This document shows, in pieces, positions 1 through 56,861 of a stretch of 56,861 bases of DNA. Position 1 is the first letter of the stretch, and each line of letters begins with the position of its first letter. A program made the translations under genes and the position numbers. The stretch lies in the NCBI GenBank assembly GCA_030690985.1, contig JAUYFG010000274.1:1-56861 (forward strand). The letters are read 5' to 3'. Source of the DNA: Pseudomonadota bacterium. GTDB taxonomy: Bacteria > Pseudomonadota > Gammaproteobacteria > Burkholderiales > Thiobacillaceae. The notes under the pieces were generated by a model, which made no database searches, was not told where the DNA came from, and worked only from the letters and a program-made list of their open reading frames with translations.

Positions 1-61
1 GCCGAATGTTTGGCATTCGGCGGATAACGCCGGCAAGAAGACGCCGGCTCATCCGCCCTAC
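1..61. repeat. REPIN-like element, GTAGGGCGG family (cut by window edge)
   Basis: Palindrome-rich block ending CCGCCCTAC. It matches, in inverted orientation and with about two mismatches over 61 bases, the element at 43773-43833. This makes it a dispersed repeat rather than a local hairpin. It may continue beyond the left edge. Confidence 0.8.
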
Positions 62-74
62 GCGTGCTGCCAGA

Positions 75-104
75 ACGTTGGGCACGCTTCGCTTTGCCCA
101 ACCT
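75..104. repeat. Half REP element, GTAGGTTGGGC family
   Basis: Reads GTTGGGCACGCTTCGC then TTTGCCCAACCTAC. This is the right half of the element that is complete at 22595-22667, 41396-41468 and 54357-54429. The left half is missing here. Confidence 0.8.
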
Positions 105-153
105 ACGTCACTACCGGTAGTGGGTGGGTGGGTTAACCCAATAAGCATGGTTC

Positions 154-238
154 GTAGGATGGGTAGAGCGCCAGCGAAACCCATCACTCCCACCGTGCCA
201 CCGTTTGATGGGTTTCGCTAGCGCTCTACCCATCCTAC
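154..238. repeat. REPIN-like palindrome, GTAGGATGGG family
   Basis: Long imperfect inverted repeat. The left arm GTAGGATGGGTAGAGCG pairs with the right arm CGCTCTACCCATCCTAC, and further pairing runs through the CCAGCGAAACCCATCA region. It sits just downstream of the polyphosphate phosphotransferase stop. It resembles 30953-31029 in architecture. Confidence 0.85.
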
Positions 239-242
239 GCGG

Positions 243-1751
243 CTACGCTTTTTTGTCCTTGTCCTTCACCCGCTTCAACCCGGCTTCGATGCTGTCGCAC
301 AGGGTTTTCATGATCTGGATGCGGGCGTGGTACTTGTTGTTGGCAGGCACCAGGGTCCAGGGCGCGAGCTCGGTGCTGGTGCGGTCGACCATGTCGCATA
401 CGGCCCGCTCGTAATCGTCCCAGCGTTCGCGGTTGCGCCAGTCCTCGTCGGTGATCTTGTAGCGTTTGAAGCCGGTCTTCTCGCGTTCCTTGAACCGCTT
501 CAGTTGCTCTTCCGAACTGATCGTCAGCCAGAACTTCACTACCACGATGTTGTAATTGGCGAGTTGTGCCTCGTACTCGTTGATCTCGTTGTAGGCGCGT
601 AGCCAGTCGTATTCCGAGCAGTAGCCTTCCACTCGTTCCACCAGGACGCGGCCGTACCAGGAGCGGTCGAAGATGGCGATGCGGCCGCGCCGGGGAATGT
701 GGCGCCAGAAGCGCCAGAGATAGGGTTGCGCCTTCTCTTCGTCGGTCGGCGCGGCGATGGGAATGATCTTGTACATGCGTGCATCGAGGGCGCCGGTGAT
801 GCGGCGGACGCTGCCGCCTTTGCCGGCTGCGTCGTTGCCTTCGAATACCCCGACCACCGAGAGTTTTTTGAAGCGCGGGTCGCGGGTCAGGACGTTGAGG
901 CGGCCCTGATAGGTTTCCAGCTTTTTCTCGTAGTCCGCCTTGTCCAGCGTCTGGTTGAGCTTCAGGGATTTCAGGATGTCCAGATTGTCCACCTGCGGCA
1001 GGCTGGGCAGGGTGGGGATGGAGTGGGGTTGCCCGTGCGCGGAGGCCAGGCGCAGGCGCAGGGCTTCCAGGACGATCTTGCCCAGCATCAGGCTGCGATA
1101 GCGTTCGTCGCTGCCTTCGACGATGTACCAGGGGGCCTGTGCCGTGCTGGAGAGACGCAGCGCCTGGGCGCTGGTCTTGCGAAAAATGTCATACAGGCTG
1201 AAGTGATGCCAGTCGCGTTCGGTCACGCGCCAGCGCGTGCGCGGGTCTTTTTCCAGGGCCTTGAGCCGGGTTTCCTGGAAGGGTTTGGACAGGTGAAACC
1301 AGAATTTGAGGATCAGAGCGCCTTCGTCGCTGAGCATCTTCTCGAAGCGGACATTGCGTTCCATGGCTTCTTCCAGATCCACGTTGCGGATATTGCCGTA
1401 GACCCGTTCGAGGATGGGCATGCTGTACCAGGAGCCCTGGAAGATGCCGATCTTGCCGCGTGGCGGCAGGGCGCGCCAGAAACGCCACATGGGCGGACGG
1501 TCGAGCTCCTCGTCGGAGGGTTCGCCCATGCCGTGGGTTTCGACATGGCGCGGGTCCAGCCATTCGTTGAGCAGGTGCACCGATTCGCCACGGCCACCAC
1601 CATCGACACCGCTGATGATGATGATGACCTGGAAGCCGCGTGTTCGTACCAGTTCATCCTGGGCATCCAGCAGCGCCTCGCGCAGGGCGGGGAGTTCCTT
1701 TTCGTAGGTGGCCTTGTCGACCTTGTGGCCGATTTCTGCGGATTCGAACAT
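243..1751 (-). CDS. pap: Polyphosphate:AMP phosphotransferase (two-domain PPK2)
   Basis: This cytosolic enzyme should transfer phosphate from polyphosphate to AMP, giving ADP. The 502-aa product has two tandem PPK2 domains. The C-terminal domain keeps an intact Walker A, GNDAAGKGG at residues 305-313, and the motif FDRSWYGRVLVERVEG. The N-terminal domain has a degenerate loop, SGVDGGGRGES at 47-57. That is the known pattern of class II PPK2 proteins, in which the C-terminal half is catalytic. The start at 1751 is preferred over an ATG at 1781 because GAGGAG lies six bases upstream. No operon partner is visible. The family call is firm; the exact nucleotide preference is inferred. Confidence 0.9.
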   Translation of the reverse strand: MFESAEIGHKVDKATYEKELPALREALLDAQDELVRTRGFQVIIIISGVDGGGRGESVHLLNEWLDPRHVETHGMGEPSDEELDRPPMWRFWRALPPRGKIGIFQGSWYSMPILERVYGNIRNVDLEEAMERNVRFEKMLSDEGALILKFWFHLSKPFQETRLKALEKDPRTRWRVTERDWHHFSLYDIFRKTSAQALRLSSTAQAPWYIVEGSDERYRSLMLGKIVLEALRLRLASAHGQPHSIPTLPSLPQVDNLDILKSLKLNQTLDKADYEKKLETYQGRLNVLTRDPRFKKLSVVGVFEGNDAAGKGGSVRRITGALDARMYKIIPIAAPTDEEKAQPYLWRFWRHIPRRGRIAIFDRSWYGRVLVERVEGYCSEYDWLRAYNEINEYEAQLANYNIVVVKFWLTISSEEQLKRFKEREKTGFKRYKITDEDWRNRERWDDYERAVCDMVDRTSTELAPWTLVPANNKYHARIQIMKTLCDSIEAGLKRVKDKDKKA

Positions 1752-1877
1752 GGTTTTCTCCTCGATAAGCTGCCATGGCAATGGCTGCTTAACGGCAGGA
1801 GTGGCGGAGACTTTAGTTTTGGCTGCGGAAATGGTTGCGGCCTTTCCGGCAGGCGAGTGCAGGCGCTATGGGGGGAT

Positions 1878-1982
1878 GTAGCGCAGGCGTCTCGCCTGCG
1901 GGTTAGGCGAGTGCAGGCGAGACGCCTGCGCTACAGGGGGCGCCTGCGGGTTAGGCAAGTGCAGGCGAGACGCCTGCGCTAC
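1878..1982. repeat. REPIN-like element, GTAGCGCAGGCG family, with duplicated right half
   Basis: A full palindrome (1878-1934, GTAGCGCAGGCG to CGCCTGCGCTAC) is followed by a second copy of its right half ending at 1982. The terminal GTAG, read on the minus strand, supplies the TAG stop of the adjacent diguanylate cyclase gene. Related copies are at 38623-38681 and, as a half, at 50686-50707. Confidence 0.85.
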
Positions 1983-3985
1983 AGGGGCTGTTTTTCGGTG
2001 ATTTCCATTTCCACCCGGTTGCGGCCGCTGTGTTTCGCCCGGTAAAGCGCATGGTCGGCGCGCGCGAGGACAGCATCGGCAGTGCTGTCGCCACGGGCGA
2101 ACAGGGCGACGCCGATGCTGACGCTGTAGTGGACCATTCCAGTTGCGGTTTCAACCTGGGTGTCATTGATTATCTGGCGCAGGCGCTCCGCCAGTTCGCA
2201 CGCGCCTTCGCCATCGGTATCGGGCAGCAGGATGGCGAATTCCTCGCCGCCCAGGCGGCCGAGGTGGTCGCTGCGTCGCAGGATCTGCCGCGCGCCGGCG
2301 GTGAATGACTTGAGGACCGCATCGCCGGCGGCATGGCCGAATTCGTCGTTGACGAGTTTGAAATGGTCGAGATCGAGCATGAGCAGCGCGGCGGCTTCGC
2401 CGTAGCGCTGATGGCGTGCCAGTTCCTGTTCCAGTTGCTGCAGGAAGTGGCGCCGGTTGTGTGCGCCGGTGAGTGAGTCGGTCGTGGCCAGGAGGCGCAA
2501 CTGCTGGGCATGCGCCTGGCGCTCGGAGATGTCCTGAAATACCACCACCGCCCCTACGCGGACGCCGTTCTTCAGCACCGGGGTGACCGTGAGGGCAACC
2601 GGGAAGCCACTGCCGTCGCGGCGCCAGAACCATTCCTCCTCTTCGTGCCGCGGCCGGCCGTCGGCCAGGGTCAGCGCGATGGGGCAGTCGGCGTGCAGGT
2701 AGTCGCGGCCATCGGCATGGTGGTGATGGAACAGCAGATGCTGGTCGCGCCCCAGCACGTTTTCGCCAGAGAGGCCGAGCATGCGCAGCGCGGCCGGGTT
2801 GATGAAGGTCGCGTGGCCTTTCAGGTTGACCCCATAGACACCTTCGCCCAGGCCCATGAGCAGCAACTGGAAGCGGGCTTCACTCTCGTTCAATGCGATT
2901 GCTTTCTGTTCCACCTGAAACCTCCAGCGGCGCTGCGTATTGCGCAGCAGCCAGAGCAGGAGCAATTGGGCAATGCAGTAACCGAGCAGGGCACCACCGG
3001 CCAGCGTCATCTGTGCCTGGCGATGGCGGTGCACCAGGTTGCCCACGTCGCGCCAGATCAACACCGAGCCGACAGCAGGCCGTTTGGCGCTCAGCACGCC
3101 GAGATAATCGCGTAGGGGTATCCGGGTGATATGCAGGATGCTGCCTTGATAGGGCAGCAGCCAGGAAAGTGGCCGGTCGCGGAATTCAGGGAACGGGATG
3201 TGGCCCAGCAAATCTTTGAATTCCAGACGAGAACTGGCTTCCAGATAGCAATCACAACCGTTTTTCTGGCGCATTCCTTCGCGGTATTCACGCCAGACCG
3301 AAGATTCCACATGTTCGGGTTTGAGTAGAACGGCAAAGCCGGCGCCCAGTTGCCGGTCGAGCAGGCCGAGTTGTGTGTTGAATGCCGTGCCGGCTTCCAG
3401 GGAGCCGATCAGGCGGGTGGTGCCATCGGTATCGATGGCTTCGACCGGTACCACACCGCGTACCCCGGATTGCACGCGGCCGGTTTCGAACCCGGCGCGC
3501 GGCTGGCGGTCGCGGAGGGTGTCCTCGATGATGTGGCGCAACCCATCCATGCGGTCGCCATAGCGTTCCGGCGCATGGACGCGCAGGAAGGAGAGGACGC
3601 CCGGGCCGAGATGGAATTGCAGTTGGCGCACGCCGAACCGGGTCTGCATGTAATGCCATTGTGGTTCCACTCGGGCGAGCAGCGCGGCGCGCACACGCGC
3701 GGCGCGTGCGCCGCCGGCACCGCCGCCTTCAGCCAGTATCGCGGCACGGCCCTGGTCGAACAGGCGTTGCACTTCCGGGTCAGCCGCCAGCAGGCTGGCG
3801 AGGGCAAGCATCTGCTGCTCCAGATTGCCCACGGCGACTTCGAACGCGGTCTGTAGCCGGCCGGCATCCTGGTTAAGCTGAACTTGCAGCTCATGTTCGT
3901 GATCGCGCCACACCAATGCGGTGATGGCGGCGAAGATGATGAGCAGAAGGGCGCTGGCAAGCCAGGTGAGCAGGCGGAAGTGCAT
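1979..3985 (-). CDS. Membrane sensor diguanylate cyclase (periplasmic sensor, PAS, GGDEF)
   Basis: The 668-aa protein should make cyclic di-GMP in response to an extracytoplasmic and/or PAS-sensed signal. An N-terminal membrane segment (about 5-26) precedes a periplasmic domain of about 290 residues that resembles a Cache-type sensor. A second membrane segment (about 325-345) follows, then a PAS domain (about 365-490) and a GGDEF domain. The catalytic motif is intact as GGEEF (579-583). RRSD (570-573), placed five residues before it, is a product-inhibition I-site. The stop codon TAG lies in a repeat element. Signal and output are unknown. Confidence 0.88.
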   Translation of the reverse strand: MHFRLLTWLASALLLIIFAAITALVWRDHEHELQVQLNQDAGRLQTAFEVAVGNLEQQMLALASLLAADPEVQRLFDQGRAAILAEGGGAGGARAARVRAALLARVEPQWHYMQTRFGVRQLQFHLGPGVLSFLRVHAPERYGDRMDGLRHIIEDTLRDRQPRAGFETGRVQSGVRGVVPVEAIDTDGTTRLIGSLEAGTAFNTQLGLLDRQLGAGFAVLLKPEHVESSVWREYREGMRQKNGCDCYLEASSRLEFKDLLGHIPFPEFRDRPLSWLLPYQGSILHITRIPLRDYLGVLSAKRPAVGSVLIWRDVGNLVHRHRQAQMTLAGGALLGYCIAQLLLLWLLRNTQRRWRFQVEQKAIALNESEARFQLLLMGLGEGVYGVNLKGHATFINPAALRMLGLSGENVLGRDQHLLFHHHHADGRDYLHADCPIALTLADGRPRHEEEEWFWRRDGSGFPVALTVTPVLKNGVRVGAVVVFQDISERQAHAQQLRLLATTDSLTGAHNRRHFLQQLEQELARHQRYGEAAALLMLDLDHFKLVNDEFGHAAGDAVLKSFTAGARQILRRSDHLGRLGGEEFAILLPDTDGEGACELAERLRQIINDTQVETATGMVHYSVSIGVALFARGDSTADAVLARADHALYRAKHSGRNRVEMEITEKQPL

Positions 3986-4095
3986 GGCGCATTTTCGCCC
4001 ACGGCAAGCCGTTTACAGCAGTCGATTGTCCCGGTGTTCGGAAAAATGGCGTTTCCCGGAACCCGCTTGCGCCGTGCCGAAGACCCTCTGAATGA

Positions 4096-5004
4096 TTACC
4101 CGCGCAGATTGCGCAGATGGTCGTGGTAACGGGCGCGATAGAGCAGGCGGCGATGGTCCGGGTGATCGGAGAAACCGGAGCGGGTGTGCGGGATGTTGTT
4201 GCAGATCACGCCCATACCGGGTTGCAGACCGAGGGTGAAGAGGCCCGGGGGGTCGCCCGCAAGCAGGTCGGCCAGCGCACCGACGGCGGCCAGCGTGGCT
4301 GCATCCTGTTTCCAGGCGATGCTCTTGGTGCGGGCGGTGTAGCGCAAGTGCAGGGTTGGAAACTGCTGTGGCCCGCTATCCACCAGGAAAGACGGGCCGG
4401 ATTCGTCGGGGCGCGCCACGCCCAACTCATCGGTGCGCGCCGGGATGGTCATGGCGTCTTCGGCCATCAGGGCGCGAATATGCATGGGGTCGGCGTCGCG
4501 CAGAGCGATGTAGGCAAGCTCGTGGTCGTACAGGTCGTTGATGCCGCCCGCGTCGGCGGCGCGTACGCAATGCAGGGTCATGGCCCAGATGCGCCGCTCG
4601 GGCGGGTTGTAGTAGCCGTCTGTATGCCAGCGGATCGGCTTGTGGGTGTAGGGGATGAATTCGCCGCGCTGCTGGCCATCTTCATCGTGTGGGGTGAGGC
4701 TGGAAATGCCGTCCTCGTCCGCCAGCCAGTTGGCGTCCAGGTGGGTCAGGCCAAATTGCGCAGCGAGTTGGCTGATTGATTCCTTGTCTTCGGTTTCGCC
4801 CAGATCGGTGGCGTAGATCGCCATGTTGGTCTTGGCGATCAGCTTCCAGATGGCCTGGTATTCGCTGTCGGAGAGATAGCGCGGGTCACGCACCTTGACG
4901 ATGAGGTCTTCGCCGCGCGTCGGGTAATTCGCCAACTTGGCGGCGCGCCAGGCCTGGTAGCCGGCTTCGTTGTCGGGGTGGAAGGGGGAGTCGGCGGGGA
5001 TCAT
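4096..5004 (-). CDS. TauD/TfdA-family Fe(II)/2-oxoglutarate dioxygenase
   Basis: The 302-aa protein has the fold-diagnostic iron ligands: WHTD at 126-129 (His127, Asp129) and the distal NNIPHTRSG (His273), with Arg residues downstream for 2-oxoglutarate. Members hydroxylate small substrates; TauD releases sulfite from taurine. The substrate cannot be read from sequence. It is the last gene of the operon divergent from dsr, so a sulfonate or other sulfur compound is plausible, but that is inference. The start at 5004 has no Shine-Dalgarno and is preceded by AATCCAAA-type heptad repeats. Confidence 0.85.
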   Translation of the reverse strand: MIPADSPFHPDNEAGYQAWRAAKLANYPTRGEDLIVKVRDPRYLSDSEYQAIWKLIAKTNMAIYATDLGETEDKESISQLAAQFGLTHLDANWLADEDGISSLTPHDEDGQQRGEFIPYTHKPIRWHTDGYYNPPERRIWAMTLHCVRAADAGGINDLYDHELAYIALRDADPMHIRALMAEDAMTIPARTDELGVARPDESGPSFLVDSGPQQFPTLHLRYTARTKSIAWKQDAATLAAVGALADLLAGDPPGLFTLGLQPGMGVICNNIPHTRSGFSDHPDHRRLLYRARYHDHLRNLRG

Positions 5005-5039
5005 GTGATTTTGGATTTTGGATTTCGGGGGAGGGCGGC
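5005..5039. repeat. Degenerate heptad repeats (ATCCAAA/ATCCGAA type)
   Basis: The short gap between the dioxygenase start and the upstream gene reads, on the minus strand, CCGAAATCCAAAATCC followed by AAAATCAC and the ATG. It belongs to the same heptad family seen at 50708-50742 and inside cheA (56035-56086). It replaces a normal ribosome binding site. Confidence 0.6.
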
Positions 5040-5624
5040 TTACTCTTTGCTCTCCGCCGGATAAAACCCGTCCATGTTCTTCTTCACCATGCCCTGCATC
5101 TCGGGCATTTCGATATCCATGATCTGATCCTGGATCCAGGTCTGGTCGGATTGCTCCATGATTTCGCGGATTTGCAGGGAGAGAAAACGCAGCGCGGGGA
5201 AACTGGCTTTTTCTTCGGGGAAGTCGAATGCCGCGTAATCGCCCATGCGCCGATTGGTTAGATCGATGAAGCCAGCCTGGTAGTCGTAGTCCGGGTCTTT
5301 CTCGCCGCCGGTAACTTCGATGATGTTTTCTTCCATGATCTCGGCCAGACGCACACCGACCGCGCTGACCACGTCCTGGCGTAGTTCGTCATCCATGCGG
5401 TTGAAGGCCAGGCGGTCGACGTAATGGACCAGAAAGCAGGCCATTTCGCCGATGATGCGGAAGCCGCGCTGCGGCGTGATGATGTCGAAATCGGCTTTGG
5501 ACAGATTGTCGATGGTGCGGTCGCACAGGCGCCAGATGGTGGAGGCGAGGACGGTGGCGACTTCGGCAGGATCGCGTTGTTCGCCTTCCTTCTTGAACCA
5601 GACGGTTTTGACTCTGAGTGCCAT
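5040..5624 (-). CDS. Conserved-looking protein of unknown function, dsr-linked operon
   Basis: The 194-aa soluble protein begins MALRVKTVWFKKEGEQRDP. It appears mostly alpha-helical, with no signal peptide, membrane segment, Cys motif or recognisable catalytic signature. It is acidic toward the C-terminus and ends in a Met-rich stretch (MDIEMPEMQGMVKK). The start at 5624 was chosen over 5669 because GGAGAATAACC precedes it and the upstream sulfurtransferase gene ends two bases earlier, which implies translational coupling. Its position suggests a role with the sulfurtransferase and DsrC-like protein. No function is assigned. Confidence 0.75.
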   Translation of the reverse strand: MALRVKTVWFKKEGEQRDPAEVATVLASTIWRLCDRTIDNLSKADFDIITPQRGFRIIGEMACFLVHYVDRLAFNRMDDELRQDVVSAVGVRLAEIMEENIIEVTGGEKDPDYDYQAGFIDLTNRRMGDYAAFDFPEEKASFPALRFLSLQIREIMEQSDQTWIQDQIMDIEMPEMQGMVKKNMDGFYPAESKE

Positions 5625-5626
5625 GG

Positions 5627-6475
5627 TTATTCTCCGGTGGCGATGGGCCTGGCGGGATCGCGTATCCATTCGCTCCAGGAGCCGGGGTAGAGGCGCGAGC
5701 CGGGCAGGCCGGCGACTTCCATGGCGAGCAGGTTGTGGCAGGCGGTGACGCCGGAGCCGCAGGTATGAATGACCTGCCAGGGCGCGCGGCCTTTCATCAA
5801 GGCCTGATAGTTTTCGCGCAACGCTTCGGGCGGCAGGAAGGTGCCGTCGATGTCGAGGTTCTCGTCGAATGGCCAGTTTATGGAGCCGGGAATATGCCCG
5901 GCGACTGGGTCGAGCGGCTCGAATTCGCCGCTGAAACGACGGTCTGGACGCGCGTCGATGATCAGCGCGTCACCAGTCTGTGAGGCGCGCAACAGGTCAT
6001 CGGCATTAACGATCTGGCTGGGTTCCGGCAGGCAGGCGCAATTGCCTTTGCGTGGCGCCGGCAACTCGGCCGTCAGTGGCCGCTTTTCCTTGCGCCACTT
6101 GGGTATGCCGCCGTCAAGCAGGGCGGCGCCGGGGTGGCCGAGCCAGCGCAGCATCCACCACAGACGCACGGCCATCGCGCCATAGCTGTCGTCGTACACG
6201 ACAACCTGTTTGTTGACGCCGACACCCCAGCTGCAAAGCCGCTCCGCCAGGTCATGGACATCGGGTAAAGGGTGGCGGCCGGTGTTGTCGGTAACTGGCG
6301 CGGACATGTCTTCATCGAGATGAACGTAGCGCGCGCCGGGAATGTGATCTTTGAGGTAGGCCTGACGTCCGGCTTCCGGATCGGTCAGGGTGAATCGGCA
6401 GTCGAAGACAATCCAGTTGGGATCATCGAGATGAGCGGCCAGGTCTTCAGTAGTAACCAGGGTGTTGATGAACAT
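5627..6475 (-). CDS. sseA: 3-Mercaptopyruvate-type sulfurtransferase (tandem rhodanese)
   Basis: The 282-aa protein has two rhodanese domains: an inactive N-terminal one (about 5-125) and a catalytic one (about 155-280). The active-site loop is CGSGVTA with Cys239. That is the mercaptopyruvate sulfurtransferase signature rather than the CRKGVT loop of thiosulfate:cyanide sulfurtransferases. Such enzymes form a Cys persulfide and pass sulfane sulfur to acceptors. Being two bases from the next gene and next to a DsrC-family gene suggests persulfide delivery in sulfur oxidation (inference). The symbol is by family resemblance. Confidence 0.85.
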   Translation of the reverse strand: MFINTLVTTEDLAAHLDDPNWIVFDCRFTLTDPEAGRQAYLKDHIPGARYVHLDEDMSAPVTDNTGRHPLPDVHDLAERLCSWGVGVNKQVVVYDDSYGAMAVRLWWMLRWLGHPGAALLDGGIPKWRKEKRPLTAELPAPRKGNCACLPEPSQIVNADDLLRASQTGDALIIDARPDRRFSGEFEPLDPVAGHIPGSINWPFDENLDIDGTFLPPEALRENYQALMKGRAPWQVIHTCGSGVTACHNLLAMEVAGLPGSRLYPGSWSEWIRDPARPIATGE

Positions 6476-6488
6476 GGGGAGCCTTGGT

Positions 6489-6566
6489 GCAGGAGCGGGC
6501 TTGCCCGCGATTTTCGGCGGTGGCGTTTTGGGCTGCCGCGATTATCGCCGGCAAGCGGGCTCCTAC
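6489..6566. repeat. REPIN-like element, GTAGGAGCGGGC family (no insert)
   Basis: An inverted repeat running from GCAGGAGCGGGCTTGC to GCAAGCGGGCTCCTAC inside the operon, between the sulfurtransferase and DsrC-like genes. It is the uninterrupted relative of 45559-45710 and 48994-49109, which carry a 57-bp insert. Confidence 0.85.
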
Positions 6567-6569
6567 GGG

Positions 6570-6902
6570 TTAGTAACCGCCCTTGCCGAATGGCTTGGTC
6601 ATACCGGACACGCGGGCGGCCTGGCGCGCAGGCTGGCTGGGGAATAGCTCATAGAGCGCTTTTTTCCAGTCGGTGCCAGGGTGCATCTCGTCCAGTTCGG
6701 CAACCATGGCGCGGAAGTTGGGGGTATGGCCATCTTCCCGGTACTTGTCGCGCAGGTAGTTGACGACTTGCCAATGCTCGTCGGTCAGGTTGATTTTCTC
6801 GGCGGCGGCGATGATCTCGACGATCTCGTCGCTGAAGTTGGCTTCCAGCAGGAATTCTTCTTCACCAGTTTCCAGTTCTTCGCCGTTAAGAATGTAGCCC
6901 AC
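6570..6902 (-). CDS. DsrC/TusE-family protein lacking both functional cysteines (RspA-like)
   Basis: The 110-aa protein has the DsrC fold signature in order: LTDEHWQVVNYLRDKYRE, the central helix, then KKALYELFPSQPARQAARVSGMTKP near the C-terminus. True DsrC ends KQACKIAGLPKPTGC. Here both Cys positions are gone (QAAR; KPFGKGGY), so it cannot carry a trisulfide or disulfide. Cys-less homologues have been grouped as RspA, proposed to be regulatory. GTG start at 6902 with AGGAG upstream. It contrasts with the cysteine-complete DsrC at 11825-12160. A binding decoy, scaffold or regulator of Dsr or transfer proteins is plausible but unproven. Confidence 0.87.
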   Translation of the reverse strand: MGYILNGEELETGEEEFLLEANFSDEIVEIIAAAEKINLTDEHWQVVNYLRDKYREDGHTPNFRAMVAELDEMHPGTDWKKALYELFPSQPARQAARVSGMTKPFGKGGY

Positions 6903-6953
6903 GGTTTTTCTCCTATTTCACGGGTTAAAAAAACAGATGACCGACTGGTACGC

Positions 6954-7607
6954 TCAGACGGTCGATACTTCTTTGATCGACTTGTGCGGTATGAAGATGC
7001 CGCAGCCCAATTTGCGGTGGTGTCCCAGACCCTGCTCCTGCACCGCCAGTGAATGCGCCAGACTGAGGTCATGCAACATCAACGTGTGGCCGCTGATCTC
7101 CCCATCGGGGGTGCGCATTTTACGTTGCAACCCCGGTATCAGTCCGCACTGGATGCCCATTTCGTCGAGTTTTCTCCTCACCTCAAGCAAAATCGCTGCT
7201 TCGTCGGCGTTACCCAGCGTCACGAAATGGGAATACAGCGTGCCAAATGGCGTCAGGTTTTTCTCTTTCAAGGGACCGACAACCAGATTGCCGGCCCCTG
7301 GGTCGATGCTCTGGCCGACCAGCGCAAGCGCGGCTTCCAGGCGCGCTACCGGAAGACGCAATACCAGTTTCACTCGCCGATTGATCACCAGATTGTCATT
7401 GCGACCGCTCGGTGCGCCATGTACCGGGTGTATGCCGGCCTCGGGGGTGTCGGCCAGCCAGGGCAGATGTCGCAGCACTTCAGCGTAAAGCGCGGGGCCG
7501 TGGTCTGCGGGGATTTCCCCGCCTGACAAGTCATAGTGGAGGTCCAGTACTTTGGGCGTGAACTTCATATCTTTCACGGCGTCCCATTCCGGGTTGTACA
7601 TGCGCAT
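6954..7607 (-). CDS. Orphan Cas6/Cmx6-like RAMP protein
   Basis: The 217-aa protein resembles the Cas6/Cmx6 (type I-MYXAN) family. It has an N-terminal DLSGGEIPADHGPALYAEV (His36), then EAGIHPVHGA, then two ferredoxin-like halves. The diagnostic glycine-rich loop is GLGHHRKLGCGIF at residues 193-205. Cas6 proteins cleave CRISPR precursor RNA. No CRISPR repeat array or other cas gene is visible in this window. It starts four bases after the upstream gene's stop, with GAGGA as ribosome binding site, and is followed by the DsrC-like gene. It is either a domesticated RNA endonuclease or RNA-binding protein, or a RAMP-fold protein with another role. Confidence 0.75.
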   Translation of the reverse strand: MRMYNPEWDAVKDMKFTPKVLDLHYDLSGGEIPADHGPALYAEVLRHLPWLADTPEAGIHPVHGAPSGRNDNLVINRRVKLVLRLPVARLEAALALVGQSIDPGAGNLVVGPLKEKNLTPFGTLYSHFVTLGNADEAAILLEVRRKLDEMGIQCGLIPGLQRKMRTPDGEISGHTLMLHDLSLAHSLAVQEQGLGHHRKLGCGIFIPHKSIKEVSTV

Positions 7608-7611
7608 GGGG

Positions 7612-7854
7612 TCAGTCCTCGGCGGGCGGGGGAGGGGAGTCGGTGGCCAGTGGCGTGGCCCACTTCAACATTTCTTCCGCCCAGTATTTAGCGGTTGTGG
7701 GATCGACGTCGAAAATGGTGAAACGCGCGCCACGTTCCCGAATCCGCAAGCGCAGCATCGGCGTGCCGCCTGCTTCATAGCGTGCCTCCTGCAACTCGAT
7801 TTCCTGGTTGCCGAAGGGGTTGCGGAACTTGGTGAGAGAGGTGATCTGGTCCAT
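7612..7854 (-). CDS. Small protein of unknown function, first gene of the dsr-divergent operon
   Basis: The 80-aa protein MDQITSLTKFRNPFGNQE... has a predicted beta-rich core (RYEAGGTPMLRLRIRERGARFTIFDVD), a helix (TTAKYWAEEMLKWA) and a Pro-rich acidic tail. It has no Cys, signal peptide or membrane segment. I do not recognise the family. It lies four bases upstream of the Cas6-like gene, so the two are surely co-translated. There is no Shine-Dalgarno before the ATG. A TATACT sequence ends eight bases upstream, which would fit a leaderless transcript (weak inference). Confidence 0.7.
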   Translation of the reverse strand: MDQITSLTKFRNPFGNQEIELQEARYEAGGTPMLRLRIRERGARFTIFDVDPTTAKYWAEEMLKWATPLATDSPPPPAED

Positions 7855-8156
7855 GGGATGTTAGTATATTCCGATACGTTAATTATCTGACAAGAACTGT
7901 CAGGTATTGGCGTTTCAGTTGGGTGCGAACCTGGGTGTACTCAACCTACCCGATCGGGTAGGTTGAGTACTACCCGACTGAAAGCCCGGGTTACCCCCTC
8001 GGAATGATGGTGGACTGGATTAGCACTCCCTAATATGTATTAACTCGTCCCGTACGAGCGAACTGCCAACGGGCAAGAGCGGTAAGTTTGTGACGAGCTT
8101 GCGACAAGTTGGTAACGCGTTTGGGTGTTGTTCAAGACTTCAAGGAGAAAAGACAG
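7855..8156. promoter_or_regulatory. Divergent regulatory region between dsrA and the Cas6-like operon
   Basis: A 302-base gene-free stretch. It holds a 6-5-6 inverted repeat (7887-7903, CTGACA/TGTCAG), the perfect 34-bp palindrome at 7937-7970, a short inverted repeat CTCGT/ACGAG near 8043-8057 and tandem-like TTGTGACGAGC / TTGCGACAAGT near 8090-8107. A weak sigma-70-like pair for dsrA is TGGACT (8011-8016) and TATGTA (8034-8039), spaced 17. AAGGAG precedes the dsrA start. Promoter calls are tentative; the palindromes are directly seen. Confidence 0.6.
7937..7970. promoter_or_regulatory. Perfect 34-bp palindrome, candidate operator
   Basis: Half-site GTACTCAACCTACCCGA, followed with no spacer by its exact reverse complement (centre 7953/7954). 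It lies about 83 bases upstream of the divergent gene start at 7854 and 187 bases before dsrA. No T-run follows on either strand, so a terminator is unlikely. It could bind a dimeric regulator controlling both operons. Alternatively it could be a back-to-back relic of GTAGGTTG repeat ends. Confidence 0.55.
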
Positions 8157-9458
8157 ATGGCTAAGCAAATGATTGATACGCCGAACCTGGACGAACTCGA
8201 GACTGGCCCGTGGCCCTCGTTCGTTACGGGTCTGAAGCGCCTGGCTAAAGACAACGACATGATGGTCGACCTGATGGGCCAGCTGGAGACTTCTTACCAG
8301 ACGCGCTTCGGCTACTGGAAGGGCGGTACTGTTGGTGTGGTGGGTTACGGCGGTGGCGTGATTCCGCGCTTTACCGAATTGAAAGACGAGAACCACAAGC
8401 CCCTGTTCCCCGAGGCGGCCGAGTTCCATACGCTGCGTATCATGCCGCCTGCCGGCATGCATTACTCCTCCGACCTGCTGCGCCAGATGTCCGATGCCTG
8501 GCTGGAAACCGGTGGTTCCGGCCTGATCGCCTTCCACGGGCAGTCCGGTGACATCATGTTGCAGGGTATCAAGACCGCCGATGTGCAGCGTGCCTTCGAC
8601 AAGTTCAACGAAATGGGATTCGACCTCGGTGGTGCCGGTCCCGCATTGCGCACCTCCATGTCCTGCGTCGGCGCCGCACGTTGCGAAATGTCCTGTTATG
8701 ACGAAGCTCGCGCCCTGCGTATTGTCATCAACAACAACCTGGACGACATGCACCGCCCGTCCCTGCCGTACAAGTTCAAGTTCAAGTTCTCCGGCTGCCC
8801 GAACGACTGCATGAACTCCATTCAGCGTTCCGACATGGCCACCATCGGCACCTGGCGCGACAACATCCGCGCAGACGAGAAGCTGGCGCGCGACTGGTAT
8901 GCCGCGCACAGCATGGAAGACGCCATCAACATGGTGGTCAACCACTGCCCGACCAAGGCCATCCAGCTCAAGAAGAACGATGGCGCGGCTGCAGCTGAAG
9001 GCGTCACCAAGGTGGTGCTGTCAGACGACAACTGCCTGGAAATCGACAACCACAACTGCGTGCGCTGCATGCACTGCCTGAACGTCATGCCTGGCGCGCT
9101 CCTGCCCGGCAAAGACAAAGGCGTCACCATTCTGGTTGGTGGCAAGAGTGTGCTGAAGATCGGCGCCACCATGGGCACCGTGGTGATTCCGTTCATGAAG
9201 CTTGAGTCCGACGAGGATTTCGAGCGGCTGAACGATCTGTCCCGCTCCATGCTCGATTTCTTCGCTGAAAACGCGCTGGAGCATGAGCGCACCGGCGAGA
9301 TGATTGAGCGTATCGGCCTGGTCAACTTCCTGGAAGGCATTGAGCTGGAGATCGATCCCAACATGATCAGCTCGCCGCGCTCCAATCCTTACGCTCGCAT
9401 GGATGGCTGGGACGAGGAAGCTGCCAAGTGGTTCGAGCGCAAGCAGGCAGCCGCCTGA
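8157..9458 (+). CDS. dsrA: Dissimilatory sulfite reductase alpha subunit (oxidative type)
   Basis: DsrA pairs with DsrB to form the siroheme enzyme that, in sulfur oxidisers, oxidises DsrC-bound sulfur to sulfite in the cytoplasm. The 433-aa product carries the siroheme-[4Fe-4S] cysteines Cys170/Cys176 (TSMSCVGAARC) and Cys214/Cys218 (SGCPNDC), plus a ferredoxin insert with CVRCMHC (301-307). The start at 8157 (MAKQMIDTPN) is preferred over 8109 because AAGGAG precedes it. It heads the operon. The presence of DsrEFH, DsrL and DsrN and the absence of DsrD mark the oxidative type. No key residue is missing. Confidence 0.97.
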   Translation: MAKQMIDTPNLDELETGPWPSFVTGLKRLAKDNDMMVDLMGQLETSYQTRFGYWKGGTVGVVGYGGGVIPRFTELKDENHKPLFPEAAEFHTLRIMPPAGMHYSSDLLRQMSDAWLETGGSGLIAFHGQSGDIMLQGIKTADVQRAFDKFNEMGFDLGGAGPALRTSMSCVGAARCEMSCYDEARALRIVINNNLDDMHRPSLPYKFKFKFSGCPNDCMNSIQRSDMATIGTWRDNIRADEKLARDWYAAHSMEDAINMVVNHCPTKAIQLKKNDGAAAAEGVTKVVLSDDNCLEIDNHNCVRCMHCLNVMPGALLPGKDKGVTILVGGKSVLKIGATMGTVVIPFMKLESDEDFERLNDLSRSMLDFFAENALEHERTGEMIERIGLVNFLEGIELEIDPNMISSPRSNPYARMDGWDEEAAKWFERKQAAA

Positions 9459-9545
9459 TTTAATGGTCTCTCCGAGGGTGGTCCAAGTGGCCCCCTTGTG
9501 AGCAAGTTACAGTTGAATTAACGATTTCACCCTTTGGAGATAGCA

Positions 9546-10619
9546 ATGGCTGAAAGAACACACAAGACCATTGAATCCGGTGCACCGGATCCGATGCCCT
9601 ACATGCACCCCGTGATGAAAGACAACTATGGGAAGTGGGTGTTTCACTCACATCCCAAGCCGGGCGTGCTTTACCACCGTGCCGAAAATGGTGCTGAAAT
9701 CTGGACCGTCAAGGCTGGAACCCAGCGTCAGATGGACCACTACACCATCCGCAAACTGGCCGACATCGCCGACCAGTTCGCTGACGGCTACGTGCGCTTC
9801 ACCACCCGTTCCAATATCGAGTACATGGTGGCTGACCAGACCAAGGTCGAACCTCTGATCAAGGCGCTGAGCGATGGCGGTTTCCCGGTCGGCGGCACCG
9901 CCAACTCGGTTTCCATGATCGCCCACACCCAGGGCTGGTTGCACTGCGACATCCCGGGTACCGATGCTTCCGGCGCCGTCAAGGCCCTGATGGACGAGCT
10001 CTATGAAGAGTTCATCAAGTGCGAGATGCCCAACCGCGTCAAGCTGTCCACCTCCTGTTGCGAGATCAACTGCGGCGGCCAGGCTGACATCGCCATCGTC
10101 ATCCAGCACACCAAGCCGCCGAAGATCAACCATGATCTGGTTGCCAACGTGTGTGAGCGTCCTTCTGTGGTTGCCCGTTGCCCCGTTGCCGCGATTCGTC
10201 CCGCCCTGATAAACGGCAAGCCCTCCCTGGAAGTGGACGAGAAGAAATGCATCTGCTGTGGTGCTTGCTTCCCCCCGTGCCCCCCGATGCAGATCAACGA
10301 TCCCGAGCATTCAAAATTTGCGATCTGGGTGGGTGGCAAGAACTCCAATGCCCGCTCCAAGCCTACGTTCCACAAGCTCGTCGCCGCCGGCATCCCGAAC
10401 AACCCGCCGCGTTGGCCCGAAGTCAGTGAGATCGTCAAGAATATTCTTGGTGTCTACAAAGCCGATGGTCGTCCCTGGGAACGCATGAACGACTGGATCG
10501 ACCGTATCGGTTGGCCCGCCTTCTTCGAGAAGACCGGTCTGCCGTTCACCAAGTATCACATCGACAACTGGCGTGGTTCCCGTACCACACTGAACGCTTC
10601 CACTCATATCCGCTTCTGA
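9546..10619 (+). CDS. dsrB: Dissimilatory sulfite reductase beta subunit
   Basis: The 357-aa partner of DsrA in the alpha2beta2 enzyme. The siroheme-side cysteine motifs are STSCCEINC (Cys161, 162, 166) and VARCPVAA (Cys202). A ferredoxin cluster, CICCGACFPPC, spans 225-235. Start at 9546 with TTGGAG 9 bases upstream; the in-frame ATG at 9534 lacks support. It is separated from dsrA by 87 bases with no convincing terminator, so the two are cotranscribed. It contributes the DsrC docking surface known in DsrAB-DsrC structures. Confidence 0.97.
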   Translation: MAERTHKTIESGAPDPMPYMHPVMKDNYGKWVFHSHPKPGVLYHRAENGAEIWTVKAGTQRQMDHYTIRKLADIADQFADGYVRFTTRSNIEYMVADQTKVEPLIKALSDGGFPVGGTANSVSMIAHTQGWLHCDIPGTDASGAVKALMDELYEEFIKCEMPNRVKLSTSCCEINCGGQADIAIVIQHTKPPKINHDLVANVCERPSVVARCPVAAIRPALINGKPSLEVDEKKCICCGACFPPCPPMQINDPEHSKFAIWVGGKNSNARSKPTFHKLVAAGIPNNPPRWPEVSEIVKNILGVYKADGRPWERMNDWIDRIGWPAFFEKTGLPFTKYHIDNWRGSRTTLNASTHIRF

Positions 10620-10638
10620 TTCGCGTTTGGCATGACAC

Positions 10639-10675
10639 CCGGCCCCGGAGGTATTAGTGGCCAATTCGGGGCCGG
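10639..10675 (+). terminator. GC-rich hairpin between dsrB and dsrE
   Basis: A 9-bp perfect stem, CCGGCCCCG (10639-10647) with CGGGGCCGG (10667-10675), and a 19-base loop. No U-run follows. It is more likely an mRNA-processing or stabilising structure, or a partial attenuator, than a full terminator. It would separate dsrAB abundance from that of the genes downstream. Confidence 0.5.
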
Positions 10676-10709
10676 AACGATTCGGATATTCGGAGATAGG
10701 GATATTTAA

Positions 10710-11069
10710 ATGAAAATCGGCATTATGGTTAGTGAAGGGCCGTACAACCATCAGGCAAGCGATACCGCGTATCTGTTTGCTCGGACGGCCATCGAAAAAG
10801 GGCACAAGGTTCCGCGCGTATTTTTCTATCACGACGGCGTGAACAACTCCACCAAGCTCACACAGCCTCCCACGGATGATCGCAACGTGGTCAATCGCTG
10901 GTCCAAGCTGGCGGAAGAGCATGGTGTGGACCTGGTGGTGTGCATTGCCGCCGGCATGCGTCGCGGAATCACTGACGACATTCTGGCTCCCGGATTCCGT
11001 ATTTCCGGTCTCGGCCAATTGGTGGAAGCCGGCATCCAGTGCGATCGCTTTCTGACCTTCGGCGACTGA
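10710..11069 (+). CDS. dsrE: DsrE subunit of the DsrEFH sulfurtransferase
   Basis: The 119-aa protein of the DsrE/TusD family. The persulfide-bearing cysteine is Cys78 in DLVVCIAAGMRRG, the same residue number as in Allochromatium vinosum DsrE. The DsrE2F2H2 hexamer accepts sulfane sulfur from upstream carriers and hands it to DsrC. AGGG lies upstream of the ATG. The gene runs into dsrF with an 11-base gap. Confidence 0.95.
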   Translation: MKIGIMVSEGPYNHQASDTAYLFARTAIEKGHKVPRVFFYHDGVNNSTKLTQPPTDDRNVVNRWSKLAEEHGVDLVVCIAAGMRRGITDDILAPGFRISGLGQLVEAGIQCDRFLTFGD

Positions 11070-11080
11070 GGAAAATCAAG

Positions 11081-11479
11081 ATGAGCGACATGATGGATGA
11101 CATGGAAGGCGGCGAAGGCGTCGTCAAGAAGTTCATGTTCGTAAACCGCAAGGCGCCGCACGGCACCATCTACGCCCTCGAGGGCCTGGAAGTGGTGCTG
11201 GTCTCGGCGGCCTTCGATCAGGACGTGAGCATGGTATTTGCCGACGATGGTGTTTATGAGCTGATCAAGGGCATGAACACCAAGGGCATCGAGGTCAAGG
11301 ATTTTTCCAAGACCTACCGTGCCCTGGATGGCTACGACATCGAGAAGCTGTACGTCGAGAGGGCATCCATGGATGCCAGAGGCTTGACCGAAGCCGATCT
11401 GATCGTGGACGTGACCGTGCTCGACAGCGCCGAGATGGCCAATCTCATGGCTGAGCAAGACGTCGTGATCAGCTACTGA
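11081..11479 (+). CDS. dsrF: DsrF subunit of the DsrEFH sulfurtransferase
   Basis: The 132-aa TusC/DsrF-like protein, with no catalytic cysteine, as is usual for DsrF; its role is structural in the hexamer. The start at 11081 (MSDMMDDMEGGEG) is chosen over 11039 because GAGGAAAA overlaps the dsrE stop just upstream. The N-terminus carries an acidic Met-rich extension. FMFVNRKAPHGTIYALEGLEV is the start of the conserved core. Confidence 0.94.
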   Translation: MSDMMDDMEGGEGVVKKFMFVNRKAPHGTIYALEGLEVVLVSAAFDQDVSMVFADDGVYELIKGMNTKGIEVKDFSKTYRALDGYDIEKLYVERASMDARGLTEADLIVDVTVLDSAEMANLMAEQDVVISY

Positions 11480-11490
11480 GGGAGACGAAG

Positions 11491-11790
11491 ATGCTGCATA
11501 TCGTTAACAAATCGGCCACGGAGCGAAACTCTCTCGAGAGCTGCCTGCGTATGGCCAGCAAGGGTTCTGCCGTATTGCTGATCGAGGATGCCGTTTATGC
11601 GGTGACCCAGGGCAGTGTGGCGGCGGCGCAAATCCAGGCAGCCATGGCTGACCTTCAGATTTATGCCCTCGGTCCCGATCTCGATGCGCGCGGTATGTCC
11701 GCTCGTGTTCTGGACGGGGTAAAAGTTGTGGATTACGGCGGATTTGTTGATCTCGTTGCCGAGACCAACACCTGCCAATCTTGGTTGTAA
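11491..11790 (+). CDS. dsrH: DsrH subunit of the DsrEFH sulfurtransferase
   Basis: The 99-aa TusB/DsrH-family protein MLHIVNKSATERNSLESC... with a cysteine at residue 18, equivalent in position to the conserved DsrH cysteine. It completes the DsrEFH complex. GAGGGAGACGAAG overlaps the dsrF stop as ribosome binding site. The C-terminus ends CQSWL. Just after the stop, CTTGGTTGTAAT is repeated as CCTGGTTGTAAT, a small tandem duplication. Confidence 0.94.
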   Translation: MLHIVNKSATERNSLESCLRMASKGSAVLLIEDAVYAVTQGSVAAAQIQAAMADLQIYALGPDLDARGMSARVLDGVKVVDYGGFVDLVAETNTCQSWL

Positions 11791-11824
11791 TCCTGGTTGT
11801 AATTATTTTCTCAAGGAGTGCGCT

Positions 11825-12160
11825 ATGCCTATGGTTGAAGTTGCCGGCAAATCTTTTGAAGTCGACGAGGAAGGCTACCTGACCAATCTGGCCGATTGGA
11901 ACCCGGACATCGCCGGATATCTGGCACAGGAAGAAAAAGTTGAAATGACCGACTCCCATTGGGAAGTGGTCAATTTCCTGCGCGAGTACTACGACGAGTA
12001 CCAAATCGCCCCCGCAGTGCGCGTGCTGACCAAGGCGATCTCCAAGAAGCTGGGCGCGGACAAGGGCAACAACAAGTATCTGTACGAGTTGTTCCCTTAT
12101 GGCCCCGCCAAGCAGGCTTGCAAGATCGCCGGCCTGCCCAAGCCGACTGGCTGTATCTGA
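11825..12160 (+). CDS. dsrC: DsrC sulfur-carrier protein with both conserved cysteines
   Basis: The 111-aa protein is the substrate-carrying partner of DsrAB and DsrMKJOP. The flexible C-terminal arm KQACKIAGLPKPTGCI keeps both redox cysteines, Cys99 and the penultimate Cys110. Persulfurated DsrC is oxidised by DsrAB to a DsrC-trisulfide, and the disulfide/trisulfide is processed by DsrMKJOP. CAAGGAG is an optimal ribosome binding site. Compare the Cys-less paralogue at 6570-6902. Two hairpins follow the gene. Confidence 0.97.
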   Translation: MPMVEVAGKSFEVDEEGYLTNLADWNPDIAGYLAQEEKVEMTDSHWEVVNFLREYYDEYQIAPAVRVLTKAISKKLGADKGNNKYLYELFPYGPAKQACKIAGLPKPTGCI

Positions 12161-12199
12161 TCAATCTCGGTTGATCCCGGCGGGCTTCCGGCCCGTCGG
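12159..12199 (+). terminator. Two consecutive hairpins after dsrC
   Basis: A first inverted repeat, GATCAA/TTGATC (12159-12176), overlaps the stop. A second, CCGGCGGGC (12177-12185) with GCCCGTCGG (12191-12199), has one G-U wobble and a 5-base loop. No U-run follows. It likely acts as a leaky terminator or a 3-prime stabiliser favouring high DsrC levels over the membrane complex. Confidence 0.55.
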
Positions 12200-12271
12200 T
12201 CTCAAGATTTCTGTTTATGTTCCGGAGTGTCCGGAACGTATTGAGTTGTTCTGCCTGATGCAGAGGAACGG

Positions 12272-13003
12272 ATGACTACGCTGACGCTTTTCTATATTGG
12301 CCTGTATTACTTTGCCGCAATCGTGCTGATTGGCGGCGTGGCCTATCGCATTGCCGAGTACAGCCGCACCCCGGCACCTCTCAAGATTCCCACCACGCCC
12401 GCCCCGACTACCAATACCGGCGTGGCGATGCGGATGGCACGCGAAGTCGTGCTGTTCGAATCCCTGTTCAAGGCCAACAAATGGATCTGGGTCTTCGGCT
12501 GGATGTTCCATGTCGGCCTGGCCCTGGTCCTGCTGCGCCATGTGCGCTATTTCCAGGAGCCCATGTGGTTCGTGGTCGAATTTGTTCAGCCTTATGGCAA
12601 ATACGCCAGTTTTGCGATGGTTGCCGGCCTCATGGGTCTGTGGGCGCGCCGCTTTCTGGTTGACCGTGTGCGTTATATCTCTACCCCGTCCGACCACCTC
12701 ATGCTGGCCCTGCTGATCGGTATCGGCGCCTCCGGCATGATGATGGCCTTTGTTTCTCATACCGACATCGTCGCGCTCAAGGCCTTTGCCCTTGGCCTGG
12801 TGACCTTCGACTGGCATCCGCTGCCCAGCGATGGCCCGCTGCTGGTACATCTGGCTCTGGTGGCGCTTCTGATGATTATCTTCCCTGTGAGCAAGTTGCT
12901 GCACGCGCCGGGCATCTTCTTCAGCCCGACCCGTAACCAGGCAGACAACCCGCGCGAAACCCGCTTGATCGCCCCCTGGGCGGCAGCGGCGGAACGCAAA
13001 TAA
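12272..13003 (+). CDS. dsrM: DsrM, membrane cytochrome b of the DsrMKJOP complex
   Basis: The 243-aa NarI-like cytochrome b with about five to six membrane helices. Candidate haem ligands are His80 (FGWMFHVG), His193 (LLVHLALV) and His211 (KLLHAPG). It moves electrons between the membrane quinone pool and the HdrD-like DsrK on the cytoplasmic face. AGAGGAA precedes the ATG. It lies 111 bases after dsrC, past the hairpins, which may separate the transcript into two expression units. Confidence 0.94.
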   Translation: MTTLTLFYIGLYYFAAIVLIGGVAYRIAEYSRTPAPLKIPTTPAPTTNTGVAMRMAREVVLFESLFKANKWIWVFGWMFHVGLALVLLRHVRYFQEPMWFVVEFVQPYGKYASFAMVAGLMGLWARRFLVDRVRYISTPSDHLMLALLIGIGASGMMMAFVSHTDIVALKAFALGLVTFDWHPLPSDGPLLVHLALVALLMIIFPVSKLLHAPGIFFSPTRNQADNPRETRLIAPWAAAAERK

Positions 13004-13046
13004 GCGTAAGTAACAGTCCGGCACACCCGAGACGCAAGGAGCAACT

Positions 13047-14570
13047 GTGGCTGGTCCTCAATTTGAAGTCCCCAAGCTGACGGAATACACCGAGGTCCCC
13101 AAGATCAAGGAAGGGGCGATGGCGCACGTCAAATCCTTCCCGGCCGCCAAGGCCAGCCAGGAGTTCCTGGGCTATCCCTGGGAATTGACCGATGACTGGC
13201 ATGATCGCGCGATCAACAAGATGGGTGAATTGCTCGGCAAGTACCGCAGCCTGCGCGTATTCATGGATTCCTGCGTGCATTGCGGCGCCTGCACCGACAA
13301 GTGCCATTACTTCCTGGGCACCGCCGACCCGAAGAACATGCCGGTGGCGCGCCAGGATCTGATGCGCAAGGTGTACCGCCGCTATTTCACGCTTCCCGGC
13401 AAAATCACCCCCTGGCTGGTGGGCGCGGAAGACCTCACCAAGGAAGTTCTGAACGACTGGTACACCTACTACCACCAGTGTTCCGAGTGCCGTCGTTGTT
13501 CCGTGTACTGCCCTTACGGCATCGATACCGCCGAAATCACCATGGCCGGCCGCGAGATACTCAATACGGTGGGCATGGGTCAGAAGTATTGCAGCGAGAT
13601 ACTGACCAAGGTTCAGAAGATTGGTAACAACCTGGGTTTGCCCGGCCCCGCGCTGGAAGACACGCTGCTGGGTCTGGAAGAAGACATCGAACTGGATACT
13701 GGCGTGGCGGTGAAGATGCCGCTGAATGTAAAGGGCGCGGAAATCCTGTTTGTCACCCCCTCGGCCGATTTCTTCTCCGAGCCGCATGTGGAATCGCTGA
13801 TCGGCTACGCCAAGGTCTTCCATGCCGCCGGCGCCTCCTGGACGATGTCCTCGGCGGCCTCCGAGGCGGGCAACTTCGGCCTGTTCAATGGCAATTACGA
13901 AACCATGCAGAAGATCGCCATGCGTATTCGCGATGCCGCGCTGGAACTGGGTTGCAAGCGCATCATCGTCGGCGAGTGCGGCCACGCCTGGCGGGTTGCC
14001 TACAGCTTCTGGAATACCCTCACCGGCATGGGCTACGGCGGCACTGACCCGTTCTCGATCGAGTTTCAGAAACAGCTCGACCCGCGTTTTCCACAGCCCA
14101 TGCACATTTGTGAATACACCTGGGACTTGATCGAAAAAGGCACGCTCAAGTTCGACAAATCGTTGAACGACGACCGTGTCATCACTTTCCACGATTCCTG
14201 CAACGTGGCGCGCGGCTCCCGCATGGGCAACGAGCCCGGCGGCCAGTTCACGATCCCACGCAACATCATCATGGCGGTCGCCAATAATTTTCACGACATG
14301 GCAGCGGAAACCATCGGCGAAGCCACCTTCTGTTGCGGTGGTGGTGGCGGCGTTTTGACCGACGATCTGATCGAGGTCCGGGTCAAGGGTGCTTTGCCCC
14401 GCATGAATGCGTTCAATAACGTGGTGCAAAACAATGGTGTGAACTTCCTGAGCCTGATCTGTGCAATCTGCAAGGCGCAGTTCACCAAGGTTCTACCGTA
14501 TTACGGATTCGACAGGAGCATGGTCGGCGGCGTGCATCAGCTCGTCAGTACGGCCATCAAACTGGATTAA
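13047..14570 (+). CDS. dsrK: DsrK, HdrD-like iron-sulfur subunit of DsrMKJOP
   Basis: The 507-aa protein contains two [4Fe-4S] ferredoxin motifs (SCVHCGACTDKC; QCSECRRCSVYC) and C-terminal CCG-type motifs (HDSCNVARGS; TFCCGGGGG; SLICAICK), which bind the noncubane catalytic cluster of heterodisulfide reductases. It is the presumed site of reaction with DsrC. The start is GTG at 13047 with AAGGAG five bases upstream. It is cytoplasmic, bound to DsrM. All cluster cysteines appear present. Confidence 0.95.
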   Translation: MAGPQFEVPKLTEYTEVPKIKEGAMAHVKSFPAAKASQEFLGYPWELTDDWHDRAINKMGELLGKYRSLRVFMDSCVHCGACTDKCHYFLGTADPKNMPVARQDLMRKVYRRYFTLPGKITPWLVGAEDLTKEVLNDWYTYYHQCSECRRCSVYCPYGIDTAEITMAGREILNTVGMGQKYCSEILTKVQKIGNNLGLPGPALEDTLLGLEEDIELDTGVAVKMPLNVKGAEILFVTPSADFFSEPHVESLIGYAKVFHAAGASWTMSSAASEAGNFGLFNGNYETMQKIAMRIRDAALELGCKRIIVGECGHAWRVAYSFWNTLTGMGYGGTDPFSIEFQKQLDPRFPQPMHICEYTWDLIEKGTLKFDKSLNDDRVITFHDSCNVARGSRMGNEPGGQFTIPRNIIMAVANNFHDMAAETIGEATFCCGGGGGVLTDDLIEVRVKGALPRMNAFNNVVQNNGVNFLSLICAICKAQFTKVLPYYGFDRSMVGGVHQLVSTAIKLD

Positions 14571-14575
14571 GGGCA

Positions 14576-14594
14576 GCCCGGCCTTGGGCCGGGC
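14576..14594 (+). terminator. Hairpin between dsrK and dsrL
   Basis: A perfect 8-bp stem, GCCCGGCC/GGCCGGGC, with a 3-base loop six bases after the dsrK stop. No U-run follows. It is likely an RNA-stability or partial termination element. The rest of the 102-base gap shows only a Shine-Dalgarno (AGGAGAGCGAAG) for dsrL. Confidence 0.5.
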
Positions 14595-14672
14595 GCGCAT
14601 GGGTTAACACGCGTTAGACAAGCGTATTGTCAAGCGGTATTGCCGCACGATTCTTGAGATAGGAGAGCGAAG

Positions 14673-16631
14673 ATGTCGGTCACTTCCAAAGACGTAAAGA
14701 AGACTGAGGGTTCCACGTGGCGTCGTTACAAGGACGGCGAGAAGGAAGGGCAGTACAAGCGTGCCCAGGAAATGATTTTCCAGGCGAGCTGGACCCACAA
14801 GTGCCCGGAGTATGTGCATTCCACACCGCCTTGCCAGGGCTCCTGCCCGGCCGGTGAAGACATCCGTGGCTACCTGAATATCGTGCGTGGCATCGAGAAG
14901 CCCACCGGTGGCCAGAGCTGGCAGGAATACGCCTTTCACCGCCTGACCAGCGCCAACCCCTTCCCCGCCGTCATGGGCCGTGTCTGCCCGGCGCCGTGCG
15001 AGTCCGGTTGCAACCGCAACCAGATCGAGGAAAACGTGGGTATCAACTCGGTTGAACACTTCCTCGGCAACTGGGCGCTGGAAAACAACATCGGTTTTGA
15101 AAAGCCGGCCAATGAAAGTGGCAAGAAGATCGCCATCATCGGCGGTGGCCCCGCCGGCCTGGCAGCCGCCTATCAGCTGCGTCGCATGGGCCACGGCTGC
15201 ACGATATTCGATGACCACGCTGAACTCGGCGGCATGATGCGCTACGGCATCCCTGGTTTCCGTACCCCACGTGATGTGCTCGACGGCGAGATCAAACGTA
15301 TCGTCGACATGGGCGTGGAAACGCGTCTGAACACGCGTATCGGTACCGATATCAGCATGGAGCAGATCGAGAAAGACTACGACGCAGTGCTGATCGCCCT
15401 GGGTGCTCAGGGTGGCCGTACTTTGCCGGTTGAGGGTGCTGATGCCCCCAACTGTGTTCCCGCCACCGCCTTCTTGCGTGCCTTCAACGAAGGCCGTTTG
15501 CAGCACGTCGGCAACAAGATCGTGGTTATCGGTGGTGGTGACACCTCCATCGACGTGGCGACCGTCGCCCGTCGTCTTGGCAAGGTCACCAATGCCTCCA
15601 CCACTGATCTGCCGGAAATGGTGCTGGCTGGCCATACCGCGCACGACGTCGCCAGCATTTCCGCCCGCATGGGTGTCGAAGTGGTGCTGATCTCCCGCGC
15701 CACCATCGACAAGATGGCTGCCAACAAGCACGAAGTCGAGCAGGCCAAAGCCGAAGGCATCGAGATCATCGGCGGCGTGACGCCCATCGCCGTGATCAAG
15801 GATGCCTCCGGCCGTGCCACCGCGCTGCGCGTGGCCGAGTTCGAAGTGGTCGGCAAGGAAACCAGGATCAAGGAAGGCACTGAATTCGACATCACCGGTG
15901 ACTTGATCGTCTCCGCCATCGGCCAGGCCGTCGATTTCACCGGCCTCGAAAGCTTCAACAACAACAATGGTCTGATCCGCGCCGACAAGAACTACCGCTT
16001 CCCCAACAAGCCGAACATCTTCGTCGCCGGTGACGTGATCCGCCCGCATCTGCTGACCACCGCAATCGGCCATGCCCGCATCTGTGCCGACGGTATCGAC
16101 GCCTTCCTCAAGGGCGAAGAAGCAGGCAAGCGGCCCAAGGTCGACGTGGCGCATTGGGACCAGGTACGCAAGTGGGTCGAAACCGGCCATGAGTACAAAG
16201 AGCACCACGGCCAGGAAACGGGTAGCGACTCCTGGAAGGACGTCTTGCACAACTTCGACGACCGTTCCGGCCGTTATGTGATCCCGTCCACCGAGATGTT
16301 CCTCGGCCACTTCATGAACGTCCCGCGCAATCAACGTGGTGTAACTACGTTGGACAAGGACTCCGCCCTGGGTAACTTCGAAGACCGCCTGCACGCCCTG
16401 GACGATAAGCAGACTGTGGCGGAAGCCAAGCGCTGCATGTCCTGTGGCCTTTGCTTCGAGTGCGACAACTGCGTGATCTACTGTCCGCAAGTGGCCGTGT
16501 TCAAGGTCAAGAAGAAAGACAACCCCACCACCGGCCGTTATGTGGACACCGACTACACCAAGTGCATCGGTTGCCACATTTGTGCCGAAGTGTGCCCGAC
16601 CGGCTACATTCTCATGGGCATGGGCGAGTAA
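14673..16631 (+). CDS. dsrL: DsrL, iron-sulfur flavoprotein NAD(P)H oxidoreductase
   Basis: The 652-aa protein is related to the small subunit of glutamate synthase/NfnB. N-terminal Fe-S cysteines (CQGSCPAGEDI; RVCPAPCESGCNRNQ) are followed by an FAD motif, IAIIGGGPAGLAAA (about 150-163), and a nucleotide motif, IVVIGGGDTSIDVA (about 287-300). A C-terminal two-cluster ferredoxin (CMSCGLCFECDNC; CIGCHICAEVC) ends the protein. In sulfur oxidisers DsrL accepts electrons from DsrAB and reduces NAD, and it is essential for the oxidative pathway. Length matches the family. Confidence 0.95.
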   Translation: MSVTSKDVKKTEGSTWRRYKDGEKEGQYKRAQEMIFQASWTHKCPEYVHSTPPCQGSCPAGEDIRGYLNIVRGIEKPTGGQSWQEYAFHRLTSANPFPAVMGRVCPAPCESGCNRNQIEENVGINSVEHFLGNWALENNIGFEKPANESGKKIAIIGGGPAGLAAAYQLRRMGHGCTIFDDHAELGGMMRYGIPGFRTPRDVLDGEIKRIVDMGVETRLNTRIGTDISMEQIEKDYDAVLIALGAQGGRTLPVEGADAPNCVPATAFLRAFNEGRLQHVGNKIVVIGGGDTSIDVATVARRLGKVTNASTTDLPEMVLAGHTAHDVASISARMGVEVVLISRATIDKMAANKHEVEQAKAEGIEIIGGVTPIAVIKDASGRATALRVAEFEVVGKETRIKEGTEFDITGDLIVSAIGQAVDFTGLESFNNNNGLIRADKNYRFPNKPNIFVAGDVIRPHLLTTAIGHARICADGIDAFLKGEEAGKRPKVDVAHWDQVRKWVETGHEYKEHHGQETGSDSWKDVLHNFDDRSGRYVIPSTEMFLGHFMNVPRNQRGVTTLDKDSALGNFEDRLHALDDKQTVAEAKRCMSCGLCFECDNCVIYCPQVAVFKVKKKDNPTTGRYVDTDYTKCIGCHICAEVCPTGYILMGMGE

Positions 16632-16646
16632 ACAAGGATGAATGGC

Positions 16647-17117
16647 ATGGCTAGACTGGCCGGTTATTTGCGCGCGGGGCTGCGCACGGGTTTACGTCCG
16701 GGTTTGCGTCTTATCGTCCTTCTCGGCGTGACGGCTGTAATGGCTGTCCCGTCATTCGAGGCGGCAGCGGGTGTTGATCTGCCCAAGCTGGAAAAGGGCA
16801 AGGGCGAGAAATGTGTGGAAGACACCGCAACCATGCGGCGCAACCATATGGATCTGCTGAAAGCTCACCGTGACGACACGTTGCGCCGGGGTATCCGCAC
16901 CACCAGGCACAGCCTCAAAGCCTGTGTGGAGTGCCATGCCAGTAGCAAGACCGGCAGCGTGGCTTCCTCGAAGGAGGATTTCTGCGTGGCCTGTCACAGC
17001 TATGCCGGCGCCAAGCTCGACTGCTGGGATTGCCATGCCACCAAACCAGGCAAGCGTGCCGTGACTCAGGCCGCGCAACCCACGGCATCCCTGCCCTCCA
17101 ACGGAGGCCGCCAATGA
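16647..17117 (+). CDS. dsrJ: DsrJ, periplasmic triheme cytochrome c
   Basis: The 156-aa protein has an uncleaved signal or membrane anchor (about 20-40) and three haem sites: CVECH (93-97), CVACH (113-117) and CWDCH (126-130). Cys56 in GEKCVED is the likely unusual Cys haem ligand known for DsrJ. It faces the periplasm as the electron entry or exit of DsrMKJOP. The start at 16647 is preferred over ATG 16638, whose AAGG is directly adjacent and too close. It overlaps dsrO by ATGA. Confidence 0.93.
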   Translation: MARLAGYLRAGLRTGLRPGLRLIVLLGVTAVMAVPSFEAAAGVDLPKLEKGKGEKCVEDTATMRRNHMDLLKAHRDDTLRRGIRTTRHSLKACVECHASSKTGSVASSKEDFCVACHSYAGAKLDCWDCHATKPGKRAVTQAAQPTASLPSNGGRQ

Positions 17118-17857
17118 GTGAATCCATGAACACCAAACTCGAAGACCGTCGCGCGTTCCTCAAGACGGGTGCTGTGGTCGCCGGTGTCACGCTTGGTCCC
17201 GGTGTGCTGCTCTACAGTGTGGCGCACAGCCGCGCACCCGAAGAGGGCGCTTCCAGCAAGCAACGCTGGGGGATGTTGATCGACACCACCAAGTGCGGTG
17301 ACGGCTGCAACGACTGTGTCACTGCCTGTAACACGGAAAACGGCCTGTCCGGCAAGACCGGCCCGCAGGACAGCCAATGGATCCGCAAGGTGGACATCAA
17401 GGATCTGCGCACCGGTTATGTGCAAAGCCTGCCCATGATGTGCCAGCACTGCGAAAACCCGCCCTGCGTGGATGTCTGCCCGACCGGCGCCTCGATGAAG
17501 CGGGCCGACGGCATCGTCCTGGTGGATCGGCATAGCTGCATCGGTTGTCGCTACTGCATGTTGGCCTGCCCGTACAAGGCGCGCTCCTTCGTGCACGAAC
17601 CGCTGACCGACCAGAACCCGGAAGTCCCGCGCGGCAAAGGCTGTGTCGAGTCCTGCACCTTCTGCGTGCAGCGCGTCGATCGCGGCGAACAGCCCGCCTG
17701 CGTCGAGGCCTGCAATGCCAAGAGCCACAAGGCCATGGTCTTCGGTGATCTCGACGATCCCGAAAGCGAAGTCGCGAAGCTGCTCAAGTCCACCGACAGT
17801 GTCGAGGTCAGGGCCGATCTGGCGCTCAACACCGGCGTTCGTTATCAAGGGATATAA
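17114..17857 (+). CDS. dsrO: DsrO, Tat-exported periplasmic ferredoxin-like subunit
   Basis: The 247-aa protein has a twin-arginine signal (DRRAFLKTGAVV, Arg12-Arg13). It also has several [4Fe-4S] motifs: CGDGCNDCVTAC, CQHCENPPCVDVC, CIGCRYCMLAC and CTFCVQRV. It bridges the cytochrome DsrJ and the integral subunit DsrP. The start overlaps the dsrJ stop, with GGAGG seven bases upstream. The next gene begins three bases after its stop, so dsrJOP are tightly coupled. Confidence 0.94.
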   Translation: MSESMNTKLEDRRAFLKTGAVVAGVTLGPGVLLYSVAHSRAPEEGASSKQRWGMLIDTTKCGDGCNDCVTACNTENGLSGKTGPQDSQWIRKVDIKDLRTGYVQSLPMMCQHCENPPCVDVCPTGASMKRADGIVLVDRHSCIGCRYCMLACPYKARSFVHEPLTDQNPEVPRGKGCVESCTFCVQRVDRGEQPACVEACNAKSHKAMVFGDLDDPESEVAKLLKSTDSVEVRADLALNTGVRYQGI

Positions 17858-17860
17858 GAC

Positions 17861-19078
17861 ATGGCACACGAACTTTGCATCAATCAAGGCGAGTGCCGCA
17901 CCGGGCAGTTCATTGCCTTGCTCTCTCTAGGAGGACTGGTGGTCCTCGGCGCGCTGTATGCCTTCTTCACCCTGGAACACCACGGCCACGTTCTCACCGG
18001 GATGAACAACCAGATCGTCTGGGGCCTGCCGCATGTGTTCGCCGTGTTCCTGATCGTCGCCGCTTCCGGCGCGCTCAACGTGGCGTCCATCGGTTCGGTA
18101 TTCGGCAAGCAGGTCTACAAGTCCCGCGCGCCGCTCTCCGGCATGTTGGCCCTGGCGCTGCTGGCCGGCGGCCTGGCCGTCCTGGTGCTCGATCTCGGTC
18201 GCCCTGACCGTCTGATCGTGGCCATGACCCACTACAACTTCAAGTCCATCTTTGCCTGGAACATGATCTTCTACAACGGCTTCTTCGCCATTGTGGGTCT
18301 GTACTTGATTACCCTGATGGATCGCAGGTTGAAGGTCTGGTCGAAGCCGGTCGGTTATATGGCCTTTTTCTGGCGCTTGTCACTGACCACCGCCACCGGT
18401 TCCATCTTCGGCTTCCTCGTGGCCCGTGCCGGTTACAACTCGGCGCTGATGGCACCGATGTTCGTCATCATGTCATTCGCTTACGGCCTGGCGGTCTTCA
18501 TGGTGGTGCAGTCGTCCATGTATCGCTGGAACGGCATGACCCTCGACGAGGGCGTCCGCCGCCGCATGAAGAACCTCTTGGCCGTGTTCGTGGGTGCCTC
18601 GCTTTACTTCACCATTGTTTTCCACCTCACCAATTTGTACTTCGCCAAACAGTGGGAGTTCGAACGCTTCATCCTGCTCGATGGCGGCATCTACACCACG
18701 GTGTTCTGGGTGGGCCAGGTGATTCTTGGCGGTATCGTGCCCCTGATCCTGCTGTTCATGCCGCGTTCCCAGGATGCGCAGAAGGTGTGTTTCTGCTTCC
18801 TGGCTCCCGTCCTGGTCATTCTTGGCGGTGTCGCGCAAATGTACGTCACCATCGTCGGTGGCCAGGCCTTCCCGCTGGTCATGTTCCCAGGCCATGAAGT
18901 TCAGAGCGCCTTCTATGATGGTGTCGTGCATGCTTACAGCCCGAGTGTTTACGAGTGGTTGCTGGGTATGGGCGGTGTCGGCATCACGTTCGTGCTGACG
19001 GTGGTTGCCGTGCGGGTATTCAAGTTCATGCCGCAGGATGATTTCAAGACCCTGCAGTCGCGCAGAAATACGGACTGA
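17861..19078 (+). CDS. dsrP: DsrP, NrfD-like integral membrane subunit
   Basis: The 405-aa hydrophobic protein of the NrfD/PsrC family has about ten predicted helices. It should exchange electrons between DsrO and quinones. A short Cys-containing N-terminus (MAHELCINQGECRTG) precedes the first helix. It is the last gene before a strong terminator at 19099-19131, so it ends the main dsrA-P transcript. Confidence 0.94.
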   Translation: MAHELCINQGECRTGQFIALLSLGGLVVLGALYAFFTLEHHGHVLTGMNNQIVWGLPHVFAVFLIVAASGALNVASIGSVFGKQVYKSRAPLSGMLALALLAGGLAVLVLDLGRPDRLIVAMTHYNFKSIFAWNMIFYNGFFAIVGLYLITLMDRRLKVWSKPVGYMAFFWRLSLTTATGSIFGFLVARAGYNSALMAPMFVIMSFAYGLAVFMVVQSSMYRWNGMTLDEGVRRRMKNLLAVFVGASLYFTIVFHLTNLYFAKQWEFERFILLDGGIYTTVFWVGQVILGGIVPLILLFMPRSQDAQKVCFCFLAPVLVILGGVAQMYVTIVGGQAFPLVMFPGHEVQSAFYDGVVHAYSPSVYEWLLGMGGVGITFVLTVVAVRVFKFMPQDDFKTLQSRRNTD

Positions 19079-19098
19079 ACAAGCTGGCACCTGTTATC

Positions 19099-19131
19099 GC
19101 AAAAAGCCGACCAAATTAGTCGGCTTTTTGC
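19099..19131 (+). terminator. Rho-independent terminator after dsrP
   Basis: A 13-bp perfect stem, GCAAAAAGCCGAC (19099-19111) with GTCGGCTTTTTGC (19119-19131), a 7-base loop and a built-in T-run. It is A/T-flanked, so it could work in both directions. It places dsrN, dsrR and cysG in a separate or read-through transcript. Confidence 0.9.
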
Positions 19132-19154
19132 TTTCCCGCCGGTAAAATCTTGCC

Positions 19155-20531
19155 ATGCCGCATCTATACCTCTCCGCCGCCCACAAATCCTCGGGCAAAA
19201 CCACGCTTACCTTGGGCCTGTGCCGGGCTCTGCGCAATCGTGGCCTGAAGGTACAGGCATTCAAGAAAGGGCCGGATTACATCGACCCGATCTGGCATGG
19301 TCTGGCGGCCGGTCGCCCCAGTTACAACCTGGATTTCCACATGATGCATAAGGTGGAAATCGAGGCTTTGTTCGCGCGCCATGCCGGCGTGGCCGACATC
19401 AGCCTGATCGAGGGCAACAAGGGGCTTTACGACGGCATGGATGTGGAAGGCTCCAACAGCAATGCCGCGCTCGCCAAGTTGCTGAATGCACCGGTGCTGC
19501 TGGTGCTCGACACCATCGGCATGACGCGTGGCATCGCGCCGCTGATCCTCGGTTATAAGGCCTTCGACCCGGCGGTGAACATCGCCGGCGTCATCCTCAA
19601 CAAGGTGGGTGGGCCGCGCCATGAGGGCAAATTGCGCGAGGTGATTGCGCGCTATACCGATGTGCCAGTCTTGGGGGTGGTCTACAAGAGCGAACAAATG
19701 GCCATCGCCGAGCGCCACCTCGGCCTGGTGCCGGGGAACGAAGCGGTGGAGGCGGATGCCCGCGTCGAAGCCATTGCCAGCCTGGTCGCCGCGCAAGTGG
19801 ATATCGACCGTCTCCTGGAGATTGCCGGCCAGGCCGCCGCACCCCGCCCGCCGCTGGCGAAACGATTGGGACAGGGCGGGCTGCGTATCGCTTACGCGCA
19901 TGACCGCGCCTTCGGTTTCTACTATCAGGAAGACCTCGACACCCTGCGCGATGCCGGATTCGAACTGGTGCCTCTGAATACGCTGCGGGACGCGCGACTG
20001 CCCGACGTGGATGGCCTTCTGTTGGGTGGCGGTTTTCCGGAGATGTTCATTGAGGCCCTGGCCGCCAATGCCAGCCTGCGCGCGGATGTCGCTCGCCAGA
20101 TTGAAGCCGGGCTACCGGTCTATGCCGAGTGCGGTGGCCTCATGTTCCTGGCGCGTTCGCTCCGCTGGGGCGAACGACAGGGCGAGATGGTCGGAATCCT
20201 GCCCGGTGATGTGGTCATGACCGACCGCCCAGTCGGCCGCGGTTATGCGGAACTGGAAGAAACAGCGGAGGCGCCCTGGGCCGCGCAGACTCAAACGATT
20301 CCCGCGCACGAATTTCACTACTCGCACTTGGAAAACCTGCCCAGCGACCTCAATTACGCCTACCGCGTGAAACGTGGCCACGGTATGGATGGCCAACGCG
20401 ATGGCTACGTCTATCGCAATCTGCTTGCTGCCTACTGTCATCGACGCGGTTCCGGCGAGCGCGGCTGGATTGCACCTTTCCTGGAGAAAGTGCGCGTGTA
20501 TTCCCGATCGCTCAATCGCCTAGCCGCTTGA
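19155..20531 (+). CDS. dsrN: DsrN, siroheme amidase (CobB/CbiA-like)
   Basis: The 458-aa protein resembles cobyrinic acid a,c-diamide synthase. An N-terminal ATP-binding P-loop domain (SAAHKSSGKTTL) is followed by a C-terminal class I glutamine amidotransferase domain with nucleophile Cys in YAECGGLMFLA. In Dsr organisms it amidates siroheme to the siro(heme)amide used by DsrAB. No clear Shine-Dalgarno is present. TAAAAT at 19145-19150 lies just before the ATG, compatible with its own promoter and a very short leader (weak). Confidence 0.92.
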   Translation: MPHLYLSAAHKSSGKTTLTLGLCRALRNRGLKVQAFKKGPDYIDPIWHGLAAGRPSYNLDFHMMHKVEIEALFARHAGVADISLIEGNKGLYDGMDVEGSNSNAALAKLLNAPVLLVLDTIGMTRGIAPLILGYKAFDPAVNIAGVILNKVGGPRHEGKLREVIARYTDVPVLGVVYKSEQMAIAERHLGLVPGNEAVEADARVEAIASLVAAQVDIDRLLEIAGQAAAPRPPLAKRLGQGGLRIAYAHDRAFGFYYQEDLDTLRDAGFELVPLNTLRDARLPDVDGLLLGGGFPEMFIEALAANASLRADVARQIEAGLPVYAECGGLMFLARSLRWGERQGEMVGILPGDVVMTDRPVGRGYAELEETAEAPWAAQTQTIPAHEFHYSHLENLPSDLNYAYRVKRGHGMDGQRDGYVYRNLLAAYCHRRGSGERGWIAPFLEKVRVYSRSLNRLAA

Positions 20532-20594
20532 CGGCCTTTGACCAGACGCTTACTTAACCTGGGGCACGGCCCCGCTACTGCAAGGAAACGAATC

Positions 20595-20966
20595 ATGATC
20601 AGCTTGACCAAGGAAGCCGCCGCGCAAGTTCGCGCCTCCGCGCAAGAAGGGGGCGCCGATAACCTGGCATTGCGTATCGCCGCCCGTGTCAACCAGGCCG
20701 GCATGCTGGAATTCGGCATGGGCTTCGATGACGAACGCAGCAACGACACCCTCGTCGACTCCTGGGGGGTGACCCTGCTGGTCAACGCCGAAAGCGCGTC
20801 GATGCTGGATGACGTCACTATCGACTTCTCCGAAGTCAATCCCGGTGAGCACCGCTTCGTGTTCATGAAGGCGAGTGCCCAGGAAGGGGGTTGCAGCACG
20901 GGAGCCAGTAACAGCGGCGGCGGCTGCGGCGGTTGCGGCAGCAGCGGCGGCGGTTGCGGCAGCTGA
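20595..20966 (+). CDS. dsrR: DsrR, IscA-like protein with Gly/Cys-rich tail
   Basis: The 123-aa protein has an A-type carrier (IscA/HesB) fold: ISLTKEAAAQVRAS, then LALRIAARVNQAGMLEFGMGFDD and VNPGEHRFVF. Allochromatium DsrR has this fold without the cluster cysteines and affects dsr expression after transcription. Here the core likewise has no IscA-type Cys, but the C-terminus (about 98-123) carries four cysteines in a glycine-rich tail (EGGCSTG; GGGCGGCGSSGGGCGS). Start at 20595 with AAGGAAA upstream. The tail could bind metal or a cluster; that is inference. Confidence 0.85.
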   Translation: MISLTKEAAAQVRASAQEGGADNLALRIAARVNQAGMLEFGMGFDDERSNDTLVDSWGVTLLVNAESASMLDDVTIDFSEVNPGEHRFVFMKASAQEGGCSTGASNSGGGCGGCGSSGGGCGS

Positions 20967-21065
20967 TTGATTTTGGATTGGGGAAGTGTGATTGCGGATT
21001 GTCACTACCCGCTGGCCGCACCTCTCCAATCCCCATCCCCCAATCCCAAATCTCAAATCGCAAAA
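20967..21065. repeat. Degenerate heptad repeats forming the cysG leader
   Basis: The gap between dsrR and cysG begins GATTTTGGATTGGGGAAG and ends with ATCCCAAATCTCAAATCGC then AAAA and the ATG. These are opposed heptad blocks (GATTxxG and CxxAATC) that could pair as a long stem. No ribosome binding site is visible. Confidence 0.6.
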
Positions 21066-22505
21066 ATGGACTACTTACCGATTTTCCTCGACCTGCGTGG
21101 CCGCAAGGGCCTGGTGGTGGGCGGTGGTGACACCGCCGCGCGCAAGGCGTCGCTCATGCTCAATGCCGGCGCCTGGGTGCACGCGGTTTCGCCTACGCCC
21201 CTGTCCAACGCTTTCAAGGAACTGGCCGTCAGCGACCGTCTGATCCACCTCTCAACCGACTTTCAGGAAACCCATCTGGACGGCATGGATGTGGTGTTTG
21301 CCGCCAGCGAAGACGACCGCCTGAACAAGGCTGTGCATGATGCCGCACGTGCCCGCCATATCCCGGTGAACGTGGTGGACAAGCCCGAGGTGTGCTCCTT
21401 CATCATGCCTTCCATCATCGACCGCTCGCCGGTGATGGTGGCCGTGTCCAGTGGCGGCGAAGCGCCGGTGCTCTCGCGCCTGTTGCGTGCCCGTCTGGAA
21501 ACCCTGATTCCCGCCGGCTACGGTCGCCTTGCCGCGCTCGCCGGCCGCTTCAAGCAAGCGGTACGCGGCAAGTTCGGCACGACCGAGCAGCGGCGCAAGT
21601 TCTGGGAAAGAGCGTTCCTGTCGCCGATTTCGGAAATGGTGTTTGCGGGACGCGAACAGGAGGCCGAAGCCAGCCTTCAGTCCATGCTCGATGCCACGGG
21701 CACTGAGCCGGCAACCGGCGAGGTCTATCTGGTCGGCGCCGGTCCCGGCAACCCCGATCTGCTCACCTTCCGGGCGCTGCGCCTGATGCAGCAGGCCGAC
21801 GTGGTGGTCTACGACCGTCTGGTTTCCCCGCCCATTCTGGATATGTGCCGGCGCGACGCCGACCGTTTCTATGTCGGCAAGGAACGCGATAACCATGCCG
21901 TGCCGCAGGACGAAATCAACCTGGTTCTGGTGCGTCTGGCCAAGGAAGGCAAACGGGTGCTGCGTTTGAAAGGCGGCGATCCGTTCATCTTCGGACGCGG
22001 CGGCGAGGAGATCGAAACCCTGCGCGAGCATGGTGTGCCGTTCCAGGTGGTACCGGCGGTGACGGCGGCGGCGGGGGTGGCAGCCTATGCCGGTATTCCG
22101 CTCACTCACCGCGACCATGCCCAGGCGCTGGTCCTGGTGACCGGCCATCTCAAGGACGGCACCATGGACCTGGATTGGGACATGCTCTGCCGGCCGCGCC
22201 AGACCATCGTCATCTACATGGGCCTGAAAGGTCTGGTGACGCTGTGCGACGAGATGAAGAAACACGGTATGCCGGGTGATACCCCTGCTGCCATCGTGCA
22301 GCAAGGCACCACGCTGAACCAGAAGACGGTTACCGGTACGCTGGATACTTTGCCGACGCTGGCCGCCAAGGCCGAGTTGAAGCCACCGACCCTGATCATT
22401 GTCGGCAGCGTGGTCAGCCTGCACGCCAAGCTCAACTGGTTCAACCCGGAACCCGCGGCAGACGACCACTGGCATACCCCGCTGGATCGACCGGCGAGCA
22501 TGTAA
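21066..22505 (+). CDS. cysG: Siroheme synthase (trifunctional CysG)
   Basis: The 479-aa protein. The N-terminal precorrin-2 dehydrogenase/ferrochelatase half (about 1-205) has the NAD motif LVVGGGDTAARKA. The C-terminal uroporphyrinogen-III methyltransferase half (about 218-460) has VYLVGAGPGNPDLLTFRA and VLRLKGGDPFIFGRGGEE. It makes siroheme from uroporphyrinogen III and so feeds DsrAB, with DsrN amidating the product. The start at 21066 (MDYLPIFLDLRG) is the family start; residues encoded upstream in frame are repeat-derived. Confidence 0.93.
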   Translation: MDYLPIFLDLRGRKGLVVGGGDTAARKASLMLNAGAWVHAVSPTPLSNAFKELAVSDRLIHLSTDFQETHLDGMDVVFAASEDDRLNKAVHDAARARHIPVNVVDKPEVCSFIMPSIIDRSPVMVAVSSGGEAPVLSRLLRARLETLIPAGYGRLAALAGRFKQAVRGKFGTTEQRRKFWERAFLSPISEMVFAGREQEAEASLQSMLDATGTEPATGEVYLVGAGPGNPDLLTFRALRLMQQADVVVYDRLVSPPILDMCRRDADRFYVGKERDNHAVPQDEINLVLVRLAKEGKRVLRLKGGDPFIFGRGGEEIETLREHGVPFQVVPAVTAAAGVAAYAGIPLTHRDHAQALVLVTGHLKDGTMDLDWDMLCRPRQTIVIYMGLKGLVTLCDEMKKHGMPGDTPAAIVQQGTTLNQKTVTGTLDTLPTLAAKAELKPPTLIIVGSVVSLHAKLNWFNPEPAADDHWHTPLDRPASM

Positions 22506-22594
22506 CTTTTCTTTCTCCCTCTTCCTTCGGGAGAAAGCCGGGTTGCGGGAGCGTCGCTGGCTTGATTGACGCAGGTTCCTTCTCCCTTCGTGTC

Positions 22595-22667
22595 GTAGGT
22601 TGGGCAAAGCGCAGCGTGCCCAACATCGCGACGGTTTGTTGGGCACGCTGCGCTTTGCCCAACCTAC
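22595..22667. repeat. REPIN element, GTAGGTTGGGC family, 73 bp
   Basis: Inverted repeat with the left arm GTAGGTTGGGCAAAGCG and the right arm CGCTTTGCCCAACCTAC, plus an inner GTGCCCAACA/TGTTGGGCAC pair. This is a complete reference copy. The preceding 22506-22594 holds only low-complexity CTTTCTCCC sequence. Confidence 0.9.
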
Positions 22668-22677
22668 GTTACTGTCG

Positions 22678-22733
22678 GTAGGGTGCGCCGCGCGCACCGA
22701 TTGATGGCCGATGGTGCGCACGGCGCACCCTAC
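22678..22733. repeat. REPIN-like palindrome, GTAGGGTGCGC family
   Basis: GTAGGGTGCGCCGCGCGCACC pairs with GGTGCGCACGGCGCACCCTAC. Thirteen bases separate it from the preceding element at 22595-22667. A half copy occurs at 54444-54487. Confidence 0.85.
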
Positions 22734-22747
22734 CAACGCCTGACCCC

Positions 22748-24553
22748 ATGGCCCGCGACCACGCCCGTTCCGATTCCATGACCCCGCACACCACCACTGG
22801 CCAGTGGCGGGCGGCGTGGTCGCTGGCACCTTATGTCTGGCGCTACAAGGGGCGGGTGCTGGCGGCGTTCGCGTTGCTGTTGTGCGCCAAACTGGCCAAC
22901 GTTTCCATTCCGCTGCTGTTGAAGGAAATCGTCGACCGGGTGGGGCACGCCGCTTCTGCCAACCTCGCCGCGACTCTGGCCCTGCCGATGTTTTTCATCG
23001 TCCTCTACGGGCTGCTGCGCTTCGGCAACACCGCCTTTACCGAACTGCGTGACGCCTTGTTCGCGCGCGTCCTGCAACGCGCCATGCGTGGCGCCATTCA
23101 CGACGTGTTCAAGCACCTGCACGCGCAATCCCTGCGCTTTCATCTGGAGCGCCACACCGGCGGCCTGGCAGTGGACATCGAGCGCGGTGCCCGCTCGATC
23201 CGCTTTCTGATCAACTTCACCCTGTTCAACATCGGCCCCACGCTGCTGGAAATCCTCATGGTGGCCGGCATCCTGTTCTTTAAATACGACCCCTGGTTTG
23301 GTGCCATTACCTTGATGACGCTGGCGGTCTACCTCGCCTTCACCATCAGCATCACCCATTGGCGCCTGCAATACCGCCGTGCCATGAACGAGAGCGACTC
23401 CCGCGCCAACGCGCGCGCGGTGGACAGTCTGCTCAACTACGAAACGGTGAAGTATTTCAACAACGAGCAATATGAGTCAGACCGCCTCAAGGCCGATCTG
23501 CGGCGCGCCGAGGATGCCACGGTGCAAAGCGAGATATCGCTGGCCTGGCTCAACGCCGGGCAGGCATTCATCATCGCCGTGGGGGTCACCGCGATGATGG
23601 GGCTGGCCAGCCAAGGGGTGGCGGAAAAGAGCATGACCATCGGCGACCTGGTGCTGGTCAATGCCTACCTGATCCAGTTGTTCATCCCGCTCAACTTTCT
23701 CGGCACCATCTACCGGGAAATCCGTAACGCCCTCACCGACATGGAAAAACTGTTCGGCCTGCTACACCGGCCAGCGGAAATCGTCGATGCGCCGGATGCG
23801 CGGGAACTGCGGGTGGATAAGGGTGAAGTGCGTTTCGAGCGGGTCAGCTTCGCCTACGACCCACGTCGGCCGATCCTGGAAGCGGTCAGCTTCAGCATCC
23901 CCGCCGGCCGCAAATTGGCCGTGGTGGGGGCGAGCGGGGCGGGGAAATCGACGCTTTCGCGCCTGTTGTTCCGCTTCTTCGATATTGCTGACGGACGCAT
24001 CCTGATCGACGGCCAGGACATCTGCCAGGTCACCCAGGCCAGCCTGAGAAAGCAGATCGGCATGGTTCCCCAGGACACCGTGCTGTTCAACGACAGCCTC
24101 TACCACAACATCGCCTATGGCCGCCCGGATGCCTCTCACTCCGAAGTGCTGGAAGCCGCGCGCGCGGCGCGTCTGGATCGGTTCATCGCCAGCCTGCCGG
24201 ATGGCTACGACACGGTCGTCGGTGAGCGTGGATTGAAGCTTTCGGGTGGGGAAAAACAACGCGTGGCGATCGCCCGCACGATCCTCAAGAACCCGCCCAT
24301 CCTGGTGTTCGACGAAGCCACCTCGTCGCTGGATAGCGCCACGGAACAGGCTATCAACCAGGAGCTCGCACGCATCTCGGAAAACCGCACCACCTTGGTG
24401 ATCGCCCACCGCCTTTCGACCGTGGTGGATGCCGATGAAATTCTGGTGCTGGAAGCTGGCCGCATCGTCGAGCGCGGCAGCCACGCCGCGCTGCTGGCGG
24501 CGGAGGGCCGCTATGCCGCCATGTGGCGGTTACAACAGCGGGACAGCGTGTAG
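22748..24553 (+). CDS. Atm1-type ABC exporter (fused permease and ATPase)
   Basis: The 601-aa half-transporter has six membrane helices (about 35-330), including the Atm1/HMT1 hallmark ANARAVDSLLNYETVKYFNN, then an ATPase domain. That domain has Walker A GASGAGKST, signature LSGGEKQRVAIAR and Walker B ILVFDEATSSLD. Atm1 proteins export glutathione-linked sulfur or metal species and serve Fe-S or metal homeostasis, which fits its place beside the Fe-S-rich dsr locus (inference). ATG 22778 is an equally possible start; neither has a Shine-Dalgarno. The stop TAG lies in a repeat end. Confidence 0.87.
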   Translation: MARDHARSDSMTPHTTTGQWRAAWSLAPYVWRYKGRVLAAFALLLCAKLANVSIPLLLKEIVDRVGHAASANLAATLALPMFFIVLYGLLRFGNTAFTELRDALFARVLQRAMRGAIHDVFKHLHAQSLRFHLERHTGGLAVDIERGARSIRFLINFTLFNIGPTLLEILMVAGILFFKYDPWFGAITLMTLAVYLAFTISITHWRLQYRRAMNESDSRANARAVDSLLNYETVKYFNNEQYESDRLKADLRRAEDATVQSEISLAWLNAGQAFIIAVGVTAMMGLASQGVAEKSMTIGDLVLVNAYLIQLFIPLNFLGTIYREIRNALTDMEKLFGLLHRPAEIVDAPDARELRVDKGEVRFERVSFAYDPRRPILEAVSFSIPAGRKLAVVGASGAGKSTLSRLLFRFFDIADGRILIDGQDICQVTQASLRKQIGMVPQDTVLFNDSLYHNIAYGRPDASHSEVLEAARAARLDRFIASLPDGYDTVVGERGLKLSGGEKQRVAIARTILKNPPILVFDEATSSLDSATEQAINQELARISENRTTLVIAHRLSTVVDADEILVLEAGRIVERGSHAALLAAEGRYAAMWRLQQRDSV

Positions 24554-24583
24554 GACGGAAAAGCGAAGCGCCTTCCGCCGAAT
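24550..24583. repeat. Half REP element, GTAGGGCGGAAAAGCG family
   Basis: GTAGGACGGAAAAGCGAAGC then GCCTTCCGCCGAAT fills almost the whole convergent gap between the ABC exporter and the next gene. It matches the reverse complement of the right arm of 43773-43866. The exporter stop codon is the TAG of its GTAG. Confidence 0.7.
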
Positions 24584-24585
24584 CC

Positions 24586-25182
24586 TCACCGCCGCCGGAA
24601 CCAGCCAGTCAGCGACAGACGCCGGCGCTGGGCCGGCAGGACTTCGTGCCAGAAGCGGTCGGAAAGAAAGGTCACCAGGGTGCCGCCGGCCGGTTGAATT
24701 TCCAGCGGCGTGGTTTCCGGGTCCGGCCAGAACTGAAGCTGGCCGCCGTCTTCCTCGCGCCAGTCCGGCTCATTGAGATAAAGGATCACCGTCAGGCTGC
24801 GCCGGTCATCGTCACGGAAGCGGTCAAGGTGGCGCTGGTAGCCGGCGCCGGGCGGATACACGGCGAAATGCGTTTCCAGGTCGAACAGGCCGAGGAACAG
24901 TTCCTGATTCACCTTCTGGCGGAGTGACTCGAAGCGGTCGAGCAGTTCGTGCAACGCCGGGCCGGTATTCGTTTCATCCACCCATAAAACATGGTCGCCA
25001 CGTAATTCCGAACGTATCTGCGCCTGCCCGCGCCCCACCCCGGCGGCGTGGAAGGCACCGGCCGCATGCGCCTGCAAACACGCTGCGCGTAAGGCCGCTG
25101 TCTCGGCCTCGCCGACAAATCCGGGAACCACGCACCAGCCGTAATGGGCCAAAGCGGTGACGATGTTTTCCTCGCTACTCAC
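24586..25182 (-). CDS. 2-Oxoglutarate/Fe(II) oxygenase (prolyl-hydroxylase-like)
   Basis: A protein of about 198 aa with a double-stranded beta-helix. Iron ligands are in YQRHLDRF (His-x-Asp) and the distal FWHEVLPAQRRRLSLTGWF, which supplies His and the 2-oxoglutarate Arg. It resembles the SM-20/prolyl 4-hydroxylase branch; the target is unknown. The GTG start at 25182 is preferred over ATG 25209 because AGGAGG lies eight bases before GTG. It is convergent with the ABC exporter. Confidence 0.8.
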   Translation of the reverse strand: MSSEENIVTALAHYGWCVVPGFVGEAETAALRAACLQAHAAGAFHAAGVGRGQAQIRSELRGDHVLWVDETNTGPALHELLDRFESLRQKVNQELFLGLFDLETHFAVYPPGAGYQRHLDRFRDDDRRSLTVILYLNEPDWREEDGGQLQFWPDPETTPLEIQPAGGTLVTFLSDRFWHEVLPAQRRRLSLTGWFRRR

Positions 25183-25196
25183 ACCGCGCTCCTCCT

Positions 25197-25254
25197 GTAG
25201 CGTCAGCATCCTCGCCGGCGTCGTTGAAAAGAGCCGGCTGGAAGCCGGCGCTAC
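25197..25254. repeat. REP-like element, GTAGCGCCGGC family
   Basis: The element runs from GTAGCGTCAGC to GAAGCCGGCGCTAC. It is the intergenic relative of the element inserted in aroE (46270-46358): both share GTAGCGCCGGC, GCCGGC and TTTCAAC blocks in the same order. Confidence 0.8.
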
Positions 25255-25269
25255 AAAAGCGCCTCCCGC

Positions 25270-26730
25270 TCAATACTTCACCCGCACCCGCCAGGTCAGC
25301 ACGGCCTTGCCTTCCGCCGGCACCGGCACTTGCCAGATGACGCTGCTGGCGCTGTCCTTCTTGTGTGGGTGGCTTTCCTGGACCATCTGCCATTCGCCCG
25401 GGATGCTCTCGATGACCGTGACCACGACTTTCTCGCGCTTGGCATTGCGTATTTCCATCTGGTAGCCGGACTCGATCACGCCACCACGGCTGTTGTAGGT
25501 GCCGGCCAGCTTCTGGAAGTCGGTCTGTTTCTTGTCGGCGGTGATGTCGAACGCCTCACCCAGTTTCAGCTTCACCGTTTCGCCCTTTGCGGTGTGGTCG
25601 ATGCGGTCCTCGCCGATGAACTGCGCGCGCCCCGCTGAGTCCTTCTTGTAGACCCGCACCACGCCACGGGGCAGGGGAATGCCGAGGTTCTCGCCCTGGT
25701 TGGCGAACTCCATGAATACGCTCGGCTTCATCTTCTTGCCCAGGTCGCCGTGCTGGCCGTGGTAGTACCAATCACCGCCGACCAGGCGGAACTCCTTGTC
25801 CACCACCACGTTCTGTGCGGACAGCAGGGCCACTTGCTTGGTCTGTTTGTCGCCCAGGGTGGTATTCCGGTCCAGGGTGTAGAGGTGGTACTCGAACAGG
25901 CTTTCTTCCTGCATCTGCGGGGCGGCGTCGGCCATCGCCAGCGACTTCATCATCACGGGTGGGCGCAGGTGCTCCTGTTGTGCCCGGTTCACCTCGCCGG
26001 CCACCAGTTGCAGGCGGGCGTTGGGGTAGCGGGTGCCGCTGGTATTGGTGAGGGTGACCCAGCCGTTGAGGTCGATTCGGTCTTCCTTGGCGGAAAGTTC
26101 GGCGACGTAATCGGCCTTCCAGGTCAGGCCGCCGGTGAGATAGGACAGCTCCAGGCCATGCTCGGTACCGGTGCTGCCTTGTTGGTACGCGGCGGTAACA
26201 GGAGGGGCATCGGTGCGGAACAGCATCGACAGGGTGGGATGGTCGCGCAGGTCGGTCGGCACCCGGGAGAAAACGATACGGCCGGGCACACCGGTCTCGA
26301 CCCGATCAGCAAACTGCAACACCACGCCGTCATTGGCCGCCACCACGCTGGCGCTCTCGGCATATTCCACGCCGGTGACCGGCTGCGTGCGGATCACGCG
26401 TACCGGCTCGCCCACGGATTTTTCCAGCATCTTCTGCGGGGTGAGCAGGTCGAAATCGAAGTTCTGCTCCAGCAGCGTCAGGCGGCGTCCGTCCAGGCTG
26501 CGCAGCAGCGCGGTTTCCGGCTGCATCCGCGCCGATACCCCGCGCCAGGCCAGCAGATTCTCGCCGACGTTCAGTTTGACCCGGCGCGCATCCTTCACCA
26601 GGGCCAGATCGCCGTTGTAGATGGTCACCGCCAGGGCGGTCTGGTCGGCGGCGGTGGAACGACGTTCCTCCGCCGCTTGTGCAGTTGAGATGAATGCGAG
26701 CGCCGCGAAGGCGAGCAAGGTGGTTTTCAT
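25270..26730 (-). CDS. Secreted DUF4139-domain protein
   Basis: The 486-aa protein begins with a cleavable signal peptide (MKTTLLAFAALAFISTAQA, about 1-19). It continues as a beta-rich protein with the mucoidy-inhibitor-like DUF4139 region (LELSYLTGGLTWKADYVAEL onward). Periplasmic or envelope location is expected; biochemical function is unknown for the family. The start at 26730 is chosen by signal peptide and GGAG. It overlaps the stop of the lactonase gene (ATGA), so the two are translationally coupled. Coding potential upstream of this start is the antiparallel frame of pgl. Confidence 0.82.
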   Translation of the reverse strand: MKTTLLAFAALAFISTAQAAEERRSTAADQTALAVTIYNGDLALVKDARRVKLNVGENLLAWRGVSARMQPETALLRSLDGRRLTLLEQNFDFDLLTPQKMLEKSVGEPVRVIRTQPVTGVEYAESASVVAANDGVVLQFADRVETGVPGRIVFSRVPTDLRDHPTLSMLFRTDAPPVTAAYQQGSTGTEHGLELSYLTGGLTWKADYVAELSAKEDRIDLNGWVTLTNTSGTRYPNARLQLVAGEVNRAQQEHLRPPVMMKSLAMADAAPQMQEESLFEYHLYTLDRNTTLGDKQTKQVALLSAQNVVVDKEFRLVGGDWYYHGQHGDLGKKMKPSVFMEFANQGENLGIPLPRGVVRVYKKDSAGRAQFIGEDRIDHTAKGETVKLKLGEAFDITADKKQTDFQKLAGTYNSRGGVIESGYQMEIRNAKREKVVVTVIESIPGEWQMVQESHPHKKDSASSVIWQVPVPAEGKAVLTWRVRVKY

Positions 26731-27470
26731 GGGAGGACTCCAGGAGTTGAAAGATCGGGGGCCAGCAACACATCCACCCCGGCTTCGGGCTGGATGGTGG
26801 CGGCGGGAATGGTGGGGTCGCCGGCGCGCCAACGGCGCAAGGCCTCGCTTTTGCCGAGGCCGCTCACCAGAAACAGCACCTGGCGGGCGCGCGACAGGCG
26901 GCCGGCGGAAAGGCTGACGCGCTCGGGCGGTGGTTTGGGGGCGTCGAAAACAGCCAGGGCATCGGCTTCCGGTTTGGGGAGGTAGCCGGGAGTGTGGCAA
27001 GGAGTGTGGCAAGGAGTGTGGCAAGGAAAGAGGCTGGCGGTATGGCCGTCTTCGCCCAGCCCCAGAATGACCAGGTCGAAATCGCCGACATCGGCAAGTT
27101 CGGCGGCATAGGCAGAGGCGGCTTTGACGGGGCCGAGTTCACCAGGAATGGTGTGGATACTGCCCCCCTTTGGCATAGGGGGGAGAGCAGCGGTGATGCG
27201 CTCCAGCAGCGCACGCGCCATCACACTGTTGCGCTCTGGATGTTCGACCGGCAAACAGCGTTCATCGCCGAACCAGACCTGCCAGTGTGCCCAGTCATGG
27301 TGTTCCTGAGCTAGCGACTCATAAACGAGGCGCGGCGTGTTGCCGCCGGCCAGCACGATGTGGAACGCGCCGCGCGCCGTCAGGGCTTCCCTCTCCGCGC
27401 GGGCGACAAAGGCCAGCGCCGCAGCCAGCCAGGTCGAATCGGAGTCGGAAAAATGCCAGCGGGTTTGCAT
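26727..27470 (-). CDS. pgl: 6-Phosphogluconolactonase
   Basis: The 247-aa DevB-type lactonase hydrolyses 6-phosphogluconolactone in the oxidative pentose phosphate pathway. Motifs: VLAGGNTPRLVYESLA, FGDERCLP, NSVMARALL and LGLGEDGHTASLFP. The loop after SLFP normally continues with Gly-His. Here it reads CHTPCHTPCHTPG, encoded by three perfect 12-bp tandem repeats. The insert is in frame and sits at a surface loop near the active-site signature, so activity is probably kept but should not be assumed. Confidence 0.9.
   Translation of the reverse strand: MQTRWHFSDSDSTWLAAALAFVARAEREALTARGAFHIVLAGGNTPRLVYESLAQEHHDWAHWQVWFGDERCLPVEHPERNSVMARALLERITAALPPMPKGGSIHTIPGELGPVKAASAYAAELADVGDFDLVILGLGEDGHTASLFPCHTPCHTPCHTPGYLPKPEADALAVFDAPKPPPERVSLSAGRLSRARQVLFLVSGLGKSEALRRWRAGDPTIPAATIQPEAGVDVLLAPDLSTPGVLP
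26989..27024 (-). repeat. Three perfect 12-bp tandem repeats inside pgl
   Basis: The unit GGAGTGTGGCAA (plus strand) occurs three times without mismatch and encodes repeated CHTP. Because the unit is a multiple of three, copy number can change by slippage without breaking the frame. Confidence 0.95.
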
Positions 27471-27536
27471 GGAAACGGGGGGGGAAGTGGAATGGGTAAA
27501 GCGGATAGAATCGCCCGAATTTTACGCCCCCATGCC

Positions 27537-28319
27537 ATGACCCCCGTCCTCGTCTTCGATATCGAAACCATTCCCGACATTGCCGGGTTGCGTCGCCTCC
27601 ACAAGGTCGGCCCCGAGGCCAGCGACCATGAAGTCGGCGAAATGGCCTTCCTCATGCGCCGCCAGCAGACTGGCGGCTCCGATTTTTTGCAGCATTATCT
27701 GCAACGCGTGGTCACCATTTCCTGCACATTGCGCGAGGGTGATCGTTTCCGCGTGTTCTCGCTCTCGGAACCGGATGCCGACGAGGGCCAGATCATTCAA
27801 CGCTTCTTCGACGGCATCGAGAAGTACACCCCGCAACTGGTGAGCTGGAACGGCGGCGGTTTCGATCTGCCGGTGCTGCACTACCGCGCCATGCTGCATG
27901 GCGTCACCGCGCCGAAGTACTGGGACTGGGGCGATGACAATCGCGATTTCAAATACAACAACTACCTCAGCCGCTACCACACCCGCCATCTCGACCTGAT
28001 GGACGTGATCGCCATGTTCTCCGGCCGCGCCAATGCCCCGCTGGACGACCTCGCCAAGCTCTACGGCTTCCCCGGCAAACTCGGCATGGACGGTTCCGCC
28101 GTCTGGCCCGCCTACGAACGTGGCGAAATCGCCGCCATCCGCGATTACTGTGAAACCGACGTGGTCAACACCTACCTGGTCTACCTACGCTTCCAGCGTA
28201 TGCGTGGTGTCCTCAACCAGGTTCAGTACGAGCAGGAAATCGCCCTGGTGCGTTCCAGCCTGGAAGAAATCGGCGCCGACCACTGGTTCGAGTTTCTGGA
28301 GGCGTGGGGGGCGGAATAA
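27537..28319 (+). CDS. Predicted 3-prime to 5-prime exonuclease (DnaQ-like, PolB-exo2 family)
   Basis: The 260-aa protein has DEDD-type exonuclease motifs: ExoI VFDIETIPD (residue 7 on), ExoII SWNGGGFDLPVLHYR and ExoIII DYCETDVVNTYLVY. It matches the family of stand-alone predicted 3-prime to 5-prime exonucleases related to DNA polymerase B proofreading domains; the physiological substrate is unknown. The start at 27537 (MTPVLVFDIET) is fixed by homology. It is divergent from pgl across 66 bases. Confidence 0.85.
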   Translation: MTPVLVFDIETIPDIAGLRRLHKVGPEASDHEVGEMAFLMRRQQTGGSDFLQHYLQRVVTISCTLREGDRFRVFSLSEPDADEGQIIQRFFDGIEKYTPQLVSWNGGGFDLPVLHYRAMLHGVTAPKYWDWGDDNRDFKYNNYLSRYHTRHLDLMDVIAMFSGRANAPLDDLAKLYGFPGKLGMDGSAVWPAYERGEIAAIRDYCETDVVNTYLVYLRFQRMRGVLNQVQYEQEIALVRSSLEEIGADHWFEFLEAWGAE

Positions 28320-28337
28320 ACGCCCGCCCGTTCGTAT

Positions 28338-29075
28338 TCAAAAACACTCGTCCTCACGCAGATAACGCCAGTTTCCCAGCGGCAGATGGCCCAGCATGAT
28401 GCGGCCGATGCGGACCCGCTTCAGCCCGACCACCCTTAGCCCGACCAGTTCGCACATGCGGCGAATCTGGCGTTTGCGGCCTTCCTTGAGGACGAAGCGC
28501 AGTTGATCCTCGTTCTGCCAGGCGACCTGGGCGGGGCGCAGTTTCTGGCCGTCGAGCGAGAGGCCGTGGTTGAGTAGTTTCATGCCCTGCTCGTCGAGGC
28601 CGCCCTCCACCCGCACCAGGTATTCCTTCTCGATCTGGGAATCGTCGCCGATGAGTTGCTTGGCGATGCGGCCATCCTGGGTCATCACGAGCAGGCCGGT
28701 GGAGTCGATGTCGAGCCGGCCGGCCGGGGCCAGGCCCTTGATGTGGGCGGGCTGAAACGCCGGGCCGCCGCTTTCAGACCAGAGATTTTCCGGGAGGATC
28801 AGGGTGACGGCGGGGGTGTAGCCGGGTTCCGGTTGCCCCGAGACAAAACCGATCGGTTTGTTCAACAGGATGGTGACGCGCGCCTGCTGCTGCTGGCTGG
28901 CTTCGGGCGCCAGTTTGATTTCGCAGCCGGGGTCCACGCGTGTACCGAGTTCGCTGATGCGCTGGCCGTCGACGAATACCTGGCCTTTCGCGATATAAGC
29001 GTCGGCCTCGCGGCGCGAGCAGATGCCGCGCTCGGACATGAGTTTGGACAGGCGGATGAGGTCGGGTTGGGTCAT
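28338..29075 (-). CDS. Ribosomal RNA pseudouridine synthase, RsuA/RluB/RluF family
   Basis: The 245-aa protein has an N-terminal S4 RNA-binding domain ([20 protein letters not shown]) and a catalytic domain with Asp122 in [22 protein letters not shown] and [11 protein letters not shown] complete the family pattern. It isomerises a specific uridine in 16S or 23S rRNA. The C-terminal [20 protein letters not shown] resembles RluF most, but the exact position modified is not certain. It is convergent with the exonuclease gene, with an 18-base gap. Confidence 0.88.
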
Positions 29076-29210
29076 GGTGAGGGGTGGGAGATCGGGAGCC
29101 CCATATGGTAGCCCGAGAAGGTAGCCCGAGACGGCGCGATACCCCGCGCTTCAGCTACACTCCGACTGTCATATCCTTGTCATTCTGGCCTATCGGGGGA
29201 GCAGCCAACC

Positions 29211-30149
29211 ATGTCCAAGCAACATCCCATCGTCGCCGTGACCGGCTCGTCCGGTGCCGGCCTGTCTACCGTCCGGCACGCTTTCAAGTTCATTTTCCAA
29301 CGCCTCGGCCTGACCCCCAGCATCGTCCACGGCGATGGCTTCCGGCGCTATACCGAGCGCCAGTTTGCCGCCCTGCTCGACGAAGCACGCGTCAGCGGTC
29401 GCCGTTTCTCCTGGTTCGGGCCCGAGTGCAATCACTTCCAGGAGCTGGAGGCCTTCTTCAAGACCTATGGCGAATGCGGCAGCGGCGTCTATCGCCAGTA
29501 CGCGCATAACGCCGACCATGCACAGGAACTGGGTGTGCCGGCCGGCGAGTTCACCGACTGGAAGCCATTGCCGCCGGGCAGCGACCTGCTCTTCTACGAA
29601 GGCCAGCACGGCGGTCTGATGGCCAATACCTGGACCCGGCGCAAGGTGGATGCCCGGCATTTCCCGCCCGAGATTGATCGCCGCAGCGGCACCCAGGGAA
29701 TCGACGTGGCACAGCATGTGGACCTGCTGATCGGCGTGGCGCCGGCCATCAACCTGGAGTGGATACAGAAGATCCACCGCGATTGCGACAAGGGCATCTG
29801 CTCGCCCGAGGAATCGCTGGAAACCATCCTGCGCCGCATGGACGACTACATCCATTACATCGTCCCGCAGTTTGGCCTGACCGACATCAACATCCAGCGC
29901 ATGCCGCTGGTGGATACCTCCAATCCCTTCATCGCGCGGGATGTGCCGGTGGCCGATGAATCGATCTGCATCATCCATTTCCGTGACCGCAAGCGCTATG
30001 ACTTCCCCGACATGCTCAAGCGCATTCCCGGCGCCCATATGTCGCGTCCGACCACGATGGTGATTCCTAGCGGCATGTTGCGTCTGGCTCTGGAAGTGAT
30101 CTGCTCTCCGATCCTGGCCGAGTTCATGGAGGCGCGAGCGGCGGCGTAG
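29211..30149 (+). CDS. cbbP: Phosphoribulokinase
   Basis: The 312-aa bacterial-type (class I) enzyme phosphorylates ribulose 5-phosphate to ribulose 1,5-bisphosphate, the acceptor for Rubisco. The P-loop is GSSGAGLST (12-20). HGDGFRRYTERQF and FYEGQHGGL are family blocks. GGGGAG precedes the start. It indicates CO2 fixation by the Calvin cycle. No Rubisco or other cbb gene is adjacent, so it is a solitary copy, as in several betaproteobacterial autotrophs. Confidence 0.94.
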   Translation: MSKQHPIVAVTGSSGAGLSTVRHAFKFIFQRLGLTPSIVHGDGFRRYTERQFAALLDEARVSGRRFSWFGPECNHFQELEAFFKTYGECGSGVYRQYAHNADHAQELGVPAGEFTDWKPLPPGSDLLFYEGQHGGLMANTWTRRKVDARHFPPEIDRRSGTQGIDVAQHVDLLIGVAPAINLEWIQKIHRDCDKGICSPEESLETILRRMDDYIHYIVPQFGLTDINIQRMPLVDTSNPFIARDVPVADESICIIHFRDRKRYDFPDMLKRIPGAHMSRPTTMVIPSGMLRLALEVICSPILAEFMEARAAA

Positions 30150-30153
30150 ACGG

Positions 30154-30176
30154 CAGCGCCCCGGAATGGGGCGCTG
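30154..30176 (+). terminator. Hairpin terminator after cbbP
   Basis: A 9-bp perfect stem, CAGCGCCCC/GGGGCGCTG, with a 5-base loop, followed by the short T-containing GTCGTTTCAC. It lies in the convergent gap with the DUF1134 gene and could serve cbbP; the poor U-run lowers confidence. Confidence 0.6.
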
Positions 30177-30182
30177 GTCGTT

Positions 30183-30779
30183 TCACAAGGGGAGATAGCT
30201 GCGTTCCCGTGTGTAATGCAGGTAGCCGACGCTGGCGCCGGTGCGCCAGCCGGCGCCGAGACGGATGGGCGCGAGCACGATGTCGTTGCGGCGCTGGTAG
30301 TTCACCCCGACCCCCGCGATCCAGTAGAGGCTGCCATCGACGCCGGGAAAGCGCTGGTAGACATCGTTCTTCGACGGCAGGTTGTAGACCAGGGTGAAAA
30401 CCTTGGAGGCGTTGAAGCCGAGATCGAAGCCGATCGACGGCCCCTGCCAGAATACTTTCGCGGCCTCACCGTTCTTGAGGATCAGATCGCCCTTGCCGTA
30501 ACTGAGCCCCACGGTGATGGCGGCGGAAACTTCCTCGCCCTTGATGTAGCCGACCGGCCGGCCCTGTTCCTTGAATACTTTCTCGATGACCTTGGCGAGG
30601 CCCTCGGTGGCTTCGCCGAAGAACATCTTGGCTTCTTTCATGACGGAATCCTGGTCGTAGGTGTTTTTCTCGTCCTCCGCCGCGCTGGCCGGCGCGATCA
30701 GCGACAGGCAGGCGAGCAGGCCGATCAGGAAAAGGTGGCTGGCGCGCGGGAAAGGGCAGGTCGATAACAGGTTGCGCAT
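30183..30779 (-). CDS. DUF1134 / EipA-like envelope protein
   Basis: The 198-aa protein has a signal peptide (about 1-36, ending PASA). DUF1134 blocks follow: FFGEATEGLAKVIEKVFKEQ, GLSYGKGDLILK, VFWQGPSIGFDLG and WIAGVGVNYQRR. The Brucella homologue EipA is a periplasmic cell-envelope integrity protein. The start at 30779 is supported by GGAG and the signal peptide. Its upstream region carries one copy of the 141-bp duplication. Confidence 0.82.
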   Translation of the reverse strand: MRNLLSTCPFPRASHLFLIGLLACLSLIAPASAAEDEKNTYDQDSVMKEAKMFFGEATEGLAKVIEKVFKEQGRPVGYIKGEEVSAAITVGLSYGKGDLILKNGEAAKVFWQGPSIGFDLGFNASKVFTLVYNLPSKNDVYQRFPGVDGSLYWIAGVGVNYQRRNDIVLAPIRLGAGWRTGASVGYLHYTRERSYLPL

Positions 30780-30808
30780 GGTGTTCTCCAAGATGGAAAC
30801 GGGGCGAT

Positions 30809-30949
30809 AGTAAACCGCTGATAAGCGCCCGCGCTTAAGCAATATGGATGCGGCGCGTAGCGGGAATGAAACAATCGGGCGCAACAAGCCATGTTGAACC
30901 CAATACAGGTTGGCAAATATCGGAGGGTGGGTAAGTCCGGCGTGGTAGT
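30809..30949. repeat. 141-bp direct repeat, copy 1
   Basis: Starts AGTAAACCGCTGATAAGCGC and ends CCGGCGTGGTAGT. It differs from copy 2 at four positions only (about 97% identical). Adjacent to the DUF1134 gene. Confidence 0.95.
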
Positions 30950-30952
30950 GCC

Positions 30953-31029
30953 GTAGGATGTGGTGAGCGCTAGCGAACCGCATCAGGCAGCCGGGTCGAT
31001 GCGGTTCGCTATCGCTCACCACATCCTAC
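30953..31029. repeat. REPIN palindrome, GTAGGATGTGG family
   Basis: GTAGGATGTGGTGAGCG...CGAACCGCATC pairs with GATGCGGTTCG...CGCTCACCACATCCTAC around a loop of about 14 bases. It lies exactly between the two 141-bp direct repeats. Confidence 0.95.
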
Positions 31030-31057
31030 GCAGGGGGGCGATGGGCGGTTGTTTCAC

Positions 31058-31198
31058 AGTAAACCGCTGATAAGCGCCCGCGCCTAAGCAATATGGATGC
31101 GGCGCGTAGCGGGAATGAAACAATCGGGCGCAACAAGCCATGTTGAACCCGATACAGGTTGGCAAATATCGGAGGGTGGGTAGGCCCGGCGTGGTAGT
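31058..31198. repeat. 141-bp direct repeat, copy 2
   Basis: Second copy, adjacent to infA; same start and end as copy 1, offset 249 bases. The infA ribosome binding site lies downstream of it. Confidence 0.95.
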
Positions 31199-31256
31199 CT
31201 CCAAGCCCTTTTCAATACTCCCTTGCCTTACTGGCAAGGCGCAGGAGACGTAACAG

Positions 31257-31526
31257 ATGGCCAAGGAAGAACTGATCGAAATGGAAGGCGTTGTCAAAGA
31301 GGTGTTGCCGGACACTCGTTTCAAGGTAACGCTGGATAACGGCATGGAAGTGGCGGCCTATGCCTCCGGCAAGATGAAGAAGCACCATATCCGTATCCTG
31401 GCGGGCGATCGTGTCACGCTGGAGCTTTCCCCATACGATCTGACCAAGGCGCGCATCAGCTTCCGTCATCGCGACGACCGTGCCGCCGCAGGCCCGAGAC
31501 CCGCTAGCCAGTTCCGCCGTCGTTGA
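31257..31526 (+). CDS. infA: Translation initiation factor IF-1 (extended form)
   Basis: The 89-aa S1/OB-fold protein [22 protein letters not shown]..., with the IF-1 hallmarks [19 protein letters not shown] and [14 protein letters not shown]. The usual length is about 72; here a 17-residue tail rich in Arg, Ala and Pro ([17 protein letters not shown]) is added. Betaproteobacteria often have a second infA of this longer type. AGGAG precedes the start. It stands alone, away from the ribosomal protein operon. Confidence 0.93.
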
Positions 31527-31659
31527 GCCGCCGGCTGTTATGGCCGCAGCAGGGTGGGGTCGGTATTCGTGGGCCGGGTGGCGCTAGACCGGTCAAACGA
31601 TATTCCGTGAAGTCGGCGCGGTTCGTGGGTACCGAAGGCGCCGGGTGTTCCCCTCGGCT

Positions 31660-32988
31660 TTATTCTTCCAGCCGGTATTCCACGTAGGCGCGGTCACGCA
31701 CCAGACGTACCCAGTCCTCGAAGGATTCTTCCGCTTTGCGGTCACGCAGGGCACGGCGTGCTTCCAGTCGTTTGCGTTCCTGCGTGACATCCTGATCGCG
31801 TCGCTCCTGCACCTCGATCAGGTGCCAGCCGAAGGGGGAGCGCACCGGGTCGGAGACCTGGCCGGGTTTCAGTGTGTCCATCGCGCGCTCGAATTCGGGT
31901 ACGGTGTCGCCGGGGTTGAGCCAGTTCAGGTCGCCACCCCGGTTGGCGGAGAGATCGTCGGAATGCAGTTTGGCCAGTTCCACGAAATCGGCGCCGTTCT
32001 CGATTCGTTCCTTGAGTTGACGCAGACGGTTGCGGGCATCGTCATCACTGACCACTTCGTTGGTTTTCACCAGAATGTGGCGCGCGCGGGTCTGCTTCAC
32101 CACCAGTTGGACGTTCTTGCCGCGCTTGTCCACCAGTTTGACGATGTGGAAGCCGTTCGGGCTCTGGATTACGGCGGAGTTCTCGCCCGGTTTCAGGGTT
32201 CTTGCCAGCGTGGCGAACAGGCTGGGAATCTGCCCTTCGCTACGCCAGCCCAGGCTGCCGCCTTGCAGCGCATTCTGGGCGTCGGAGTAAGCGGCGGAAA
32301 TCTGGCTGAAGTGGGTTCCGGCCTGTAGTTCCGCCTGGGCTTTTTCCGCCTTGGCGCGCAATGCCGCAAGGTTTTCCGGGCTGGCGCCTTCCGGGGCCAG
32401 GATCAGGATGTGGGCGAGGTTGTATTCGTCCTGTTGATTGGCATCCAGCGCGGGATTGGCGAGAAAGTTGTCGATCTCGGCATCGGTGACCACGACCTTG
32501 TTGTCGACTTCACGTTCTTTCAGTCGGGCGATGGTCATCTCGGAGCGGATCTGTTCGCGGAATGCGGCGAAATTGCTGCCCTCGGCCTCCAGTGCCTTGC
32601 GAAACGCCTCGGGCGAGAGATTGTTCTGCTGCGCGATGCGGGCCACGGCGCGATCCAGGTTGGTGCCATCGAAACGGATGTTGGTGTCTTCCGCGATCTG
32701 GAGGAGCGCGCGCTCGGTGATCATGCGTTCCAGCAGTTGTTTTTCCAGCGTCCGTCGCGGTGGTGCCTGTGTCTGCTGGCCGGCGAGTTGGCGAATGACC
32801 TGCTCGACCCGTTTCTTCAGTTCGTACTCGGTGATCACCGCGTTGTTGACCACCGCCACGATGCGGTCGATATCCTGTGGCGCCGCAGTGGCCGCGCCCG
32901 CCAGGCTGGCGGCCAGCAACAGGCCGACGATCAGGCTGTTAGTACGAGAGAGAAGAATTTTGCTGGACATGCTGGCTGTTGGGGACAT
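31660..32988 (-). CDS. surA: Periplasmic chaperone and peptidyl-prolyl isomerase SurA
   Basis: The 442-aa protein has a signal peptide, an N-terminal SurA domain (DRIVAVVNNAVITEYELKKR) and two parvulin domains (about 180-285 and 300-400; second RARHILVKTNE). It chaperones outer-membrane proteins such as LptD. Its 5-prime end overlaps lptD by 50 bases. Starts at 32988 and 32970 are both possible; neither has a Shine-Dalgarno, so it depends on translational coupling. The usual downstream pdxA and ksgA are absent here. Confidence 0.93.
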   Translation of the reverse strand: MSPTASMSSKILLSRTNSLIVGLLLAASLAGAATAAPQDIDRIVAVVNNAVITEYELKKRVEQVIRQLAGQQTQAPPRRTLEKQLLERMITERALLQIAEDTNIRFDGTNLDRAVARIAQQNNLSPEAFRKALEAEGSNFAAFREQIRSEMTIARLKEREVDNKVVVTDAEIDNFLANPALDANQQDEYNLAHILILAPEGASPENLAALRAKAEKAQAELQAGTHFSQISAAYSDAQNALQGGSLGWRSEGQIPSLFATLARTLKPGENSAVIQSPNGFHIVKLVDKRGKNVQLVVKQTRARHILVKTNEVVSDDDARNRLRQLKERIENGADFVELAKLHSDDLSANRGGDLNWLNPGDTVPEFERAMDTLKPGQVSDPVRSPFGWHLIEVQERRDQDVTQERKRLEARRALRDRKAEESFEDWVRLVRDRAYVEYRLEE

Positions 32989-35251
32989 AGCCGGTGATGC
33001 TCCGTTTGAGGACTTCCAATGGATTGGGGCCGAGTTTGGTCAGGCCGTGCAGTTCAAGTTGCAGGAAGAAAGCGTTGGACGTTGTGGTCTGGCTGGTCGC
33101 CAGGCGTTGCGCGACACCGCGTAGTGACCAGCAGCCGGCGTTGTATTCGAACCCGGCCAAAGCTTCCACCAGACGCGCTTCCTCGATGGAGTAGTTGAGG
33201 CGGCCAAGACCGTGCCATCTAGGTGCCAGTGGCCATTGCGCGGAAAAGTCGATCTGGTTGAGCGTGTCCTGGGTATAGCGGTAATCGGCATTGAACAGAC
33301 GCCTCGGGCCATCGCGCCAGGTGCCGCCCAGATTGCCTTTCGCGATCTGGCCGGTTTCGGTGTTGAACTGAATCCCGCTGGTGAGTCGGAGTTTGTCGTT
33401 GACTTGCCCCGATACCTGGCCGAGCAGGTCGGTCGTGTTGCGGCCGCGCACCGCCACACCGGGCAGCGTCACCCGCTGGTCGTTGAAGTAATAGCGCTGC
33501 CCCAGGGTGACCTGGAGGCGTTCCCTGCCACTGCCTTGTTCGATAAACCGCGACGTGAAGGCCAGGGTCAACTGATTGGCGTCGTTGACACGGTCGACGC
33601 CGACAAACTGGTTGTCCCGGAACATCTGATCGAGAGAGAGATCGCTGGCGCCACTGTCGAAGATCGGGATGCTGGTCTGATCCTTGTATGGGATGTAGAC
33701 GTAATAGAGGCGAGGTTCCAGGGTCTGGGTATAACTGCCGCCGCGATAATCCATCTCGCGCTCGAAGAGCAGGCTGCTATCCAGACTGAAAATCGGCAGG
33801 CTGCGCGTGGTATCGGTGAATCCACCCGCCGGCGCGGCGGCGATGCTGTCCGCCAGCGTGCGCGTGGCATCGTCCAGCGCGTAGCGGGTGAGATGCCAGC
33901 CCAGGCGCGGGGTGAACGTGGAGTAGGGCGTGTCGACCGGCAGGCTGACGCTGGGGTAGGCGTAGAGGCGACTGCCCTGTACACGGTTGCCCGAGACGTA
34001 ATTGAAATTCACGAACTCGCTGCCGAAGTCCATGTTCAGGCCGGCGTTCGTGAGGTTGTGCCGTTTCGCGCTCAGGGTCAGTTGCGGCAGGCGCTGGTAC
34101 GGGGCCACGACCGGGGCGGCCGGATCCTGGAGGGTCTGATAGCTCTGCACGCGACCCGCTGCCTGCCACCAGCCGCCGTCATAGGCCAGATTGCCTTCCT
34201 GCAGCAGGTTGGCCCGGGAAGTCTGGCTGACCAGGCTGGACAGCTCGGCGAAGTAGGTGTTGTCCGAGACCCTTTCATAGTGCAGGCCGCCGGACCAGCG
34301 CGGATTGAATTGTTGCCGGTGCGCGAGCATGCCGAGGTATCGGGTGCGATTCGCAACCTGATCGTCCGGCAATAACTCCAGGGTCGTCTCGCCGCTGTAG
34401 CCGGGCTCCAGATAGCGGAATTCCCCTCCGATCTGGAGCCCGCGCCGGCTCATGATGCGCGGGGTGATCGTGGCATCCCGGTTGGGGGCGATGTTCCAGT
34501 ACCAGGGAACGATCAGTTCCAGGCCGCGCTCGCTGGTGGCGCCATAGGTCGGTGTGAGGAAACCCGACTTGCGCTTGTCGTCCAAAGAGAAATCCAGCCA
34601 GGGGGAATACAGGATGGGCATGTTCATGTATTCCACCCGGACCTGGCGCGCGCTGCCCAGGCTGCCGATGTAATCCAGGTTCAGCTCGTCCATTTTCAGT
34701 ACCCAGTCCTGCTCATTTGCCGGGCAGGTGCTGTAAGTGGCGTTCTCCATTCGATAGCGCTCCGGCCCCTGAAACTGGATGGCTTCCGCCACTCCGCGCA
34801 TCAGGCTGCCGTCCTTGCCGTGAAACGTGTACGCCGCATCCTTCATGTCGCCCAGGCGCGGGGTGAGTTTCAACTTGAGTTCCGACCCCTCCAGCCGATC
34901 GCGATCCTGGGTGAACACGACATGGCCTCGCGCGTGGGCCGTGTCCGTGGGTTGGTCGAAATGCAGCCAGTCGGCTTCGACCTGCTCACGCAGATTGCGC
35001 AGGATGACCTTGCCCTCGGCCTCGAAATACACGTTCTGGCGGCCATGCAACTGATCGGCTTCGAGGTGGGTGTGCCCTTTCACCTCCTGGCCTTGCGGGG
35101 CCGCCGGACTGAGCGCGGGGGATGCCTTCAACGGGATTGTGTCGCCCGCGGAGAATGCTTCCATGGCAGCCGCCGCGAGGCAGAGGGCCAGCAACAAGCG
35201 CGGGAACGGGGGAACCGCGTGGAGAACAGCGGGAGGTACGGCGGGCGGCAT
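32939..35251 (-). CDS. lptD: LPS-assembly outer-membrane protein LptD
   Basis: The 770-aa protein, beginning with a signal sequence (PFPRLLLALCLAAAAMEAFSAG). An OstA/LptA-like jellyroll (about 60-180, LEADQLHGRQNVYFEAEGKV) precedes a large beta-barrel ending in an aromatic terminal strand (NSSLSY). With LptE it inserts lipopolysaccharide in the outer leaflet. The start at 35251 is the first in-frame ATG downstream of the divergent amgK; the longer reading frame upstream is the antisense of amgK and is not coding. It forms an operon with surA. Confidence 0.93.
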   Translation of the reverse strand: MPPAVPPAVLHAVPPFPRLLLALCLAAAAMEAFSAGDTIPLKASPALSPAAPQGQEVKGHTHLEADQLHGRQNVYFEAEGKVILRNLREQVEADWLHFDQPTDTAHARGHVVFTQDRDRLEGSELKLKLTPRLGDMKDAAYTFHGKDGSLMRGVAEAIQFQGPERYRMENATYSTCPANEQDWVLKMDELNLDYIGSLGSARQVRVEYMNMPILYSPWLDFSLDDKRKSGFLTPTYGATSERGLELIVPWYWNIAPNRDATITPRIMSRRGLQIGGEFRYLEPGYSGETTLELLPDDQVANRTRYLGMLAHRQQFNPRWSGGLHYERVSDNTYFAELSSLVSQTSRANLLQEGNLAYDGGWWQAAGRVQSYQTLQDPAAPVVAPYQRLPQLTLSAKRHNLTNAGLNMDFGSEFVNFNYVSGNRVQGSRLYAYPSVSLPVDTPYSTFTPRLGWHLTRYALDDATRTLADSIAAAPAGGFTDTTRSLPIFSLDSSLLFEREMDYRGGSYTQTLEPRLYYVYIPYKDQTSIPIFDSGASDLSLDQMFRDNQFVGVDRVNDANQLTLAFTSRFIEQGSGRERLQVTLGQRYYFNDQRVTLPGVAVRGRNTTDLLGQVSGQVNDKLRLTSGIQFNTETGQIAKGNLGGTWRDGPRRLFNADYRYTQDTLNQIDFSAQWPLAPRWHGLGRLNYSIEEARLVEALAGFEYNAGCWSLRGVAQRLATSQTTTSNAFFLQLELHGLTKLGPNPLEVLKRSITGYVPNSQHVQQNSSLSY

Positions 35252-35281
35252 CACGGGCGGTGTTAGAATTTCGACGTTTTT

Positions 35282-36295
35282 TTGACCGCGCGGATTATAG
35301 CTTTGGAACGCCTCGAACGTTTGACCGCATGGACCCGCAGTGTCCTGCCCGACCCCCTTCTTTCCCTTTCTCCCGCTTCCGCCGACGCCAGTTTTCGCCG
35401 CTATTTCCGCGCGGTGACCGACTCCGGCAGCTTCGTGGTGATGGATGCCCCGCCCAGCCACGAGGACTGTCGGCCGTTTCTCCATGTCGCGCGCCTGTTC
35501 CGCGCCGCCGGGGTCAATGCGCCGGAAATCCTCGCGGAAAATCTGGCGGAAGGTTTCCTGCTGCTCTCCGACTTCGGCAATACCACCTACCTGGCCGCGC
35601 TCAACGAGACCAGCGCCGACCGCCTCTACCGTGACGCCAACAGCGCGCTGATCCGGATTCAGCTCGCCAGCCGGCCGGGCGAGCTGCCCGAATACGACGC
35701 CGAGTTGCTGCTGCGCGAGATGCGTCTGTTCCCGGACTGGTATCTGGCCCGCCATCTCAATATCGAGCTCAGCGACGAACAGCGCGCGGTGATGGAAACC
35801 GCCTTCGCCGCCATCCTCGCCAACAACCTGGCGCAACCGAAGGTCTATGTGCACCGCGACTGGCACTCGCGCAATTTGATGGTCACCGATCCCAATCCCG
35901 GCGTGCTGGATTTCCAGGACGCGGTCTATGGCCCCATCACCTACGACCTCGCCTCCCTCTACAAGGATGCCTACATCTACTGGGAAGAAGCGCGCGTGCT
36001 CGACTGGACGATCCGCTACTGGGAAGCCGGCCGAAAAGCCGGCCTGCCGCTGTCGGACGATTTCGGCGAGTTCTACCGCGACTTCGAATGGATGGGCATG
36101 CAGCGCCACATCAAGGTGCTCGGGATCTTCGCCCGCCTCTATCACCGTGACGGCAAGGACGGCTACCTGAAAGACCTGCCCCTGGTGATGGCCTACCTGC
36201 GCCGCGCCTGCGGCCGCTACAACGGCCTCGGCGACTTCATGCGCCTGCTCGATCAAGTCGAAGGCCGCGCGGCGGATGTCGGCTACACCTTCTGA
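35282..36295 (+). CDS. amgK: N-acetylmuramate/N-acetylglucosamine kinase AmgK
   Basis: The 337-aa aminoglycoside-phosphotransferase-fold sugar kinase phosphorylates the anomeric hydroxyl of MurNAc or GlcNAc in the peptidoglycan recycling bypass. Catalytic loop VHRDWHSRNLMV and metal motif GVLDFQDAVYGP are intact. No ATG fits; the start is TTG at 35282 or a second TTG at 35303. It is divergent from lptD by only 30 bases and followed by murU, the arrangement known in Pseudomonas. Confidence 0.9.
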   Translation: MTARIIALERLERLTAWTRSVLPDPLLSLSPASADASFRRYFRAVTDSGSFVVMDAPPSHEDCRPFLHVARLFRAAGVNAPEILAENLAEGFLLLSDFGNTTYLAALNETSADRLYRDANSALIRIQLASRPGELPEYDAELLLREMRLFPDWYLARHLNIELSDEQRAVMETAFAAILANNLAQPKVYVHRDWHSRNLMVTDPNPGVLDFQDAVYGPITYDLASLYKDAYIYWEEARVLDWTIRYWEAGRKAGLPLSDDFGEFYRDFEWMGMQRHIKVLGIFARLYHRDGKDGYLKDLPLVMAYLRRACGRYNGLGDFMRLLDQVEGRAADVGYTF

Positions 36296-36310
36296 CCATG
36301 CATAACTTGC

Positions 36311-36331
36311 CACTCGCCACTCACCACTCGC
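36311..36331 (+). repeat. CACTCGC heptad repeats at the murU 5-prime end
   Basis: Three heptads (CACTCGC, CACTCAC, CACTCGC) lie between the amgK stop and the family start of murU. They are in frame with an upstream ATG at 36298. The same heptad recurs inside murU at 36811-36845. Confidence 0.85.
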
Positions 36332-36348
36332 AACGGTCTTTTCGCGCC

Positions 36349-37044
36349 ATGATCCTCGCCGCCGGCCTCGGTGAGCGGATGCGCCCACTCACCGACCACA
36401 CCCCCAAACCGTTGTTGCAGGTGGGCGGCAAGTCGCTGATTCAATGGCAGATCGAACGCCTGAAGCGTGCCGGCCTGGTCGATCTGGTCATCAACCACGC
36501 CCACCTCGGTGAGAAACTCGAAGCCGCTCTGGGCGACGGCGCCGATCTGGGTGTGAACATCGCCTGGTCGCGCGAACCGCAACCCCTGGAAACCGCCGGC
36601 GGCATCGCCACTGCCTTGTCCCTGCTGGGCGATGCGCCGTTTCTGGTGAGCAACGGCGACGTCTACGCCGAATTCGACTACGCCCGCCTGTTGCCGGTGC
36701 TGCAAGAAATGGCCGGCAACCCCGAGCACCTCGCGCACCTCGTTCTGGTAAGCAACCCGCCGCACCACCCGGAAGGGGATTTCGTGCTGGCGGACAGCCG
36801 TGTTATCAGCCACTCGCCACTCGCCACTCGCCACTCGCGACTCACCTTCTCCGGCATCGCCTGTTACCGCCCCGAGTTGTTCGCCGGCATCGCTCCCATG
36901 ACCAAAGCCCAGCTCGCGCCCCTGCTGCGCGCGGCGATGGACAAAGGTCAGGTCACCGGTGAGCATTTCAGCGGTCGTTGGGAAGACGTCGGTACCCCGC
37001 AACGGCTCGCCGATCTGGACAAGGAGTTGCAACGTGCAACCTGA
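36349..37044 (+). CDS. murU: N-acetylmuramate 1-phosphate uridylyltransferase MurU
   Basis: The 231-aa nucleotidyltransferase makes UDP-MurNAc from MurNAc 1-phosphate, next to AmgK in cell-wall recycling. The signature MILAAGLGERMRPLTDHTPK, the ligand block NGDVYAEFDY and GRWEDVGTPQRLADL are present. The start at 36349 is the family start. ATG 36298 would add 17 repeat-derived residues. Residues about 155-166 (SHSPLATRHSRL) are encoded by five CACTCGC-type heptads inserted in a loop between strands. The frame is kept. Confidence 0.9.
   Translation: MILAAGLGERMRPLTDHTPKPLLQVGGKSLIQWQIERLKRAGLVDLVINHAHLGEKLEAALGDGADLGVNIAWSREPQPLETAGGIATALSLLGDAPFLVSNGDVYAEFDYARLLPVLQEMAGNPEHLAHLVLVSNPPHHPEGDFVLADSRVISHSPLATRHSRLTFSGIACYRPELFAGIAPMTKAQLAPLLRAAMDKGQVTGEHFSGRWEDVGTPQRLADLDKELQRAT
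36811..36845 (+). repeat. CACTCGC heptad array inside murU
   Basis: Four perfect copies (36811-36838) and one variant, GACTCAC (36839-36845). Thirty-five bases of seven-base units encode the insert SHSPLATRHSRL. Confidence 0.95.
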
Positions 37045-38344
37045 CCTCGATACCCACCGCGCCCGCCGCGCCAGCCTCCTGAAAACCCTGGGCGAGGGCG
37101 TCCTCATCCTGTCCACAGCGCCGGAAGCGCACCGCTCCCGCGACACCCACTATCCCTATCGCTTCGACAGCCACTTCTATTACCTCAGCGCCTTTCCGGA
37201 GCCCGAGGCGGTGCTGGTGCTGATCGCCGGCAGGAAGCCGAAACAGATCCTGTTCTGCCGCGAGAAGAACGAGGAACGGGAAATCTGGGACGGTTTCCGC
37301 CACGGCCCGAAGGCGGCAAAAGAAGTTTTCGGCTTCGACGCCGCCTATCCGATCGGTGAAATCGACAAGCGCCTGCCCAAACTCCTGGAAAACCAGCCGC
37401 GCCTGGCTTATGCCTTCGGCGCCGATCCCGCCTGGGATGCCCGCGTCATGGGCTGGATCAACGCCGTGCGCGGCAAGGTTCGTTCCGGTGTGACCGCCCC
37501 CGCCCATCTGAGCGATGCCCACGCCCTGATCGACGCCATGCGCCTGTTCAAGGACGCGCATGAAATCGACCTCATGCAACGCGCCGCCGACCTCTCGGCG
37601 GAAGCGCATCGCTCGGTGCTGCGTCTGTGCCAGCCCGGTATGGGCGAATGGGAAATCGAAGCCGAACTGCTGCGCGTGTTCCGCGCCGGCGGCTGCCAGG
37701 CGCCGGCCTACACCCCCATCGTCGCCGGCGGCAAAAACGCCTGTGTGCTGCACTACGTCGGCAACAACCAGCGCCTCAACGACGGCGACCTGCTATTGAT
37801 CGACGCCGCCGGCGAATACCACGGCTACGCCGCCGACATCACCCGCACCTTCCCGGTCAACGGCCGCTTCTCCGCCGCGCAGAAAGACGTCTACGAAATC
37901 GTCCTCGCCGCCCAATACGCCGCCATCGACGCGGTACGCCCCGGCGAGAATTTCATCGCCCCGCACGAAGCCGCCCTGCGCGTGCTCACCCAAGGCATGG
38001 CCGATCTGAAACTCCTCAGCGGCGAAGTGGATGGCCTGATCGAAAGCGAAGCCTGGAAACCCTTCTACATGCACAAGACCAGCCACTGGCTCGGCCTCGA
38101 CGTCCACGACGCCGGTGACTACAAGACCAAAGGCGCCTGGCGCGACCTGCAACCCGGCATGGCCCTGACCGTCGAACCTGGCCTCTACATTCGCCCCGCC
38201 GCCAACGTCCCGGAAGCGCTGTGGAACATCGGCATCCGCATCGAGGACGATGTGGTGGTGACCGAAGCCGGTTGCCGGGTGCTGAGCGCGGCGGCGCCGA
38301 AGACGGTGGCGGAGATCGAGGCCGGGATGCGCCATGAGGGTTGA
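37034..38344 (+). CDS. pepP: Xaa-Pro aminopeptidase (aminopeptidase P)
   Basis: The 436-aa metallopeptidase removes N-terminal residues preceding proline. N-terminal domain 1-170; pita-bread catalytic domain with metal ligands in LLIDAAGEYHGYAADITRTF, HKTSHWLGLDVHD, LTVEPGLYI and IGIRIEDDVVVTEAG. GTG start at 37034 with AAGGAG seven bases upstream, overlapping the murU end by 11 bases. Third gene of the amgK-murU-pepP operon. Confidence 0.93.
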   Translation: MQPDLDTHRARRASLLKTLGEGVLILSTAPEAHRSRDTHYPYRFDSHFYYLSAFPEPEAVLVLIAGRKPKQILFCREKNEEREIWDGFRHGPKAAKEVFGFDAAYPIGEIDKRLPKLLENQPRLAYAFGADPAWDARVMGWINAVRGKVRSGVTAPAHLSDAHALIDAMRLFKDAHEIDLMQRAADLSAEAHRSVLRLCQPGMGEWEIEAELLRVFRAGGCQAPAYTPIVAGGKNACVLHYVGNNQRLNDGDLLLIDAAGEYHGYAADITRTFPVNGRFSAAQKDVYEIVLAAQYAAIDAVRPGENFIAPHEAALRVLTQGMADLKLLSGEVDGLIESEAWKPFYMHKTSHWLGLDVHDAGDYKTKGAWRDLQPGMALTVEPGLYIRPAANVPEALWNIGIRIEDDVVVTEAGCRVLSAAAPKTVAEIEAGMRHEG

Positions 38345-38522
38345 AGTGGACCCCTTGGGGATGGCCACCGGCGGGGCGAAGTCGTCGCTGATGTACTTGA
38401 TGAACAGCATGAACAGCATGAACAGGACGTAGTCCTTGTACTGGCTGGCATCCATGCCCCCGCGTAGTTCGTCGCAGGAGGCCAGAGGGAGGAATAGAGG
38501 TCGGATTTCTTGATGGCCGTGG
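38345..38522 (-). pseudogene. Remnant of a type I restriction methyltransferase (hsdM N-terminus)
   Basis: On the minus strand, AIKKSDLYSSLW is followed, after a one-base deletion, by CDELRGGMDASQYKDYVL and then KYISDDF and IPKGS. These are the N-terminal helical bundle of HsdM. A 9-base repeat (GAACAGCAT, plus strand) has expanded LFMLFMLF where one copy is normal. No methylase motifs (NPPF) or hsdS/hsdR remain. It starts directly after the pepP stop. Confidence 0.8.
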
Positions 38523-38792
38523 GGGTTCTTGTTTGAGTCCTGGTGCCATCCGGCACGGGCGCGAACCTTACCTTAACGTGCATGGATTGATGCCGCCCCG
38601 AACGATGAAACCGGGCGTCCCTGTAGCGCAGGCGTCCCGCCTGCATTCAGCGCCAAAAGCAGGCGAGGACGCCTGCGCTACAAGGGCGAGCTTGTTTCAC
38701 GCTAAGCCGGACGAGCCAGCCGCAGGTTCGTGCCGGGCGAAAGACGCCGGCGAGACGCCGGCGAGACGCCGGCGCTACATGGCCGGCGCTAC
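38523..38792. repeat. Gene-free tract with two REP-like elements and 11-bp tandem repeats
   Basis: Contains a GTAGCGCAGGCG-family palindrome (38623-38681). Three perfect tandem copies of AGACGCCGGCG (38742-38774) follow, ending in CTAC, then a GCCGGCGCTAC end (38782-38792). The TAG stop of ntrC is the GTAG complement of that last end. No gene is seen here. Confidence 0.85.
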
Positions 38793-40186
38793 TCCTCGCC
38801 CGCTTCCATTCCCAGTTCCTGAATCTTGCGGGTGAGGGTGTTGCGGCCCCAGCCGAGCAGGTTGGCGGCTTCGATCTTGCGCCCGCTGGTGTGGGTCAGG
38901 GCGACGCGGATCAGGGTGCGTTCGAATTCGCTGGTGAGATCGCCCAGGATGCCGGATTCACCGCGCGCGAGCTGTTTCTGGGCCGTTTGGGCCAGGGCAT
39001 CGGCCCAGTTCCGGGCGGTCATGGCCGCTTCCGGGTGCTCTTCCGGCGGCAGGTCCTTGGCCTCGACCACCTGGCTGGGCGCCATGACGGTGAGCCAGTG
39101 GCAGAGGTTTTCCAGTTGCCGCACGTTGCCGGGGTAGGGCAGGGCGGCCATCGCCTGCATCGCCTCGTCGGAGACCTGTTTGATTTCCACACCGAGTTCC
39201 TGTGCACTCTTTTGCAGGAAGTGGCGTGCCAAAAGCGGGATGTCTTCGCGTCGCTCGCGCAGGGAGGGCAGCTTGATGCGGATGACGTTGAGGCGGTGGA
39301 ACAGGTCTTCCCGGAACAGGCCGGCGCGTACCCGCTCTTCCAGATTCTGGTGGGTGGCGGCGATCACACGCACGTTGACGCGCACCGGCGCATGGCCGCC
39401 GACGCGATAAAAATCGCCATCGGCGAGTACACGCAAAAGCCGCGTCTGTAGATCGGAAGGCATGTCGCCGATTTCATCGAGGAACAGGGTGCCGCCGTCG
39501 GCTTGCTCGAAGCGGCCCCGGCGCGAGGCGGTGGCGCCGGTGAAGGCGCCGCGTTCGTGGCCGAACAGTTCCGATTCCAGCAGGTCTTTCGGGATGGCGG
39601 CGGTGTTCAGCGCGATGAAGGGTTTCTCGCGGCGCGGGCTGTGCCGGTGCAGGGCGTGGGCGACCAGTTCCTTGCCGGTGCCGGTTTCGCCGGTAATCAG
39701 CACGGTGGTGTGGCTTTGTGCCAGGCGGCCGATGGCGCGGAATACGTCCTGCATCGCCGGTGCCTGGCCCAGCATGGCCTGGCCGGCGGGGCCGACTTCC
39801 AGGCCGCCCGGGCCGTCGACGCGATTGCCTTCTTCCAGGGCGCGATGGATCAGTTCCAGCGCGTGGTTCACATCGAATGGTTTCGGCAGGTATTCGAAGG
39901 CGCCGCCCTGGAAGGCCGATACCGCCGAATCGAGGTCGGAATAGGCGGTCATGATGATGATCGGCAGGCGCGGGTGCTCGGCCTTCAGACGCTCCATGAA
40001 CTCCAGGCCGCTCATGCCGGGCATGCGGATGTCGGACAGCACCGCGCCCGGCGCTTCCTTCTCCAGCGCGCGCAGGGCGGCTTCGGCGCTGTCGAAGATG
40101 CGGTGCGGCAGGTTCTCCCGCGTCAGGGCTTTTTCGAACACCCAACGAATCGAGCGGTCGTCGTCGATGATCCAGACTGGTTTCAT
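38789..40186 (-). CDS. ntrC: Nitrogen-regulation response regulator NtrC
   Basis: The 465-aa sigma-54 activator. Receiver domain with phospho-acceptor Asp52 (LSDIRMPGMSG). AAA+ domain with Walker A GETGTGKE, the sigma-54 contact loop GAFTGA and Walker B GGTLFLDEIGD. C-terminal Fis-type helix-turn-helix (IEAANLLGWGRNTLTRKIQEL). It is phosphorylated by NtrB, ten bases upstream in the operon. It should act at the two NtrC sites near 45510-45546 to turn on glnA under nitrogen limitation. Confidence 0.95.
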   Translation of the reverse strand: MKPVWIIDDDRSIRWVFEKALTRENLPHRIFDSAEAALRALEKEAPGAVLSDIRMPGMSGLEFMERLKAEHPRLPIIIMTAYSDLDSAVSAFQGGAFEYLPKPFDVNHALELIHRALEEGNRVDGPGGLEVGPAGQAMLGQAPAMQDVFRAIGRLAQSHTTVLITGETGTGKELVAHALHRHSPRREKPFIALNTAAIPKDLLESELFGHERGAFTGATASRRGRFEQADGGTLFLDEIGDMPSDLQTRLLRVLADGDFYRVGGHAPVRVNVRVIAATHQNLEERVRAGLFREDLFHRLNVIRIKLPSLRERREDIPLLARHFLQKSAQELGVEIKQVSDEAMQAMAALPYPGNVRQLENLCHWLTVMAPSQVVEAKDLPPEEHPEAAMTARNWADALAQTAQKQLARGESGILGDLTSEFERTLIRVALTHTSGRKIEAANLLGWGRNTLTRKIQELGMEAGEE

Positions 40187-40196
40187 GTGGCCGGCC

Positions 40197-41339
40197 CTAT
40201 TTGATCGGTAAGAAGATGGAAAAGCAGGTGCGGCCGGGCTGGCTGTCCAGGTGGATGGCGCCTTCGTGGCGTTGGATCAGGGTCTGCGCCAGGGTGAGGC
40301 CGAGGCCGCTGCCCCCTTCGCGCCCGGAAATCAGCGGGAAGAACACTTGATCGCGCATGTCTTCCGGGATGCCCGGGCCGTTGTCGATGACATCGATACG
40401 CAGCGCCAGCTTCCAGCGTTTCATGGCCAGCGTGACCTGGCGTGCAATGCGTGTTTTCAGCACGATGCGACCTTTCAAGTCGTTCGCCGGGCCGCCCCCA
40501 GAACGACTTGGCCCCCTTGGGGTACCGAAGGGTAGGGGCTTCATCAGGCGGCCCGGTTGCTCTTCCCGGGCCGGGGGTCGTACCACTCCTTCGAGCGCTT
40601 GGGCGCCATTGCGGGCCACGTTGAGTACGGCCTGGATCAATTGCTCCGGGTCGCCTTGCAGGCTGGGCAGGCTGATGTCGTAGTCGCGGTGAATTTCCAG
40701 GCGTGGGTATTCGGCCAGGAGCAGGCTGCGCACCCGCTCCAGCACTTCGTGCAGGTTCACCGTCTGAACCACCGGGCGCTTGGCCGGGGCCAGGAGACGG
40801 TCGAGCAGGGTTTGCAGGCGGTTGGTCTCCTGGATGATGACCTGGGTGTATTCCTTCAGATCGCTCTCTTCCAGTTCCGCTTCCAGGAGTTGCGCCGCGC
40901 CGCGGATGCCGCCGAGCGGGTTGCGGATCTCATGGGCCAGTTGCCGCAACAGGGTCTGGCTGGCCTGGCTTTGCGCCATCACCTGTTCGTCATGGGCAAT
41001 GCGCGCGCTGCCGCCGGCCGCACATAGCTCCAGCACGGCGGAGCCGGTGGCGGTTTCCAGGGGGGTGACGGTGGCGCTCAGGGTGAGGCTCTGGCCCGAC
41101 AGGTTCAAGGTCAGGTCATGTTCGGTAAAGCTGACGCCCTCATGCAGGGCGGATTTCAGGACGCGCACCAGATCGGTGCAATCGCCCAGCGTGCTGCTCA
41201 GGGGCCGCTCCAGCGCGTGGTACGCGGAAACCCCCAACAAATTCTCTGCCGCCGGGTTGAGATAGCGGATGAACTGGCGCTCATCGACTATGAGCACTGC
41301 GGTAGCCAACAGATCGAGGCTCGGAGCGGCGTAGTTCAT
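40197..41339 (-). CDS. ntrB: Nitrogen-regulation sensor kinase NtrB with an in-frame insert
   Basis: The 380-aa soluble kinase/phosphatase for NtrC. PAS domain (1-110), phospho-acceptor His136 (LRQLAHEIRNPLGG), and an ATPase domain with N-box NVARNGAQALE and DNGPGIP. A segment of about 37 residues (about 252-288, Pro/Gly/Arg-rich, REEQPGRLMKPLPFGTPRGP) interrupts the ATPase domain between the N-box helix and the next strand. It has repeat-like base sequence (40476-40586). The insert sits where the loop is naturally variable, so function may be kept. Confidence 0.9.
   Translation of the reverse strand: MNYAAPSLDLLATAVLIVDERQFIRYLNPAAENLLGVSAYHALERPLSSTLGDCTDLVRVLKSALHEGVSFTEHDLTLNLSGQSLTLSATVTPLETATGSAVLELCAAGGSARIAHDEQVMAQSQASQTLLRQLAHEIRNPLGGIRGAAQLLEAELEESDLKEYTQVIIQETNRLQTLLDRLLAPAKRPVVQTVNLHEVLERVRSLLLAEYPRLEIHRDYDISLPSLQGDPEQLIQAVLNVARNGAQALEGVVRPPAREEQPGRLMKPLPFGTPRGPSRSGGGPANDLKGRIVLKTRIARQVTLAMKRWKLALRIDVIDNGPGIPEDMRDQVFFPLISGREGGSGLGLTLAQTLIQRHEGAIHLDSQPGRTCFSIFLPIK
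40476..40586. repeat. Repeat-derived segment inside ntrB
   Basis: Includes 25 bases (40524-40548, TACCGAAGGGTAGGGG and onward) identical to 50069-50093, a non-coding spacer between fkpB and ispH. Flanks include the palindromic CCCGGTTG.../...CCCGGGCCGGG. The insert is in frame. Confidence 0.75.
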
Positions 41340-41395
41340 GGGCGTGGTGGAGTGGGAGGTGCTTCTTGTTTAGCAAGAAGCGGGCCAGAAGCGGC

Positions 41396-41468
41396 GTAGG
41401 TTGGGCAAAGCGCAGCGTGCCCAACATTGCGGCGGTTTGTTGGGCACGCTTCGCTTTGCCCAACCTAC
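41396..41468. repeat. REPIN element, GTAGGTTGGGC family, 73 bp
   Basis: Complete copy between ntrB and the DUF4124 gene. Arms GTAGGTTGGGCAAAGCG and CGCTTTGCCCAACCTAC. A small hairpin, GCTTCTTG/CAAGAAGC, lies just before it (41361-41381). Confidence 0.9.
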
Positions 41469-41471
41469 GCT

Positions 41472-41954
41472 TCACCGGATATGCGACAACTCCTTGTTGA
41501 GCATTTCGATGTTTTTTTCGTGCAGGCGCACGGCATCCATCAGGCGGTTGATGTCGGCACCGGGTTGCCGGCGGCCACTGGCGTACTCGGATTGGGCTGC
41601 GTTGAGGTTGCGTTGCTCGCTGCTTCGTTCTTCCACCAGCAGTTGCCGGCGCATGTCGTCACGCTTGCTCTGGGTGCCGGAGTCGACGCGCGGGAAGGTG
41701 CCGGGTGTGGGATTGCTGGAAGTCGAAGATTTCCTCGCGCGCTTGCCTTCCAGTACGGGCTTGGTGTCCTTGCTCGGCCCCAGATCGAGCTTCTTGGCAC
41801 CAGGGCGTGGCATGTTGGTATAGGTGACGTGGCCGTTGTCATCGACGAACTTGTAAATTTCGCCGTGCGCGATCTGCGTCCAGAGCAGGCAGGCCAATCC
41901 GGCTGCCAACGCGCTTCGGTACGGAAATGAGGGGGGATGGGGTGGTGTGGGCAT
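41472..41954 (-). CDS. DUF4124-domain exported protein
   Basis: The 160-aa protein has a signal peptide (about 10-31). It is followed by the DUF4124 motif EIYKFVDDNGHVTYTNMPRPGAKKL (seen in pieces: IYKFVDDNGHVTYTN). A basic linker and a C-terminal coiled coil (about 95-160) come next. Function is unknown. Genes of this type commonly sit between glnA and ntrB in betaproteobacteria, as here. Confidence 0.85.
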   Translation of the reverse strand: MPTPPHPPSFPYRSALAAGLACLLWTQIAHGEIYKFVDDNGHVTYTNMPRPGAKKLDLGPSKDTKPVLEGKRARKSSTSSNPTPGTFPRVDSGTQSKRDDMRRQLLVEERSSEQRNLNAAQSEYASGRRQPGADINRLMDAVRLHEKNIEMLNKELSHIR

Positions 41955-42015
41955 GGAGCTTCGGGGTTCTGAATTCCACGCGATTATAGGGAGCCGGCAG
42001 CTGGGGTGGTTGCCG

Positions 42016-43650
42016 CTACCCTAACTGGAAGCGGCTTGCCGCCGCCGTGAGACGCGTGGAAAGCCCAGCCAGCGTTGCGGCGGTGCTGGCGGAATTCTCT
42101 GCGGTCATGCGGTTTTCACCGGCCATGTGCAGGATTTCCTGGATGCGCTGGCTGATGTCGCGACTGGATTCATCCTGCCGGGCGCGGATGCTGTCGATGG
42201 TGTGGATTTGCTGGCTGAGGCTCGCTACCGCGTGGTTGATGTCGGTGATGGCGCGATCTCCCTCGTTGGCTTTGCCCACGCCTATGGTGACCGCTTGCCG
42301 GGCCGATTCCATGGCCTGAACGGCCTCGCTGGTCTCGCTCTGAATGGTGCGCACCGTGGAGGAAATTTCCTCCGTGGCACCGGCGGTGCGTTCGGCCAGT
42401 TTGCGCACTTCATCGGCGACCACGGCAAAACCGCGCCCCTGCTCGCCGGCGCGCGCGGCTTCGATGGCGGCATTGAGCGCGAGCAGATTGGTCTGGTCGG
42501 CGATGTCCTTGATGACGCCGACGATGCGGCCGATGACATCCGAATGGCTACCCAGGGAAGCGATGACGCTGGAGGTCTGGTTGACCGATTGCGAGATGGA
42601 TTCGATGCCGGTTGCGGCTTCGCCGATGACTTTCTGGCCGGTGCGGGCGAGTTCGCTGGCCTGATCGGCTGCCCGGACCATGCCGGTGATGTTTTCGCCA
42701 ACTTCAGCCAGCGCCAGGGTGAGCGCGTGCGCGGCTGAATTGGCGTTGTCGGCACATTGCTCCTGGCGGCTGGAAGCTGCGGCGACGTGCCGGCTATCGT
42801 CGGCGGCATGGATGGCGGTGTCGCTGATCTGATCGGCGGCGTTCCGGATCTCGCCGATGATGCCGCTGAACTCGTTCGACATATGGTTGAAAGCGCCGGC
42901 GACCTGGGCGAATTCATCGTTGCCCGAGACCTTGGCCTTGACCGTCAGGTCGCCCTGAGCCATGCGCGTGGCGGCTGCTTCCAGGCTGGCGACGCCATGC
43001 ATGATGGAGCGCCGAATCACCAGGCCAAGCGCGATGGACAGCGCCAGACCGATGGCCACGCCAATGATGGCGGCCAGATTGAGTATCTTCGCCAGGCTTT
43101 CCACCTGTTGCCGGTAAGCGCCGGCCTCACTGGTCAGATGGTCGATGAGCACATCGGTGGCCTTGAGCACGGCCGCGAATGTGGGGGCCATGACTTCGCG
43201 GCTCAACTTGTCGGCGCCGGCCAGATCCTCGCCGCTCAACAGATCGCGCATCTTGTTGATGCCTTTGACGCCGAACGCCATGCGTGCGGCCAGATAAGTA
43301 TCCAGAAGCTGCTTCTCCTGAACGGAAAGGGGTTGCTTCTGATAGGCATCCAGCGCTTCGCTGATCTGGCGAATGCGCTTGTCGATCTGGTCGAACTTCT
43401 CCTGGGCGACGAAAGCATCTCCCGCCAGGCGGGCCTCGAAGATGTCGTTGCGGATCTGGAACTGGCCGACGCGCACGCCTTGCAATTCGTTGATGGAGGT
43501 CAGATGGCGGTCGAAGACCTGGGTCAGTGCCTTGCTGCTCTGCTGGATGCCCCAGACGCCGACCAGACCGACCGCGAGCAATAGCGCGGAGGTGATGATG
43601 GTCAACGCAATCAGGCGGGTGCCTATTTTCAGATTGTTGAGGAGGTTCAT
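42016..43650 (-). CDS. Methyl-accepting chemotaxis protein (4HB-type)
   Basis: The 544-aa chemoreceptor. TM1 (about 12-32), four-helix-bundle periplasmic domain (35-185), TM2 (about 188-212), HAMP (to about 265) and a cytoplasmic coiled coil. The conserved tip [20 protein letters not shown] and [18 protein letters not shown] contact CheA/CheW. The ligand is unknown. GGAG lies upstream of the ATG. It sits between glnA and the DUF4124 gene, an insertion in the usual gln-ntr order, and lies downstream of a duplicated glnA 3-prime region. Confidence 0.93.
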
Positions 43651-43665
43651 GCCTGTCTCCGGGCT

Positions 43666-43759
43666 GGTGTTGATGAGCCCCCAGACAAGAGGGCGGGATG
43701 CTTCCCGCCCTCTTAATCGGCTTCCGGATTAAATTCTTTAATCCGCTCCGTGCATTACA
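43666..43759. repeat. Direct repeat copy 1 of the glnA 3-prime region
   Basis: GGTGTTGATGAG ... CCGTGCATTACA, about 80-85% identical to 43873-43969. Contains the terminator-like stem GGGCGGGA/TCCCGCCC (43691-43710) without a good U-run. A degraded duplicate. Confidence 0.9.
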
Positions 43760-43772
43760 GCAGCGTAGCAGC

Positions 43773-43866
43773 GTAGGGCGGATGAGCCGGCGTCTTCATG
43801 CCGGCGTTATCCGCCGAATGCCAAACATCCGGCGGAAGGCGCGATGAGGCCGCTTTTCCGCCCTAC
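43773..43866. repeat. REPIN element, GTAGGGCGG family, between direct repeats
   Basis: Starts GTAGGGCGGATGAGCCGGCG and ends TTTTCCGCCCTAC. It matches window positions 1-61 inverted. It lies between the two glnA 3-prime copies, the same arrangement as at 30809-31198. With those copies it accounts for the 314-base gap 43651-43964; no gene is seen there. Confidence 0.9.
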
Positions 43867-43872
43867 GGCACG

Positions 43873-43969
43873 GGTGTTGATGAGTTCCCAGACAAAAAAA
43901 GGGCGGGATGCTATCCCGCCCTCTCAATCGGATACGGATCAAATACTTAAATCCGCTCCGTGCATTACA
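43873..43969. repeat. Direct repeat copy 2 (glnA 3-prime end, likely original)
   Basis: Covers the glnA stop codon, a short 3-prime leader sequence and the functional terminator at 43894-43921. It is taken as the original because it includes glnA coding sequence at its edge. Confidence 0.9.
43894..43921 (-). terminator. Rho-independent terminator of glnA
   Basis: Read on the minus strand: GGGCGGGAT, loop AGC, ATCCCGCCC, then TTTTTTT. A 9-bp perfect stem with a seven-T tract 44 bases after the glnA stop. Confidence 0.93.
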
Positions 43970-45374
43970 CGCTGTAGTACATATCGAATTCGATGGGGTG
44001 GGTAGTCATCCGCAGGCGGGTGACTTCTTCCATCTTCAATGCGATATAGGCATCGATGAACTCGTTGCTGAACACGCCGCCACGGGTCAGGAACTCGCGG
44101 TCCTTGTCCAGTTCTTCCAGGGCCATGTCGAGGCTGTGGCAGACGGTCGGGATGGCGGCGGCTTCTTCCGGCTCCAGATCGTACAGGTTCTTGGTGGCGG
44201 GGTCGCCGGGGTGAATCTTGTTCTGGATGCCGTCCAGGCCAGCCATCATCATGGCGGCGAAGGCCAGATAGGGGTTGGCGATGGGGTCGGGGAAGCGCAC
44301 CTCGATGCGGCGCGCCTTGTCGGACGACACATGCGGGATGCGGATGGAGGCGGAACGGTTGCGGGCGGAGTAGGCCAGCATCACCGGGGCTTCGAAGCCG
44401 GGTACCAGACGCTTGTAGGAGTTGGTGCCGGGGTTGGTGATGGCATTCAGCGCGCGGGCGTGCTTGATGATGCCGCCGATGTAATAGATGGCCATCTCGG
44501 ACAGGCCGGCATAGCCGTTACCGGCGAACAGGTTTTTGCCGTCCTTCCAGATGGACTGGTGCACATGCATGCCGGAACCGTTGTCGCCGACGATGGGCTT
44601 GGGCATGAAGGTGGCGGTCTTGCCGTAGCTGTGGGCGACGTTGTGGATCACGTATTTCTGGATCTGGGTCCAGTCGGCGCGCTGCACCAGGGAGGCGAAC
44701 TTGGTACCGATCTCGCACTGGCCGGCGGTGGCCACTTCGTGGTGGTGCACTTCGACCGGAACGCCCATCTCTTCCATGGCCAGGCACATGGCGGAACGGA
44801 TGTCCTGCAGGGAGTCGATCGGAGGAACCGGGAAGTAGCCGCCCTTGACCTTGGGACGGTGGCCGGTGTTGCCGGCTTCGGTCTGCTCGCCGGAAGACCA
44901 GGCGGCTTCCTCGGAGCGGATCTTGACGTGGCAGCCGGACATGTCGTCACCCCAGGTGACGGAATCGAAGATGAAGAATTCGGGTTCCGGGCCGAAGTAG
45001 CAGGTGTCGCCGATGCCGCTGGACTTCAGATAGGCCTCGGCGCGCTTGCCGATGGAGCGCGGGTCGCGGTCGTAACCCTTGCCGGTGTCCGGCTCGATGA
45101 CGTCGCAGGACAGGATGAGGGTAACTTCATCCATGAAGGGGTCGATATTGGCGGTGTCGGGGTCCGGTATCAGCAGCATGTCTGAAGCCTGGATGCCTTT
45201 CCAGCCGGCGATGGACGAACCGTCGAAGGCATGGCCTTCGCTGAACTTGTCCTCGTCGAAATGAGAAACCGGCACGGTCACGTGCTGTTCCTTGCCCTGG
45301 GTATCGGTAAAACGGAAATCGACGAATTTGACGTCGTTTTCCTTGACCATCTTCATTACATCGGCGACCGCCAT
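43965..45374 (-). CDS. glnA: Glutamine synthetase type I
   Basis: The 469-aa dodecameric GS-I makes glutamine from glutamate, ammonia and ATP. Active-site blocks: [36 protein letters not shown] and [11 protein letters not shown]. Tyr398 in NLYDLEPEE is the adenylylation site, so GlnE control is expected. GGAG lies upstream of the ATG. Transcription probably starts near 45421 from a sigma-54 promoter with NtrC sites upstream, linking it to ntrBC in the same region. Confidence 0.97.
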
Positions 45375-45430
45375 TTCGAACTCCTTGTCTGAGCAGATTT
45401 GCGTGAGAGGATTATTTACGGGAGGGGGTT

Positions 45431-45447
45431 AAGCAGGTTTCATGCCA
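45431..45447 (-). promoter_or_regulatory. Sigma-54 promoter of glnA
   Basis: Minus-strand TGGCATGAAACCTGCTT matches the -24/-12 consensus TGGCACG-N4-TTGC, with the GG and GC doublets at the correct spacing and two mismatches. It predicts a start near 45421 and a leader of about 47 bases. Confidence 0.85.
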
Positions 45448-45509
45448 CACCCCAAAAAGGTGACAGGGCATTGTGCCACAAGGGCTTGATTCGGGGCCGG
45501 GAAAAAATG

Positions 45510-45526
45510 GGAGCCAAAATGGTGCG
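45510..45526 (-). promoter_or_regulatory. Second, weaker NtrC site upstream of glnA
   Basis: GGAGCCAAAATGGTGCG (plus strand): the right half matches the NtrC half-site TGGTGC and the left half is degenerate. It is 20 bases, about two helical turns, from the strong site. Confidence 0.55.
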
Positions 45527-45529
45527 GAG

Positions 45530-45546
45530 CGCACTGTATTGGTGCA
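45530..45546 (-). promoter_or_regulatory. NtrC enhancer site upstream of glnA
   Basis: CGCACTGTATTGGTGCA fits the enterobacterial NtrC pattern TGCACY-N4-TGGTGCA except for the first base. It lies about 110-125 bases upstream of the predicted start, typical of NtrC enhancers. Confidence 0.85.
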
Positions 45547-45558
45547 TTGTTTGCTGCC

Positions 45559-45710
45559 GTAGGAGCGGGCTTGCCCGCGATGCGCCGTTAGGCGCAAAGG
45601 TGGGACGTGTGGTCTTGGCGAGCGCCACGCATCGCGGGCAGCGGAGTCGTTGCCGCTTCAGCGGCTTTACGAATCCGGCGTGCCCCTTGCGGGTGCAAGC
45701 CCGCTCTTAC
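45559..45710. repeat. REPIN element, GTAGGAGCGGGC family, carrying a 57-bp insert
   Basis: Outer arms GTAGGAGCGGGCTTGCC and AGCCCGCTCTTAC. The right arm is split after GGGCA by the 57-bp insert (45641-45697). Together with the glnA control sites it accounts for the 415-base gap 45375-45789. Confidence 0.9.
45641..45697. repeat. 57-bp insert inside a REPIN, copy 1
   Basis: GCGGAGTCGTTGCCGCTTCA ... CCTTGCGGGTGCA. Identical copy at 49040-49096 and a near-identical one at 52327-52383, always after GGGCA and before an A. It contains the small palindrome GCCGCTTCAGCGGC. Confidence 0.95.
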
Positions 45711-45789
45711 GGTGGGGGGTACCGAAGGCTATCTGGCGACCGCGAACGTCAGGTAGCCTTCGCCATCCTGATTGATGCCCACTCCGACC

Positions 45790-46659
45790 ATGACTGACCG
45801 CTACGCCGTTTTCGGCAATCCCATCGCCCATTCCAAATCGCCGCGCATCCATGCCGCGTTCGCCGAACAGACTGGGCAGACGCTGACCTATGAAGCCATC
45901 CTGGCGCCACTCGATGGCTTCGCCGCCGCCGTCGCCGGATTTCGCGATGAAGGTGGGCGCGGTGCCAATGTCACGGTGCCGTTCAAGGAACAGGCCTTCG
46001 CGCTTTCCAATCGCTTGAGTGAGCGCGCTCAAGCTGCGGGCGCGGTGAATACCCTGACCTTCGATGCGGAGGGTGTGCTCGGCGACAACACCGATGGCAT
46101 CGGCCTGGTCAACGACCTCGCCGGCAACCTCGGGCTGGAGCTTGCCGGCAAGCGCATCCTGTTGATGGGGGCCGGTGGCGCCGCGCGCGGGGTGGTGCTG
46201 CCGTTGCTGGAGAAAGCGCCCTCGGAGTTGTTCATCGTCAATCGGACGGCGGCGAAGGCAAGGGAACTTGTAGCGCCGGCATCCCTGCCGGCGTCTTTCA
46301 ACCGAGCCGGCAAGGCCCTAAAGGATACCGTCCCTTCGGGACATAATGCCGGCGCTACATTGGCGGCGGGCGGTTATGCGGACATCAGCGGCCGTTTCGA
46401 CCTGGTCATCAACGCCACCGCCGCAAGCCTGGCCGGCGACCTGCCGCCGTTGCCGTCCGGGCTGTTTGCCGACGGCGCGCTGGCCTACGACATGATGTAC
46501 GGCAAGGACACGCCGTTCCTGGCTTTCGCCCGCAGTGAGGGGGCGCGTTGCGCCGATGGCCTGGGCATGCTGGTGGAACAGGCGGCGGCGGCCTTCTTCC
46601 TCTGGCGCGGCGTGCGGCCGGCGACCGCCCCGGTCATCGCCCTGTTGAGGGCCGGCTGA
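45790..46659 (+). CDS. aroE: Shikimate dehydrogenase with a repeat element in its coding sequence
   Basis: The 289-aa NADP-dependent enzyme converts 3-dehydroshikimate to shikimate for aromatic biosynthesis. Substrate motif [13 protein letters not shown], catalytic Lys66 (VTVPFKEQ), [10 protein letters not shown], and cofactor loop [10 protein letters not shown] with NRT. Residues about 161-190 ([17 protein letters not shown]... to NAGATL) are encoded by an 89-bp GTAGCGCCGGC element inserted in the NADP domain after NRTAAKARE. The start at 45790 is set by homology. Activity may persist, as the insert follows the NRT cofactor loop at a variable helix. Confidence 0.92.
46270..46358. repeat. REP-like element within aroE, GTAGCGCCGGC family
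   Basis: Starts GTAGCGCCGGCATCCCTGCC and ends ATGCCGGCGCTAC, with an inner GTCCCTTCGGGAC hairpin. Same block order as the intergenic copy 25197-25254. Read in frame with no stop; the GTAG is read as T-G-TAG split over codons (CTT GTA GCG). Confidence 0.92.
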
Positions 46660-47348
46660 TGTTTCGCCTGATCTGGAAAGGCCTGCTCCTGCTGGTCGTC
46701 CTGTTTCTGCTCATGCAACTCTGGTATGTCGGCCATGTGCTCTGGTGGAAGGCCTTCGACCCCGCTTCCACCGCCTTCATGGAAGCCGGCCTGGAACGCA
46801 TGCAGGAGAAGAACCCGGACGCCGAACTGCGCCATCGCTGGGTGGATTACCCACGCATCTCCACGCATCTGAAACGTGCGGTGATCGCCGCCGAGGACAG
46901 CAAATTCATCGCCCACGAGGGCTTCGACTGGGAGGCCATGGAAAAGGCGGTGGAGAAGAACATCAAAAAAGGCCGTTTCGCCGCCGGCGGTTCCACCATC
47001 AGCCAGCAACTGGCGAAGAATCTGTTCCTGTCCGCCTCGAAGAATCCATTTCGCAAACTTCAGGAAGCCGTCATTACCGTGATGATCGAGCAACTGTGGA
47101 GCAAGCGCCGCATCCTTGAGGTGTATCTCAACGTCATCGAGTGGGGCAACGGCATCTACGGTGCCGAGGCCGCCGCGCGGCGTTATTTCAAGGGTTCCGC
47201 CGCTTCGCTGGGGCCGGGCGAGGCGGCGCACCTGGCGGCGATGATCCCCAATCCGCGTTACTACGAAAGCCATCGCTCCGCGCGCGGCCTGCAGAAGCGC
47301 CAGGGCATCATCGCCGCGCGCATGTGGCAGGTCTCGGTGCCACGCTAG
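46659..47348 (+). CDS. mtgA: Monofunctional biosynthetic peptidoglycan transglycosylase
   Basis: The 229-aa GT51 glycosyltransferase has one N-terminal membrane helix (about 5-27). It polymerises lipid II glycan strands. Motif EDSKFIAHEGFDW contains the catalytic Glu. GGSTISQQLAKNLF, KRRILEVYLNVIEWG and GIYGAEAAARRYF follow in order. The ATG overlaps the aroE stop (TGATG), so the two are coupled. The stop TAG abuts a palindromic repeat. Confidence 0.93.
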   Translation: MFRLIWKGLLLLVVLFLLMQLWYVGHVLWWKAFDPASTAFMEAGLERMQEKNPDAELRHRWVDYPRISTHLKRAVIAAEDSKFIAHEGFDWEAMEKAVEKNIKKGRFAAGGSTISQQLAKNLFLSASKNPFRKLQEAVITVMIEQLWSKRRILEVYLNVIEWGNGIYGAEAAARRYFKGSAASLGPGEAAHLAAMIPNPRYYESHRSARGLQKRQGIIAARMWQVSVPR

Positions 47349-47349
47349 A

Positions 47350-47455
47350 CCGTCATTCCCGCGCAGGCGGGAATCCAGATTCCACCGTCTAATCAGGCAC
47401 CTGAAAAACCTGGTTTGATGAACGCACTGGATTCCCGCCTGCGCGGGAATGACGG
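47350..47455. repeat. Long inverted repeat (CCGTCATTCCCGC family)
   Basis: Arms CCGTCATTCCCGCGCAGG and CCTGCGCGGGAATGACGG, continuing through GCGGGAATCCAG/CTGGATTCCCGC, with a loop of about 48 bases. It lacks GTAG ends, so it is a different repeat class, of a type widespread in proteobacteria. It could also terminate mtgA. Confidence 0.9.
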
Positions 47456-47554
47456 TGGATGGCGAGAACAAATTTACCGCGCCTACAGGTCAGGTTGCCG
47501 TTTTCCCACCCCCCGCAAGCCATTAGAATCGGCGGGCTTTTCTCCCTCCCGCCC

Positions 47555-48997
47555 ATGTCCGACCAACACGAAACCCCCGCACAAGCCTCTGTCGAGGACA
47601 GCCTGAAGCAGGTCATGGACCTGCTGGCGCGGCATCGTCTGGTGGAAAGCCTGGTGCACAAGCAGGACATGCCGCGCCACGAACTGGTCGAGTTGCTGGT
47701 GCACAAGCAGAACCTGGCGGAACTCCGGAACAAGCTGGACAAGCTCCACCCGGCGGACGTGGCTTACATCCTGGAAGCCCTGCCGCTGGATGATCGTCAT
47801 CTGGTCTGGGATCTGGTCAAGGCGGATCGTGACGGCGACATCCTGCTGGAAGTCTCCGATGCGGTGCGGGAATCCCTGATCGCGACGATGAACACCCGCG
47901 AGCTGGTGGCCGCCGCCGCCAGCCTGGATACCGACGAGATCGCCGACCTGGCGATGGATCTGCCGAAGGATGTCGTCCAGGAGTTGATGAAGTCCCTGGA
48001 CATCGCCAAGCGTGCCCAGGTCGAGTCTTCCCTGTCCTACGACGAGGATTCGGTCGGCGGCCTGATGGACTACGACTTCGTCACCATCCGCGCCGATGTC
48101 ACCCTGGAAGTCGCCCTGCGTTACCTGCGCTTCCTCGGCGAGCTGCCGCCGCACACCGACAAGCTGTTCGTGGTGGAACGCAACGGTCGCCTGATCGGCA
48201 CCCTGCCGCTGAAGCGCATGCTGGTGCATGACCCGGAAGCGCACATCGCGGCGGTCATGACCGATGACCCGGTGCTGTTCCATCCTTCTGACCCGGCCGA
48301 GGATGCCGCCCAGGCGTTCGAACGTTATGACCTGGTGACCGCGCCGGTGGTGGACCCCAACAATCGTCTGGTGGGCCGTCTCACCGTCGACGTGGTGCTC
48401 GACTTCATTCGCGAGCAGGGCGAGCAGGACATGTTGCAACTGGTCGGCTTGCGCGAAGAGGAAGACCTGTTCACCACGGTCTGGAAGGCGGCCAAGAACC
48501 GCTGGCTGTGGCTCGCCATCAATCTCTGTACCGCGCTGATCGCCTCGCGCGTGGTGGGCGCCTTCGAAGGCAGCATCGAGAAGCTGGCCGCGCTCGCCGC
48601 ACTGATGCCCATCGTCGCCGGCATGGGCGGCAACTCCGGCAATCAGACTTCCACCCTGGTGGTGCGCGGCCTGGCGCTGGGTTTGATCAACAAGGACAAC
48701 GCGAGCCGCATTCTGACCAAGGAACTCGGCATTGCCCTGCTCAACGGTTCGGTCTGGGGCAGCGTGATGGGCGTGGTGACTTACCTGCTCTACGGCAACG
48801 CGGCGCTGGGCGGCGTCATGGCCGCCGCCATGCTGCTCAATCTGATCGTGGCGGCGATGGCGGGTTATCTGGCCCCGGCGATGATCGACCGCCTCGGCCG
48901 CGACCCCGCCTTCGGCTCGGCGGTGCTCACCACCTTCATCACCGACAGCATGGGGTTCTTCATCTTCCTGGGACTGGCGACGGTGGTGTTGCTGTAG
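47555..48997 (+). CDS. mgtE: Magnesium transporter MgtE
   Basis: The 480-aa Mg2+ channel. Cytosolic N domain of superhelical repeats (1-160), paired CBS domains (about 165-290) that sense Mg2+, a plug helix, and five C-terminal membrane helices. The pore motif PIVAGMGGNSGNQ is intact. The start at 47555 (MSDQHETPAQAS) is preferred over 47459, which lies in repeat sequence. The stop codon TAG is the first TAG of a GTAG repeat end. No Mg2+ riboswitch is recognisable upstream. Confidence 0.93.
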   Translation: MSDQHETPAQASVEDSLKQVMDLLARHRLVESLVHKQDMPRHELVELLVHKQNLAELRNKLDKLHPADVAYILEALPLDDRHLVWDLVKADRDGDILLEVSDAVRESLIATMNTRELVAAAASLDTDEIADLAMDLPKDVVQELMKSLDIAKRAQVESSLSYDEDSVGGLMDYDFVTIRADVTLEVALRYLRFLGELPPHTDKLFVVERNGRLIGTLPLKRMLVHDPEAHIAAVMTDDPVLFHPSDPAEDAAQAFERYDLVTAPVVDPNNRLVGRLTVDVVLDFIREQGEQDMLQLVGLREEEDLFTTVWKAAKNRWLWLAINLCTALIASRVVGAFEGSIEKLAALAALMPIVAGMGGNSGNQTSTLVVRGLALGLINKDNASRILTKELGIALLNGSVWGSVMGVVTYLLYGNAALGGVMAAAMLLNLIVAAMAGYLAPAMIDRLGRDPAFGSAVLTTFITDSMGFFIFLGLATVVLL

Positions 48998-49109
48998 GAG
49001 CGGGCTTGCCCGCGATTTCGGCGTCGGTGATCGCGGGCAGCGGAGTCGTTGCCGCTTCAGCGGCTTTACGAATCCGGCGTGCCCCTTGCGGGTGCAAGCC
49101 CGCTCCTAC
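48994..49109. repeat. REPIN with 57-bp insert filling the mgtE-ispH gap
   Basis: GTAGGAGCGGGCTTGCCCGC to AGCCCGCTCCTAC, with the insert at 49040-49096. The GTAG at the left end holds the mgtE stop (48995-48997). The CTAC at the right end holds the ispH stop (49106-49108, minus strand). The element is the complete spacer between the convergent genes. Confidence 0.95.
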
Positions 49110-50029
49110 GCCAATCCCTTCGGCAACGGGAAATTCACGTTTTCCGCGACGCCGTCGAGCGCGACCACGTTGCTCGCACCCAGTTCGCGCAGGCGCGCGA
49201 GGACGCCTTCCACCAGGACTTCCGGCGCCGAAGCGCCGGCGGTGACGCCGACATGGGCTTTGCCCTCCAGCCACTCCGGCTGCAACTGGCCGGCGTTATC
49301 CACCATATAAGCCGGCGTGCCGGCCTTGGCGGCGACTTCGCGCAGGCGGTTGGAGTTGGAGCTGTTCGGCGAGCCGACCACGATCACCACATCGCATTGC
49401 GCGGTCAACGTCTTCACCGCGTCCTGGCGGTTCTGCGTGGCGTAGCAGATGTCGTCCTTCTTGGGGCCGCGGATATCCGGAAAGCGCGTCCGTAGCGCCG
49501 CCACCACCCGGCTGGCATCGTCCACCGACAACGTGGTCTGGGTGACATAGGCCAGTTTTGCGGGATCGGCCACGTTGAGGCCGGCGACGTCCTCCGGGGT
49601 TTCCACCAGATGCATGCCGGCGTCCGACTGTCCCATGGTGCCTTCCACTTCCGGGTGGCCCTTGTGGCCGATCATGACGATCTCCAGGCCGGCCTCGCGC
49701 ATCTTCTTCACTTCCACATGCACTTTGGTGACCAGCGGGCAGGTGGCGTCATACACATTGAAACCGCGCGCCTCGGCCTCCTGCCGCACCGCGAGCGACA
49801 CGCCGTGCGCGCTGTAGATCAGGGTGGCGCCGGCCGGCACGTCGGCCAGGTCTTCGATGAAGATCGCGCCCTTGGCCTTGAGGTCATCCACCACGAATTT
49901 GTTATGGACGACTTCATGGCGCACATAGATGGGCGCGCCATATTTTTCCAGGGCGCGTTCGACGATGGTGATGGCGCGGTCGACGCCGGCGCAGAAACCG
50001 CGCGGATTGGCGAGAAGGATGGTTTTCAT
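49106..50029 (-). CDS. ispH: 4-Hydroxy-3-methylbut-2-enyl diphosphate reductase
   Basis: The 307-aa iron-sulfur enzyme for the last step of the MEP isoprenoid pathway, giving IPP and DMAPP. Cluster cysteines Cys13 (PRGFCAGV), Cys97 (DATCPLV) and Cys195 ([10 protein letters not shown]). Substrate residues include [24 protein letters not shown] and [11 protein letters not shown]. It follows fkpB, as in enterobacteria, but 107 bases of repeat sequence separate them. The TAG stop is in a repeat element. Confidence 0.96.
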
Positions 50030-50056
50030 GGGGCGTTAGGCGTTAGGCGGAGGAAC

Positions 50057-50136
50057 GTAGGATGTGGTTACCGAAGGGTAGGGGCTTCATCAGAGCGCAG
50101 CGAACCGCATCATGCGGCGCCTGCCAGGTCGATGCG
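50057..50136. repeat. REP-like sequence between fkpB and ispH
   Basis: GTAGGATGTGGTTACCGAAG then GGTAGGGGCTTCATCAG and GCAGCGAACCGCATCATGC. Related to 30953-31029 but rearranged. 50069-50093 is identical to a segment inside ntrB (40524-40548). Confidence 0.75.
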
Positions 50137-50595
50137 TCAACCCGCTCTGCCTGCGATGGCGAGTATCTGCACCTCGAAGTTAACCGGCAGCCCGGCCAGC
50201 GGGTGGTTGAAATCGACGCGCACGCTGTCGGCGTCGATCTCCAGCACGGTGCCGGTCAGAACCTGGCCGTTGGGCAGGCTGAAATCGACGCTGCTGTTCA
50301 CGGCGAGTTCCATGTCGGCACCGAGGTTGGCACTGAAGTCGCTGCGTGGCAGGCTGTGGATCATGGCCGGATCATGCGGGCCGAACGCCTCGCCGGGGGA
50401 CAGATCAAATAGGCGATGGTCGCCGACGCACAAACCGAGCAACAGGGTTTCCAGACGCGGGTCGATTTCGCCGTGGCCGAGGGTGAAGGTTTCCGGCCCT
50501 TCGCTGTAAGTGTCGACCAGAATTTCGCCCTGGCAGGACAGGCGGTAATGCAAGGTGGCCTGGTCGCCCAGGTGCAGGGAAGCGGAATCGGTCAT
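50137..50595 (-). CDS. fkpB: FKBP-type peptidyl-prolyl isomerase, SlpA/FkpB type
   Basis: The 152-aa protein has an FKBP core interrupted by an insert-in-flap chaperone domain (about 65-120), as in SlpA/SlyD. Core motifs: ATLHYRLSCQGEILVDTY and FTLGHGEIDPRLETLLLGL. There is no His-rich metal tail as in SlyD. Location is the cytoplasm. It precedes ispH in the same orientation, a conserved neighbourhood. No Shine-Dalgarno is evident; the start agrees with family length. Confidence 0.9.
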   Translation of the reverse strand: MTDSASLHLGDQATLHYRLSCQGEILVDTYSEGPETFTLGHGEIDPRLETLLLGLCVGDHRLFDLSPGEAFGPHDPAMIHSLPRSDFSANLGADMELAVNSSVDFSLPNGQVLTGTVLEIDADSVRVDFNHPLAGLPVNFEVQILAIAGRAG

Positions 50596-50685
50596 GGGAG
50601 AGGCAAGACAAGCGAACAGCGCGCGAGTTTACCGCCCGACACCCCCGATACACCGACCAGCCCGAAATCCGAAATCTCGGAGGCG

Positions 50686-50742
50686 GCAGGCGGGACGCCT
50701 GCGCTACATCCGCAATCCGCAATCCGCAATCCGCAATCCGAA
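50686..50742. repeat. Half REP element plus ATCCGCA heptad array
   Basis: GCAGGCGGGACGCCTGCGCTAC (right half of the GTAGCGCAGGCG family, in two parts) is followed by four perfect ATCCGCA heptads and one ATCCGAA (50708-50742). The array ends seven bases from the diguanylate cyclase stop. Confidence 0.9.
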
Positions 50743-50748
50743 ATCGCC

Positions 50749-51663
50749 TCACCCGCTGATAACGACCCGATTTCGCCCGGCCTGCTTGGCCAGATAAAGG
50801 CGGCGGTCGGCGAGGTTGAGCAAGTCGGCGGGGGGCAGGGGGGTATCGGTTTCAAACAGGGCAACGCCGATGCTGCAGGTGATCGCGCCGATGGGCAGGT
50901 TGCCCAGGCTGCTCTGGCGGGTCTGGCGCACGATGCGCTCGGCCACTTCGTGGCTCAAGGCTTGATCGCAGCAGGGCAGCAGAATCAGGAATTCCTCGCC
51001 GCCGTAGCGCACCACGATGTCCGACTCGCGCACCCAGATGGCCAATTGCCGCGCGAAATCCTGCAGCACGCGGTCGCCGACGGGATGGCCGTGGCGGTCG
51101 TTGATTTCCTTGAAATGGTCCACGTCCAGCATCATGGCGGCGATCGGGTATTGGTGTCGCTGCGCCTGGCGTTGCTGATGCTCCAGCCATTCCCACATGA
51201 AGCGGCGGTTGAACAGGCCGGTCAGCGGGTCGCGGTTGACGTCGTGTTCCAGGCGCTGGGCGACGTCGGTGAGTGCTTCGGTGCGCAGCACGCTGCCGGT
51301 CACGTCGATTACGCTGACCAGGGCCAGGCGCTCGTCGTCCCGCTCGTAGGCTTCGATATGCACATGCTGGCGCATCAGGCCGAAGCCGTGCCGCGCCAGG
51401 TGCGGCAAGTCGATGGGAATCAGATAGCGATGCAAGGCCTGCGACAGAATCTGCGGCCCGCCGTTGCGCATGACCTGTTCCACGGCCATCTGGAAACGTG
51501 GATTGCGGAAGCCGGGAAACAGGTCTTCCAGTCGCTGCGAAATGGCGCGGGTGTCGGGAATGCCGGTGTGCTCGACCAGCCAGCGGTTCCAGTCGCGAAT
51601 GCGCATCTGGCCGTCCAGCACCAGGACGCCGATGGGCAGGGGGTCGTAAGGTTTGCTGTGCAT
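50749..51663 (-). CDS. PAS-GGDEF diguanylate cyclase
   Basis: The 304-aa soluble protein has a PAS-like domain (1-125, IGVLVLDGQMRIRDWNRWL) and a GGDEF domain with intact GGEEF (221-225). The I-site RESD (212-215) lies five residues before it. It makes c-di-GMP under feedback control. It is the last gene of the cheA-cheB-HPt/REC-cheC cluster, 17 bases after cheC, so its input is probably tied to that pathway (inference). Confidence 0.9.
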   Translation of the reverse strand: MHSKPYDPLPIGVLVLDGQMRIRDWNRWLVEHTGIPDTRAISQRLEDLFPGFRNPRFQMAVEQVMRNGGPQILSQALHRYLIPIDLPHLARHGFGLMRQHVHIEAYERDDERLALVSVIDVTGSVLRTEALTDVAQRLEHDVNRDPLTGLFNRRFMWEWLEHQQRQAQRHQYPIAAMMLDVDHFKEINDRHGHPVGDRVLQDFARQLAIWVRESDIVVRYGGEEFLILLPCCDQALSHEVAERIVRQTRQSSLGNLPIGAITCSIGVALFETDTPLPPADLLNLADRRLYLAKQAGRNRVVISG

Positions 51664-51680
51664 GGTTGCCTTCGCTGAAA

Positions 51681-52307
51681 TTAATCCGCAGCCAGAATCA
51701 GGGCTTGAACCGCGAACATCACCTTTTCCGCCGCTGCCGCCGACAGTAGCAGCACGATCGAGCCTTCCAGATCGCGTCGCGCGGCGGTCAGGCGGGTGTG
51801 GATCAGCAGCGCCGGCTGCTCCTCGCGATCCGGTGCCGTGTCGTTGAACAGATCCTGCGCGGTGGCCTCGGCGTAGCGCGGCACGGAGACGTCGATGCGC
51901 AGTTCCAGCATGTCGGCCATGGCGCTGACGCAGGAGGAAATGAGGATGTTGCCGATCTCGGTCATCGCCTCGTGTTCGAAAGCGCGCAGATCCAGCCCCT
52001 GCAGCGGCGCGGCGTGCCCGAGCAGGTCCTGGAACAGGAGGTGGCTATCGCCCGAGGGCAGCAACAGGGCGATGCGGCCGGTCAAGTCGCCGGACATGCG
52101 CTGGTAGACGCAGGCCAGCTCGCCACCCTTGCTGTCGAGACACTTGCCGCTGGCCTCGCTCGCGCTACAGAACTCCACGCGCGGCACCGCGATATGGATC
52201 GGTTCGTTGAGCAGGCTGGAAAGCTGGCGTGCGGCCCGGCTGATGCCGATGTTGCCCAACTCGGTGAGCACGTCGCGTTGCGCGTCCGACAGAGGCATGG
52301 ACTTCAT
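51681..52307 (-). CDS. cheC: CheC-family CheY-P phosphatase
   Basis: The 208-aa protein has two CheC active-site motifs: LTELGNIGISRAA (about 14-26) and MTEIGNILISSC (about 115-126). Each carries the Glu and Asn needed to hydrolyse phospho-receivers. CheC/CheX proteins dephosphorylate CheY. No CheD is seen. It lies between the HPt-REC gene and the cyclase; the likely target is the receiver domain of CheA or of the HPt-REC protein. Confidence 0.9.
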   Translation of the reverse strand: MKSMPLSDAQRDVLTELGNIGISRAARQLSSLLNEPIHIAVPRVEFCSASEASGKCLDSKGGELACVYQRMSGDLTGRIALLLPSGDSHLLFQDLLGHAAPLQGLDLRAFEHEAMTEIGNILISSCVSAMADMLELRIDVSVPRYAEATAQDLFNDTAPDREEQPALLIHTRLTAARRDLEGSIVLLLSAAAAEKVMFAVQALILAAD

Positions 52308-52314
52308 GGAATTC

Positions 52315-52444
52315 GTAGGTTGGGCAGCGGAGTCGTTGTCCGCTTTAGCGGCTTACGAATCCGGCGTGCCCCTTGCGGGTGCAAAGCGCAGCGTGCCCAA
52401 CATCGTGGTGGTTTGTTGGGCACGCTACGCTTTGCCCAACCTAC
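52315..52444. repeat. REPIN, GTAGGTTGGGC family, carrying the 57-bp insert
   Basis: GTAGGTTGGGCA, then the insert (52327-52383), then AAGCGCAGCGTGCCCAAC and the normal right arm ending CCCAACCTAC. Uninterrupted copies are 73 bp; this one is 130, that is 73 plus 57. Confidence 0.95.
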
Positions 52445-52464
52445 TGTGCTGATTTTCATCGGCT

Positions 52465-53289
52465 TCAACCCTGCGTAGCCGTGCGTAGCACAGCGGTGAT
52501 CTTGTCGCGGCTCACCGGCTTCTCCAGCACCCCGGCGAAGCCCGCCGCGCGCGCCTCGTCGAGAATCGCCTGCTGCACATTGGCGGTGAGCAGGATGCAA
52601 CACGGGTTGAACCCGGCCGCGCGCAGATCGCGGGCGATGTCCACGCCATTGCAGTCGGGCATGTTGTAGTCCAGGAACACCACGTCCGGCCGGACTTCCA
52701 GCGCCAACCGCAGTGCGCTTTCGGCATCCTCCGCCTCGTGCACGACGTGGCCGCAGTCCGTCGGCATATGAATGCGGAAGAGCAAGCGCGAGGTGGAGGA
52801 ATCGTCCACCACCAGCAACACCAGCGGACGCTCGGCGGCCAGTTTTGCGCAGGGCGAAAGTTCGTCCAGGCTGGCGCGCTGCATCAGGGTCTGCATGCTG
52901 TTCAGCATCGCGCGCATCGGCATTTCCGGTCCATCTTCGGCGAGTAGTTCGACCAACGGCGTCTTGCGGCACTGCTCCACCAGCGCGGTGACCGCCTGGG
53001 TGAGCAGCGCGTGGGTTTCCTCGTGCTGGCCGCCGCGTTTCAGGTGGCGCAACAGACGCGCGTAGCCCGCCACCACCCGGCTGTAGTGTTCCAGCCAGGG
53101 CAGGTCCACCGCGCGCGCGCCGCCATGCAGGCTGTCGAACTCCTGGTGCACCTGATCGTAGTCGCAGCGTTCCGGGCCTTGCTCCAGGCTGGCGAGCGCT
53201 CGCGCCAGGCGCTCCCGCGTCTCCTTGCAGAAGACATCCAGGAGGACTTCACGCGACAAAGGGGGGTCTTGGGGGTGCGGCATCATCAA
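52465..53289 (-). CDS. HPt-like/receiver two-domain signalling protein
   Basis: The 274-aa protein. An N-terminal helical domain (about 10-120) contains FDSLHGGARAVDLPWLE, where His55 resembles an HPt phospho-acceptor. A C-terminal receiver has Asp207 (VVFLDYNMPDCNG), DDS at 162-164 and Lys in LEKPVSRDK. It has no DNA-binding output. It could act as a phosphate sink or relay from CheA. Its start overlaps the cheB stop by four bases. Confidence 0.85.
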   Translation of the reverse strand: MMMPHPQDPPLSREVLLDVFCKETRERLARALASLEQGPERCDYDQVHQEFDSLHGGARAVDLPWLEHYSRVVAGYARLLRHLKRGGQHEETHALLTQAVTALVEQCRKTPLVELLAEDGPEMPMRAMLNSMQTLMQRASLDELSPCAKLAAERPLVLLVVDDSSTSRLLFRIHMPTDCGHVVHEAEDAESALRLALEVRPDVVFLDYNMPDCNGVDIARDLRAAGFNPCCILLTANVQQAILDEARAAGFAGVLEKPVSRDKITAVLRTATQG

Positions 53290-54329
53290 CTCCTTGCCAG
53301 TTCGATGAGATGGGTGGGGATTCGTGCCAACGGGACCACCTGATCCACGCAGCCGGCGGCGCGGGCGGCGCCGGGCATGCCGTAGACCACGGCGCTTTCC
53401 TCGTCCTGGGCGAAGACATGGCCGCCGGCGCGGTGCAGGGCGAGCAGGCCGACGCTGCCGTCCGTGCCCATGCCGGTGAAGATGCCGCCGATCGCGCTCG
53501 CGCCACAGCAGTTCGCCAGGGAATGGAACAGGGCGGTGGCCGAGGGCCGGAATCGTTCGACCGCCGGCTCCGAGGACAAGCGTGTATACAGGCGGCCATC
53601 ACGACGCGCCACTTCCAGATGGTGGGCGTCCGGCGCGACGTACACCGTACCCGCCTGCAAGGGTTGGTTCGCCGTGGCCAGGCAGACTTCCAGCAGGGTC
53701 TGGCCGCGCAGCCAGTTCACCAGGCCACCGACGAAGCCGGGCGAAATGTGCTGCACCACCAGGAGCGGCAGCGGGTAGCCGACCGGCATGCCGGCCAGCA
53801 GCGTGGACAATGCCTGTGGCCCGCCGGTGGAGAGCGCCAATCCGACCACCTCGTGGCGGGCGCCGCTGCGGCGTGGCAGCGGCGCCTGGAAGATCGCCGC
53901 GCTCGGCTGCGGGCGGCGGCGGCGCACCACTTTCACCTCGGCCATCGCCCGACACGTCTCCACCAGTTCGCGCCGTATCCGTTCGAAATCGGGATGGCTC
54001 AGGCCGCGCGGCTTTTCGATCACCGCCAGCGCGCCTTCCTCGATGGCGCGGAAAGTGATGCGCAATTCCTCGTCGTCCACGCTGGAACTGATCACCACGA
54101 TGGGCAGTGGTTGCGTCGCCATGATCATGCGCGTGGCTTCGAAGCCATCCATCACCGGCATGCGGATATCCATGGTCACCAGATTCGGCTTCAACTCATG
54201 CGCCAGGGTCACCGCCTCACGCCCGTTACGCGCACGGCCGACGACGCGCAGATCCGGCTCGGCCTGGAATATCCCGCGCAACAGGGCCGCGACGACATCG
54301 GAATCTTCGGTTATCAGAATATTGATCAT
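53286..54329 (-). CDS. cheB: Chemotaxis protein-glutamate methylesterase CheB
   Basis: The 347-aa protein has a receiver (phospho-Asp in LVTMDIRMPVMDG, about residue 54) and a methylesterase/deamidase domain. Its triad motifs are LALSTGGPQALS (Ser), VVQHISPGF (His) and TGMGTDGSVGL (Asp). It removes methyl groups from chemoreceptors after phosphorylation by CheA. No cheR is in view. The start at 54329 has no Shine-Dalgarno and is preceded by ATCCGAAATCGAATA heptad-like sequence. Confidence 0.93.
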   Translation of the reverse strand: MINILITEDSDVVAALLRGIFQAEPDLRVVGRARNGREAVTLAHELKPNLVTMDIRMPVMDGFEATRMIMATQPLPIVVISSSVDDEELRITFRAIEEGALAVIEKPRGLSHPDFERIRRELVETCRAMAEVKVVRRRRPQPSAAIFQAPLPRRSGARHEVVGLALSTGGPQALSTLLAGMPVGYPLPLLVVQHISPGFVGGLVNWLRGQTLLEVCLATANQPLQAGTVYVAPDAHHLEVARRDGRLYTRLSSEPAVERFRPSATALFHSLANCCGASAIGGIFTGMGTDGSVGLLALHRAGGHVFAQDEESAVVYGMPGAARAAGCVDQVVPLARIPTHLIELARS

Positions 54330-54356
54330 TATTCGATTTCGGATTTATTGAGCGCC

Positions 54357-54429
54357 GTAGGTTGGGCAAAGCGAAGCGTGCCCAACGAACCGCCGCGATG
54401 TTGGGCACGCTTCGCTTTGCCCAACCTAC
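54357..54429. repeat. REPIN element, GTAGGTTGGGC family, 73 bp
   Basis: Complete copy with arms GTAGGTTGGGCAAAGCG and CGCTTTGCCCAACCTAC, in the cheA-cheB gap. Confidence 0.92.
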
Positions 54430-54443
54430 GCCCCTGTTTCAAA

Positions 54444-54487
54444 GCGCGCACCGCTTCATGCGCGATGGTGCGCGCGGCGCACCCTAC
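54444..54487. repeat. REP-like element, GTAGGGTGCGC family
   Basis: GCGCGCACCGCTTCATGCG then GATGGTGCGCGCGGCGCACC and CTAC. A partial relative of 22678-22733; 14 bases separate it from the preceding REPIN, the same pairing of families as at 22595-22733. Confidence 0.8.
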
Positions 54488-54504
54488 GGTTGCGGTTAAC
54501 GGGG

Positions 54505-56727
54505 TCACAAAAGCTGCCTCACCACTTCCAGCAGTTCGCGGGTCTCGAAGCTGCTTTTCACCACATAGGCGTCGGCGCGGACTTCCAGGCCGCGGCGGCG
54601 GTGTTCCTCGCTGCCCAGCGAAGTGACGATGACCACCGGGAGATCGGCCAGGTGGGCGTCGCTGCGGATGCGGCGGGTGAGTTCGAAGCCATCCAGTTCG
54701 GGCATTTCCACATCTGTGATGAGCAGGTCGAAGCTGCCGTTGTGCAGCGCTTCCCAGGCCTGTTCGCCGTCGGCTGCGACCTGCACGCGGTAGCCGGCGT
54801 TTTCCAGGATGCTCTGTTCCAGGGTGCGGGTGGTGATGGAGTCGTCGGCGACCAGGATGCGCGGCGCCGGGCGTGCTTCTGCATGGCTATGCGATACCAC
54901 GCGGCCGCCGGCACCCAGCGCGTCGGCGAGCAGATCGCCCACCGCCAGCACCAGCAGGATGTCGCCGTCGCGCCCGAGGGTGCCGCCGGCGATATGGCGC
55001 ACCGCGACCAGGGGCGGCGCGAGTGGCTTGACCACCATTTCGCGCTCGCCCAGGACGTGGTCGACGCGCAGCGCCACGCGTTGCCAGCCGCGCTGGATCA
55101 CCACCACGCTGATGAGTTCGGCATAGTCGTCCAGCGTGCCACGCTGCCCGAGCAGGGTGGCCAGATCGCGTAGCGGCACCGGCGCGTCGTCCACCGTCAC
55201 CGCCTGGCTGCCCGATACCTCCAGAATCTGCGCCGGCGTCAGTTCCAGAATGCGTTGCACATACAGGCTGGGCAGGGCGAATACCTGGCCGGCCGAGCGC
55301 ACCAGCAGGCCGTGGTCGCTGGCCAGGGTGAGCGGCAGGCTGAGGCGGAAGCGGGTGCCGCCATTCAATTCGGTTTCCACCACGATGCGCCCGCCCAGGG
55401 CTTGCAGGTTCACCTGCACCACGTCCAGCCCGACCCCGCGCCCGGAGACATCGCTGACGACGCTGCGGGTACTGAAGCCGGGGCGGAACAGATAGTCGAG
55501 CAGGGCGCGCGAGGACAGGGCGGCGACTTCCTCTTCACTGGCCAGGCCAAGCTCGCGGATGCGGCTGCGCACCCGGGTGGTATCGACACCGGCGCCGTCG
55601 TCGGACACCGTGATCACCACCGACTGCCCCTCCCGCTCCAGGCGCAGGGTAATCAGGCCGGTCTCCGCCTTGCCCAGGAGGCGGCGCTGCGTCGGCGTTT
55701 CGATGCCGTGGTCCACGGCATTGCGCAGCAGGTGGATGAGGGGGTCGCGCAAGGCATCCAGGATGGCGCGATCCATTTCCAGGCGTTCGCCTTCCAGAAC
55801 CAGCTCCGCGCGTTTATCCAGGCCTCGCGCCAGATCGCGCACGGTCAGCACGAGCGGTTTGAGCACGCTCTCCGCCGGCACCATGCGCAGATCGCGCACG
55901 TCCTCGCGCAGGCCGGTGGCCAAGGGGCGCAACTGCGCCACGGTGGCGCGCAGGCCGCGCTGCATGGAATCCGCCAGGCGCTCGATTTCCAGGATCAGAT
56001 CGCTGGCCTCGATCAGTAGATGGCGGTCCTGGAAGATTTCGGATTGCGGATGGCCGATTTCGGATTTTTGATTTCGGATTGCGGATGTGTTTTGTCTGGC
56101 CTGGTTGATCTGGGCCCAGAGCTGTTTAAGCCGTTGCGCCAGATCATGTTGCTGGCGGCTCACCTGGTAATGGTCGTCGACGCGGATTTTGCTGGCCTGC
56201 AATTCTTCCGCCAGGTCGGCGATGCGATCCAGACGCGCCACCGGCAGGCGGATGGTGTCCGCCGGCGGTCGTGCCGCCGCCGCTGCCGGGGCGATCGTGC
56301 TCGCGGGGGGCGGGGCGGCGCCTGCGGCGACCGCGCGCACACGTTGCAGCAACTCGACGCTGGCCTGGCTGATGGGGCTGTTCGTCGTGTCCGCCTCGGC
56401 CAGGCGGCGCATCCCGTCCACTGCGGAGAGGCACAGTTCCACCAGACCGGGCTGGTTGGCCACGGTCTCGCGCTTGAGCGCGGAGAACAGGTCTTCCAGG
56501 GCATGCGCCAGTTCCGCCGTCCGCTCCAGGCCGACGCCACGCGCCGCACCCTTGATGTTGTGGGCGGCGCGAAAGATCGCGTCGAGGATTTGCGTCCGTG
56601 GTGCTCCCGTGGCCCCCTGTTCCAGCGCCAGCAAACCATCGACGATGGCCTGCAAGCGCTCTTCCAGTTGCGCGCGGAAGGTTTGCAGCAGTTGCTGCAT
56701 CAGGCGCGGATCGATGTCGGTGCGCAT
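54505..56727 (-). CDS. cheA: CheA-type hybrid histidine kinase with C-terminal receiver
   Basis: The 740-aa protein. HPt domain with His56 (FRAAHNIKGAARGVGL), a linker, an H-box-like helical region (about 165-265), HATPase (LIHLLRNAVDHGIE; DDGAGVD; GRGVGLDVV), a CheW-like domain (about 475-610) and a receiver with Asp672 (LITDVEMPELDG). It phosphorylates CheB and receiver proteins of the operon. Residues about 213-230 (SAIRNQKSEIGHPQSEIF) are encoded by seven heptad repeats inserted in the helical region before RHLLIEASDLI. Confidence 0.92.
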   Translation of the reverse strand: MRTDIDPRLMQQLLQTFRAQLEERLQAIVDGLLALEQGATGAPRTQILDAIFRAAHNIKGAARGVGLERTAELAHALEDLFSALKRETVANQPGLVELCLSAVDGMRRLAEADTTNSPISQASVELLQRVRAVAAGAAPPPASTIAPAAAAARPPADTIRLPVARLDRIADLAEELQASKIRVDDHYQVSRQQHDLAQRLKQLWAQINQARQNTSAIRNQKSEIGHPQSEIFQDRHLLIEASDLILEIERLADSMQRGLRATVAQLRPLATGLREDVRDLRMVPAESVLKPLVLTVRDLARGLDKRAELVLEGERLEMDRAILDALRDPLIHLLRNAVDHGIETPTQRRLLGKAETGLITLRLEREGQSVVITVSDDGAGVDTTRVRSRIRELGLASEEEVAALSSRALLDYLFRPGFSTRSVVSDVSGRGVGLDVVQVNLQALGGRIVVETELNGGTRFRLSLPLTLASDHGLLVRSAGQVFALPSLYVQRILELTPAQILEVSGSQAVTVDDAPVPLRDLATLLGQRGTLDDYAELISVVVIQRGWQRVALRVDHVLGEREMVVKPLAPPLVAVRHIAGGTLGRDGDILLVLAVGDLLADALGAGGRVVSHSHAEARPAPRILVADDSITTRTLEQSILENAGYRVQVAADGEQAWEALHNGSFDLLITDVEMPELDGFELTRRIRSDAHLADLPVVIVTSLGSEEHRRRGLEVRADAYVVKSSFETRELLEVVRQLL
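56035..56086 (-). repeat. Seven-unit heptad array inside cheA
   Basis: On the minus strand ATCCGCA, ATCCGAA, ATCAAAA, ATCCGAA, ATCGGCC, ATCCGCA, ATCCGAA, then ATC: 52 bases in strict seven-base register, every unit starting ATC. Same family as 50708-50742. Confidence 0.95.
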
Positions 56728-56737
56728 GGTCAGCGAC

Positions 56738-56816
56738 GTAGGTTGGGCAAAGCCGAAGGCGTGCCCAACATTTGCGGCACCTGCATGTTGGGCACGCTAC
56801 GCTTTGCCCAACCTAC
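56738..56816. repeat. REPIN element, GTAGGTTGGGC family (longer loop)
   Basis: Arms GTAGGTTGGGCAAAGC and GCTTTGCCCAACCTAC with a slightly longer loop (79 bp). Upstream of cheA on the minus strand. Beyond it, minus-strand TACAAGGTGTAA (56850 end) could be the tail of the next gene, but three codons are not enough to call. Confidence 0.9.
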
Positions 56817-56861
56817 GGTGGTTACGGTGATGCGCGCATTCATCCGCTTACACCTTGTACA

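Follow-up and report, generated by a model that had tools for sequence, protein, structure and literature searches.

A Cas6-family protein and a cysteine-less DsrC paralogue in an operon accompanying the oxidative Dsr system of Gammaproteobacteria

Opposite dsrA on a contig from the Thiobacillaceae (JAUYFG010000274.1, assembly GCA_030690985.1) lies a six-gene operon whose recurrence and distribution support an accessory role in the Dsr pathway of Gammaproteobacteria, here in its reverse, sulfur-oxidising form. One of its products, a Cas6-family protein, comes close to being a marker of this pathway in the class, betas included, and appears to have left CRISPR immunity for sulfur metabolism. 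The window analysed is the whole stretch of 56,861 nucleotides.

Results and Discussion

The operon and its limits

In the ORF listing of the window, six minus-strand ORFs face dsrA across 299 bp (Table 1). A sequence-only reading had described six such genes, divergent from dsrA across one control region, with a 4-base gap after the first gene and a 2-base gap after the sulfurtransferase gene, and all of this was found. The 2-base gap holds with the orphan gene starting at ATG 5624, a start backed by homologues (a longer ORF runs from 5669); the other gaps measure 51, 94 and 35 bases. The start of dsrA was taken at 8154, the open frame itself beginning at 8109. The same reading had counted two members without a recognised family, a number that falls to one (5040-5624), the first gene encoding a DUF6967 protein.

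Table 1. Features of the operon and the adjoining region in the window
Feature	Position	Strand	Evidence
DUF6967 protein, 80 aa	7612..7854	-	PF22295, 97 bits
Cas6-family (Cmx6-like) protein, non-CRISPR clade, 217 aa	6954..7607	-	PF09559 179 bits, TIGR02807 153 bits
DsrC/TusE paralogue without Cys, C-terminus GKGGY, 110 aa, GTG start	6570..6902	-	PF04358, 101 bits
Two-domain rhodanese / 3-mercaptopyruvate sulfurtransferase-like protein, 282 aa	5627..6475	-	PF00581, two stretches
Orphan all-helical protein, 194 aa	5040..5624	-	no Pfam/NCBIfam family over cut-off
TauD-family Fe(II)/2-oxoglutarate dioxygenase-like protein, 302 aa	4096..5004	-	PF02668, 49 bits
Control region common to operon and dsrA, 299 bp	7855..8153	.	
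Palindrome CTACCCGATCGGGTAG, probable operator	7946..7961	.	conserved in control regions
dsrA, divergent neighbour, start of oxidative dsr operon	8154..9458	+	TIGR02064, 490 bits

Two further genes on the same strand, encoding a GGDEF protein (1979-3985) and PPK2 (243-1781), have matches in 10/81 and 5/81 related regions respectively and we therefore place them outside the conserved module. The same gene order recurs in nearly all dsr-positive relatives examined and is conserved from betas to gammas, among the latter in regions of genomes of 1.0-1.1 Mb. Moreover, comparison with seven relatives shows purifying selection on each of the six genes (Ka/Ks 0.02-0.38). Taken together, these data show that the operon is not a chance arrangement. 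Its constant members across betas and gammas are the Cas6-like protein, the KGGY-tailed DsrC paralogue, the TauD-like protein and the orphan.

Association with the oxidative Dsr system

The neighbouring genes form an oxidative (reverse) Dsr set, dsrAB with dsrE, dsrC, dsrMK, dsrL and dsrN. Downstream of dsrA are dsrB, dsrE and dsrC, and the window proteins used as queries recovered dsrA/B/E/C/M/K in that order in relatives; an FAD/Fe-S oxidoreductase at 14673-16631 is read as dsrL and a CobB-like protein at 19155-20531 as dsrN.

Among 369 genomes sampled from the class, the Cas6-like gene and dsrA each occur in 118 and occur together in 111, and every pair less than 10 kb apart is divergent (82/82). 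A sample of 200 genomes from the order gave the same picture: the Cas6-like gene was found in 36 of the 40 genomes with dsrA and in none of the other 160, the orphan, the gene that follows dsr most closely in the order, in 39/40 and 0/160, and DUF6967 in 36 of the 200, every one among the 40 dsr-positive. A search of 84,980 species genomes gave 560 sequence stretches coding for a relative that carries the motif of the Cas6-like clade. The best 80 of these, found by that motif and hereafter the named regions, are the nearest relatives of the window; together with the window itself, dsrA and DUF6967 are both present in 81/81. The proposal that the genes form an accessory module tied to sulfur oxidation is thus borne out by co-occurrence with dsrA in both samples, homologues being neither mostly away from dsr nor in non-sulfur bacteria. 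One oxidative-looking dsr locus from outside the class (L286) carries TauD and a weak DUF6967-like match (33 bits) with no Cas6 or KGGY paralogue, and therefore the Dsr pathway can run without this pair.

A Cas6 clade outside CRISPR

Cas6 models of Pfam, NCBIfam and PADLOC all match the Cas6-like protein, the score to TIGR02807 (Cas6/Cmx6) lying above its cut-off of 98.85 bits, a family match that it shares with the Cas6/Cmx6 of type I-MYXAN (I-B) CRISPR-Cas. Its AF2 model (pLDDT 91.6) has the double RAMP fold and resembles the Cas6 of a type I-B CAST (PDB 8fcj; Foldseek TM 0.83), with which it also shares a Gly-rich GxG...GCGxF loop. Unlike CRISPR Cas6, however, it is tied to dsrA and not found near Cas1. 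Linkage to cas genes, judged by Cas1 alone in 60 carrier genomes, was not observed: 37 have no Cas1, and in the other 23 it is 248 kb or more from the Cas6-like gene or on a different contig. In the tree the Cas6-like proteins group together as a single clade (support 100/99), provided that the root falls outside it.

We considered whether the gene is a stray CRISPR or defence remnant parked next to dsr. The family matches would suit such a remnant, but a single clade tied to dsr in more than 100 genomes, under purifying selection and with no Cas1 nearby where this was tested, leaves it scarcely credible, and its distribution refutes it. If our reading is right, a near-universal unnamed part of gammaproteobacterial sulfur oxidation has been misfiled as CRISPR, a Cas protein has been exapted into central energy metabolism, and a false Cas6 may be counted when sulfur bacteria and symbionts are surveyed for CRISPR.

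With the Cas6 fold retained, the protein has shed most of the basic charge seen in CRISPR Cas6 and acquired invariant residues of its own. Median net charge in the clade is -3, against +6 to +14 in CRISPR Cas6, and median pI 6.25 (range 4.8-9.6) against 9.3-10.2; pI is below 7 in 60/73, so that the basic character of an RNA-binding protein is lacking. Glycines G193, G195, G201 and G203 of the Gly-rich loop are retained, while its GG[KR] is kept in 0/73. Position 136 is Glu in 73/73 and Pro in 7/7 CRISPR Cas6, and an HK motif has been gained at the C-terminus. The H36 column, which we take to hold the candidate catalytic His of Cas6, is His in 6/6 scorable CRISPR homologues, 40/40 gammas and 20/33 betas; ten of the 13 betas without it lack H60 as well.

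These residues bear on the possibility that a hairpin RNA, such as one in the dsr transcript, is still bound by the protein and in gammas perhaps also cut, and that the DsrC paralogue couples this to sulfur supply in a post-transcriptional control of dsr. The fold, the retained glycines and the distribution of H36 would fit, as would the rhodanese or double-TusA proteins of beta regions (see below) and the role of TusE, a relative of DsrC, in tRNA thiolation (PMC3397948). Against this stand the acidic character of the clade, the lost GG[KR] and the betas without the His, which also weaken the RNA binding or cleavage proposed in the sequence-only reading. Overall we consider such control unlikely, although RNA activity is possible in gammas given their complete retention of H36.

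A DsrC paralogue with a nearly fixed KGGY end

The claim of a Cys-less DsrC paralogue was confirmed by the PF04358 match and by the window protein, which contains no Cys. Like DsrC/TusE carriers, the paralogue has a DsrC body (1yx3 match, E 7e-31), and its profile follows the DsrC structures 1yx3, 1sau and 2v4j along its length to position 108/112, just before the tail. Unlike these carriers, it lacks the penultimate C-terminal Cys and ends in GKGGY or RKGGY, and this tail is its most invariant part. Among DsrC-family ORFs adjoining Cas6, KGGY ends 68/70, as RKGGY in 36/37 gamma and GKGGY in 32/33 beta loci; in the named regions 77/77 paralogues next to Cas6 end in GKGGY. In a set chosen for the GGY tail, 56/71 have no Cys anywhere. 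A nearly fixed KGGY end thus takes the place of the Cys-bearing arm of DsrC, and the paralogue is predicted to be incapable of carrying sulfur in the DsrC manner.

The pairing with Cas6 is close and not absolute. Where Cas6 has no dsrA close by, its region also contains the KGGY paralogue in 12/20 loci (about 8 kb off in one, on the opposite strand in another), while none was found within the region read in the other 8/20. G083 and G132, the two well-assembled beta genomes lacking Cas6, have no KGGY protein either. The exceptions are G260, with Cas6 and no KGGY match, G405, with the KGGY protein and no PF09559 match, and three of the 80 named regions (L142, L145 and L167), where no KGGY protein adjoins Cas6.

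The operon's paralogue is probably the same protein as RspA, a name that we take to denote it; Cys-less DsrC homologues of this name have reportedly been proposed as regulators. The literature searched contained neither this name nor the regulator proposal, nor any account of a Cys-less DsrC tied to the Cas6 clade or bearing a KGGY end.

We therefore hypothesise, tentatively and at somewhat less than an even chance, that an exapted Cas6 and a dummy DsrC gate the docking or traffic of DsrC. A domesticated Cas6, no longer serving CRISPR, would pair with the paralogue as the core of the operon. Because it retains the DsrC body, the paralogue could dock at DsrC sites (DsrAB, DsrEFH/TusA), where its unreactive KGGY arm would make it a dummy, held or released by the Cas6-like protein through the former hairpin-binding cleft. 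In betas the Cas6-like protein may be assisted by DUF6967; one species at least carries the two as a fusion. The complex would gate access of DsrC to the sulfite reductase and the sulfur relay by sulfur or redox state, with sensing or loading input from the TauD-like enzyme (dependent on O2 and 2-oxoglutarate) and, in betas, from a rhodanese or double-TusA protein; a palindromic operator between both operons may set joint expression in betas. In favour of gating are the co-occurrence with dsrA, the independence from CRISPR, the separate Cas6 clade with its own residues, the pairing with the KGGY paralogue and the DsrC body of the latter. Against it stand the exceptions to that pairing, the H36 of all 40 gammas and the retained Gly-rich loop, the rarity of DUF6967 and the lack of the palindrome in gamma regions, and locus L286. 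If true, gating offers a testable handle on how DsrC traffic is controlled.

The shared control region

In the control region the palindrome is followed by TACCC half-sites at 7971-7975 and 7992-7996. TACCCN4GGGTA occurs in 34/81 control regions, against 0.02 expected from base shuffles, and the copy here is the only perfect CTACCCN4GGGTAG in the whole genome. Neither the N4 nor the N5 form was found in 39 gamma regions. In betas this conserved element fits co-regulation of the operon with dsr.

DsrC binds DNA upstream of dsr, and the module might be mainly a transcriptional switch, in which the KGGY paralogue binds the shared region through the helix-turn-helix-like DsrC fold and sets both operons, with the Cas6-like protein and DUF6967 as co-regulators. 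The palindrome and spaced half-sites of beta regions, that DNA binding and the name RspA would agree with this. Further, one A. vinosum DsrC paralogue, Alvin_1508, which may or may not be the KGGY one, drops together with dsr on pyrite, by about 7-8 fold (PMC11267869). However, the palindrome is absent from gamma regions carrying the same genes, and invariance in the paralogue peaks at the tail and not at the helix-turn-helix; we judge a switch rather improbable.

The perfect palindrome, as read, would also fold as an RNA hairpin, which would favour RNA-level control. Against the latter, no Rfam family exceeded its gathering score in window positions 1-30000, and a simple RNAalifold scan of the 36 closest control regions gave no 110-column piece as stable as -12 kcal/mol. 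A bolder reading is that a single early recruitment in Gammaproteobacteria took Cas6 from CRISPR to energy metabolism, and that the protein, with the KGGY dummy DsrC and DUF6967, forms a dedicated sulfur-status sensor still reading hairpin nucleic acid (RNA or a hairpin-forming operator), coupling sulfur-carrier loading to dsr output; we give this a small chance, similar to that of the switch.

The remaining members

DUF6967 and the Cas6-like protein share one ORF in L071. In G020 their matches share an equal open frame length, probably a second fusion; none was found in the 80 named regions. DUF6967 is present in 2/40 gamma regions only.

The two-domain rhodanese protein has, by reading, a CGSGVTAC loop, like SseA-type 3-mercaptopyruvate sulfurtransferases, but scores below the equivalog cut-off (NF008557, 148 bits against 250). 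It occurs in 77/80 named regions, i.e. the nearest relatives of the window, and in 23/80 regions of a mixed beta/gamma sample. In other betas its place is taken by a double-TusA protein, such that one or the other occupies the slot in 35/41 beta regions (rhodanese in 21, double TusA in 15, the two together only in L054). In gammas the rhodanese is absent from 37/39 regions (present in 2) and double TusA was found in 0/39, so that the evidence for the suggested part of sulfur transfer in the module is mixed.

The orphan is modelled as six helices (AF2, pLDDT 90.7), with no PDB fold match at E <= 0.001. The TauD-like protein carries the HxD...H residues of TauD/TfdA 2-oxoglutarate dioxygenases, its H127, D129 and H273 (the 2-His-1-carboxylate set) being invariant in 63/63 aligned dsr-linked homologues; unlike TauD/TfdA, it has no PDB sequence relative at E <= 0.001. 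Its intact residues, the fidelity of the orphan to dsr and the presence of other dioxygenase-like families nearby would accord with a maturation or repair module for DsrAB/DsrC, with a Dsr protein as the substrate hydroxylated by the TauD-like enzyme, and with the orphan and the Cas6/paralogue pair in the role of chaperones. However, the TauD-like gene is missing near the locus in 17/80 regions, some of them incomplete, and an oxygen-dependent step would be odd in the anaerobic phototrophs that use Dsr; maturation thus seems to us less probable again than the switch. The other 2OG-dioxygenase-like families, read from the sequences, are two in number, one close to dsr in 23 gamma regions and the other in 19.

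Operon layout and family assignments

The operon that faces dsrA in the window is set out in the table below. The sequence-only reading had claimed gaps of 4 bases between its first two genes and 2 bases between the sulfurtransferase and the next gene, and these hold provided that the orphan starts at 5624, a start that its homologues back. The Cas6-like product matches PF09559 (179 bits) and TIGR02807 (153 bits against a cut-off of 98.85). The remaining assignments are DUF6967, a Cys-less DsrC, a double rhodanese and TauD, with one ORF, the orphan, lacking a family. An Rfam scan of positions 1-30000 gave no match, whilst a sigma-70 scan returned 1 site (4.0 in shuffles) and a terminator scan 9 (10.2).

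Features of the window, and of one further Cas6 locus, referred to in the text
Feature	Position	Strand	Remark
Six-ORF operon	4096-7854	minus	faces dsrA over 299 bp
TauD-like gene	4096-5004	minus	
Orphan gene	5040-5624	minus	194 aa
Rhodanese gene	5627-6475	minus	
DsrC paralogue gene (KGGY)	6570-6902	minus	
Palindrome of control region	7946-7961		perfect copy
2OG-FeII_Oxy_3 protein	24586-25209	minus	shortly past dsr/cysG genes
Cas6/Cmx6, Gloeobacter morelensis plasmid	6974-7765 of L321		

Distribution of the module

One draw of 200 Burkholderiales genomes was used for the searches with dsrA, Cas6, DUF6967 and the orphan. dsrA (TIGR02064) was above cut-off in 38 of these; adding G014, where the gene is split, and G161, where it is partial, brings the dsr-positive set to 40. 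Cas6 (PF09559) was present in 36 of these 40 genomes and in 0 of the other 160 (Fisher p 1.4e-35). Moreover, DUF6967 (36/200) and the orphan (39/200) were found exclusively within the dsr-positive 40. Dsr-positive genomes without Cas6 were G083, G122, G132 and G145, those without DUF6967 were G122, G135, G145 and G173, and the orphan was missing from G145; contig ends interrupt the locus in both G122 and G145.

Among 369 genomes of the class Gammaproteobacteria, PF09559 and dsrA (E <= 1e-40) each occurred in 118 and were found together in 111 (p 5e-76). The two genes lay no more than 10 kb apart in 82 of the 118 Cas6 genomes, and all 82 pairs were divergent. More distant pairs on one contig were seen in G307 (41 kb) and G521 (517 kb), and 34 of the 118 had no dsrA match on the Cas6 contig. 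Seven genomes carried Cas6 without a dsrA match, and six of these (all but G384) were inspected. A contig edge falls at or near the expected dsrA start in five, with the TauD gene at the edge in G325, G292 and G266, Cas6 itself in G514 and a dsrA fragment in G515; the sixth, G496, is a contig of 7.4 kb. Seven genomes had dsrA without Cas6 (G269, G278, G308, G321, G405, G409 and G551), of which the regions of G405 alone were inspected.

Cas6 was absent from a 200-genome draw of the phylum, except in the window's own genome. dsrA was found in 34 of 140 phylum-draw genomes (a draw very probably included in that of 200), with 33 of the 34 outside the class. This appeared at first to be counter-evidence, but most of the inspected non-class dsr regions look reductive. 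Fourteen of the 16 regions, which came from 15 genomes, contain DsrAB with no DsrE or DsrC match, and this composition suggests that they encode reductive Dsr. DsrE was present in the other two: L286 is oxidative-looking, with TauD and a weak DUF6967-like match, and lacks Cas6 and the paralogue, whilst L297 lacks the module members. Given this pattern of Cas6 and dsr outside the class, the module is therefore a property of the gamma/beta oxidative Dsr type and not of Dsr generally.

Conserved gene neighbourhood

Relatives were collected by the motif GCG[IVL]F[IV]PHK, and the best 80 of 560 formed a named set. Their titles are Thiobacillus, Sulfuricella, Sulfuriferula, Hydrogenophilales, other betas or broad groups only; one title among these best 80 names Rhizobium and another Bordetella parapertussis, both of them metagenome bins. 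By tblastn, DUF6967 and a divergent dsrA were present in 81/81 regions (the best 80 of 560 and the window), Cas6 being there by selection. Since a tblastn match to the paralogue can land on DsrC, the paralogue was counted by profile together with a KGGY tail beside Cas6; on this basis it adjoins Cas6 in 77 of the best 80 of 560 (exceptions L142, L145 and L167). By profile, 79 of the same 80 hold the orphan, 77 the rhodanese and 58 the TauD-like gene; some of these regions are incomplete.

A mixed set of 80 oriented regions comprised 40 beta regions, including two lone second dsrA copies and several incomplete ones, 39 gamma regions chosen from Cas6-positive genomes, and the window. On the minus strand upstream of dsrA, a cluster of Cas6 or DUF6967 (merged through a fusion) was present in 76 regions, the DsrC paralogue in 72, the TauD-like protein in 63 and the orphan in 61. 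Profile counts for the 40 beta regions were 34 each for Cas6, DUF6967 and the paralogue, 36 for the orphan and 28 for TauD. The rhodanese occurred in 23 of the 80 (21 beta, including the window, and 2 gamma), and 15 beta regions carry a double-TusA protein; one or both are present in 35 of 41 beta regions. As L054 is the sole region with both, the two seem to replace each other in betas.

DUF6967 and Cas6 form a single ORF in L071 and are probably also fused in G020, where both matches have equal frame length. A protein of 62-67 aa adjoining Cas6 is gamma-only (35 regions of the mixed set). Aligned with DUF6967 by hhalign, it gave E 0.0028 with a probability of just 11%, and we therefore claim no homology. 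Two further proteins recur in gamma regions: a small charged one (median 73 aa) near the DsrC paralogue in 21, including L231, L207 and L209, and one of median 238 aa between the TauD-like protein and Cas6 in 17, among them L203, L208 and L211. Two members of each were tested, yielding no Pfam family for the former and none above cut-off for the latter. A second full-length dsrA lies outside the main dsr cluster at G088:C6 (L091), G145:C45 (L088), G182:C1:485898, G062:C17 and G167:C28; dsrB was not found near it in the inspected regions of L091 and L088.

The Cas6-like protein and CRISPR

The Cas6-like protein was modelled with AlphaFold2 (pLDDT 91.6). Foldseek matched the model to a type I-B CAST Cas6 (TM 0.83, E about 1e-18), and a profile search retrieved the same chain at 1e-33. 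Cas1, the only cas gene sought, was searched for in 60 genomes out of 153 positive for Cas6 (36 from the order and 118 from the class, one shared). It was absent from 37, complete single-contig genomes among them, and in all 23 genomes that possess it Cas1 lies on a separate contig or at least 248 kb from the Cas6-like gene. In a midpoint-rooted tree whose bootstrap had not fully converged, a branch with 100/99 support parted all 73 dsr-linked sequences from eight others, namely seven Cas6 genes from plasmids with adjacent cas genes and a Gloeobacter gene that has no cas-named neighbours. A reading as a CRISPR remnant was rejected on the absence or distance of Cas1 in the 60 genomes searched, together with this separate clade. 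Gamma (100/94) and beta (91/80) sequences separate in the same tree, as would be expected from vertical descent.

The dsr-linked proteins have a pI below 7 in 60/73 (range 4.8-9.6) and a median net charge of -3, compared with +6 to +14 for CRISPR Cas6. The GG[KR] stretch within the Gly-rich loop is kept in 0/73, and position 136 is Glu (E136) in 73/73 whereas it is Pro in 7/7 CRISPR Cas6. The dsr-linked clade is also almost invariant at R78 and G159 and in a C-terminal H-K. H36 is retained in 40/40 gammas and 20/33 betas, with both H36 and H60 absent in ten betas.

The window's genome bin (G000) gave Cas1 matches in 8 pieces on five contigs (C6, C177, C199, C231 and C248), and because of these several matches genuine CRISPR systems probably exist elsewhere in the bin. 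The Gloeobacter morelensis plasmid gene, which has no annotated cas neighbours and has a PAPS-reductase-family gene one gene off, is perhaps a further non-CRISPR setting.

The DsrC paralogue and a reading of the module

The Cys-less paralogue is presumably the protein named RspA. In gammas the tail count took in all DsrC-family ORFs lying up to 1.5 kb from Cas6 on the same strand, and in betas the best paralogue match on that strand. Beside Cas6 the tail is RKGGY in 36/37 gamma and GKGGY in 32/33 beta cases, the exceptions being one GKAGY and, in L212, a second copy that ends in PKGCS. In a 60-genome search, 11 of 48 dsr-negative genomes matched the paralogue profile, and all of these matches stop at position 106-108 of 112, before the tail. 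The KGGY protein is also absent from G083 and G132, the two well-assembled betas without Cas6. Pairing fails in G260, where Cas6 occurs with no KGGY match, and in G405, where the KGGY protein occurs with no Cas6. Where Cas6 has no nearby dsrA (20 loci), the KGGY protein is in the same region in 12, once about 8 kb off and once on the opposite strand.

The window paralogue is 67% identical to that of L099, whose Cas6 is 96% identical, versus 94.5% to that of L092, whose Cas6 is 85% identical. Judged from such identities, the paralogue seems to have been swapped between lineages, perhaps as two allele types at one locus.

Taken together, the comparisons at sequence level show a module that is locked to dsr and inherited as if vertically, and that combines an altered Cas6 with a DsrC paralogue lacking the carrier Cys. 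We are nearly certain that it is a non-CRISPR component of the oxidative Dsr system. It is possible, though somewhat short of an even chance, that the KGGY paralogue would serve as a dummy DsrC which the Cas6-like protein handles, the two together gating DsrC traffic. A DsrC paralogue of A. vinosum is reported to be repressed along with dsr on pyrite (PMC11267869), which we regard as a lead only. No link between Cas6 and dsr was found among the titles and abstract openings listed from open-licence papers, nor in passages of PMC11636981, PMC11267869, PMC10952691, PMC7540712, PMC5728499, PMC3397948, PMC3368242, PMC5944118 and PMC8889020.

The TauD-like protein, the orphan and the control region

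H127, D129 and H273 are conserved in 63/63 TauD-like proteins, and the protein is therefore likely an active Fe/2OG enzyme. The orphan is predicted to be a six-helix protein, with 0 matches to its fold in the PDB at E <= 0.001. Two more 2OG-dioxygenase-like families, seen in L203-L238 upstream of dsrA at a distance of about 3-10 kb, lie mainly on the opposite strand; one occurs in 23 gamma regions and the other in 19. The 2OG-FeII_Oxy_3 protein of the window matched none of the ORFs that lie upstream in the 80 regions.

The control regions of 36 close relatives align on a palindrome, after which, in the window, come TACCC half-sites spaced by 24 and 21 bp. TACCCN4GGGTA is present in 34/81 control regions versus 0.02 expected from base shuffles; near forms occur in other regions, with N5 in several more distant betas and N6 in 1/39 gamma control regions. 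Genome-wide, CTACCCN4GGGTAG has one perfect site, this palindrome, and two with one mismatch, compared with 28 for the control pattern read backwards. Such a distribution fits a DNA operator for a putative dimeric regulator.
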